A stretch of DNA of 33,275 nt from a virus, in IMG/VR virus record IMGVR_UViG_3300006921_000005, positions 1 through 33,275 of that record, one strand, 5' to 3'. The translations under genes and the position numbers were made by a program. Shown here one piece after another: positions 1 through 33,275 of the stretch. The number at the start of each line of letters is the position of its first letter. The first letter of the stretch is position 1. The notes under the pieces are model-generated. The model did not search any database. It was given only the letters and a program-made list of their open reading frames with translations, and was not told the DNA's origin.

Positions 1-123
1 TGCCCTAAATATTGTTTTCCTAACCAAATACACATAGGTACGCTTTTTTTAGCTAGATTAAACTGGTATCGTCTTAATGCTATTTTGCCTACTACTGAGT
101 GCTTTTTATAGTAGTCCGCAAAA
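1..123. repeat. Terminal direct repeat (copy 1; copy 2 at 33153-33275), circularity of the contig
   Basis: Bases 1-123 are identical to the last 123 bases of the window. The repeat lies inside terS and the reading frame is continuous across the join, so this looks like assembly overlap of a circular or circularly permuted molecule of 33,152 bp and not a true terminal redundancy. I cannot see a cohesive end site in it. Confidence 0.9.
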
Positions 124-266
124 CTCATACTTTTATCGCGCTTTAAAGCCCTACTAATCGTATCCGCACTACAACCTAATACGTGCGCTATTTCTTCCTG
201 CGTGCATTGTATTTCGCATAGCTTGGTAAACTTATCATAATCTATTTCGATACGTGGTCTAGCCAT
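1..266 (-). CDS. terS: Terminase small subunit, N-terminal part (gene continues at the right edge)
   Basis: This is the first 88 codons of a gene that is cut by the window ends; joined to 33068-33275 it gives 116 residues. TerS binds phage DNA at the packaging start site and recruits the large subunit. Residues 19-42 look like a helix-turn-helix (C-T-Q-E-E-I-A-H-V-L-G-C-S then D-T-I-S-R-A-L). The following segment with K-H-S-V-V-G-K-I-A-L-R-R and then M-C-I-W-L-G-K-Q-Y-L-G-Q matches the central helices and the typical W-L-G-K-x-x-L-G-Q of many phage small terminases. The ATG at 266 overlaps the methyltransferase stop by 8 bases, so MTase comes before terS on the message only if transcription passes through. 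The terL start overlaps its 3' end by 11 bases. The position directly before terL supports the call. I am confident of the family and less so of the exact DNA site bound. Confidence 0.85.
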   Translation of the reverse strand, partial: MARPRIEIDYDKFTKLCEIQCTQEEIAHVLGCSADTISRALKRDKSMSFADYYKKHSVVGKIALRRYQFNLAKKSVPMCIWLGKQYLG

Positions 267-1404
267 TCTTCAAGATAGCCTTGTTACCTGTATAGTCTTC
301 CCATCTCTTTACTATTACATCACAATAATGAGGGTCAAGTTCCATACCATAGCATTTTCTATTAGTCTTTTCACAGGCAATTAATGTTGAGCCAGAACCA
401 AGAAAAGGGTCTAATATTTTTTTATAACCATCTAAAAATGAAAATAATTCTGTTAATAATTCTATTGGCTTTTGATGTGGATGAGGGCTATCGTCTCTTT
501 TTTTATATTCTCTGCTAATAGAAAAAACATTTCCTCCAAATTTCTTAAATTTTATTTCTTTTGTAAACAAAATTGCTTCCCATTGTTCTGCTAACCCCCC
601 TGCACCATTTAATCCTGCATTTTTTTTATCCCAAACTGCAATGGTTCTTAAATCTATATTTTTATTTTCTAACATTTTGAACGCTTGGTTAAATGTTCTC
701 CATTGCAGGAAAAAAACAAAATCCTTACAATCTATTTTATTAAAACAATTCTTAACACAATCAAAACTCTCATCCCCCTGTATTGTCCTAACTCCTAATT
801 GCCCCCTGCCATACTTCCCACTATTAGCATTGCCATAAGGAGGGTCAGTAAACACCATATCAGCCTTGTTACCATCCATCAACAACTCTACATTTTCCTT
901 CTTTGTAGCATCTCCACATAACAACCTATGCTCACCTAATAACCACAAATCACCTAATTTAGTAACTGCTTCTTCTACTTCGGGTATATCATCATCATCG
1001 GGTCGTTCTTCGGGTTCATCATCAATGCCTAGCTTTAATTCATCTTCAGTAAAACCCCAATCCAGTAGCTCATCCAAATCAAACCCGTTGGCGAGTAAAT
1101 CCCAATCCCATTCGCCCGTATTTTTATTCATACGTACATTTAGTTCACGCTCTTGCTCTAAGGTTAAATCTAATTCAACGCAGGGCACTTTTTTTATGCC
1201 CAAACCTTTAGCGCATCGTACCCGTTGGTGTCCACTAACGATTACGTTTAAACGGTCTGTATTAATATTAACTACGACGGGTTCAACGAACCCAAATGCT
1301 GATATACTGTCTGATAATTGTTTATGTTGGTCTTTGGTGAGTTGGCGAGGGTTGTAGTCGGCAGGATTTAGGTCATCTATAGCGTATTCTGTTAGTTTTT
1401 GCAT
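259..1404 (-). CDS. ParB-like domain / DNA N4- or N6-methyltransferase fusion
   Basis: This 381-residue protein is predicted to methylate DNA with S-adenosylmethionine. Residues 1-115 look like a ParB/sulfiredoxin-type N-terminal domain (N-P-R near 18-20, then S-G-H-Q-R-V-R-C-A at 57-65, the ParB box form). An acidic linker (P-D-D-D-D-I) follows. The methyltransferase has D-P-P-Y at 187-190 (motif IV) before F-L-G-S-G-S-T at 334-340 (motif I), the permuted beta-class order, and H-P-H-Q-K-P before it. This two-domain architecture is common in phages and genomic islands; in relatives it can protect the phage from host restriction or modify packaging and replication. No restriction enzyme gene accompanies it, so it is an orphan. 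The gene sits between the RusA-like gene and terS, with a GTTTAAAC palindrome at 1421-1428 just upstream and another inside it at 1246-1253. Its target site cannot be read from the sequence. The Shine-Dalgarno is weak. Confidence 0.9.
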   Translation of the reverse strand: MQKLTEYAIDDLNPADYNPRQLTKDQHKQLSDSISAFGFVEPVVVNINTDRLNVIVSGHQRVRCAKGLGIKKVPCVELDLTLEQERELNVRMNKNTGEWDWDLLANGFDLDELLDWGFTEDELKLGIDDEPEERPDDDDIPEVEEAVTKLGDLWLLGEHRLLCGDATKKENVELLMDGNKADMVFTDPPYGNANSGKYGRGQLGVRTIQGDESFDCVKNCFNKIDCKDFVFFLQWRTFNQAFKMLENKNIDLRTIAVWDKKNAGLNGAGGLAEQWEAILFTKEIKFKKFGGNVFSISREYKKRDDSPHPHQKPIELLTELFSFLDGYKKILDPFLGSGSTLIACEKTNRKCYGMELDPHYCDVIVKRWEDYTGNKAILKNG

Positions 1405-1420
1405 AGCATAACTTACTTAC

Positions 1421-1428
1421 GTTTAAAC
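1421..1428. repeat. GTTTAAAC palindrome family (19 copies in the genome)
   Basis: This intergenic copy represents a family. Exact copies begin at 1246, 1421, 2782, 5723, 8979, 9202, 12933, 16156, 17583, 19568, 20666, 21685, 26432, 28405, 29146, 29694, 30515, 32095 and 32854. About one is expected by base composition. Those at 1421, 8979, 9202, 16156, 19568 and 28405 lie between genes. The 13 inside genes use two different codon phases (TTT-AAA or TTA-AAC), so the motif is not a protein-level repeat. The role is unknown. Confidence 0.85.
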
Positions 1429-1462
1429 GCCATACAAAATATTTTTATTATTTCCAATTTAT

Positions 1463-1819
1463 TTATAATATTTCTCGGCTAATATAGATGTATTCGGTGG
1501 GTGCTTTAATTTGTTCTATTTTGGGGTTTTCTAGGTATTTAGGGGCATCGTCGAAGATAAAACCTTCGTGGGTGAGTGCGTCGATTAACTGTTTACATCC
1601 ACCTACTAGGTTATCGTAGTCTAATAGGCGTTTCCGACAACAAACAATAGCAAGGGTACACACCGCCCCAAGTTCTACCTTGCTTATTTTGTTTAGGGTC
1701 ATCTGATTCCTTACCAGTATTTGATAGTCTTGCCGTATTTTTCTTTTTTTCGACCAATGGAATTTATCCATCTGATTGCGACTATAAATTTTTGCAGGAA
1801 TTTCTATTAGTTCGGGCAT
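1463..1819 (-). CDS. RusA-like Holliday junction resolvase
   Basis: This 118-residue protein matches the size and motif of RusA-type endonucleases, which cut four-way DNA junctions during recombination and clear branched DNA before packaging. The signature is L-D-Y-D-N-L at 66-71 followed by K76, D80 and the D-D pair at 90-91, which correspond to the metal-binding aspartates and catalytic lysine of RusA (x-D-x-D-N-x-x-K-x-x-x-D). The N-terminus has the usual I-P-x-K-x-x-S-R-N form. The ATG overlaps the preceding gene by 13 bases, suggesting translational coupling. It lies with the Rad52-like, SpoVG-like and replication genes and close to terminase, which fits a junction-processing role late in replication. 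The remaining doubt is that the protein is divergent overall. Confidence 0.75.
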   Translation of the reverse strand: MPELIEIPAKIYSRNQMDKFHWSKKRKIRQDYQILVRNQMTLNKISKVELGAVCTLAIVCCRKRLLDYDNLVGGCKQLIDALTHEGFIFDDAPKYLENPKIEQIKAPTEYIYISREIL

Positions 1820-2241
1820 AAATGTTCTATCATTTCAATAGTATCAGAATCTCGAATACTCACATAGCCTATATATTTATCCACCAGTTCAGTATTACCA
1901 AACTCTGTGGTTTTAGGCAATGCCTTCCATTGCCAGTTAAAATTATAATTTATATAATCTAAATAGTTTATATCAAACACAAATAAATTACTATCCACCC
2001 TATTTACGTAAAGGAATTTTTTATTATGTATTTTCGAAAACTTTAAATTATAAGAAAATTTATCAAATTCTATTAGTAGCCTACCGTCATAGATTTTAGC
2101 CCTGTTTTTAATCTCTACAATTATTTCCGAATTATAGGCATCAAACCTAGAATAACTACGCGGATACATTTTTAAGTATTCGTGGGAATCCAAACAGTAC
2201 GCGTTAAACTGGTGCATAATCTCGATTTCCTCTTTTTTCAT
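1807..2241 (-). CDS. Possible PD-(D/E)XK-type nuclease
   Basis: I do not recognise this 144-residue protein by family. It carries a pattern of the restriction-nuclease fold: R-F-D near residues 32-34, then I-I-V-E-I-K-N-R around 40-47, i.e. D-x(n)-E-x-K, with alternating hydrophobic strands on either side (L-L-I-E-F-D, F-L-Y-V-N-R-V, L-F-V-F-D-I). That would make it a Mg-dependent DNA nuclease such as a VRR-NUC or a recombination exonuclease. It lies directly upstream of the RusA-like gene with a 13-base overlap, and its own start overlaps the stop of a tiny membrane protein gene by ATGA. The nuclease call is inference from motif and neighbours; a structural match would be needed to settle it. 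Confidence 0.45.
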   Translation of the reverse strand: MKKEEIEIMHQFNAYCLDSHEYLKMYPRSYSRFDAYNSEIIVEIKNRAKIYDGRLLIEFDKFSYNLKFSKIHNKKFLYVNRVDSNLFVFDINYLDYINYNFNWQWKALPKTTEFGNTELVDKYIGYVSIRDSDTIEMIEHLCPN

Positions 2242-2345
2242 ACAAACAGCTTAATCCACGCATAATTAAGCAATAAAAAAGCCGTCCATATTGCTATTAT
2301 GGTTAAAGTAGTTAAAATAGCTGATAGTGTTTTATTTTTTACCAT
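2238..2345 (-). CDS. Tiny single-span membrane protein (35 residues)
   Basis: This short gene starts at ATG 2345 after a good Shine-Dalgarno (AAGGAAAG, 5-8 bases upstream) and stops in an ATGA overlap with the next gene. The product is almost entirely one hydrophobic helix, from L-S-A-I-L-T-T-L-T to N-Y-A-W-I (residues 7-31), with a short lysine-bearing N-terminus (M-V-K-N-K). The positive N-terminus suggests N-in topology. An in-frame ATG 12 codons upstream (2381) has no good ribosome site, so I chose the shorter form. The function is unknown; small one-helix early phage proteins often act on host membrane enzymes or on superinfection. Confidence 0.6.
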   Translation of the reverse strand: MVKNKTLSAILTTLTIIAIWTAFLLLNYAWIKLFV

Positions 2346-2364
2346 AGTTGCTTTCCTTATCTTT

Positions 2365-2514
2365 TTAGAATTTAATTCCATATTTTTTATTCTTAGTGCC
2401 AGTAAGTTTGCATAATAGCCAAAATTTTACAGCTATCCACATACTACAATTTATTATAGTGATATACTTACCGTCCTTAATCTCCAGTTTAGATAAACGC
2501 GTCGTTTTCGCCAT
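2365..2514 (-). CDS. Small hydrophobic protein (49 residues)
   Basis: The ATG at 2514 lies inside the end of the upstream gene (26-base overlap) and the frame runs to TAA at 2365. The product begins M-A-K-T-T-R-L-S-K-L-E and has a hydrophobic stretch around residues 18-39 (Y-I-T-I-I-N, W-I-A-V-K-F-W-L-L), then a basic tail ending K-K-Y-G-I-K-F. It may be a membrane-associated small protein. The ribosome site is weak (GGAAAGCGAG about a dozen bases upstream). It fills what would otherwise be an unusual gap in a very compact region. I give it moderate confidence as a gene and no function. Confidence 0.4.
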   Translation of the reverse strand: MAKTTRLSKLEIKDGKYITIINCSMWIAVKFWLLCKLTGTKNKKYGIKF

Positions 2515-2830
2515 TGTATAAATGCTCGCTTTCCATTTCTTCTATTGTAATAATACCATCACGCAACCTAACAAATCTAAATACCTTATTTTGATTAGCC
2601 ACAGAATTGAAATACTTGAAAAAACGCGGGCTAAACTTAATTCCATTAACATAATACAGTTTTGTAGGGTAATCATAATAACAGTTGCTATTACGTTCGT
2701 ACATCGTCTGCAATGGAAACAGAATAGCTATTAAACATTTTGCCCATAATGGCAACCCTAACCGACCACCAATAGCAAGCCGTTTAAACAGCCTGCCGAT
2801 AAACTTTGCCCGCCATTTCTCATTAATCAT
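2489..2830 (-). CDS. Unknown protein with a hydrophobic segment (113 residues)
   Basis: I do not recognise this gene. The start is placed at ATG 2830 because it overlaps the TGA of the upstream zinc-finger gene as ATGA; a longer frame exists up to 2872 but would overlap that gene by 46 bases. The N-terminal 25 residues are basic (K-W-R-A-K-F-I-G-R-L-F-K-R-L), followed by an apolar stretch L-P-L-W-A-K-C-L-I-A-I-L-F-P-L around 26-40 that could associate with the membrane. The C-terminal half is mixed and ends acidic (E-E-M-E-S-E-H). A GTTTAAAC palindrome (2782-2789) is built into its coding sequence as F-K. It is probably translationally coupled to both neighbours. Confidence 0.65.
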   Translation of the reverse strand: MINEKWRAKFIGRLFKRLAIGGRLGLPLWAKCLIAILFPLQTMYERNSNCYYDYPTKLYYVNGIKFSPRFFKYFNSVANQNKVFRFVRLRDGIITIEEMESEHLYNGENDAFI

Positions 2831-3009
2831 AACTGCTTCCCCGTTCCTAAACATTCTTCGCAATCTTCCCACTCTGCACTATGCTCACCACAGCTAGGAC
2901 ATATATCACTTTCCCCAGCAGTAGCCGTAACATTATCTCCACAGCAGGTATATACAGCCCCACCATCTCCATCGCACTCTAGGCATACGGTTTGTTTAAC
3001 TTTACCCAT
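2827..3009 (-). CDS. DnaJ-type zinc-ribbon mini-protein (60 residues)
   Basis: This is a 60-residue cysteine-rich protein with C-L-E-C-D-G-D-G-G near the N-terminus, C-C, C-P-S-C-G in the middle and C-E-E-C-L-G-T-G near the C-terminus. The C-x-x-C-x-G-x-G elements match those of the DnaJ cysteine-rich domain and of anti-TRAP, the small Bacillus protein with the same zinc fold. It probably binds one or two zinc ions and another protein or RNA. The start has a good ribosome site (AAAGGAG 8-9 bases upstream) and directly follows the upstream stop (TAAATG). The 3' end is ATGA-coupled to the next gene. The zinc fold is well supported; the partner is unknown. Confidence 0.7.
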   Translation of the reverse strand: MGKVKQTVCLECDGDGGAVYTCCGDNVTATAGESDICPSCGEHSAEWEDCEECLGTGKQL

Positions 3010-3324
3010 TTATTCTAACTCCTTTTTTGTGAAATTAAAATCTAGTCTAGCAACCCCTGCACCTTCCAAATAACTGCAAAGCATTATCATATAGTCGCTA
3101 TGACTTAAACCTATTTCATCGTTTAACTCTCCACAAGTTTTTTGATCATCATAATCCTCGCCCCATATTCTTTTATGGAAAGCGTCAGAGCATTTAAAAT
3201 AACTACCATTATCTATAGCTTCATTACTTATGCTGTGGCTTTCAAACCATTCTGGCAAAATTAGGTTTTTATACTCTTTATTATAACGGGCTATACTATC
3301 CGCCATCGTTTCTTTATCGCTCAT
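3010..3324 (-). CDS. Unknown early protein (104 residues)
   Basis: No family is recognised. The start at ATG 3324 overlaps the preceding TGA as ATGA and has AAGGA 9 bases upstream; an alternative ATG at 3333 lies inside that ribosome site and is unlikely. The product is acidic, probably helical and soluble, with conspicuous W-F-E-S, F-K-C-S-D-A-F-H-K-R-I-W and L-S-H-S-D-Y-M-I-M-L-C-S-Y-L-E segments. It belongs to a run of small translationally coupled early genes between the replication gene and the RusA-like gene, a place where phages often keep host-takeover proteins. No membrane segment or signal peptide is seen. Confidence 0.65.
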   Translation of the reverse strand: MSDKETMADSIARYNKEYKNLILPEWFESHSISNEAIDNGSYFKCSDAFHKRIWGEDYDDQKTCGELNDEIGLSHSDYMIMLCSYLEGAGVARLDFNFTKKELE

Positions 3325-3572
3325 TTTCTGCATCCTTTACATATTTTTCTATCAAGTTTATAACTGGGCATCAACCCCTTTTCGTAATGTTCTTCCTCAA
3401 CATTTCTATATTTTTTATATATAAAATCAGCCTTTTTATATACTCGTTCACACTCTGGGCAGTATTTTAAGCGGTGTAACCTTTCCCGCTCATCATCTTT
3501 TTTATCTCGTTTTGCCCTTTGTCTATCCGTTTCCTTCATATCAGATATAGGTACTGCCCATTTCATCGTCAT
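3321..3572 (-). CDS. Small basic zinc-binding protein (83 residues)
   Basis: The protein has an N-terminal half very rich in charged residues (D-R-Q-R-A-K-R-D-K-K-D-D-E-R-E-R-L), then C-P-E-C around residues 38-41 and C-K-G-C at 79-82. Two C-x-x-C pairs about 40 residues apart suggest one zinc site holding the C-terminal half together. This form is common in phage HNH-like or DNA-binding small proteins, but no HNH histidines are visible, so I do not call a nuclease. The ATG at 3572 is 13 bases after GGAAGGAG, a little far; ATG 3566 is possible. It overlaps the next gene by ATGA. Confidence 0.65.
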   Translation of the reverse strand: MTMKWAVPISDMKETDRQRAKRDKKDDERERLHRLKYCPECERVYKKADFIYKKYRNVEEEHYEKGLMPSYKLDRKICKGCRK

Positions 3573-3581
3573 AAATTCGCG

Positions 3582-4376
3582 TTAGCTCCTTCCTATTGTT
3601 TTTGATAAATCAGACATATATTTATTTAAACCTTCAGTATCTATTTGTGATTCATCAACTGGCTCTGGTTTATTTTGATTTTTACGGAATAATTCATCTT
3701 TATGCGCTTTAAAATAACCATTCCAATCCTTTTTACTCCAAGTAGCCAACCTTCCTGCCGTACTCCAAGTCTTAAAGGTCTGAAATTTCATCTGCTTACC
3801 ATTTTGGGTAGGCTCTGAATAAAACAAATAAAACTCATCTAACATTTGATGACCGTACTTTTCTTCGTTTTTATCAGTAAAAATTTCTTTATTGAAATCC
3901 ATCATTAAAGTATTTATAGTTTTTTTCTTAACATTCTTAACATTCTTAACATTCTTAACATTCTTGTTTGTTGTTGGCGGTGTGTTGGTAGTGTGTTGGT
4001 GGCGTGTTGGTAGCGTGTTGTTATTATGTTGGCTATCTTGGTAAGCCGTGTAATTACAGATAGTTACCTGTGTTGCTTTGCTGTTGGTTTTGTAGTCAAT
4101 CATACGCATTAACTGCAAGTGCTTTAGGTAGGTTCTAATAGCTGTATTTCCCCACTTAAATACCCGACATAGCTTTTTCTGCGATGTGATTAATTCACCG
4201 CGTTTAACTGTAATAAGCTCGCCCTCAAATACCAGCTCGTTCTCTTTATGGTTAGCCATACAACACAACCAGATAAACGCTTCACGTTTGCTAAAAGGTT
4301 TTCTATCCCTATTAAAAAACTCTGTATCGAATATCTTGCGGTGCAGGGCAATATACCCCTTCACGCTCCCAACCAT
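3582..4376 (-). CDS. Replication initiator / replisome organiser (winged-helix N-terminus)
   Basis: This 264-residue protein has an N-terminus (Y-I-A-L-H-R-K-I-F-D, then K-P-F-S-K-R-E-A-F-I-W-L, L-I-T-V-K-R-G-E-L-I-T-S, then L-C-R-V-F-K-W, R-T-Y-L-K-H-L) of the type found in phage DnaD- or O-like replication proteins, a winged helix that binds the origin. A low-complexity linker rich in Thr, Asn and Lys follows (residues about 115-155, including K-N-V repeated four times). The C-terminal part (about 155-264) is helical with several Trp and may load the host helicase. No helicase or primase is encoded here, so the host replisome must be recruited. The linker DNA holds iterons and AT-rich repeats that look like an origin, as in lambda O. 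The start overlaps the upstream HTH gene by 16 bases. The exact family is uncertain; the role is well supported by position, linker and origin-like DNA. Confidence 0.7.
   Translation of the reverse strand: MVGSVKGYIALHRKIFDTEFFNRDRKPFSKREAFIWLCCMANHKENELVFEGELITVKRGELITSQKKLCRVFKWGNTAIRTYLKHLQLMRMIDYKTNSKATQVTICNYTAYQDSQHNNNTLPTRHQHTTNTPPTTNKNVKNVKNVKNVKKKTINTLMMDFNKEIFTDKNEEKYGHQMLDEFYLFYSEPTQNGKQMKFQTFKTWSTAGRLATWSKKDWNGYFKAHKDELFRKNQNKPEPVDESQIDTEGLNKYMSDLSKTIGRS
3925..3960. repeat. Four perfect 9-bp tandem repeats (TTCTTAACA), AT-rich, possible unwinding element
   Basis: TTCTTAACA occurs four times head to tail at 3925, 3934, 3943 and 3952, with a partial fifth at 3961. The period of 9 keeps the frame and encodes repeated K-N-V. 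The block lies directly next to the 11-bp iterons and is followed downstream on the coding strand by more AT-rich DNA, so it could be the melting region of an origin. Confidence 0.7.
3970..4035. repeat. Six 11-bp iterons (YGTGTTGGTRG), candidate replication origin
   Basis: Units of 11 bp begin at 3970, 3981, 3992, 4003, 4014 and 4025; the middle four share GTGTTG almost exactly, with two more degenerate outer copies. The period of 11 is not a multiple of 3, so the repeats do not follow codons and are best explained by selection on the DNA, one site per helical turn. They lie in the linker-coding part of the replication gene, as lambda iterons do in gene O. Confidence 0.65.
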
Positions 4377-4528
4377 ACTAATATCTGTTCGCCACGCTTT
4401 TCGCTTATCCTGCGTTCACCTTTACAGTATAGGCAAATAAGCATAGGGCTTACACCCAGTTTTAACGCTAACCATCGCTGGCTACGCTCATTTTTTACAA
4501 GTAATGCAACTAAAGTAGTATTATCCAT
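4361..4528 (-). CDS. Small helix-turn-helix DNA-binding protein (55 residues)
   Basis: The ATG at 4528 lies inside the end of the upstream gene (8-base overlap); a longer frame to 4621 runs deep into that gene and is unlikely. Residues 14-51 (R-S-Q-R-W-L-A-L-K-L-G-V-S-P-M-L-I-C-L-Y, then G-E-R-R-I-S-E-K-R-G-E-Q-I) form a Cro/XRE-like helix-turn-helix with the usual A-x-x-L-G-V-S at the turn. At 55 residues it is little more than the DNA-binding domain, as in Cro or Cox. It is the only clear small transcription regulator in the genome and sits immediately before the replication gene. It is a candidate binder of the operator-like repeats at 6918-6950 or of the GTTTAAAC sites, but nothing in the sequence proves either. 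Confidence 0.7.
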   Translation of the reverse strand: MDNTTLVALLVKNERSQRWLALKLGVSPMLICLYCKGERRISEKRGEQILVWLGA

Positions 4529-4910
4529 TGAATGTAACCTCGCATATTGTATTATGGTCATCGTCAGTATAAAACTGCACCCCTTTAGGATAAAAACTTC
4601 GAGTACCTTCCAATATTTCAACCCGCTCAGTTTCTATATCTACTTCAAATTGTACAAAATTACGACTATTTAAAAATACTAATTCATCTGAATCCTCAAA
4701 AACTACAGTAACCTTTTCTACAATAACACAAACTTCAAACCTATGCGACGAATAACCTGTAACCGCACGCCACTCTATTACACAGTTTTTTATTTCATCC
4801 TCAGTAGCACGCCAATCGTCAAACCTTATATCGCTTACATATTTTTTTAGTGTATCGTGCAAAAATGTTACATTAGTACCATCTATTCTACTTGTCAGCA
4901 TATTTTCCAT
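4521..4910 (-). CDS. Unknown early protein (129 residues)
   Basis: No family is recognised. The protein is acidic and rich in beta-prone alternations (F-E-V-C-V-I-V-E-K-V-T-V-V-F-E, V-Q-F-E-V-D-I-E-T-E-R-V-E-I). A helix-prone N-terminal third contains F-D-D-W-R-A-T-E-D-E-I. The start at ATG 4910 is firm: AAGGA lies 6 bases upstream and the region before it is non-coding. It leads a small operon with the HTH protein and the replication initiator, which it overlaps in sequence. It may take part in replication or its control, but this is position-based inference only. Confidence 0.7.
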   Translation of the reverse strand: MENMLTSRIDGTNVTFLHDTLKKYVSDIRFDDWRATEDEIKNCVIEWRAVTGYSSHRFEVCVIVEKVTVVFEDSDELVFLNSRNFVQFEVDIETERVEILEGTRSFYPKGVQFYTDDDHNTICEVTFNG

Positions 4911-4950
4911 ATCGTTCCTTAAATTAATTATCTATAAACTAGGCTTAAAA

Positions 4951-5023
4951 GGGGTGTACTGAATCGTGGTACAGCAACGCCCCCCTAAACCATTTAACCG
5001 CCTTTAATGGCTAAATATTAGCC
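4951..5023. other. Intergenic region with two inverted repeats
   Basis: The 113 bases between 4911 and 5023 hold two dyads. GGCTAA/TTAGCC with a 3-base loop (5009-5023) follows the stop of the SpoVG-like gene directly and may protect the end of that message, but no T-run follows it. TGTAC/GTACA (4955-4973) is enclosed by GGGG at 4951-4954 and CCCC at 4980-4985. Either could be a weak terminator or a processing site. Confidence 0.4.
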
Positions 5024-5386
5024 TTAAAACGGTATATCATCATCAGTAACCCCAGCACCTTCTGCTGGTTCACCACCTTTAGCGGGTAATGTAGCCCCAA
5101 CTGGCATATTACTGGGGTCGAGCTTTAAACCACCCTTACCCTGTAACTCTAGTGCTTTTGGAAGCAATGCCGTTACGCCATCATCGGTTAGTATAACTAT
5201 TTTATTATATTCGTCGTCTTTTGATTTTACTGACGGAACGCCTATAAATAAATCAGTTTTACCCTGCACCAGCTTAAAACCTTTTACGATTCCAAATCCG
5301 TGTATTTTAACATCGAAAAACGCTTTAATGTGCCCCCATTGTCCAACGTGCATACGCACTATCTCGAAAGGGTTTTCTGTTGTCAT
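5024..5386 (-). CDS. SpoVG-like nucleic-acid-binding protein with an SSB-type acidic tail
   Basis: This 120-residue protein probably binds single-stranded DNA or RNA. Residues about 18-66 (G-H-I-K-A-F-F-D-V-K-I-H-G-F-G-I-V-K-G-F-K-L-V-Q-G then L-F-I-G-V-P-S) follow the SpoVG core, in which a beta-hairpin is followed by x-x-G-x-x-G-L-F-V-A-M-P-S. The C-terminus is a flexible Gly/Pro/Ala-rich linker ending D-D-D-I-P-F at 115-120, the kind of acidic tip with which SSB proteins bind replication and repair partners. It lies 1 base after the Rad52-like gene stop, with AAGGA 8 bases before its ATG, so the two are probably co-expressed as an annealing protein and its strand-binding partner. The gene appears to fill the slot of a phage SSB. 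The tail is clear; the SpoVG assignment is by pattern only. Confidence 0.65.
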   Translation of the reverse strand: MTTENPFEIVRMHVGQWGHIKAFFDVKIHGFGIVKGFKLVQGKTDLFIGVPSVKSKDDEYNKIVILTDDGVTALLPKALELQGKGGLKLDPSNMPVGATLPAKGGEPAEGAGVTDDDIPF

Positions 5387-5387
5387 A

Positions 5388-6053
5388 TTATTTATCCTTA
5401 TTTTTAGCGTCGTGCGTCGTTACTCTATCTTCCATAGTTTTTAAATACGCATCTGCTTGTGCTTTTGTTTGTATTTTACGCCAATAATTATTAGCGTCCT
5501 GTTTTTTTCCTTTGAAAAATGGGTGGCTTAGTAACTCTTGATAGCGTTCCTTCTGCTTATCCGTAACCCAGTTATCTTGAGCAATATTATCAACGGCTGA
5601 CGGCTTCCAATTAAAAGGCATTTGCCATTTACCGCCTTTATTTTCTAACCCATCCCCGTTACTGATAAAAATAGTACCCTGTGAATATAAATCACGACCT
5701 ATGCCAAATTTAACCGCACATCGTTTAAACGCGTCGCTAGCTTCACCCTTTTCCTTTTCTACATTGCTTTCAGTTCCGCAATCACTTTTACTAATAGTGG
5801 CTAATTCACCAAGCTCATTAACAAAAGTAATAGTAATTGTACAAAAAAGTACACTACCTATTCGTTCATACTTATCAGCCCAGCAACCTGCGCCGACAAC
5901 ACTATCTAGCGTGTCCATAACATAACGGGCATCGACATAAGTAAGTGCCGTGCCTTTCCCATTGTTATTATCATAAACTCGCCCAACTCTATACTTTTTT
6001 TCGCTATTAGGCGTGGGTTTCGCCAGTAATAGCAAGTCTTCAGCTTTTACCAT
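5388..6053 (-). CDS. Rad52/Rad22-family single-strand annealing protein
   Basis: This 221-residue protein is predicted to coat single strands and anneal complementary DNA during phage recombination. The Rad52 signature is clear: T-A-L-T-Y-V-D-A-R-Y-V-M-D-T-L-D around 36-50, V-V-G-A-G-C-W at 52-58, a beta strand C-T-I-T-I-T-F, then E-K-G-E-A-S-D-A-F-K-R-C-A-V-K-F-G-I-G-R-D-L-Y around 101-123, the conserved A-x-x-D-A-x-K-R-x-x-x-x-F-G segment. The C-terminal 90 residues are lysine-rich and variable. ATG 6053 follows AAGGAG at 4 bases. A GTTTAAAC copy (5723-5730) is embedded in the A-F-K-R codons of the signature. It pairs with the downstream SpoVG-like gene and the RusA-like resolvase to form a recombination set. 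Confidence 0.85.
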   Translation of the reverse strand: MVKAEDLLLLAKPTPNSEKKYRVGRVYDNNNGKGTALTYVDARYVMDTLDSVVGAGCWADKYERIGSVLFCTITITFVNELGELATISKSDCGTESNVEKEKGEASDAFKRCAVKFGIGRDLYSQGTIFISNGDGLENKGGKWQMPFNWKPSAVDNIAQDNWVTDKQKERYQELLSHPFFKGKKQDANNYWRKIQTKAQADAYLKTMEDRVTTHDAKNKDK

Positions 6054-6132
6054 ACTACTCCTTATTGTGTATTGTTTTTATTTTATAAACTAAATAAGTA
6101 ATAAATATAAAACTTATTTAACTTATATTACC

Positions 6133-6202
6133 ATAACCATTTTCAGCGATGGTTATCCTTATCGTGTGTATATGGGGTGGCAGTTTGATAGTCTGCCATC
6201 CC
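6133..6202. other. Intergenic region with two hairpins before the Rad52-like gene
   Basis: The non-coding stretch 6054-6203 holds two dyads. ATAACCAT/ATGGTTAT with an 8-base loop spans 6133-6156. GGGGTGGCAG/CTGCCATCCC with a 9-base loop spans 6174-6202, immediately after the stop of the 46-residue gene; its single wobble pair works on the plus strand and becomes an A-C mismatch on the minus strand. No long T-run follows on the minus strand, so neither is a standard terminator. A 28-codon frame (6118-6204, starting in a TAATG overlap) also crosses this region; I would not call it a gene. Confidence 0.45.
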
Positions 6203-6203
6203 A

Positions 6204-6344
6204 TTACTCTGCATTAAGATAATCACATAGACTGCTATAGAATTGACCCATAGCAACCCCAAGACTAAAAATAAAAAACCCCATAATAAAAGGGTTTTGA
6301 ATTATACTTAGCCTTAATACCTGTACTATATCATAAATCCACAT
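6204..6344 (-). CDS. Small membrane protein (46 residues)
   Basis: The ATG at 6344 comes 1 base after the upstream TAA and has AGAGGA 8-9 bases before it. The product starts M-W-I-Y-D-I-V-Q-V-L-R-L, then has a strong hydrophobic helix N-P-F-I-M-G-F-F-I-F-S-L-G-V-A-M-G-Q-F (residues 17-35), and ends in a short polar tail (L-C-D-Y-L-N-A-E). It is likely an inner-membrane protein. It ends the operon that begins at 6871, with a strong hairpin just past its stop. The function is not known. Confidence 0.6.
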   Translation of the reverse strand: MWIYDIVQVLRLSIIQNPFIMGFFIFSLGVAMGQFYSSLCDYLNAE

Positions 6345-6345
6345 A

Positions 6346-6639
6346 TTATAGATCCTCTTTTAGTTCTAGTAGAATTTCCAAGTCTTCACGCGTGAATGGT
6401 ACAGACACACCGTTTACCCATTGACGTTTGGGCATACCTGCGTCTATCCACATTTTTACAGTTAGTTGGCTGGTGTCGTACGGCGTTATATTAGCCAGCA
6501 CCATAGTACCATCATCACTATAAATATGATGGTAAGCCTTAACCGTACTAGCATCATTATGGTCTGCTTCGCATCTTATATCAATAACGAAACCTTTATG
6601 TTTGAAAGTTTGATTTATAAACATTAATACATTTCCCAT
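6346..6639 (-). CDS. Unknown early protein (97 residues)
   Basis: I place the start at ATG 6639, directly after the upstream stop and 9 bases after GAGGA; the ATG at 6654 would overlap the upstream gene and has no ribosome site. The product is a mixed alpha/beta small protein (F-V-I-D-I-R-C-E-A-D-H, then Y-S-D-D-G-T-M-V-L-A-N-I-T). It has a C-terminal V-P-F-T-R-E-D-L-E-I-L-L-E-L-K-E-D-L amphipathic helix. No family is recognised. It lies between a zinc-binding mini-protein and a small membrane protein, all closely spaced and presumably one transcript controlled from the operator-like region at 6918-6950. Confidence 0.65.
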   Translation of the reverse strand: MGNVLMFINQTFKHKGFVIDIRCEADHNDASTVKAYHHIYSDDGTMVLANITPYDTSQLTVKMWIDAGMPKRQWVNGVSVPFTREDLEILLELKEDL

Positions 6640-6640
6640 T

Positions 6641-6871
6641 TTAATAGTCCTCATCTAATCGCTCACCAGCATAAGCTGGGTCGTGGTAATTGTCTTTGCG
6701 GTATGGGTATCGTTCGCTATCGTAGCAGTCATTACAGAATAGTCCTGTATAAATTCCATACGCATCACACCTAGCCCATTCGTGGTAATTAATAGGCTTA
6801 CACATTGTGGAGGTTTTTTCGCAACCCCCGCACTTTACAGTATTTAAATCATCAATAAAATTAACTGCCAT
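6641..6871 (-). CDS. Small zinc-binding protein (76 residues)
   Basis: The protein carries C-G-G-C (14-17), a lone C24, C35 and C-N-D-C (46-49), with nearby histidine, and then a tyrosine- and charge-rich tail (Y-P-Y-R-K-D-N-Y-H-D-P-A-Y). It is likely a zinc ribbon that organises the first 50 residues. The ATG at 6871 has AAGGAAA about 9 bases upstream. It is the first gene after the non-coding block at 6872-7144, with operator-like direct repeats about 50-80 bases upstream of the start. No function is assigned. Confidence 0.6.
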   Translation of the reverse strand: MAVNFIDDLNTVKCGGCEKTSTMCKPINYHEWARCDAYGIYTGLFCNDCYDSERYPYRKDNYHDPAYAGERLDEDY

Positions 6872-6917
6872 TTTTATATTTCCTTACAATATTTTTAGTT
6901 AAAAAACAAGAACCAGT

Positions 6918-6950
6918 AGATTAATTCTCCAAAATAGAGATTAATTCTCT
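6918..6950. promoter_or_regulatory. Tandem operator-like repeats upstream of the zinc-protein operon
   Basis: AGATTAATTCTC occurs twice, at 6918-6929 and 6938-6949, with a 20-bp period (about two helical turns). The second lies in a dyad AGAGA-TTAAT-TCTCT (6936-6950). Two equal sites on one face of the helix, upstream of the 6871 start, look like a repressor or activator operator. The small HTH protein at 4361-4528 is a possible partner. Confidence 0.5.
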
Positions 6951-6959
6951 AATAGGGCA

Positions 6960-7024
6960 GGGATGCTGAGTTTTAGCGTGTAAGGGTGTCCAGATATTTT
7001 ACCCGCTTTCACTTTCAGCACCCC
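6960..7024 (-). ncRNA. Long stem-loop between the tRNA-like segment and the zinc-protein gene
   Basis: A 10-bp outer stem is formed by 6960-6969 and 7015-7024. It is fully paired on the minus-strand RNA only (GGGGTGCTGA with TCAGCATCCC, one G-U). Inside, AGC/GCT (6975-6977 with 7005-7007) and GGGT/ACCC (6984-6987 with 7001-7004) can also pair. There is no T-run, so it is not a standard terminator. It could stabilise or process the transcript. Confidence 0.4.
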
Positions 7025-7039
7025 CTAATTTTACTATAG

Positions 7040-7107
7040 TGGCTATGGGCGGAATTGAACCGCCCCAGCTTAGGGCTTCGATTGACCCTTGCCGTAACCA
7101 TATCAGC
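7040..7107 (-). tRNA. tRNA-like segment, incomplete (no matching 5' acceptor strand)
   Basis: On the minus strand a D arm GCTG-ATATGGTTA-CGGC (7091-7107, with A14, G18-G19 and A21 in place), one linking base, an anticodon arm AGGGT-CAATCGAA-GCCCT (7072-7089), a 7-base variable loop, a perfect T arm GGCGG-TTCAATT-CCGCC (7048-7064), a 3' acceptor strand CATAGCC (7041-7047) and a discriminator A follow in the right order. Two things are wrong: the anticodon loop has 8 bases, not 7, and the 7 bases that should form the 5' acceptor strand do not pair. AGCTATG, which would pair at 6 of 7 positions, occurs at 7124-7130 but is displaced by 14 extra bases. It may be a decayed tRNA or a captured 3' tRNA fragment; I do not assign an amino acid. 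Confidence 0.4.
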
Positions 7108-7144
7108 CATCACGTTTAGCTATCATAGCTTCCCGTGTTTTTGC

Positions 7145-7729
7145 TTAGTCCTGCTCCATATAATGACCGACGGGGCAAGTAGGTGTACCATAATGGTCTA
7201 TAGTAGACTGGCTCATTCTTATGATATATTGCGTTCCATAATCAGCACACTCTGGGCAGTAAACTTTTTTCAGCCTAGTGCTTTGTTTTTTGCCAACATA
7301 ATTTAGAGCCTTATGCGGGTATTTGCCGATTTTTTTAGCTAAAGCCTTTAACGTCTTATTTAATTCAGACCCTGCTACTGTAGCGGTCATCTGTCCTTTA
7401 AGTCCAATAGCTACCGCAATATCTCTAAACGGTTTGCCGTGTCCGTGTTTGCAATTTAACTTATGGTGTATTAGCTCGTGCGCCAACACATCAGCTACGC
7501 GGATACTTTTGCTTAATTCGGGGTGGATAAATATTTCATTATAGCCATTAACTAAATCACTAAAACAAACCCCTATAGTTTTATTAAATGCGTGTCCGCC
7601 TTTAGGTGGATAACCGCAACTAATTCTAACCTTTTTCATATTTAAAGGATGGCCAGCAGGCTTAAAAACTTTAGTATTTAATTCTCTTGCCATCTTGTTA
7701 AGCCATTCTTCTCTAGTAATACGTGCCAT
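7145..7729 (-). CDS. SprT-like zinc metalloprotein
   Basis: This 194-residue protein has the metallopeptidase signature H-E-L-I-H (residues 84-88) with the conserved continuation H-K-L-N-C-K-H-G-H-G-K-P-F-R, typical of SprT/Spartan-like domains in phages, where a further histidine completes the zinc site. The C-terminal part has a second metal site, Y-C-P-E-C near 160 and C-P-V-G-H near 187. The start at ATG 7729 follows the upstream stop by 1 base with GGGGGAT before it; a frame from 7759 overlaps the previous gene. SprT-like proteins digest DNA-protein crosslinks in cells; in phages they may process host or phage proteins on DNA. The role here is unproven. Confidence 0.75.
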   Translation of the reverse strand: MARITREEWLNKMARELNTKVFKPAGHPLNMKKVRISCGYPPKGGHAFNKTIGVCFSDLVNGYNEIFIHPELSKSIRVADVLAHELIHHKLNCKHGHGKPFRDIAVAIGLKGQMTATVAGSELNKTLKALAKKIGKYPHKALNYVGKKQSTRLKKVYCPECADYGTQYIIRMSQSTIDHYGTPTCPVGHYMEQD

Positions 7730-7730
7730 C

Positions 7731-8006
7731 TTATTTATCCCCCCTAAAATCACCATCAAGATAATCCCGTTTTAGCTTAAACTGCACTACGAATAGTTCA
7801 TCGTGATTAGTATTGTCTAGTATGTATTCAGCCGTAACATACTTACAAACCAAATCGCAGAAATTAACCATAATCTTTTTACCGTATTTTTTAGGTACTG
7901 ATACGATTATGTATTCGTACTTATTGCTTACTGCTATTTCACTATCACGTACTAAGCCATCGGTATATGCTAGCGACTTTAAGATACAATCATATAAATA
8001 ATCCAT
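7731..8006 (-). CDS. Unknown early protein (91 residues)
   Basis: No family is recognised. The start at ATG 8006 has a good ribosome site (GAGAGGA, 5 bases upstream), and the stop is 1 base before the SprT-like start. The protein looks like a small alpha/beta domain: a helical N-terminus (M-D-Y-L-Y-D-C-I-L-K-S-L), a strand Y-E-Y-I-I-V-S-V, K-K-Y-G-K-K-I-M-V-N-F-C-D-L, then L-F-V-V-Q-F-K-L-K-R and an acidic/basic end. It contains no metal motif or membrane segment. It belongs to the three-gene unit that starts after the second structured leader. Confidence 0.6.
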   Translation of the reverse strand: MDYLYDCILKSLAYTDGLVRDSEIAVSNKYEYIIVSVPKKYGKKIMVNFCDLVCKYVTAEYILDNTNHDELFVVQFKLKRDYLDGDFRGDK

Positions 8007-8007
8007 T

Positions 8008-8151
8008 TTATTCCTCTCCCTCTAAACATTCATCAATTTCATTTATAATCCCGTTAAAATGACCTTCAAGCCTTATTTGGTCATCCTTAGATAAGTCATT
8101 CCAAATCCTGTCTAAATATTTCTCATAAATTGCTATTATTTCATTATCCAT
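8008..8151 (-). CDS. Small acidic protein (47 residues)
   Basis: The ATG at 8151 has AAGGA about 9 bases upstream, and the stop overlaps the ribosome site of the next gene. The product is highly acidic and helical: M-D-N-E-I-I-A-I-Y-E-K-Y-L-D-R-I-W, a short turn, then F-N-G-I-I-N-E-I-D-E-C-L-E-G-E-E. It could be a two-helix protein that binds a host protein or mimics DNA charge, but this is speculation. It is the first gene after the structured leader copy at 8177-8260, so it is presumably regulated by it. Confidence 0.6.
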   Translation of the reverse strand: MDNEIIAIYEKYLDRIWNDLSKDDQIRLEGHFNGIINEIDECLEGEE

Positions 8152-8176
8152 TATCGTTATTCCTTATATTTATTTT

Positions 8177-8260
8177 ATTTATTTTTGCCCTTGCTCACTA
8201 TTTATACAGGCTTGCAACTGTCATAGGCTAGTTTAAGGGTTGCCCCCAATTAAGGGGGCA
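8177..8260 (-). promoter_or_regulatory. Structured leader, copy B
   Basis: On the minus strand this reads as a 7-bp GC-rich hairpin TGCCCCC-TTAATT-GGGGGCA (8241-8260), then ACCCTTAA, then a small hairpin ACAG-TTGCAAGC-CTGT, GTATAA and GAGCAAGGGCAAAAA. It is followed by the ribosome site and ATG of the 47-residue gene. Copy A at 8590-8679 has the same order with compensatory changes. CCCTT can pair with the conserved downstream AAGGG, or GGG with CCC, giving alternative folds. It could be a regulatory RNA or a repeated promoter region. Confidence 0.6.
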
Positions 8261-8270
8261 GGGTTAAGGG

Positions 8271-8567
8271 TTAATGGAAAACAGTAAGTAAACTTTTATC
8301 GTCTTGCTCTATCTCTGTCCAAGTGGTATTCTTATGAGTTTGTTTCTTTTTGGTAATATTTGTATTAGGCTTATCGGTGTGTACGCTTATCCTTTCACTC
8401 ACCCACTCGTGTCCGTCTAATTCGTGTTCTGCCACAGTAATCCAAACTCCTTTTCCACTAGGTAGGTCTATTTTTATATTAGTATAATTTAAACCATCAC
8501 CTCTAGTATTAACATTTTCTTCTACCCTTACTTGTACTTTTTCAACTGCTTCGCTTTTGTATTCCAT
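8271..8567 (-). CDS. Unknown early protein (98 residues), first gene after leader A
   Basis: The start at ATG 8567 has AAGGA 9 bases upstream; the frame extends to 8633 but that part is the structured leader and should not be translated. The product begins M-E-Y-K-S-E-A-V-E-K-V-Q-V-R-V-E-E-N, continues L-N-Y-T-N-I-K-I-D-L-P-S-G-K-G-V-W-I-T-V-A-E-H, and has a Lys/Thr-rich C-terminus (I-T-K-K-K-Q-T-H-K-N-T-T). It looks like a small beta-rich soluble protein. The stop is followed after 10 bases by the copy B hairpin. As the first gene after the main control region it is likely made very early. No family is recognised. Confidence 0.65.
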   Translation of the reverse strand: MEYKSEAVEKVQVRVEENVNTRGDGLNYTNIKIDLPSGKGVWITVAEHELDGHEWVSERISVHTDKPNTNITKKKQTHKNTTWTEIEQDDKSLLTVFH

Positions 8568-8589
8568 AATATATATTCCTTTTAGTTTT

Positions 8590-8679
8590 ATTTGTTTTTG
8601 CCCTTGCTCTGCATTTCTTATACGGGGTTGCAACCGCCATAGCCTGCATTAAGGGTAGCCCCCTTTTAATAGGTGGGCT
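8590..8679 (-). promoter_or_regulatory. Structured leader, copy A
   Basis: On the minus strand the order is AGCCC(a)CC-TATTAAAA-GGGGGCT (hairpin, 8657-8679), ACCCTTAA, a small stem GCGG-TTGCAACC-CCGT, GTATAA and GAGCAAGGGCAAAAA. AAGGA and ATG 8567 follow. Compared with copy B, the closing pair of the first hairpin changes from U-A to A-U and the small stem changes A-U to G-C and A-U to G-U, so pairing is kept. TTGCAA and GCAAGGGCAAAAA are unchanged. Confidence 0.6.
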
Positions 8680-8693
8680 TCGCTAGCACTTGG

Positions 8694-8783
8694 TTATAAT
8701 AGTCTGTTTCCTAAAACGCTCTCTACAATCCCGATACTGCTTGGTGTTACACGGTTAGGCTCTTTGTTCATCTTCTGTGTCAT
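8694..8783 (-). CDS. Possible short peptide (29 residues)
   Basis: An ATG at 8783 opens a 29-codon frame (M-T-Q-K-M-N-K-E-P-N-R-V, then S-S-I-G-I-V-E-S-V-L-G-N-R-L-L). The composition looks protein-like, and an in-frame TAA sits directly before the ATG. No good ribosome site is visible, and a hairpin (CTTCTGTGT with ACAxCAGAAG, 8772-8797) overlaps the start. The frame upstream of that TAA (8784-8898) is also open and protein-like but has no start codon. This may be a leader peptide or a relic of a longer gene. Confidence 0.25.
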   Translation of the reverse strand: MTQKMNKEPNRVTPSSIGIVESVLGNRLL

Positions 8784-8871
8784 TTATACATCAGAAGCAC
8801 CTACTAATGTCTGTGGCGTGTGCCGTTGTCTATTGGGGTCGATTCTCCCTGCTCGCCCACCCTCAACAACA

Positions 8872-8907
8872 ATTTCAAAAAACGTAGCGCCCCTGCGCTA
8901 TTGAAAT
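8872..8907 (-). terminator. Strong stem-loop with T-run, end of the late transcript
   Basis: TAGCGC-CCCT-GCGCTA (8885-8900) is a perfect 6-bp stem with a 4-base loop. On the minus strand it is followed by CG and six T, the pattern of an intrinsic terminator. The outer arms ATTTCAA (8872-8878) and TTGAAAT (8901-8907) can also pair across the T-run. It lies downstream of the last tail gene and is well placed to end late transcription. Confidence 0.65.
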
Positions 8908-9220
8908 CTAATACAGTTTATATTATATAAACCAAATAAATAATTAAAATAAATAAAAAAAGTTTTCCTAGTGGGTTCGTTTAAACAGTTGAATTATAGA
9001 GGGATATAAAAAATGCTTGACTTTTGTGATTTTAATTCTGAGGGCTAAAATTGCCGTTTCCTGCTACTTTAGTGTTTATATAGTATATACAGACCTAAAA
9101 AGTGAGAAACCGATTCTCATAAGGAGAGATAGTAAAGCAGTTAAAGTATTACTTTACGTGCAATTTTATCGTTATAATAAAAAAATTTAACTATTTGGGG
9201 TGTTTAAACGGTGTGGAAAA
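8908..9220. promoter_or_regulatory. Main intergenic control region
   Basis: This AT-rich stretch has no convincing gene. On the minus strand TATAAT occurs at 8993-8998, and six bases further on GTTTAAAC (8979-8986) would overlap the expected transcription start. A second GTTTAAAC lies at 9202-9209. TGAGAA-ACCGA-TTCTCA (9103-9119) is a perfect 6-bp dyad that looks like an operator. No good -35 box is seen 17 bases before the TATAAT, so a phage activator may be needed if this is a promoter. Confidence 0.4.
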
Positions 9221-10366
9221 TCACCAAGTTTCGATTAAATCAAACTTTATATTATATAAATTCGGCGATATGGGTGTGTATGATATTTCTTTTTTCTTGT
9301 TTTTTACGATGTAAAATTTATCGTTTTTAAATTCTCCATCGGGTGTTAGGCTAAGACTGTTAGCGTTTAACATCATAGGTAGCTTTCCATTATATGTTAC
9401 ATTCATAAGCGCACCGATATTATCCACATCCCCTATAGTTCCGTCGCCCCCTAGATGGTCTTCAAAATAGTTAGCACCGAAGTCATCATCTGCCTTTTTT
9501 TGGTCAAAAGCTCCATCGAAAGTTGGTATTATTTTGTCATCATCTAGGTAAGATACTTGGAATTGGAAATTAGCCCTACTGGTTCTTTTACCTACTTCCA
9601 TAGCATACGTACCGCTAGAGTGGAAGCCTTCATATTCGTTTTTATAATACTGAAATGGTATAAATTGCCCGTGATTTTCTCGCCCATCTGTCGTTACTTT
9701 GTATAACTCACGCCCCGACGGGCTTTTAATATTATCTACGTTATCGTTTGAAAAAGTAACTTTAGAGGATAAATCTACAGGGGTAGGGAATACGAATGAC
9801 CTCCCAAGCGATATACCCGCCACATCTAAATTATAACCCCAAACAGGGTTATCGTTTTTATGGAAATAAAATCTAATTTCATCGACGTACCCAGTAGGGT
9901 CGGTAAAAAATGGCAATATAGTTAGCAAGCTGAACCCATCATAGGTAAATCCTGTGGAATTGTAATCATCTCCTTCCACGCTAGTACCCGTGCCACCGTT
10001 AGCTAATGGGCTAGTTATACAGTTACCTACTTGGGTATTTTCATAATGAAAAGAAACTTCGATACCAGTACCCGTTGAAGCCAATGTATGCCCAAAAATA
10101 GCTAGATAATTGGCTTGCTTTAAAAATTTCTTTGAAACCCTTATATTTGAAAGAGAAAAAAACGGGTTATAGTAGTTTTCGCCTGCACCCGACTGGAACG
10201 TAAATCGTTTTCTAGGGCTTTGGGTTTGCAACCCTAAATAATCAATATTATGGGGGGGGGTATATTGCCATCCACCAGAATTAGCGGTGGTATTCTGAAT
10301 GGCTGAAAAATATTGTAAAAAATCACAATATAGGATAGGTTTTTTAATAAAGGTTTTATCTGCCAC
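9221..10366 (-). CDS. Putative tail-tip or receptor-binding structural protein
   Basis: This is the last gene of the late region, 381 residues, rich in aromatic and Gly/Asn/Thr residues, with no Cys-rich or enzymatic motif. Segments such as W-G-Y-N-L-D-V-A-G-I-S-L-G-R-S, F-F-S-L-S-N-I-R-V and the repeated F-T-F-Q/F-Q-F-Q-V-S-Y strands suggest a beta-sandwich baseplate or carbohydrate-binding protein. It overlaps the preceding 144-residue gene by 11 bases and follows the large tail-tip gene, so a distal tail location is likely. A run of nine C (10252-10260) lies near the start of the gene and encodes T-P-P-H; slippage there would shorten the protein. Family unknown; tail assignment by position. 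Confidence 0.55.
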   Translation of the reverse strand: MADKTFIKKPILYCDFLQYFSAIQNTTANSGGWQYTPPHNIDYLGLQTQSPRKRFTFQSGAGENYYNPFFSLSNIRVSKKFLKQANYLAIFGHTLASTGTGIEVSFHYENTQVGNCITSPLANGGTGTSVEGDDYNSTGFTYDGFSLLTILPFFTDPTGYVDEIRFYFHKNDNPVWGYNLDVAGISLGRSFVFPTPVDLSSKVTFSNDNVDNIKSPSGRELYKVTTDGRENHGQFIPFQYYKNEYEGFHSSGTYAMEVGKRTSRANFQFQVSYLDDDKIIPTFDGAFDQKKADDDFGANYFEDHLGGDGTIGDVDNIGALMNVTYNGKLPMMLNANSLSLTPDGEFKNDKFYIVKNKKKEISYTPISPNLYNIKFDLIETW

Positions 10367-10790
10367 GTTCTAGCCCCCCTTCGGGTTTTCTTATATTTTT
10401 ATTAGTGCCCAAGTATTGTACTTTGTTCTCGTCTGTACTCCAATTAGATTTATCTAGCTTGGCTTTTCCAGAAATTTTAGTTACTTTAACTTTATATGGC
10501 ATAGATTTATTATCGCATATTATTATTTTTTCTATATCTAAATCGCCATAGTATGTTGCTATATTTTTTTCCATATAGCCTTCGCCTGCGCTATTGAAGT
10601 ACCCAATAAAAATATTAGTACCTTTTTTAAATACCCAGTTATCTATTTCATTTATTGTAATTGTCGGGAAACCTGTATATGAAATCTGTATACCATTTAT
10701 TACCTTCGATGGTTCTGTTTTAAAAAAAATATCGCCGTTGCCGTATTCTATCTCTACCCTACTACTTACCTCGTTACCAAAAGAAGCCAT
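10356..10790 (-). CDS. Putative tail-tip accessory protein (144 residues)
   Basis: The protein is beta-rich (V-E-I-E-Y-G-N-G-D-I-F-F-K, I-Q-I-S-Y-T-G-F-P-T-I-T-I, W-V-F-K-K-G-T-N-I-F-I-G-Y-F) and has a basic, disordered C-terminus (K-P-E-G-G-L-E-R-G-R). It lies 4 bases after the stop of the 1780-residue tail gene and overlaps the next gene by 11 bases, so the three are co-translated. It may be a small baseplate subunit or a chaperone for the last protein. I do not recognise a family. Confidence 0.5.
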   Translation of the reverse strand: MASFGNEVSSRVEIEYGNGDIFFKTEPSKVINGIQISYTGFPTITINEIDNWVFKKGTNIFIGYFNSAGEGYMEKNIATYYGDLDIEKIIICDNKSMPYKVKVTKISGKAKLDKSNWSTDENKVQYLGTNKNIRKPEGGLERGR

Positions 10791-10794
10791 TTAC

Positions 10795-13700
10795 TTACCC
10801 TATATTTAATATTGATTGTACTACAGAAACTATATCTAGTATGTTTATAATTCCGTCATTTGTAAAACCATCAGCGACAGCAAACTGCTCATCTGTTAAG
10901 GGAAAATTTGCTGGGTTTATTACATAGGTTGCAATTTGTACAACATCTAAAACATTAACAAACCCATCTAAATTAATATCACCCGCCTCATATACGAAAT
11001 CGCCGTATAATGCGGGGTCTGTGTTACTATCCCAAGCCCGTTCATAACACGTATTGTTAAACGGTATATCGATAGGGCTTGTGCTGTAATTCCATATCCT
11101 AATATATTCGAAAGCAGAATGTGCGTTGTTATTCTTTATATTTAATAGCCCCGCAGGCAAATACCCTTCAGTACCACCAGCGGTTCTCAAAACTTGAAAT
11201 TTTTGATAAGGATGCGAGCAAAACCCAAAATTTTCGGTCGCTAAAGCTACGAAATCATATAAATCTGTTTGGTTTTGGTATGGGTTTTTGTGTGAACGGT
11301 ACTGTACGGCACAAACTGGTAGCCCTGCATCGCTCTGGGGAAGCCCGTCCGCGTGCCCTTGTGCGTTTTCGTAGAGCGTTCCTAGTGGGTTGCCTATTCT
11401 TAATTTAGTATCTGTATCAAAATCTGCATCAGAATTATCGGGGTTTTCCCCGTGCATCTTGCGATAACTCACCCAGTTGTAATCTTGGCTACTATTATTT
11501 ACGTACTTTGTATCGGTTGTTGCCCCTTCGATCCCAAGCCTTCCCATAGGCACGCCCCAAGCGTTTTCATACTGTTGCCCGTCCAATGCTACACGTACTT
11601 CCTCGCTATCGTTGCCATTAGGCAATTCATCGTAATCTGTATAAACCCCCACTCGTTGGGAATAATTAAACTGCCAAAGCATTTTAGCAGGTTCGCCCCC
11701 TGCCGTAACGGGGCTTTCAGTTGAAACGCCAAACGAGTAATCATCTGTAGGTAGATTATCTAAAATATCTTCAGCTATTGCCTTCATAATGTGCTCGCCC
11801 TTATCTTTTAGGGTGTGGTTAGGGGTAGTAAATAGCTCGTTAATATGTTCAACCCCCCCGCCAAGCGCATTTAATATGGGTGCTATATAAGTTTCATAAG
11901 CATCTATAAGTGAATTAGCCCCTACGGTTGCATTTCCTCCCCCATCTTCATAAACGTAAAAATCTCCATCCTTAACAATACCCCAACTATTTATATAATC
12001 TCCGATAGTTACGTCTGACCCGTCGGGTACATAACCAATATTAGGTATAGCGAAATAATCCTGCGTTACATAATACCTATACCAAAGTAAAAGCGAAATA
12101 TAATACTTTTCGAAGTCATTATAAAACCCATCTAGCACAGTAAACCCAACCCATATATTGGAGGACTGGTACTTCGAAATGTTTACAATATAGTTTGGCT
12201 GGCTGTTGTTTATAAGGTCGGAAAATTTTACTAATGACCACGCCCCACTATTATCGATGCCGTGATTAAGACTGTAAAAGTGGGCATATTCAGTTGTATC
12301 ATACTGTGAAGCACGTAATACATTTGCGTATATATAGGGATACGTCCAATAATGACTCTTGTCATTAATCGGGTCGTTAGTTTCGTGGTCGCCTACAACC
12401 CCGCCAGCGTTTATACACTTTATTAGATGGCTATCTGTTGAGCATTGTTTTTGATTGGGAATAGTGTCTAAGGTTGTCATTCGGCGAGTAGCTTGCGGGT
12501 GTTCGGGATTTTCATAGCCTGCCAGTATGGGATTCGTATAATATGTTTCTGTATTATCTTCGTAGGGAATAACTAACTGTCCGTGCTTTAGTTTTATATC
12601 AACCCACCCAGCACGCATTACATTATTATCATCTAAATACGCGGGGGGTACTTGTTCCGTTGAGCTAGTAAATTCACATATACTATTCGTAGGCTGGTTC
12701 GCAGTAAATGAATAATTAGTAGCATAAGGAATCGTACAACCCTCAACAGGAAAAAATACTTCGTCTGGGTTGTAGCAGACCCCATCATCGCAAGGCTGTG
12801 GGGGCGCACCTAGATAATCTTTTAAGTGCATTAATTGCAATACTTCAATTTCCACAGAATCTATAGAATAATCACACTTATTAACCACAAAAAACGGTAA
12901 AAAATATTGCCCATTTATTTTAATTTCAGACTGTTTAAACGGTTCGTCATACTGGAAGAAGCTACCTTCTTCGGGTATTTCGCTGAAATCCATTTCATCT
13001 TCGTCAAAATAGATATTAGGGTTTATCATTTGAGAATACCACGAAGTAGTATAATCCTTCCCTAAAACACGCATATCCTCTGGCAAATAATCAAATCTGA
13101 TTATCGAACCTATATGTAAATCGATATACTTTAAAGGTAAAGTCATTTTTATTTTTATTTTTTGGTTACAATTATTTTTAATATAAAAATCCCTATATCG
13201 GTTTGCTTCCTCTAGGCTGTTGATATTTGGACATTCCAATACTTGATGACCAGCGCCCTGCGTAGTATTATAAAAATCATAGTCATAATCTGGGTAATAA
13301 TCTTGCGCCGTTGCCGTATCTGTTTTTAAAATCTTATCTAAACCTAATTCGTATTTATCCCCGCCATATATAACCTCTGCCCCTGTGCATATATCTTTTA
13401 TTTTTGTGGTTTCGACTTTTATTTTTAAATAGTCCATATCGATTAACCTAAAATCGTACATAGTTTCATTTCCTATATACGTGTCTTTTATCAAAAAACT
13501 GGCTAATTTTTCTTTTGACCCTGTGGTCATTAAAAATGGGAAGCTGTTAGTATGTTTTAATATATTCTCTGTTGCTGACAGTAAGGTTTCTGGTTCACTA
13601 ATTGTATAATTTGAAGTGCTAGGGTATAGCTGATTTATTGTGCCATCTTGGTTTAAAGCTTGATATATAATTTGGTATTTATAGTCAGAAGTACCCACGC

Positions 13701-16137
13701 CCATAAATTGCATCCCAAGCGTTTTTCTCCACAAATAGGCTACCTGCATCATTGGCATATTTCTATAATCGACAATAGTAGGTAAATAGTCTGCTTCTTC
13801 TAACATACTAAACCCATCCCCTTTAACGTACATTCTATCTACGCTATCTAGTAAATCGGGTTTTAAAAAATGATGCGTTAGGGCTAATTTTTCCAAAAAT
13901 AGTTCGACGTTTGCTACAGCGTAAACATCTTGATTATTTTCATTGAGTGGTAAATTTTCTGTTGAATTATATGACGACCATTGGTTATGGGGTAATTCTT
14001 CATTAGACACACCATACCCGCTATTGGGTACTATTCTTAAATTTAAATGGCTATTGAAAATTTCCTCACCGCTGTTAAGCTGTTGATAAATATCATTGGC
14101 ATAGTATTCGTTGTCATATTGCATAAAATCATTTATATCCCACCTGTCATATATAGGGAAACCTTCTTCGGCTGGTTCTTGGGTCAGCCAATCATCATCG
14201 TCTGTCCATTCGCGTAGCATAACTTTTTTAGACATTCCGTTTTCGTTAGTCTGAATATCCCCCCCTGTAAGTTGTGAAGTATATACTAAATCGAACCAAA
14301 ATTTATGCGTTATGGCTGAAATAATATCATCATCCAATAGGCTAGGGAAGCCATTGCTATCAACAGGCATACCTTCAAGAAATTGCGATTCTGTCCAAAT
14401 TAGACTCACATCGAAAACAGTCTGCAATACTTCCTCGCATCTTGGGTTAGCAGTTGTAATAGATAATAAATATGAGCTTAACCTGTTCATATAGTTCTGC
14501 TCTGGCATAGTACCACTTGGGAAAGTAAAAGGAAACCACTCCAGATGGGATTCCATATCTACGTGCGTATCTACTAGGCTGTTTTCGTATGATGAATGGT
14601 CGCCCGTAAGTATTTTTACGGAAAGTATAGCCCCTTTTGCGTTAGGGCAATGTACAGAACCATCACCCGCCTCTCCAGAGTTTACACCAAGAACATAAGC
14701 GTCGCTAAGTTGTAATAAGGTTTGCCCACCTTCTACGGCAAATCCCCCATCTATTTTGACAATAGTTGCCATCTCTGACAATACCCCAAAAGTTCCAAGT
14801 TGGGTTCTGTCTTGGTGTGCTAGCGAACGCATAGGGAAAACCTGCAAAGCGTAGGGATCTGTTAATAACCCTTCTGCAAAGGTTTCACCTACAGCGGGTT
14901 GTATTCGTGGTATTTCCTTATGGCTTACATAAATTAAATTTTCTTCTGAATACGATGTAAGTTGTGAACAGCAATCATCTCTAAACTTAAAATAAATTCT
15001 ATGTCCATCATCCGCCTCTGTCCATTGGTTATAAATCCCATCATAGGAGCGTATTCTATGCTTAAATTCGCCATCCAGACCCTCGAGATGAGTTTCCTTT
15101 TCCCCAAAAACTAGCGATTTAAATCGTGTATTAGTCGGTACTGTGTATTCATTATCTCCCTCCAGCAATATCAAATTATTTAACGAGCTTGGGAATGGAA
15201 TGGAAAAATTATTATCCAGATAGTTAAATTTTATTCCTCTTTCACTTTCATCATCTATGGATATTTCTGGGTATAGCGTATGGTAGCGCTCATCGCCAAA
15301 AACCAATGGTTTATATTTTCCATTTGAAGACTCAAAATCAGTATCAAAAGTATCTAGGGTAATATCCTTCTGGGCAATTTCACTAAAAAAAGATTCGCAT
15401 TGCAACGTAGCATATTTCGTATCTTGCTTATATGATTTTACTGTAGTATCCTGCATATTTGCACAACGCTCTAGCGATATTGTCTTTGTCTTTTGGTTAA
15501 TAGAAGATTCACCAGAATAATAGATATTTACAGTCATTCCTATCATATTGTAAAGGATTTGGTTGCCCCAAATACTAGCGTTACCCCAACCGTCTTCGAA
15601 TTGGCTGAAAATATCATTATCACCACTAACTAAAGGAACATCAACATTATCAGTAGTACCCAAAACGCCAAGCCCCCGTTTCCAGTACGGATTAGCTAGC
15701 ATATCTGTCAAAAATTCATCCTGTAAACTGTAAGTAAATTGCCCTTCCGCCCACATTGTAGAGTGAAAAATTTTCCTATCTATACCGAGATTAAACATTT
15801 TAATACTTACGTTAGGGATGACTATTTTTTTATTTTTTATATCTACTTTATGTTTTATTTTCCCTACAGATTTTAAAAAAGGGTATAATTTTAAAGGTTC
15901 GGGTAAAGTGCTACCAGATGGCTCGTTTCCTTCGGGATTTCCCACCTCGTTAGGGTATTCGTTTTGGTGGCTATTTATCCATTCGGATTCTGTATTATTA
16001 TCCTTAAAAATTTGTCCACGAGTTTCCCCAAATGCTAGTCTGGGGATTCCACCAATATCGCTAAACACTACTATCACCTTTGGCTTTCTAGGTGATGTTT
16101 TTAACTCATTTATTAAATCCGATGGTATACTAGGCAT
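10795..16137 (-). CDS. Giant tail-tip / host-recognition protein with a C-terminal dockerin-like module
   Basis: At 1780 residues this is the largest gene, directly after the tape measure, the usual place of the central tail-tip (J-like) or baseplate hub protein. The N-terminal third contains F-S-D-I-G-G-I-P-R-L and many Trp/Tyr-rich strand segments. The mid region around residue 1130 carries G-C-T-I-P-Y-A-T-N-Y-S-F then S-I-C-E-F, a variant of the G-C-T-D-P-x-A-x-N-Y-N repeat common in secreted proteins of aquatic bacteria. The end (about 1715-1780) has two calcium-binding loops, G-D-I-N-L-D-G-F-V-N-V-L-D and A-D-G-F-T-N-D-G-I-I-N-I-L-D, each followed by a helix, i.e. a type I dockerin pattern. 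Dockerins bind cohesins in cellulosomes; here the module may bind host surface protein or another tail part. No catalytic motif is seen. GTTTAAAC occurs at 12933 inside the gene and at 16156 just upstream. Confidence 0.75.
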   Translation of the reverse strand: MPSIPSDLINELKTSPRKPKVIVVFSDIGGIPRLAFGETRGQIFKDNNTESEWINSHQNEYPNEVGNPEGNEPSGSTLPEPLKLYPFLKSVGKIKHKVDIKNKKIVIPNVSIKMFNLGIDRKIFHSTMWAEGQFTYSLQDEFLTDMLANPYWKRGLGVLGTTDNVDVPLVSGDNDIFSQFEDGWGNASIWGNQILYNMIGMTVNIYYSGESSINQKTKTISLERCANMQDTTVKSYKQDTKYATLQCESFFSEIAQKDITLDTFDTDFESSNGKYKPLVFGDERYHTLYPEISIDDESERGIKFNYLDNNFSIPFPSSLNNLILLEGDNEYTVPTNTRFKSLVFGEKETHLEGLDGEFKHRIRSYDGIYNQWTEADDGHRIYFKFRDDCCSQLTSYSEENLIYVSHKEIPRIQPAVGETFAEGLLTDPYALQVFPMRSLAHQDRTQLGTFGVLSEMATIVKIDGGFAVEGGQTLLQLSDAYVLGVNSGEAGDGSVHCPNAKGAILSVKILTGDHSSYENSLVDTHVDMESHLEWFPFTFPSGTMPEQNYMNRLSSYLLSITTANPRCEEVLQTVFDVSLIWTESQFLEGMPVDSNGFPSLLDDDIISAITHKFWFDLVYTSQLTGGDIQTNENGMSKKVMLREWTDDDDWLTQEPAEEGFPIYDRWDINDFMQYDNEYYANDIYQQLNSGEEIFNSHLNLRIVPNSGYGVSNEELPHNQWSSYNSTENLPLNENNQDVYAVANVELFLEKLALTHHFLKPDLLDSVDRMYVKGDGFSMLEEADYLPTIVDYRNMPMMQVAYLWRKTLGMQFMGVGTSDYKYQIIYQALNQDGTINQLYPSTSNYTISEPETLLSATENILKHTNSFPFLMTTGSKEKLASFLIKDTYIGNETMYDFRLIDMDYLKIKVETTKIKDICTGAEVIYGGDKYELGLDKILKTDTATAQDYYPDYDYDFYNTTQGAGHQVLECPNINSLEEANRYRDFYIKNNCNQKIKIKMTLPLKYIDLHIGSIIRFDYLPEDMRVLGKDYTTSWYSQMINPNIYFDEDEMDFSEIPEEGSFFQYDEPFKQSEIKINGQYFLPFFVVNKCDYSIDSVEIEVLQLMHLKDYLGAPPQPCDDGVCYNPDEVFFPVEGCTIPYATNYSFTANQPTNSICEFTSSTEQVPPAYLDDNNVMRAGWVDIKLKHGQLVIPYEDNTETYYTNPILAGYENPEHPQATRRMTTLDTIPNQKQCSTDSHLIKCINAGGVVGDHETNDPINDKSHYWTYPYIYANVLRASQYDTTEYAHFYSLNHGIDNSGAWSLVKFSDLINNSQPNYIVNISKYQSSNIWVGFTVLDGFYNDFEKYYISLLLWYRYYVTQDYFAIPNIGYVPDGSDVTIGDYINSWGIVKDGDFYVYEDGGGNATVGANSLIDAYETYIAPILNALGGGVEHINELFTTPNHTLKDKGEHIMKAIAEDILDNLPTDDYSFGVSTESPVTAGGEPAKMLWQFNYSQRVGVYTDYDELPNGNDSEEVRVALDGQQYENAWGVPMGRLGIEGATTDTKYVNNSSQDYNWVSYRKMHGENPDNSDADFDTDTKLRIGNPLGTLYENAQGHADGLPQSDAGLPVCAVQYRSHKNPYQNQTDLYDFVALATENFGFCSHPYQKFQVLRTAGGTEGYLPAGLLNIKNNNAHSAFEYIRIWNYSTSPIDIPFNNTCYERAWDSNTDPALYGDFVYEAGDINLDGFVNVLDVVQIATYVINPANFPLTDEQFAVADGFTNDGIINILDIVSVVQSILNIG

Positions 16138-16167
16138 TTACTTCCCTTATATTGCGTTTAAACACTA

Positions 16168-18846
16168 TTACTGAACCCCAGAAGCTATTAAGCTATGCCC
16201 ACGTAGTACAGCTTCATTTATAGTATCTATAACCTCATTTTCTATAAAATCTTGCGTTAAAATATTCCCGCTAAAATCTACATTTACTTGGATACTTTCA
16301 CTACCACCACCGCCACCCGCAAAATCAAGCCCCCGTCTTTCTAAAGGCGTTACGGTTACACGTTCGCGCCCCGATTCACCGACCATTATATTCGTAGCTC
16401 CATCCGTTATAAAATCTCCACCCTCTGCCATTGCATTAGCGTTAGTCATTATAGTATTTACCTGTACCGCCCCAGCTATTCCCTGCATTATAGCCAATGG
16501 AACATTAGCAGGGTAAGGGATGGTAGCCATTGTCTTTAATATCGCCTGTGCACTATTAATTACAGCCGTTAATATTTCTATCCTCGATTGCTCTTTTGCT
16601 ATTGCCCTACGTTTTTGGTCTGCTTCACTTTCAGCGTTAGATATATCCTCTGAATATTTTAATTCTAGCTGTGCTAACTTTTCCCGCCTAACCCCTTCGT
16701 TTTTTATCATCATTATTTTAGCTTTTTCACGTTGAAACTCATCCTTTAAAGCCTTTTTCTTTTTGTCCTCATCTCTGCTTACCTGTTCCATCTCAGCTTC
16801 TTTAGCTTGAAGTATTGCCCCCCCTAATTCAGATACCATTTGTGAAGCCATCTCTAACCCACTTGATACATTTTCGACCATTGTGTTCGTTTGCTCAGAA
16901 CCCTGCCCCTGTATAAATGCAGAAAATTCCGTACCCATTCCTTTTAGATTCTCAATAAGTGCGCCAGAAGTCTGTTCTGTAAAGCCTGCACTCTCTGCAA
17001 CCTTTTGTATTATGTAATTATTTGAATCGCCAGCCGACTTTCTAATCTGCTCGCCAGAGTTTTTATATGAATCTGTATTTTTGTCTGCCCCGTCTTTTAC
17101 AGATTTAGAGGATGATTCTACGTCTGCTTTAACCTGTTTTTGAACAGCCCCAACAGCACCCGCTATATAGCCCGTTATGTCATTGTATGCGCTTGTCATC
17201 TCCTGCGTAAATGATGTACCTATGGCTTCAAATTCGCTATCGAAGTTTAGATTTTCGGTTAGTTTTGCGTCGCCGAAAGTGTTTCGTATTATCCATTGGG
17301 AAGCCGACGAACCAGTTTCAGCCCCGTCTATTAATTGTTGGGCTAAAGAAGTTGATAGTCCTGCATCCTTAAAGACTTTTAGTATATCTTCCTCACTCAT
17401 ACCATTAGCCCACATATCAGCTAAAACATCATTTACGCCATCGACTTCCTTACCCATAGAATTTATAAAAGCCGTTGCGGAATCTCTGCCAACTATATCA
17501 GCAAAAGCTACAGCATTTTCCATATCCGAATCGCCGAAAATTATATCTTTCCAGCTAATAGACTGGAAGCCTTCCAAACCGAGTTTAAACGCTACTACTG
17601 CGCCTTTTCCTGCCAGTTCGAACATCTTGCCCACCATAGGGGGAAGTAGCTTCAATGAGCGTTTTACGATTGCGACCATAGGCTTAGTAACTAGATGGGT
17701 ATTTTTACCTATAGTTTCAGCCACCTTATCCCAGCCAATATTACCCAATTCTTCTAGCTCTTTATTTGCTTGTTTTAATTTAGGCTTTAAGTTTTTAATA
17801 ATTTCTTGCCCAAAAGCTATTTGCATTGTAGTAAAGTTAGCCTTCAGTTTATCTATTTGAAAATTCCAACTATCCGCCATTGTATCCATTGCATTTTCAG
17901 AAGCACCCGCCTTATTTGCCATCGATTCTATATTATTTTCTAGGGATTGGATGTTATCTGATAGAGATGCAACTGCATTTATTGCGGTAATATTCGGGAT
18001 AAACTCTTTAAGTTCTTCTAATGACTTACCACTAAACTGCCGTAGGGTGCTAGCTAAATTCATAGTACCATCATCGAATTTAACTACTTCTATGCCCGCT
18101 TCCTTCATAGCTTCTTTGGCTTTGTCCGTTGGGGCAGATAGGGATAAAAATAATTGTTTTAATTGGGTGGTAGCTTCGGCTGTTGAAATACCGCTAGCCG
18201 TTAGAGTAGCCATACTAGCACCTAATTCGTCTAAGCTAACCCCAGCTACAGATGCAATCGGCATTACTTGACCCATTGACGCTGATAATTCGTCTATAGT
18301 GGTTTTACCTAATTTAACAGTTTGGAAAAAAGTATCTGATACGCTTGTTACGTCAATAGCTTCTAATTTATAGGCATTTAGCGCAGAAGTTAATAAATCA
18401 GCCCCTACGCCCACATCTGTTACGCCCCCGACAGCAAGTTTCATAGACTGCTCTAGTACGCGTGTAGCATCACTTACGCCATTTACAACCCTATTCATAG
18501 CAAAGCCAGCCGAAACTACATCATATTGGGCTTTAGATAAGTCGTTTAAGCTCTGTGCACCTTTTACAGATAATTGCGTAAGGCTTTTACTCATTTTGGC
18601 AAATTCTTGCGTACTTCCACCTGTTAAGGTTTGTACTTCTTTGAGCCCTTTTTCAAAATCTCCAGCCACAGAAACAGCATTACCAAACGCATTTAATAAA
18701 CCTTTACCAGCATAAAATGCCCCAGCCAATCCAACTACTTTTAGAGCTAACCCACCAACTGAACCAGTCAGCCCATCCATTTGCTTTTTGGTTTTTTTTG
18801 CGCCCTCTGCTTTGGTTACTAATATATATTCGTTTTTAACTGCCAT
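16168..18846 (-). CDS. Tail tape measure protein
   Basis: At 892 residues this protein sets tail length; at about 0.15 nm per residue it predicts a tail of roughly 130 nm. The N-terminus is followed by a hydrophobic segment (L-A-L-K-V-V-G-L-A-G-A-F-Y-A-G). The TP901-like core comes next (F-E-K-G-L-K-E-V-Q-T-L-T-G, Y-D-V-V-S-A-G-F, A-T-T-Q-L-K-Q-L-F-L-S-L-S-A-P-T). A long coiled region with K-K-K-A-L-K-D-E-F-Q-R-E-K-A-K follows. The C-terminal G-G-D-F-I-T-D-G-A-T-N-I-M-V-G-E-S-G-R-E is a standard tape-measure end motif. The start overlaps the upstream chaperone frame by 11 bases. The position between the chaperones and the tail-tip gene confirms the call. An antisense frame of 227 codons exists here but is a shadow. 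Confidence 0.9.
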   Translation of the reverse strand: MAVKNEYILVTKAEGAKKTKKQMDGLTGSVGGLALKVVGLAGAFYAGKGLLNAFGNAVSVAGDFEKGLKEVQTLTGGSTQEFAKMSKSLTQLSVKGAQSLNDLSKAQYDVVSAGFAMNRVVNGVSDATRVLEQSMKLAVGGVTDVGVGADLLTSALNAYKLEAIDVTSVSDTFFQTVKLGKTTIDELSASMGQVMPIASVAGVSLDELGASMATLTASGISTAEATTQLKQLFLSLSAPTDKAKEAMKEAGIEVVKFDDGTMNLASTLRQFSGKSLEELKEFIPNITAINAVASLSDNIQSLENNIESMANKAGASENAMDTMADSWNFQIDKLKANFTTMQIAFGQEIIKNLKPKLKQANKELEELGNIGWDKVAETIGKNTHLVTKPMVAIVKRSLKLLPPMVGKMFELAGKGAVVAFKLGLEGFQSISWKDIIFGDSDMENAVAFADIVGRDSATAFINSMGKEVDGVNDVLADMWANGMSEEDILKVFKDAGLSTSLAQQLIDGAETGSSASQWIIRNTFGDAKLTENLNFDSEFEAIGTSFTQEMTSAYNDITGYIAGAVGAVQKQVKADVESSSKSVKDGADKNTDSYKNSGEQIRKSAGDSNNYIIQKVAESAGFTEQTSGALIENLKGMGTEFSAFIQGQGSEQTNTMVENVSSGLEMASQMVSELGGAILQAKEAEMEQVSRDEDKKKKALKDEFQREKAKIMMIKNEGVRREKLAQLELKYSEDISNAESEADQKRRAIAKEQSRIEILTAVINSAQAILKTMATIPYPANVPLAIMQGIAGAVQVNTIMTNANAMAEGGDFITDGATNIMVGESGRERVTVTPLERRGLDFAGGGGGSESIQVNVDFSGNILTQDFIENEVIDTINEAVLRGHSLIASGVQ

Positions 18847-19270
18847 TATTAGCGCCTTCTGTTTTTATTTCTTTTTGTATTGCATTAATCTCACTATCTA
18901 TAGTGGTAAAATCCTCTACTATTTTTGCGGGGGTTTTGTCTAGTGATGGGAAAGGGGGGGTATTAGTTAGCTGGCAATACTGAAACTTTTTAATTAATAA
19001 CTGGTTGTCGGAATCTACAAAATTACTAGCATTTGCAAAAAAGGGCAAGCCCTCGTACAAAACTCGCCCTATATTTCCAGTACCTTCGTGTAACTTGTTT
19101 GCCATTATATTAGTCATTTCCTCTTTGACATCATCCAAATTATTGAATTTTGCCTTTTTACCGCTAACCAAACTTGGTGCGAGATAAGGGAAAACCGAAA
19201 AACCCTTAAAATCCTCTGGCACTCCTAACGCAGAAAACCTAACATTTAGGCGCAATATGGCAATTTCTAT
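18836..19270 (-). CDS. Tail assembly chaperone, T part (made by -1 frameshift)
   Basis: This frame has no ATG and no ribosome site; its only near start is TTG at 19255. It is open from the nine-A slippery run at 19270-19278 onward and, joined to the upstream 88-residue protein by a -1 shift, gives a fusion of about 232 residues. That is the lambda G/GT arrangement, in which the longer form binds the tape measure and tube protein and is not in the virion. The segment is unremarkable in motif (P-L/S-F/Y-rich centre, acidic helical end D-S-E-I-N-A-I-Q-K-E). Its end overlaps the tape measure start by 11 bases. The position and the slippery run make the call strong, although I have not recognised a family. 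Confidence 0.75.
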   Translation of the reverse strand: MEIAILRLNVRFSALGVPEDFKGFSVFPYLAPSLVSGKKAKFNNLDDVKEEMTNIMANKLHEGTGNIGRVLYEGLPFFANASNFVDSDNQLLIKKFQYCQLTNTPPFPSLDKTPAKIVEDFTTIDSEINAIQKEIKTEGANNGS

Positions 19271-19533
19271 TTTTTTTTATTCACTTTTTCTATTACTTCA
19301 TTTGCCATAGTTACTATATCTTCAGCCGTTAAACCGTCTATAAGTTCATCGGTTAAATCTGTTGCAGTACGCAGAACCCAGACAAAAAATGAAAATCCGT
19401 TTTCTGTACTGCCCGCCTGTGCCCAAACTTTATCGTTAAATTCACAGCGTTCATCTAAATTAAATGGTTTCAGTCCATATTTAATAGATTTTGGTGCTGG
19501 AGGGCTAGCACCTTCCTTATCTAAATTTGCCAT
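19267..19533 (-). CDS. Tail assembly chaperone, G part
   Basis: The 88-residue product (I-K-Y-G-L-K-P-F-N-L-D-E-R-C-E-F-N-D-K-V-W, then F-S-F-F-V-W-V-L-R-T-A-T-D-L-T-D-E-L-I-D-G-L) is a small acidic helical protein between the tube and tape measure genes, as expected for the short form of the chaperone. It ends K-V-N-K-K-K-stop on a nine-A run, where some ribosomes should slip back one base and continue into the T part. The ATG at 19533 follows AAGGA at 7 bases, and a GTTTAAAC palindrome (19568-19575) lies upstream in the gap. Confidence 0.75.
   Translation of the reverse strand: MANLDKEGASPPAPKSIKYGLKPFNLDERCEFNDKVWAQAGSTENGFSFFVWVLRTATDLTDELIDGLTAEDIVTMANEVIEKVNKKK
19270..19278 (-). other. 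A9 slippery run for -1 frameshifting
   Basis: On the coding strand the frame reads AAT-AAA-AAA-AAA-TAG. Slipping back one base on A-AAA-AAA continues as ATA-GAA-ATT into the 18836-19270 frame, which is open with no own ATG. I did not model a stimulatory stem downstream. Confidence 0.75.
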
Positions 19534-19595
19534 ATTTATCCTTTAAAATGTAGAATAATATAAAGCCGTTTAAACATAAACTGAAACCTAATTAC

Positions 19596-20606
19596 TCACC
19601 CAGTAGCGCTAACACTAATTACCGTTCCTGTGCCTGTTGTATTTGGGGCAACTACTGTAAACGGTATATTAGCCATAAGCATAGAACCGCCACTATCTAC
19701 AGTTGGTTCATTGATTAACACTTGTGGGCAACTTAAAGTAAATAGCGATGCTGTAGCATTAGTAATCGTTAATGCTTTTGGCGCACTATCTTTAAAATCA
19801 CCTAGCAAATCGTGATAATCGTTATTTCTAATTACATTTAGATTACCAGTAATTTCCCAGCCACCTGTCATAGCGTAGCCGAATGGTGGATTATTAGTAA
19901 CAGCAGTATCAAAACCAACACGTTCGATAGTTCGATTTATGCTCACACTCCACGAATGTATTACTAACTCTTGTGAATCTAGTACAGTCGTAGCTATAGT
20001 ATTATCCCTAATATTAGTGGGTACATATTCATCGTATGTAGATGTTCCCCCCATAGCTGTAGAGCTATGCACAGGCATAAAACCCGTAGCCCAGTTTAGC
20101 GTCAAGGTCATTTCCCCCGCTTCTGCTCCAATATCCTGCCCAAATGTTGCACCTGTACAGATACAGCCATTTATCTCCATATTAGATGCAGACGAACCAG
20201 CACCAGCACCGACTAAACGTATATCCTTAGTCTTAGCACCCGACGAAGTAGCTTTATTGTATAATGAAGTAGGGAAAGCATAATTTTCGGGTAATATGAA
20301 CGGATTTCCTCCATCCTCAAACAAAGAATCGCCCATCCATTGTAAACTGCCACTAGAACCCCTTAGAGTTGTATCAAAAGTCCACATTTTCGATTCGAGA
20401 TTATGTCGCCCCTGTGATGCTTCTTGGAAAAATTGCCCTGCTTTTTGCGAGGACATTTCTAAAGGTGCACTAGCTTCGGGGATAGTAAAGCTAGTAACTT
20501 GCATACGTTTTAAGTCGTTATCATCGACTTGAGTGCCAACTACAGCTTCATCCTGTTTATACAGGGCTATATTCTGTGTTGGGCTATAGTTGGTTGCTTG
20601 TGCCAT
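19596..20606 (-). CDS. Major tail tube protein
   Basis: This 336-residue protein stands immediately before the chaperone pair, the standard place of the siphovirus tube protein. The sequence is beta-rich with Gly/Ser/Thr-rich stretches and typical tube-like segments (G-T-Q-V-D-D-N-D-L-K-R-M near the N-terminus, E-I-N-G-C-I-C-T-G-A-T-F-G, E-M-T-L-T-L-N-W-A-T-G-F, and a central S-I-N-R-T-I-E-R-V-G-F). The C-terminal part (M-L-M-A-N-I-P-F-T-V-V-A-P) resembles an added Ig-like or tube-closing strand. The start is in a TAATG overlap with the small upstream gene. The length is on the long side for a tube protein. No sheath gene is seen next to it, which supports a non-contractile tail. Confidence 0.75.
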   Translation of the reverse strand: MAQATNYSPTQNIALYKQDEAVVGTQVDDNDLKRMQVTSFTIPEASAPLEMSSQKAGQFFQEASQGRHNLESKMWTFDTTLRGSSGSLQWMGDSLFEDGGNPFILPENYAFPTSLYNKATSSGAKTKDIRLVGAGAGSSASNMEINGCICTGATFGQDIGAEAGEMTLTLNWATGFMPVHSSTAMGGTSTYDEYVPTNIRDNTIATTVLDSQELVIHSWSVSINRTIERVGFDTAVTNNPPFGYAMTGGWEITGNLNVIRNNDYHDLLGDFKDSAPKALTITNATASLFTLSCPQVLINEPTVDSGGSMLMANIPFTVVAPNTTGTGTVISVSATG

Positions 20607-20812
20607 TACTTATTGCTTCCTTTTTTAGTTTTTTTTGTTTTCGGTTTAGGGGGATTTGTTACATTGTTTAAACAGTCCATCACTTCGCTAGGCACTTCCT
20701 TAGTGTCTGCGATTGGGATGCTCCCACCACTTTCTAGCATCTTTATTTTATGCACTCCGAAGTATTTATTTTCCAAGTCCATAAATTCTTTTTTAGCTGT
20801 AAAATAGTCCAT
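20606..20812 (-). CDS. Unknown small protein in the tail module (68 residues)
   Basis: No family is recognised. The N-terminus is helical (M-D-Y-F-T-A-K-K-E-F-M-D-L-E-N-K-Y-F-G) and the end is strongly basic and Pro/Lys-rich (P-P-K-P-K-T-K-K-T-K-K-G). It lies between the tail-terminator-like gene (adjacent, 0-1 base) and the tube gene (TAATG overlap), so it is probably a minor tail or assembly factor. GTTTAAAC is encoded at 20666-20673 as L-N. Confidence 0.6.
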   Translation of the reverse strand: MDYFTAKKEFMDLENKYFGVHKIKMLESGGSIPIADTKEVPSEVMDCLNNVTNPPKPKTKKTKKGSNK

Positions 20813-21259
20813 TTATGCGCTCCATTGGTTATGATTTATTAACTCTATAGTAAATTCTGCAATATATAAGGCATCGGCATCATCATTCTCGTCATCCTCT
20901 ACATTGTATTCTATGCTCTGAACATCGAGCCAAACCCATTTAGCATTGCTTAGATTTTTTGTCTGATTATCTAGCAGGTGTTTTTTTAGCCTATCAATCT
21001 TATTTTTTACAGCTTCGTTTACTTTTGGCTGGTGCATATCACAATTAAAATAATATCTGATATTAACTTCGTAAATTCTACGCTCGTAATTAGCATTGCT
21101 TTCCTCTAACGTACTGTTTAGCAAATTTATCCGTATGCACTCGTTCCCAATCATTTCGAATTTAGGCGAAATATAAACATTTTGAAACTCATCGTTAATG
21201 ATATTTTTTAATGCTTCTTCTATTAAAGGGTATGATATTTTATCGTATGTTACTGCCAT
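20813..21259 (-). CDS. Tail terminator / head-tail completion-like protein
   Basis: This 148-residue protein starts in a TAATG overlap after the connector gene and precedes the tube protein, the usual place of the tail-terminator gene. The pattern (L-I-E-E-A-L-K-N-I-I-N-D-E-F, then I-R-I-N-L-L-N-S-T, then R-R-I-Y-E-V-N-I-R-Y-Y-F, then W-L-D-V-Q-S-I-E-Y-N-V, and Y-I-A-E-F-T-I-E-L-I-N) fits the alpha/beta fold of such proteins: one helix and four strands with a final strand pair. The call is by size, order and pattern. Confidence 0.5.
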   Translation of the reverse strand: MAVTYDKISYPLIEEALKNIINDEFQNVYISPKFEMIGNECIRINLLNSTLEESNANYERRIYEVNIRYYFNCDMHQPKVNEAVKNKIDRLKKHLLDNQTKNLSNAKWVWLDVQSIEYNVEDDENDDADALYIAEFTIELINHNQWSA

Positions 21260-22512
21260 TACATTTCATTAGTCCAGCGTTTACCCCTAAAAATATCAAC
21301 GCTTTTTAACCTTCCGTCTGTCGTTTTTAATGTTCTATTCCTTACCTCTACATCGAAACGGTCGCCAACATTCATAGTAGCCCCCTCGAACCTACAATAT
21401 AACCCAGATGCAATATGCTGAAGCCCGCCCGATATTTCAAAATCTGTGCTGATTGTGCTACCATATAACTTGCTATCCCCTGTTACTTTTATCGAAGCCT
21501 TCGCATCGCCATAACCCCCGCTAGCTGTACATAAAATCTGCACCCTTTCGTAAGGCTCACCATAAAAACCCTCTGGGCAAGTTGCCTCAACTAGGCGCAT
21601 AGAACCCGCCTTTACAATTTGCAATATCTTGCCCTGTGTACTGTCGCCCCTGTCAGTTTCAAAATTAAGCGTTAAAGTTCCTTCGTTTAAACGGTCTAAT
21701 AATCCCATACCATTTTCGTTAGATATTTGCCCCATTATCGCTTCTGCTTCTTCAGATAACGGCTCGCGTGCCACTATACAATTATATGCCGTTAATAGGG
21801 CAGTTAAACGGATTATTACGTAGTCGTACTCTGGTGTTCCCGCTTGGTTTACTGTGTCGTCATATACAACCGATTGCGGTATAGGGATAGGGAATCTGCT
21901 ATGGTCTAGCATACTATTCAACTGCATACTAGACGCTTCTATCTGATTTGTTAAATAGGTATCCCAGTCGTAACCCGATTCTACGATATTATCGTTTGGG
22001 TCTGTTGAAGATGAAACATACAGTAGCGTAACATCTAAATCAGAATCATAATACCAATCGTTTTCATAATCGAAGCTAGTGCCTATATATACGTCTGTAT
22101 CTGTGCTATGACTTACTGCTGTTGTTCCTGCCCACCCCCGTCGTACTGTTATATCGTTGGTAGAAATAACCGTTACTAGCATAACTTCGTTTTCAATTTT
22201 TATATAATCACCCCGACTAAACACGCTACCGCTTACCATTGTAATAACTTCTTCAGTAGCATCCAAAGCCTCGTTCGTGTTTGTAGTGGAATCTGTATAA
22301 CTAACAGTAACATTACTGCCCCCTAAATTTTGTCCATTCATAAAAAGCTGGGTAACGCTACCCGTGTTTTTACTTTCATATAGATTAAAGCCACTATGGG
22401 TAAATACCAAATCCCAGTTAAATATTTGAATTTTACTGTCGTGCTCATCTATTCGTGAATAAACTTTTTTTACATCATCAGAGCTACAATATACGAACGT
22501 ACTATTAGCCAT
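21259..22512 (-). CDS. Head-tail connector-like protein with an added beta domain
   Basis: At 417 residues this protein is longer than a normal connector. The middle (about 185-290: L-T-N-Q-I-E-A-S-S-M-Q-L-N-S-M-L-D-H-S-R-F-P-I-P-I-P, then V-I-I-R-L-T-A-L-L-T-A-Y, then E-E-A-E-A-I, L-L-D-R-L-N-E-G-T-L-T-L) has the helical layout of gp6- or DUF1320-type adaptors. The N-terminal part (98-143: G-D-Y-I-K-I-E-N-E-V-M-L-V-T then R-R-G-W-A-G-T and V-S-H-S) is shared with the 573-residue protein next to it. The C-terminal 110 residues look beta-rich. It probably closes the head after packaging and joins the tail. Confidence in the connector part is moderate. Confidence 0.5.
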   Translation of the reverse strand: MANSTFVYCSSDDVKKVYSRIDEHDSKIQIFNWDLVFTHSGFNLYESKNTGSVTQLFMNGQNLGGSNVTVSYTDSTTNTNEALDATEEVITMVSGSVFSRGDYIKIENEVMLVTVISTNDITVRRGWAGTTAVSHSTDTDVYIGTSFDYENDWYYDSDLDVTLLYVSSSTDPNDNIVESGYDWDTYLTNQIEASSMQLNSMLDHSRFPIPIPQSVVYDDTVNQAGTPEYDYVIIRLTALLTAYNCIVAREPLSEEAEAIMGQISNENGMGLLDRLNEGTLTLNFETDRGDSTQGKILQIVKAGSMRLVEATCPEGFYGEPYERVQILCTASGGYGDAKASIKVTGDSKLYGSTISTDFEISGGLQHIASGLYCRFEGATMNVGDRFDVEVRNRTLKTTDGRLKSVDIFRGKRWTNEM

Positions 22513-22516
22513 TTAT

Positions 22517-24238
22517 TTACTCCACGTTAGTTAATTTAATCTTTGCGTTAGCTCTAGGGTTGCAAGAGCGTGCAGATACCTTATACACCCCCGAATTAAA
22601 ACTAGCATTAGTTTCTAGCGTTCCCGATAAAGCAGAGCTATAACTAGCATAACCTATTATCTCAGAATAAGCTGGCAGGTTATATAATGTAAAAGCACCA
22701 GACGCATATTCTATAGTTCCGTGCTGTACACCATTCATATATAGACCGCCATTGCCGTCGTCTAGTATCATTTCTTCCTCGTTCTTCACTTCCCTGCGAT
22801 TTAGATTTACTTTTGTATCTGTTGGTAAAGCAGATTTATAGGTAATCGTTTTACTAGGAAACCTTCCCGCTCCTAGTACAGTTGTTCCGCTAGCAGGTGC
22901 GCCTATAATTATATCACTACCCTTAGACGTATCTAAAGCTATAAGCCCCATCGCTTGCCCGATTCCTGTTCTTGACGTTATACATAAATCACCATCACGC
23001 ATACCAACTACAGCCCCTACGGGTATAGTTTCAGCTTCTACTAAATCATCTATCGCCGTTTGCATTTTTCTGATAATGCCATTTACCCCACCTATAGTTA
23101 AATCTGTCGCATCTGTGGTAAAGGCTACATCTACATTTAACCCATCTACAGTTAAACCAAACGCATAAGCGGTACTAGCCGATAATTTTGTATCAAAATT
23201 AGTAGTTAAATTCTTGAAACCAAACTTGGCGTATGATTTGGAATAGTATTTAAATGCTACAGAACCTTTCACGATTCCTGCGGGCTGTGAACCACCATTT
23301 CTACCATAGCCAAAAAAGTTACTAGATGCGTACCTACCTTTTTCGTCGCAGATACTTGCAGGTATTTGAATCATAACAACAGAATCGCCTGCGGATTCAT
23401 CTGTTAAAGCCTGTGCTCCTTTTAGGTGTAATGTAATTTTCCCTGCTACCACTTTAGAGGGAAAATACGACGCGTTATTAGATGTTGAGCCTGTTACTGC
23501 TACAGGATAAAACGGCTGAAACCCTTTCGTTAGAAAGTTGCTAGCACTATCATCTATTGCATCAGCAGTAGTTTCATCAAATGATATGCTAGTAGCGCCA
23601 TAAACCGCACAGTTTTCGTAATGATTTCCATAATAAAAATATATTTGGGCATTGTCGGAATGTGCTACGCCTTCTGTTCCTAGCATCCCACGTTCTACCA
23701 CTAATACGGTAGAGTTAGTAATACTAGTTACTTTTACTATTTCCATAGTTGTAGCCGTTGGGTCTACTACTATATAGTCGCCAACACAGAACCAATCTGT
23801 ATCATCTACAGTCCAATCAACTTCAGTAGTATCTATAGCTTCAGCTAACAAGCACGAAGCTGTATAATAACCTTCATACGCTCCGTCATCATTATAGGTA
23901 TACCCATTAGCCGAGCTATTTGCTGTGCTGTAAAACAACATCCTATTATGTGGTAGCTCAATTTTTTTACCAGCCCCTAGCAACATATCTACGTATGTAG
24001 TATTATCTGTATGTGCGTCGGGTGTTCCTTCAGTCCACTTTGATATTGTTAGTTGGATTTCTGCCCCAACTTTGCCCACGTTTTCTATTATCAACCCATT
24101 GCAGTCGCTAAATTTATTTGCTGTAATACTCTCCGTATCCCACTCAGATACTAAAATAAACCCATCAGAATTATCTACCTCTACCGTCTTAGATTGAGGT
24201 GCTGATACTTTCTCTATGGATGATTTTTTATACGCCAT
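22517..24238 (-). CDS. Virion structural protein, unknown (573 residues)
   Basis: The sequence is rich in Ser/Thr/Gly/Ala and beta strands. It has a domain at 150-202 (C-V-G-D-Y-I-V-V-D-P...I-V-K-V-T-S-I...V-E-R-G-M-L-G-T, V-A-H-S) that is also found in the connector-like protein downstream. The N-terminal part contains a K-W-T-E-G-T-P-D-A-H-T-D-N-T segment; the C-terminal part has long Gly-Ala-rich strands. It lies between fibre-like and connector-like genes and starts after AAGGAA. It may be a head or neck decoration or whisker protein. No enzyme motif is seen. A family search would be needed to name it. Confidence 0.6.
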   Translation of the reverse strand: MAYKKSSIEKVSAPQSKTVEVDNSDGFILVSEWDTESITANKFSDCNGLIIENVGKVGAEIQLTISKWTEGTPDAHTDNTTYVDMLLGAGKKIELPHNRMLFYSTANSSANGYTYNDDGAYEGYYTASCLLAEAIDTTEVDWTVDDTDWFCVGDYIVVDPTATTMEIVKVTSITNSTVLVVERGMLGTEGVAHSDNAQIYFYYGNHYENCAVYGATSISFDETTADAIDDSASNFLTKGFQPFYPVAVTGSTSNNASYFPSKVVAGKITLHLKGAQALTDESAGDSVVMIQIPASICDEKGRYASSNFFGYGRNGGSQPAGIVKGSVAFKYYSKSYAKFGFKNLTTNFDTKLSASTAYAFGLTVDGLNVDVAFTTDATDLTIGGVNGIIRKMQTAIDDLVEAETIPVGAVVGMRDGDLCITSRTGIGQAMGLIALDTSKGSDIIIGAPASGTTVLGAGRFPSKTITYKSALPTDTKVNLNRREVKNEEEMILDDGNGGLYMNGVQHGTIEYASGAFTLYNLPAYSEIIGYASYSSALSGTLETNASFNSGVYKVSARSCNPRANAKIKLTNVE

Positions 24239-24254
24239 TTTTTTAATTCCTTAT

Positions 24255-25040
24255 TTAAACAAATCGATAGAAAATCTGTAAATTGCAACTTAAATCACTA
24301 TTTACGCCATTTTGTGCCACGTAAGCTATAACCACTTGCCCCGCCGATACGGTAGCACTAGATAAAACTAAATCATTATAGTAAATCTGTTCGTTCCCTG
24401 CGGAAGACTGTACACTACTTATAGCTATTTGTGCCCCAGATGATAAATCCCCACTAGAAGCGGTGTTCCCAGAGTTTAAAGTATATTTACTAACTGCATA
24501 TAGGAAATTATCCCCTGTTGTGGTGTCGCACGTAGTTTGAGCCTTTACTGCGTACAGTTCTATATTTAGAGGAACATACCAAAAATAAGGCATAATCCTT
24601 TGAGCGTTTCCAGTTATGGTTTTTGTTGCAGTAGGCACACCAGAGCTAGCACCCATTTCTAAAACAGATAAGGTGTCCTGTACTCCAGCACAAGCGGGTA
24701 AAGCCGTCCAAGTATCTGCCGACGAGGGAAACGCAGACACATACGATAAATTAAATTCCTTTACCTGTAAATTTATTGGGGTGCTACCTGTCATAACTCG
24801 GCTATTTGTAGTATCAACCCTAAAAAGAGAAGTTCCGCTCGCATCCTTTACATCAAAACTATTAACGCCATTCGATTCGGGTTGTACGATACATTGCTTT
24901 TTACCAAGACTTAAAGCGGTTGAATTGCCATTACCCGTCTGTAATGTCGTACTGTTCGTATGAGCACCAGCATTAGAATTACTGGTATGTACTAAATCCT
25001 TATAAAATTCGGATGGCGATTTGTTTTCTAAGGTTGCCAT
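24255..25040 (-). CDS. Putative fibre-like virion protein (261 residues)
   Basis: A low-complexity N-terminus (S-N-S-N-A-G-A-H-T-N-S-T-T-L-Q-T-G-N-G-N-S) precedes a segment F-D-V-K-D-A-S-G-T-S-L-F-R-V-D-T-T-N-S-R-V, the typical phage head or tail fibre motif that gives strands wrapped in a trimer. The C-terminal 170 residues form a beta-rich domain (V-V-I-A-Y-V-A-Q-N-G, C-N-L-Q-I-F-Y-R-F). It starts 1 base upstream of the 281-residue gene's stop and is probably a fibre or decoration protein on the capsid or neck. The host receptor is unknown. Confidence 0.55.
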   Translation of the reverse strand: MATLENKSPSEFYKDLVHTSNSNAGAHTNSTTLQTGNGNSTALSLGKKQCIVQPESNGVNSFDVKDASGTSLFRVDTTNSRVMTGSTPINLQVKEFNLSYVSAFPSSADTWTALPACAGVQDTLSVLEMGASSGVPTATKTITGNAQRIMPYFWYVPLNIELYAVKAQTTCDTTTGDNFLYAVSKYTLNSGNTASSGDLSSGAQIAISSVQSSAGNEQIYYNDLVLSSATVSAGQVVIAYVAQNGVNSDLSCNLQIFYRFV

Positions 25041-25886
25041 TTATGCCCTCTCCAATAAGTAAACTACACTTCCATAGTATCCAATTCTAGTACCACTTTC
25101 ATACTGAAACGCTGGGTATATCATTTGACCCGAAGTCATAGAAACGTCTAGTGCCGAATACTGATTAAAATGCTTTACTTTGTAATTTGTTAGCTCGTTA
25201 GTTTCCCTAAGCGTTGCCGTTATAGTTCCATAACTATTATCGGGCACGCTAGTACCCGTCCAAGTTTGCAAGTGAACAACATTGTCGAAGTTTTGGGATG
25301 AGTAGCCGACCCATCTAGCCCCTTTTAGTTTGCAATTAAACGGAACAATTAGCCCCGATATTGATGGGTAAAGAATAATAGAAGCCGTATCTCCCACAGT
25401 AGTGCTATCCTCTGTATCACTTTCGTACCAATCGTGGTCGTCATACTGTGCATTTATATCCCTAAAAAATGTTCTGCCCGCTGACTCTTGTTCGAATTTA
25501 AAATTAACTTGAAGACTGTGCTTTTGATGGGTGTCTACATAGGCTTTAATTGATTGCTGTGTAGATAACCCATTCGAAGAATTACTAGCCATATCATCTT
25601 CATCGTAAATGGCTGAAGCTTTTTCGCCCATTGTAATCGAGTCTGTACTTATATTTCCAACATCCATTAAGTTTTTACCATTAGCATCTAAATTATCTTT
25701 TAGCTTTATACCGCTAGCGAGCCCCTTAATCTGCATATCGCCATTAACCTGCAATTTATCTACATTAACTTGGTCTGTTGATACCTGTATAGGTAAAGGG
25801 TTTCCCCCTGCCGTTATAGATTTTTCAAACTTATCTACAGGTCTATTTCGTTCCATCTGTAAATTATTATTAATTTTGCGTGGCAT
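25041..25886 (-). CDS. Putative fibre-like virion protein (281 residues)
   Basis: The N-terminal half resembles phage fibre shafts (V-D-K-L-Q-V-N-G-D-M-Q-I-K-G, L-D-A-N-G-K-N-L-M-D-V-G-N-I, then L-S-T-Q-Q-S-I-K-A-Y-V-D). This pattern (D-x-L-x-V-N-G, G-K-x-L, T-x-x-S-I-K-A-Y-V-D) is typical of fibres and of short collar appendages. The C-terminal half is a beta-rich knob-like domain ending Y-G-S-V-V-Y-L-L-E-R-A. It follows the lysis genes directly (1 base gap) and precedes the other fibre-like gene. The function in host recognition is inferred. Confidence 0.6.
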   Translation of the reverse strand: MPRKINNNLQMERNRPVDKFEKSITAGGNPLPIQVSTDQVNVDKLQVNGDMQIKGLASGIKLKDNLDANGKNLMDVGNISTDSITMGEKASAIYDEDDMASNSSNGLSTQQSIKAYVDTHQKHSLQVNFKFEQESAGRTFFRDINAQYDDHDWYESDTEDSTTVGDTASIILYPSISGLIVPFNCKLKGARWVGYSSQNFDNVVHLQTWTGTSVPDNSYGTITATLRETNELTNYKVKHFNQYSALDVSMTSGQMIYPAFQYESGTRIGYYGSVVYLLERA

Positions 25887-26087
25887 CTAGGCTGAATACT
25901 TCACGACTAAATCTTTTAGTAATGTAATCTGTTCTTTTAGCCCTGTTATCTCCACCTTCATTTCCCGCATTTGTATATCTAGCTCATTTTCTTTATGTAC
26001 GTAATCTTCTAAGGGGTGCAATCTTGGGGCGATAAACTTATCAAATACCATAGTAGCCACCTTAATAAGTACGGCTTGGGGTATCAT
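25887..26087 (-). CDS. Small coiled-coil protein in the lysis block (66 residues)
   Basis: The product has an N-terminal apolar helix (A-V-L-I-K-V-A-T-M-V-F-D-K-F-I-A) and a long heptad-rich coiled coil (N-E-L-D-I-Q-M-R-E-M-K-V-E-I-T-G-L-K-E-Q-I). It starts in an ATGA overlap with the preceding membrane protein gene, so the two are made together. It could be the second component of a spanin-like or holin-linked complex, but no lipobox is present. Family not recognised. Confidence 0.5.
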   Translation of the reverse strand: MIPQAVLIKVATMVFDKFIAPRLHPLEDYVHKENELDIQMREMKVEITGLKEQITLLKDLVVKYSA

Positions 26088-26335
26088 TCACCCCCCTTAA
26101 TGGCATTTAGAATGTCATCGAAGCCATCATCCAGTTTAGTTTCTATAACTATTAAACGGCTATCTATTCCATCTATTGCAATTTGGTTAGTTTTAGCTAA
26201 TTCTAGGGCTGTAGATGCCCTTTCCTGTAAGGTTTCCATATTAGCCAATAGTTTACCGCCAGAAAAGATTAAACCTCCTAAAAAAGCGAATATAGCAATT
26301 ACGTTACCTAAGTTTATTTTATTGTCCAGCTTCAT
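26084..26335 (-). CDS. Membrane-anchored coiled-coil protein, holin or spanin candidate (83 residues)
   Basis: One membrane helix at 9-30 (G-N-V-I-A-I-F-A-F-L-G-G-L-I-F-S-G-G-K-L-L) is followed by a coiled coil to the C-terminus (M-E-T-L-Q-E-R-A-S-T-A-L-E-L). This N-anchor plus periplasmic coil is the layout of i-spanin or small accessory lysis proteins; single-helix holins of the pinholin type also fit. It overlaps the lysozyme gene by 17 bases and the next gene by 4. It is likely part of the lysis module; the exact role is open. Confidence 0.5.
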   Translation of the reverse strand: MKLDNKINLGNVIAIFAFLGGLIFSGGKLLANMETLQERASTALELAKTNQIAIDGIDSRLIVIETKLDDGFDDILNAIKGGE

Positions 26336-26732
26336 TTTCTACCAGTTTAGATAGTTTGCGGGCTCGGTTTGGGGTTTGCTTTGCCCATTTACTATCCAGC
26401 ATTTCTTTGCTTGCCCCAATAAAATTACGTTGTTTAAACAGAGCGATAGTCTTACGGAAAAGTAAAAAATTAGGTACGCCCATTTGATAACACATCTCCA
26501 ATATTACATCTTTAATATTTAAAGGCATATCCTCGACCCATTCGGCTTGCTTAGAAATTTCCTCCATAAACCGTAATAGTTTTTCTTCCAGTATAATATC
26601 GCAAACTTCTTTAGACAAGTACAAATCATCAACCTTAAACCCTATGCCTATAGTCAAATGCTTTTCTGTGCATAAATATGCTTTGGGTCGGTATCCCTCA
26701 GATTCTAATATCGCTTTTTTTAGTTTTTCCAT
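26319..26732 (-). CDS. T4-type lysozyme, endolysin (GH24)
   Basis: This 137-residue enzyme is predicted to cut the peptidoglycan glycan strand at the end of infection. The GH24 active site is E-G-Y-R-P-K-A-Y-L-C-T-E-K-H-L-T-I-G-I-G, with Glu12, Cys21 and Thr27 at the spacing of T4 Glu11, Asp20 and Thr26, so the usual Asp is Cys, as in some other phage lysozymes. The rest has the F-L-L-F-R-K-T-I-A-L-F, W-A-K-Q-T-P-N-R-A-R and R-K-L-S-K-L helices of the C-terminal lobe. No signal peptide or SAR helix is seen, so a holin should release it. The gene lies right after a terminator and needs its own promoter or read-through. The AAGGAG is about 15 bases from the ATG, which is far. Confidence 0.85.
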   Translation of the reverse strand: MEKLKKAILESEGYRPKAYLCTEKHLTIGIGFKVDDLYLSKEVCDIILEEKLLRFMEEISKQAEWVEDMPLNIKDVILEMCYQMGVPNFLLFRKTIALFKQRNFIGASKEMLDSKWAKQTPNRARKLSKLVENEAGQ

Positions 26733-26760
26733 AGTATAAGTAAATAACTCCTTTATAAAA

Positions 26761-26796
26761 TAGGGGTTCGCAAACTCAAAATTTCACGAACCCCTA
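26761..26796 (-). terminator. Terminator after the major capsid gene
   Basis: TAGGGGTTCG (26761-26770) and CGAACCCCTA (26787-26796) pair perfectly over 10 bp with a 16-base loop. On the minus strand the stem is followed by TTTTAT. It sits 16 bases after the capsid gene stop and should end or reduce transcription before the lysis block. Confidence 0.8.
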
Positions 26797-26812
26797 AAAG
26801 CAAAACTATGGT

Positions 26813-27775
26813 TTAGCTAGCTTGATTGAATTTGATTCCTTTTTTGAAAGAAGCATCATCAGTTAATTGAACACCATAGAGCACATCGGCGACCATCTTA
26901 GTACCAAGATAATCCACACTATATTCAGACTGAACCCTTATGCCTTTTTGTATAGCCACAGCGACAGCAGACTTGTGGGCAATGTAGCCCGCTTCTACTC
27001 CTGTACCCGACGCCGAGCTAATAAGGTTAGACATTAATACAGGCATCCCGTAAAGGCTACCAACTGCACCAGTAGCATCAACCCCAGAAACAAGAACGCC
27101 ACCAGCGTTTTGATTAGAGATAAAACTAGCATTGGACGCTATATCTGCGTAAAGAGTAGGATTAACAAACCAAGCGCACTCCATAGGGTCAATATCTAAT
27201 TCTAAAATAGTTGCAAAAGCTTCTTCTGCCTTTGCTCCAGTAAGCGTATTATTAGCCGATAAGCTCATAGAAGTATTTATACTCTGTAGCTCTGTTTCGA
27301 TATTGGTGTCGATACCTTTAGCTAACTGGTATGCCATTCCTTTAGCATATTTAGTAAATAGTTCCTCATTAGCTTGCACTACACCCATATCCTCGAACAA
27401 ATGGGCGACGTATTCGTGTTCATCTATATCTAATTCGGTTGCGTCTGTTGTCGATGCACTATACACAACAGAGGATTGTTCACCTTTTGTTGCAGATGCA
27501 GTTGCTGGAAATTCTGGGATATGTATTTTATTTCCCTTACCTGTAACCAACGCAGAGTAATCATCAAAGAACGGCTTGAATACCAAAGCAGTTTCAAAGT
27601 ATTGCCACATAGCTGTCGCCCACATTTCTGGGATTATCTTAGCTAAATCCGTAACGCCAACTGTGTTAGAAGCGTTACTAGACGAATGGGATTCGTAACC
27701 TACTATAGTTCCACCCACGCAAATCATACTTAATATATCGATTAGCAGGGCGCTATCCATCATAAATAGTTCCAT
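26813..27775 (-). CDS. Major capsid protein
   Basis: This 320-residue protein follows the scaffold gene and ends at a strong terminator, the pattern of the most highly expressed virion gene. Segments such as I-I-P-E-M-W-A-T-A-M-W-Q, G-K-G-N-K-I-H-I-P-E-F-P, E-H-E-Y-V-A-H-L-F-E-D-M-G-V-V-Q-A-N, W-F-V-N-P-T-L-Y-A-D-I and G-S-L-Y-G-M-P-V-L-M-S-N form the HK97-like fold as in P22/phi29-type coat proteins. The ATG at 27775 has GAGG 8 bases upstream. The first 28 residues (M-M-D-S-A-L-L-I-D-I-L-S-M-I-C-V-G-G-T) are unusually hydrophobic for a coat protein and may be an N-arm cleaved or buried in the capsid. No protease gene is obvious. Confidence 0.85.
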   Translation of the reverse strand: MELFMMDSALLIDILSMICVGGTIVGYESHSSSNASNTVGVTDLAKIIPEMWATAMWQYFETALVFKPFFDDYSALVTGKGNKIHIPEFPATASATKGEQSSVVYSASTTDATELDIDEHEYVAHLFEDMGVVQANEELFTKYAKGMAYQLAKGIDTNIETELQSINTSMSLSANNTLTGAKAEEAFATILELDIDPMECAWFVNPTLYADIASNASFISNQNAGGVLVSGVDATGAVGSLYGMPVLMSNLISSASGTGVEAGYIAHKSAVAVAIQKGIRVQSEYSVDYLGTKMVADVLYGVQLTDDASFKKGIKFNQAS

Positions 27776-27800
27776 TTTTTTACCTCAATTTTAATTTAAT

Positions 27801-28352
27801 TTATTGTTTGTTTTTAAAGTATGCTATTTTTTCGTGCCAAGCTAATTCCTTATTATCAATTACATCGGTAGATTTTACCGCTATATTTCTAACAGGTGCG
27901 TTAGCATTTACCATATTGGGTTTTTTCGCACTATTCTTATAAGCATTACTAATGTCCGCGACTACATCTAAATCGTGATTCGCATACTTTTCCTGTAAAT
28001 CCTCTGGCAAGTCCTTTAGCAGTTCCGCCTTCTGTGAATTTTCTAGGTTAGTATACTTTTCTCGGTAAGGTGTTGCCTTTTCTAGTTCCTGCTTCAGTTG
28101 TTCTATTACTTTGTCCTGCTCACCCCTTTTAGCCATATCGGATAATTCCTTATCCTTATCGGCTTTATTTTTTGCATCTAACTGGGTTTTTAATTCGTCT
28201 ATTTCAGACTTATATTTAGCAGTCATTTCATTAACTCTACCTTGAGGAACGAAGTTCGGTTTTTCGACCTGTGTGTCGGTTGTGCTGTTCGTAGCACTTT
28301 CGGAAGTCATTTTATCGCCTTGATTGGCGTTATTAGTCGTATTTTCTTGCAT
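27801..28352 (-). CDS. Capsid scaffolding protein
   Basis: At 183 residues, the gene directly before the capsid protein encodes a highly charged protein with a Thr/Asn/Gln-rich N-terminus (to residue 35), a coiled coil about 40-110 (E-I-D-E-L-K-T-Q-L-D-A-K-N-K-A-D-K-D-K-E, I-E-Q-L-K-Q-E-L-E) and a helical, acidic C-terminal section with a basic end. This is the usual form of GP20-type scaffolds, which bind coat through the C-terminus. RBS AAGGATAAGAT precedes the ATG. GTTTAAAC (28405-28412) lies in the 64-base gap upstream. Confidence 0.75.
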   Translation of the reverse strand: MQENTTNNANQGDKMTSESATNSTTDTQVEKPNFVPQGRVNEMTAKYKSEIDELKTQLDAKNKADKDKELSDMAKRGEQDKVIEQLKQELEKATPYREKYTNLENSQKAELLKDLPEDLQEKYANHDLDVVADISNAYKNSAKKPNMVNANAPVRNIAVKSTDVIDNKELAWHEKIAYFKNKQ

Positions 28353-28416
28353 ATCTTATCCTTAATATAATTTAATATAATGTAAACAAAATAAAATAAA
28401 GTGCGTTTAAACACAT

Positions 28417-28629
28417 TTATTTTTTTAATTTTTTAACTAGCAATTCAAGAAACTCTACAAAGCCGTCAAATGCTTCCCCATAAATAATAGCTTCTTCCTT
28501 CTCAGAAAGCAGGGGTAAATTTACATTCTTGTTTATAATTTCTACTGCCATTGCCTTATTTTCTTTAACTTTTTTGATAAGTAACTTCTCTCCCACACCT
28601 ATCAAACTATTAAATAATTTATTCAACAT
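28417..28629 (-). CDS. Small amphipathic protein (70 residues)
   Basis: An amphipathic N-terminus (M-L-N-K-L-F-N-S-L-I-G-V-G-E-K-L-L-I-K-K-V) is followed by N-K-A-M-A-V-E-I-I-N-K and ends with a second helix F-D-G-F-V-E-F-L-E-L-L-V-K-K-L-K-K. It overlaps the holin-like gene by 11 bases. It may act with it at the membrane; no family is recognised. Confidence 0.55.
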   Translation of the reverse strand: MLNKLFNSLIGVGEKLLIKKVKENKAMAVEIINKNVNLPLLSEKEEAIIYGEAFDGFVEFLELLVKKLKK

Positions 28630-28930
28630 CTTTACTACTCCTTTTTTTGTTTTTTTTACTTAACCCGTTTCCCGATAAAGCCTGCACAATCTCTACTAAA
28701 CTTTCATAGCTACTACGCATATCGGCTAATGATTCTTTAATATTTATTTGCAACTCTTTTTGCTGGGAAATTAGAGTTATTATAATTTGCTCTAATCTTA
28801 ATTGGGAATTTGTCAAATCCTCCATAAAAAACTTTTGAATAAATTGCGTTTGTCGCCATATAAACCACATACTCGCCCCCGCTACAGCAACGGGAACGCC
28901 CAATTTTTCTACAATATCTATTAACTCCAT
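28619..28930 (-). CDS. Holin-like membrane protein (UviB/BhlA-like)
   Basis: This 103-residue protein has an N-terminal membrane helix (G-V-P-V-A-V-A-G-A-S-M-W-F-I-W, residues 11-26) followed by an amphipathic coil (F-I-Q-K-F-F-M-E-D-L-T-N-S-Q-L-R-L-E-Q-I-I-I-T-L-I) and a basic tail. This M-E-L/I-x-x-I-x-x-L-G-V-P-V-A-V-A layout is that of BhlA/UviB holin-like proteins. It is separated from the lysozyme by the scaffold and capsid genes, which is unusual for a holin. An alternative is a virion-associated membrane protein. Another frame on the same strand (28737-28991) is a shadow. Confidence 0.55.
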   Translation of the reverse strand: MELIDIVEKLGVPVAVAGASMWFIWRQTQFIQKFFMEDLTNSQLRLEQIIITLISQQKELQINIKESLADMRSSYESLVEIVQALSGNGLSKKNKKRSSKDVE

Positions 28931-28933
28931 CGA

Positions 28934-29404
28934 CTACCTTTTTATATTGGTTGCGCCTGTGTACCCTGCTGGTACTAAACGACATCTGCAATGCCCTCTA
29001 CATACCGACCAGCCACTTCGGGGCGTTCCTATGTTTAAAAATAAATCCATCGTGCCTTCACGACCCTCACGAGATAAACAATCTGGGCAAGTACCACTAC
29101 CCACCGTTACCCACTTAAATTTTTTAACTCCTTCTTTTTCATACAGTTTAAACCCGCCTGTCGTACTGGCTAGCCCTAAACTATCTTTTACTACATTTTT
29201 TAGCCCAGAAGTTAATGACCCAAAAACCCGACCCCCTTGATTTAAGTCCGCTAGCAATACTGCTTGTATCGTACCCTCTGTTGCACCACCCGCCGTTAAA
29301 GTATTGATGACTGTGTTAATTTCTATTACTGCTTTACTAGCTTCTGCAACTACCATCGCTTCAATCATAATACTCATATCATCGTAGTTATCTATTGCAG
29401 GCAT
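28934..29404 (-). CDS. Mu F-like minor head protein
   Basis: At 156 residues it is a short member of the SPP1 gp7/Mu gpF head morphogenesis group, here mostly the C-terminal domain. The diagnostic segment is V-T-V-G-S-G-T-C-P-D-C-L-S-R-E-G (about 96-110), then P-R-S-G-W-S-V-C-R-G-H-C-R-C-R-L-V-P, where the cysteines and H hold a metal. In relatives these proteins enter the head with the portal and aid DNA ejection. It overlaps the upstream Mu G-like gene by TAATG. The N-terminal half (A-I-D-N-Y-D-D-M-S-I-M-I-E-A-M-V-V) is short compared with the usual family length, so this may be a minimal form. Confidence 0.7.
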   Translation of the reverse strand: MPAIDNYDDMSIMIEAMVVAEASKAVIEINTVINTLTAGGATEGTIQAVLLADLNQGGRVFGSLTSGLKNVVKDSLGLASTTGGFKLYEKEGVKKFKWVTVGSGTCPDCLSREGREGTMDLFLNIGTPRSGWSVCRGHCRCRLVPAGYTGATNIKR

Positions 29405-29841
29405 TATCTTAATGCTTCCTGTATGTGTAGCAGGGCGAGTTTACTAGCTTTTTTATCCATACGTTTACTGTACCCGAACCATTCACGCTGGGGCATCCCA
29501 CCTATACCCTCATTATGTACTATACTAGGCACAGCTCTATCCCTCTTGTTTATCGATACAGTCGCCCGTAAATTATCATCGGTTGCCTTCTTTTTAACGT
29601 ACACGTTTTTCATCTTATGTTTATCCATTAATGGTTTACTGGGTGTAGCACTTCCTGTTTTCTTTTTACGCTTAACGGTGGCTGGTTTAAGTCGTTTAAA
29701 CTTTGTGCCACTAACATCTACGCCCTGCTGTAGCCCATCCTGTATATCCTGTACGGTTGCGTCAGCAATATCATTAATTAAATCTTTTAGGTTTAAGTTC
29801 TTATTTAACTTAAATATTTCTTTTTTCTTCAGTTTTACCAT
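29404..29841 (-). CDS. Mu G-like virion morphogenesis protein
   Basis: The 145 residues contain the motif (V-D-V-S-G-T-K-F-K-R-L-K-P-A-T-V-K-R-K-K-K, then K-P-L-M-D-K-H-K-M-K-N, and P-Q-R-E-W-F-G-Y-S) of phage virion morphogenesis (Mu gpG) proteins, which work in tail or head completion. It is rich in lysine and probably binds DNA or the portal ring. The ATG at 29841 overlaps the previous gene by 32 bases. A GTTTAAAC copy at 29694-29701 is encoded as F-K. The location in the head module, with the Mu F-like gene next to it, agrees. Confidence 0.7.
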   Translation of the reverse strand: MVKLKKKEIFKLNKNLNLKDLINDIADATVQDIQDGLQQGVDVSGTKFKRLKPATVKRKKKTGSATPSKPLMDKHKMKNVYVKKKATDDNLRATVSINKRDRAVPSIVHNEGIGGMPQREWFGYSKRMDKKASKLALLHIQEALR

Positions 29842-30076
29842 ATTTTTTTAATATGCCTTTAGCTTCCTGTTCACCTATTTTAATTGCCTTTTTTAATTCT
29901 GGTACGTGGCTTTCATAGTATTGCCGTGCTATAGATTCTAAATACTGTTGGGGGTTTTCTAGTAATTTTTTTAAATCGATTACTTTTATAATTTCCTCAG
30001 AGCTTTTATCTATCTTCTCTTTTAAGCTATCCAGTTTATCGTGATAGCCGTCTATAATCTCTTGCCCTGTTGCCAT
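29810..30076 (-). CDS. Unknown head-module protein, helical (88 residues)
   Basis: The protein is mostly charged helix (D-S-L-K-E-K-I-D-K-S-S-E-E-I-I-K-V-I-D-L-K-K-L, then Y-L-E-S-I-A-R-Q-Y-Y-E-S). The start is in a TAATG overlap with the membrane protein gene before it. No family is recognised; a role in capsid assembly or DNA packaging is likely from its place between portal and morphogenesis genes. Confidence 0.55.
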   Translation of the reverse strand: MATGQEIIDGYHDKLDSLKEKIDKSSEEIIKVIDLKKLLENPQQYLESIARQYYESHVPELKKAIKIGEQEAKGILKKYGKTEEKRNI

Positions 30077-30408
30077 TACTTTTTGCCCTTACCCCAGCTA
30101 AAAGGATTTAAATTAATTCCTAATTCTTGTTCTATCCATACATTTTGTTCTTGCATTTGTGCTTCTAGTTGTTCTATGTGCTTTGCTTCTTGTATGGCTC
30201 GTTCTTCCTCAAATATTGCTATATCTTCTAGGGCTATAGTCATATTTCGCTCTAGCTCTTGTATTCTACCCTCGTACTGCCAAAAGGTATAGACTAAAAG
30301 GGCTGTTCCTGCTAGAATTTGTAGCAACCACTTGAAGTTAATCGTAATTGCCATCGAATCGCCTATTACTTCACCCTTATACGAACGTGCGCCGTTATTT
30401 TCTGCCAC
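30076..30408 (-). CDS. Membrane and coiled-coil protein (110 residues, GTG start)
   Basis: A GTG at 30408 is the best start in the available space; an internal ATG at 30354 would give 92 residues, M-A-I-T-I-N-F-K-W-L, and may be the true start. A membrane helix (L-L-Q-I-L-A-G-T-A-L-L-V-Y-T-F-W) is followed by a long coil (Y-E-G-R-I-Q-E-L-E-R-N-M, then E-A-K-H-I-E-Q-L-E-A-Q-M-Q-E-Q). A holin, spanin or virion ejection protein is possible. It is the third protein of this single-helix-plus-coil form in the late region. It overlaps the basic peptide gene at its 5' end. Confidence 0.5.
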   Translation of the reverse strand: MAENNGARSYKGEVIGDSMAITINFKWLLQILAGTALLVYTFWQYEGRIQELERNMTIALEDIAIFEEERAIQEAKHIEQLEAQMQEQNVWIEQELGINLNPFSWGKGKK

Positions 30409-30493
30409 GACGCTTATTCATTTTACTTTTTCGTTTAGACTGGGTGTACGCATTACTACTTTTCTTTTTACCTGTACGCTTATTGTATGGCAT
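30395..30493 (-). CDS. Very basic peptide overlapping the portal gene end (32 residues)
   Basis: The ATG at 30493 lies 14 bases inside the end of the portal gene, and the frame stops at 30395. The product has 15 Lys/Arg (M-P-Y-N-K-R-T-G-K-K-K-S-S, then S-K-R-K-S-K-M-N-K-R-R-G-R-K) and is likely to bind DNA or RNA. It resembles the basic tails of portal-associated or internal virion peptides. GGGG lies about 12 bases upstream as a poor ribosome site. A gene is plausible because otherwise a gap of over 70 bases would occur. Confidence 0.4.
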   Translation of the reverse strand: MPYNKRTGKKKSSNAYTQSKRKSKMNKRRGRK

Positions 30494-31823
30494 CTGCACT
30501 TACCCCGCTATTAAGTTTAAACGCATTGTCCTCTGTATCAGACATATTTTTTACCTTGTTAGCACTACCACCACGTACCGATAAATATTCTTCAGCATCT
30601 TCACGGGAGGGGAAGCCGTCGGGGTCAGATTCCATAAGGTAATCAACCTTATCCTTTAAGCCATTGGCGAAAAGCCAATCCCAACGGGCTTGCTCTTGTT
30701 CGGGGGTTAGAGGAAACTCGACTTCTGCAAAATCGATACTAAAGTCTGAGTTTATAGGTGAGCCTAATGCTTCTGCTATGGCAACTTCTATAGCATAAAT
30801 CTCCCGCTCTGCTATTCTGTATTTCTCTACATCATCTTCACGCGATTCAATTAATTCTAGGTTTTCTATTTTTAGACTAACTCCCGATTTACTGCCATTA
30901 ATCCCATAATCGAAAGTAACGTGATGGTTTTGAAATATATGCTGTAACTGGAATTTTATACCATCTACAATGCTATTAATATCTATATTTGGGTTCAGAT
31001 TAGTCATACTACCTTCTTCGATGATAACTGCTTTATTTAGCCCTAATTCTATTTGGTTACTATCTACCCTGCCCTGTATAACAAACTGCCCACCTGCACT
31101 ACGAATATGGTGCTGTAACATTGTCATAGCTATATCTATTTGCCTATTTGCTGTTACTATATCTTTTGCCCCATCGTTCCAAAATTCATCAACTTGCGTA
31201 CTAGGTTGCAGGAATACAAAAGGCAATACCCCGTAAGGGTTTACCATATCTACATTATCTTCAGTTGGGTTATGAACAGCCCCATTACTGTCGAAAATAA
31301 AATGTTCATCCTTTGACCAAAATACATAACGATTATTGGATGAATCACTAGGGTCGTCGCCTATTTTATAAGCGATAGCAGTTGGGGTAATAGTATCAAT
31401 ATCATCACAAAATGCTACAAACTTAACTACTGGCATATACTGCATTAACCCATCGTAATCGGGGCAAATTTTTACAGCTATAGTTCCTAGTAAATTATGT
31501 AATCGCTCTATCTTTTTTAGTTGATAGTCTTTTGAATTAATAAAATCTACGTAACTGTCATTCTCTACTGTACGTATAGGTGCATTTTTGTACACCATAC
31601 TTATCCTATTAATTAAGCGTTGTGAAAAGTTTTGGGTATAAAGTGGTATCTCTTTTTGTAGGCTTCCTTTAAAATATTTAGCTATATATTTTTCAGTACC
31701 ATTATACTTATAGTAATCGATACACGCATCACGTTCGGAATGTTTTGATACGCCCCCCATTTTAGTTTCTAATTGGTCTAGTGTTGTTTTAATTGCGTCT
31801 GTTGTGCCATTATAATAAAACAT
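30480..31823 (-). CDS. Portal protein
   Basis: The 447 residues follow the SPP1 gp6-like portal pattern: an N-terminal helix-turn stretch (Y-T-Q-N-F-S-Q-R-L-I-N-R-I-S-M-V-Y), a beta-rich wing with V-N-P-Y-G-V-L-P-F-V-F-L-Q-P (about 190-210), the clip and long helix region with D-I-V-T-A-N-R-Q-I-D-I-A-M-T-M-L-Q-H-H, then S-G-V-S-L-K-I-E-N-L-E-L, and a C-terminal helix rich in acidic residues. It forms the dodecameric ring through which DNA is packed and leaves, and docks the terminase and later the tail. The ATG at 31823 is 10 bases after the terL stop. The length is normal for the family. The C-terminus overlaps the basic peptide gene. A GTTTAAAC lies at 30515-30522. Confidence 0.85.
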   Translation of the reverse strand: MFYYNGTTDAIKTTLDQLETKMGGVSKHSERDACIDYYKYNGTEKYIAKYFKGSLQKEIPLYTQNFSQRLINRISMVYKNAPIRTVENDSYVDFINSKDYQLKKIERLHNLLGTIAVKICPDYDGLMQYMPVVKFVAFCDDIDTITPTAIAYKIGDDPSDSSNNRYVFWSKDEHFIFDSNGAVHNPTEDNVDMVNPYGVLPFVFLQPSTQVDEFWNDGAKDIVTANRQIDIAMTMLQHHIRSAGGQFVIQGRVDSNQIELGLNKAVIIEEGSMTNLNPNIDINSIVDGIKFQLQHIFQNHHVTFDYGINGSKSGVSLKIENLELIESREDDVEKYRIAEREIYAIEVAIAEALGSPINSDFSIDFAEVEFPLTPEQEQARWDWLFANGLKDKVDYLMESDPDGFPSREDAEEYLSVRGGSANKVKNMSDTEDNAFKLNSGVSADAIQ

Positions 31824-31833
31824 ATTTTTCCTT

Positions 31834-33078
31834 TTACGCCATATAGGTTCGTGTTTGTGGTTTTCTTATAGGTAATTCAAAATCTATGCCATAGCGGTAG
31901 CCATCGCTGAAATGTGTTAAATCCTTATTACTTTTATCTATTTCGCGCGTTCCCTCTTTATTTACTACCTGCTCAAAATCTTTAATTAAACCCTTACATT
32001 TTGGGTTAATAATTGTAAAATCAAAACTTTTATTAACAGCATTAACGCTATCTGTTATGCTTGGGGCTTTAAGTTTAGCACGTAACTCTATGCCGTTTAA
32101 ACGTATTATATCGTGGTCTGATTTAGTAGAGTTTGTAGAACGGCTTTTCCCACTTGGGTCGGGATAGCATATAAATCTAGCTTTAGGGTATCGGCGTTTG
32201 CACTCGTCTATCATTCGTTGGGTCATTAGGTCGCCCGTATCTTGGTGTTTAATTTTAACTTCATCGAATACGACTACCTTTTCTTTTTCCCTGCCCGTCT
32301 TGAGTTGCCAAAGGCTGGCACACATCGGGAAGACGTTGAAGTCCAGCGATAAACGGACTGGTAGGTTTGGGTCATATACTGCGTTTTCGCTATTGTTTCT
32401 CTCTCTACTGTAACCATAGTAAGTAGCTCCATATTGCAAATTAACATAGTTGCCCATCATATAGGCTTCTATTAGTTTATCATCGTAATTAGCTTTAAGA
32501 CTATCTATAAACTCTTGGGGTAGAAATGGGTTATCCTCTGTTTTGCCCTGTATTAATTCATATTCGTCAGTTTTGCTTTCCCCCCAATGTTCATAGTGCC
32601 AGTTGAATCCTTCGGGCGTAGTGCTTGTCCAAGCAGATAAGTTTCTACCCTCACGTAAACGGCTTATTAGCATTTGCCAAGCCTTACCATCTTTAAGTAA
32701 CCCAGCTTCGTCTATTCCACCACCTGCTAGGTTTAGCCCTGCCCATCTGCGCCAATTCTCTGCGCTCCGTAATATGATATGGGCATAGCCACCACGCCAC
32801 TTAATTAAATAACGCATATCACTAGCTTTATACGTATAATCAAATTTCAAATCGTTTAAACACTTTTCCAATGTCGGCTGTAATACATCTCGTACCATAG
32901 GAAATACAGGTTCAGCTAGTAAGATAGTACCACCTATATTTTTACCACAATGAGCTAACGCACGTAGAACAAAAGCCACCGTTTTACCGCCACCATACCC
33001 CGTTACTAAACTGGGATATTTAGCTTTAGTTCTTATAAATTTATTTTGGTGGGGTAGTACGTTGAAATTAGTTTGCAT
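31834..33078 (-). CDS. terL: Terminase large subunit
   Basis: At 414 residues, this is the motor and nuclease that cuts and pumps DNA into the head. The ATPase has Walker A G-Y-G-G-G-K-T (27-33) and Walker B with G-G-G-I-D-E-A (119-125), and the coupling S-T-T-P-E-G segment. The nuclease domain has S-L-D-F-N (Asp246), Y-P-D-P-S (Asp307) and H-F-S-D-G-Y-R-Y (Asp392), the RNase H-fold acidic triad. The ATG at 33078 overlaps the terS end by 11 bases. The sequence is of the Terminase_6-like group; the packaging mode (cos or pac) cannot be read from it with certainty. The position before portal is canonical. Two GTTTAAAC sites (32095, 32854) are embedded as L-N. Confidence 0.95.
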   Translation of the reverse strand: MQTNFNVLPHQNKFIRTKAKYPSLVTGYGGGKTVAFVLRALAHCGKNIGGTILLAEPVFPMVRDVLQPTLEKCLNDLKFDYTYKASDMRYLIKWRGGYAHIILRSAENWRRWAGLNLAGGGIDEAGLLKDGKAWQMLISRLREGRNLSAWTSTTPEGFNWHYEHWGESKTDEYELIQGKTEDNPFLPQEFIDSLKANYDDKLIEAYMMGNYVNLQYGATYYGYSRERNNSENAVYDPNLPVRLSLDFNVFPMCASLWQLKTGREKEKVVVFDEVKIKHQDTGDLMTQRMIDECKRRYPKARFICYPDPSGKSRSTNSTKSDHDIIRLNGIELRAKLKAPSITDSVNAVNKSFDFTIINPKCKGLIKDFEQVVNKEGTREIDKSNKDLTHFSDGYRYGIDFELPIRKPQTRTYMA

Positions 33079-33275
33079 TGTCTGCCGTTACTATTTCAGT
33101 TACATCGAACCCGCTAGTTAATTCTGTTTCGTCTACCATAGGTATATCAGATTGCCCTAAATATTGTTTTCCTAACCAAATACACATAGGTACGCTTTTT
33201 TTAGCTAGATTAAACTGGTATCGTCTTAATGCTATTTTGCCTACTACTGAGTGCTTTTTATAGTAGTCCGCAAAA
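33068..33275 (-). CDS. terS: Terminase small subunit, C-terminal part (gene continues at the left edge)
   Basis: This is the rest of the small terminase, in frame with 1-266 when the ends are joined at the 123-base repeat (33153-33275 duplicates 1-123). The last 28 codons unique to this end give D-I-P-M-V-D-E-T-E-L-T-S-G-F and end A-D-N-A-N before TAA (33068-33070), overlapping the terL start by 11 bases. The acidic tail is the usual contact for the large subunit. The complete protein has 116 residues. Confidence 0.85.
   Translation of the reverse strand, partial: FADYYKKHSVVGKIALRRYQFNLAKKSVPMCIWLGKQYLGQSDIPMVDETELTSGFDVTEIVTADNAN
33153..33275. repeat. Terminal direct repeat, copy 2
   Basis: Identical to bases 1-123. 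See the left-end copy; the overlap closes the genome at 33,152 bp. Confidence 0.9.

Follow-up and report, generated by a model that had tools for sequence, protein, structure and literature searches.

Intragenic replication origins of phages are already known from gene 38 of SPP1, from ORF20 of 80alpha by genetic inference (PMC5499656) and from gene O of lambda (PMC7466680). In SPP1, the direct repeats of oriL and oriR are both bound by gp38, and each origin contains A+T-rich DNA that acts as its unwinding element (PMC6316719). The origin oriL has been used as a 350-bp fragment covering positions 35801-36151 (PMC5615212), and oriR was reported to be intergenic, about 13 kb away across the circle (PMC6316719). 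ORF20 of 80alpha is a homologue of SPP1 G38P, and the failure of its trans complementation was read as a sign that ori lies inside the gene (PMC5499656). In lambda, iterons followed by an A+T-rich tract occupy the middle of the initiator gene O (PMC7466680).

The window analysed here is a stretch of 33,275 bases from a virus record, and its minus strand carries almost all of the genes. Our analysis indicates that positions 3860-4032 are very probably the (early) replication origin of this phage, located within its own initiator gene, where iterons would be bound by the 264-aa gene product, A+T-rich DNA would open and a helicase would be loaded. The gene and the domains of its product are as follows.

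3582..4376, minus strand: replisome-organiser (initiator) gene, 264 aa, from matches to PHROG 2514/186 and SPP1 gene 38 and from the AlphaFold model
4035..4358, minus strand: part coding for the winged-helix DNA-binding domain, residues 7-114, from model helices and strands and fold matches
About residues 77-89 of the 264-aa protein, minus strand: predicted recognition helix, from the model and the iteron-similarity peak
3714..3917, minus strand: C-terminal helical domain, residues 154-221, predicted to bind a partner, from the model and a Riemerella phage match

The 264-aa protein matched PHROG 2514 (E 9e-28) and PHROG 186 (E 2e-16), both DnaD-like helicase loaders. In tblastn, SPP1 gene 38 aligned with residues 4-127 at 38% identity (E 7e-16), and staphylococcal, Bacillus, Enterococcus and Vibrio phages also contributed replication-protein matches. 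Over the aligned N-terminal domain, identity to SPP1 gene 38 was 40%. Pfam gave no family at E<=1, and a sequence search of solved structures returned nothing useful. The AlphaFold model showed a confident winged helix at about residues 9-114, then a disordered linker at about 118-150, and at 154-221 a small C-terminal domain made of helices. The fold search yielded generic winged-helix matches only (Foldseek best E 0.01, VIA best Z 9.0), including CAP/CRP-like winged helices with Z up to 9.0 and, among the weak matches, TubR and 4pql.

Both repeat arrays fall exactly within the linker-coding DNA of the initiator gene. Read 5' to 3' on the coding strand, 11-mers (4032-3967) are followed by 9-mers (3965-3925) and then by A-rich DNA to about 3860, which confirmed the order, iterons first and A+T-rich DNA second, that had been put forward in the initial annotation.

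3967..4032, minus strand: six head-to-tail 11-bp iterons with a CAACA core, predicted initiator-binding sites, from repeat calls, the synonymous test and the family test
4032-4022, minus strand: 11-mer 1, coding strand, CCAACATAATA
4021-4011, minus strand: 11-mer 2, coding strand, ACAACACGCTA
4010-4000, minus strand: 11-mer 3, coding strand, CCAACACGCCA
3999-3989, minus strand: 11-mer 4, coding strand, CCAACACACTA
3988-3978, minus strand: 11-mer 5, coding strand, CCAACACACCG
3977-3967, minus strand: 11-mer 6, coding strand, CCAACAACAAA
3925..3965, minus strand: 4.6 copies of the A+T-rich 9-bp repeat AAGAATGTT, with which the unwinding element is predicted to begin, from Tandem Repeats Finder and the family motif
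3860..3924, minus strand: A+T-rich continuation of the predicted unwinding element, 82% A+T, from base composition and stability rank

CAACA stands at an identical phase in all six 11-mers, and Tandem Repeats Finder called the 11-bp array at 3972-4020. The six 11-bp units described earlier are thus real, their starts being those of the array at 3967-4032 read in another phase. To estimate chance, the linker was recoded synonymously 5000 times with the codon usage of the phage. The observed period-11 score of 26.5 (mean 5.35) was reached by none of the 5000 recodings, and the best period-11 score outside 3900-4060 in the whole 33-kb window was 6.5. Since 11 is also no multiple of the codon length, the earlier suggestion that this period goes beyond the needs of the protein was upheld.

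The 9-bp array at 3925-3965 has 100% matches between its copies, so the four perfect repeats first noticed extend to 4.6 perfect units, and their unit matches the family motif AABAATGWW described below. They are indeed in frame and encode K-N-V. The period-9 score of the linker was 32 against a mean of 19.9, a level reached by 0.2% of the 5000 synonymous recodings. The adjacent A+T-rich DNA is real as well: positions 3860-3965 are 80% A+T, the segment 3860..3924 codes for linker and for the beginning of the C-terminal domain, and the 100-bp stretch starting at 3868 falls within the lowest 0.5% of the window for stability, though such stretches are not unique there, about eight to a dozen places being equally or more unstable. 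A DnaA-trio reading of the 9-mers was rejected, as AAGAATGTT holds no run of TAG/TAA trios.

Phage records, viral contigs and bacterial genomes together yielded 244 related genes, of which 85 were kept at <70% identity. Each gene was compared with 120 synonymous shuffles using its own codons, with the 60 codons that follow the winged helix taken as the linker. In this linker, period 11 was significant, at the best reachable level, in 59/84 non-redundant relatives and period 22 in 42/84, with any other period significant in at most 6; elsewhere in the gene, period 11 was significant in the winged helix of 3/85 and in the C-terminal part of 1/81. The share was 24/32 and 14/18 under identity cut-offs of 50% and 40%, and 19/25 in a hand-picked subset outside named Bacillota records. 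A significant 11-bp array was missing by the shuffle test in 25/84 relatives, including L004, one of the closest. The iteron units vary widely among relatives (GACACAGAAAA, AACATCAAACC, GACAGCAGCGG, AACAAACAGCT), and therefore it is the 11-bp spacing that the relatives keep. For example, the viral contig L002 encodes a homologue of 56% identity whose linker likewise carries an 11-bp array, built from a different unit, AAACAAATCGC, and followed by an A+T-rich run. In genes with both arrays, the 9-bp array lies downstream of the iterons in every case (36:0), and the mean GC content of the relatives is 0.47 in the iterons, 0.26 in the next 60 bp and 0.38 in the whole gene. Judged from these sequences, the two-part design of 11-bp iterons and then 9-bp repeats turns out to be common to phages of many bacterial groups. 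Repeats of 12 or 24 bp replace the 11-bp ones in the linkers of two genes, L007 (336-393 of the gene) and L030 (135-212 of the gene); as 12 is a codon multiple, a role of these repeats at the DNA level is no more than possible.

Scanned for the 11-bp pair motif and the 9-mer pair motif, the SPP1 record shows them at 35950-36020 and 4890-4941 only. The former site belongs to gene 38 and sits inside the oriL fragment 35801-36151. The latter, which reads GACACAGAAAAGACACAGAACAATATAAACAACAATGATAAACAATGAGAACAAT, carries both motifs on a coding strand that is free of long reading frames there, with no apparent coding function for them; it lies between genes, about 12.9 kb from the gene-38 site across the circle. 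This site fits oriR, for which it is a candidate matched by distance and intergenic position rather than by a published coordinate.

Initiators often autoregulate, and iterons read by a winged helix would suit a repressor too, so that the 11-mers might instead be operators for autorepression of the protein's own operon, with an incidental A+T-rich part and an origin elsewhere. This alternative appears highly improbable, because the iterons lie far inside the coding region, no excess of promoters or terminators was found around the locus, and the fixed order of iterons and A+T-rich 9-mers, together with the match to the SPP1 origin motifs, fits an origin. It is conceivable that the iterons play a double role as origin and operator. 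A search for RNA families found none.

The codon usage of the 9-mer was analysed in 30 genes whose linker has at least three [N/K]-N-x triplets. The middle Asn of the triplet was encoded by AAT in 104/109 cases (104:5), compared with an AAT:AAC ratio of 1058:653 elsewhere in these genes, and the first-position Asn, as an internal control, gave 43 AAT and 25 AAC. The first-position Lys was encoded by AAG in 40/41 cases (40:1), compared with an AAG:AAA ratio of 267:637 elsewhere. When each gene was counted once, which guards against tandem copying, the middle Asn codons were all AAT in 27/30 genes (17.3 expected, P 9e-5) and the first-position Lys codons all AAG in 13/14 (4.2 expected). The consensus across relatives was AABAATGWW. 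On the evidence of these codons, the 9-mer is a DNA signal, locked at silent positions across relatives, and not the possible protein feature (K-N-V) for which it was taken in the initial annotation.

These data bear on whether replication slippage in an Asn/Lys/Thr-rich, low-complexity disordered linker could have produced the repeats as a by-product that plays no role at the DNA level. The linker is indeed predicted to be disordered, and the in-frame K-N-V repeats of the protein explain most of the period-9 score (19.9 of 32). However, a period of 11 that is no codon multiple and that none of the 5000 recodings reproduced, its retention with different units in 59/84 relatives, the locked silent positions of the 9-mer and the joint recurrence of both motifs in intergenic SPP1 DNA leave such a by-product scarcely credible. 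Least probable of all is a partition (centromere) site or an SPP1-oriR-like fork-stalling site in place of an initiation site: winged-helix proteins like TubR, a weak Foldseek match here, bind direct repeats for partition, and a fork-stalling role has been suggested for SPP1 oriR (PMC6316719), but no TubZ or ParA-like partner was seen among the ORFs tested, and the window has a single iteron cluster, which lies within the initiator gene, like SPP1 oriL.

The intragenic origin is well supported by the homologous family, the experimentally known homologous origin, the codon-level tests and the covariation of the iterons with the recognition helix. The covariation was measured in 58 genes, in which iteron similarity correlated with identity in the predicted recognition helix (residues 74-89) at r 0.32 and with identity in the rest of the domain at 0.25. 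The partial correlation was 0.23 (permutation P 0.0005, a permutation that leaves some shared ancestry in), and in a sliding window the correlation peaked at residues 74-87. It seems from these comparisons that similarity between iterons follows the predicted recognition helix more closely than general relatedness would explain, which is supporting rather than conclusive. GC skew, proposed earlier as a check, showed no switch at the locus, the cumulative skew falling almost steadily along the window; it is undecisive because nearly all genes lie on one strand.

For initiation at the proposed intragenic origin, we envisage that copies of the 264-aa protein bind the six iterons via their winged-helix domains, one protomer per iteron, and that the protomers would all lie on one face of the helix, as 11 bp correspond to about one turn. 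The assembled complex would strain the adjoining A+T-rich DNA, which would open from the 9-bp AABAATGWW repeats onward; at the opened DNA, the host DnaB-type helicase may then be loaded by the C-terminal domain or a partner. The loading step is a point against this scheme, as none of the window ORFs tested was recognised as a helicase or a helicase loader. A helicase contact of the C-terminal domain is plausible, because a piece of this domain is shared with the short protein of Riemerella phage vB_RanS_CRP6 (L030, 1162-1692), which has the 12-bp linker repeats and is encoded directly before a replicative helicase. This likeness between sequences suggests that the C-terminal domain may be a helicase-contact module shuffled between initiators.

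Near the initiator gene, the window encodes a Rad52/Erf-like annealing protein (5388-6053), and a RusA-like resolvase is encoded at 1463-1819. This pair is in keeping with the SPP1 scheme, in which theta replication gives way to recombination-dependent concatemers. Beside the annealing protein, the minus strand also encodes a SpoVG-like protein (PF04026, E 1e-8; both genes within 5024-6053), and the order of annealing protein, SpoVG-like protein, short ORF and initiator appears to be maintained in L002 (3931-4998). Other genes of the minus strand encode a ParB-like nuclease domain fused to a DNA methyltransferase (259-1404; PHROG 498, E 4e-99; PHROG 620, E 7e-30), a SprT-like zinc metalloprotease (7145-7759; PF10263, E 2e-6) and, in the structural gene region, a 1780-aa protein with a C-terminal dockerin-like calcium-binding repeat (10795-16137; Dockerin_1, E 0.0011, just under the curated cut-off).

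With the proposed origin, the start of replication in an uncultured phage would be narrowed down to about 170 bp and its predicted binding protein named. The underlying rule, 11-bp iterons and then AABAATGWW 9-mers in the linker of a winged-helix initiator, ought to reveal the origins of many phages with no need for experiments, and the overlap of origin and coding sequence would account for the unusual richness of these initiators' linkers in Asn and Lys. It also raises the question of what reads the 9-mers once the DNA opens. We tentatively propose, at somewhat less than even chances, that the AABAATGWW array is a distinct, sequence-specific origin element conserved in phages of several bacterial phyla, acting beyond its A+T richness as a read-out site for the initiator or helicase loader on the opened strand, and that together with the freely varying 11-bp iterons, set by the recognition helix, it would form a general code for intragenic phage origins. 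What may be new or under-described is how widely the 11-bp rule applies and that the 9-mer is codon-locked: literature searches on 11-bp iterons and on the sequences of the 9-mer brought up no earlier account of them, with older SPP1 box papers outside their coverage, and no priority is claimed.

Among more distant systems, RepA-type initiators of staphylococcal plasmids likewise read direct repeats through a winged-helix domain, and 4pql, which we take to be the N-terminal domain of the iteron initiator RepA, was a weak fold match (E 0.024; Z 7.3, rmsd 5.6); however, there is no detectable sequence relation, and the fold match is shared with many winged helices. The label "Lambda-O-like" in the initial annotation holds for mechanism and layout, with iterons and then A+T-rich DNA inside the initiator gene as in ori-lambda, but not for the family, given the PHROG 2514/186 and SPP1 gene 38 matches and the short direct iterons. 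Lambda O belongs to the Pfam family Phage_rep_O, whereas the 264-aa protein matched no family there, and lambda iterons are longer, palindrome-like and about two turns apart, in contrast to the direct 11-bp units in the window. A weak sequence match to HK620/HK022-type O was detected (E 0.004), and the annotated rep_origin in gene O of the lambdoid phage HK620 contains three 11-bp-spaced units.

By description, 80alpha ORF20 is likewise a G38P-like replication protein, with ori presumed to lie in its gene (PMC5499656), although 80alpha works with a DnaC-like loader. Its relatives, the staphylococcal phages PVL, StB27 and phi879, have both the 11-bp and the 9-bp arrays. SPP1 differs from the window in its iteron unit (ACGAAAAAGAC, compared with CCAACACACTA here), in the C-terminal part of gp38, which has no detectable similarity to the 264-aa protein, and in encoding the loader gp39 and the helicase gp40, neither of which was found in the window. 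SPP1 also has the second, distant origin oriR, a feature not known to define the family, whereas scans of the window, a record that may be incomplete, revealed neither a second iteron cluster (26 loose matches, 18.7 expected) nor a second 9-mer array. What SPP1 gene 38/oriL shares with this locus is a homologous winged-helix domain and a linker with 11-bp direct repeats followed by in-frame 9-bp AACAATGAT repeats. The nearest kin of this initiator and origin is SPP1 gene 38/oriL, together with 80alpha ORF20, and not lambda O.
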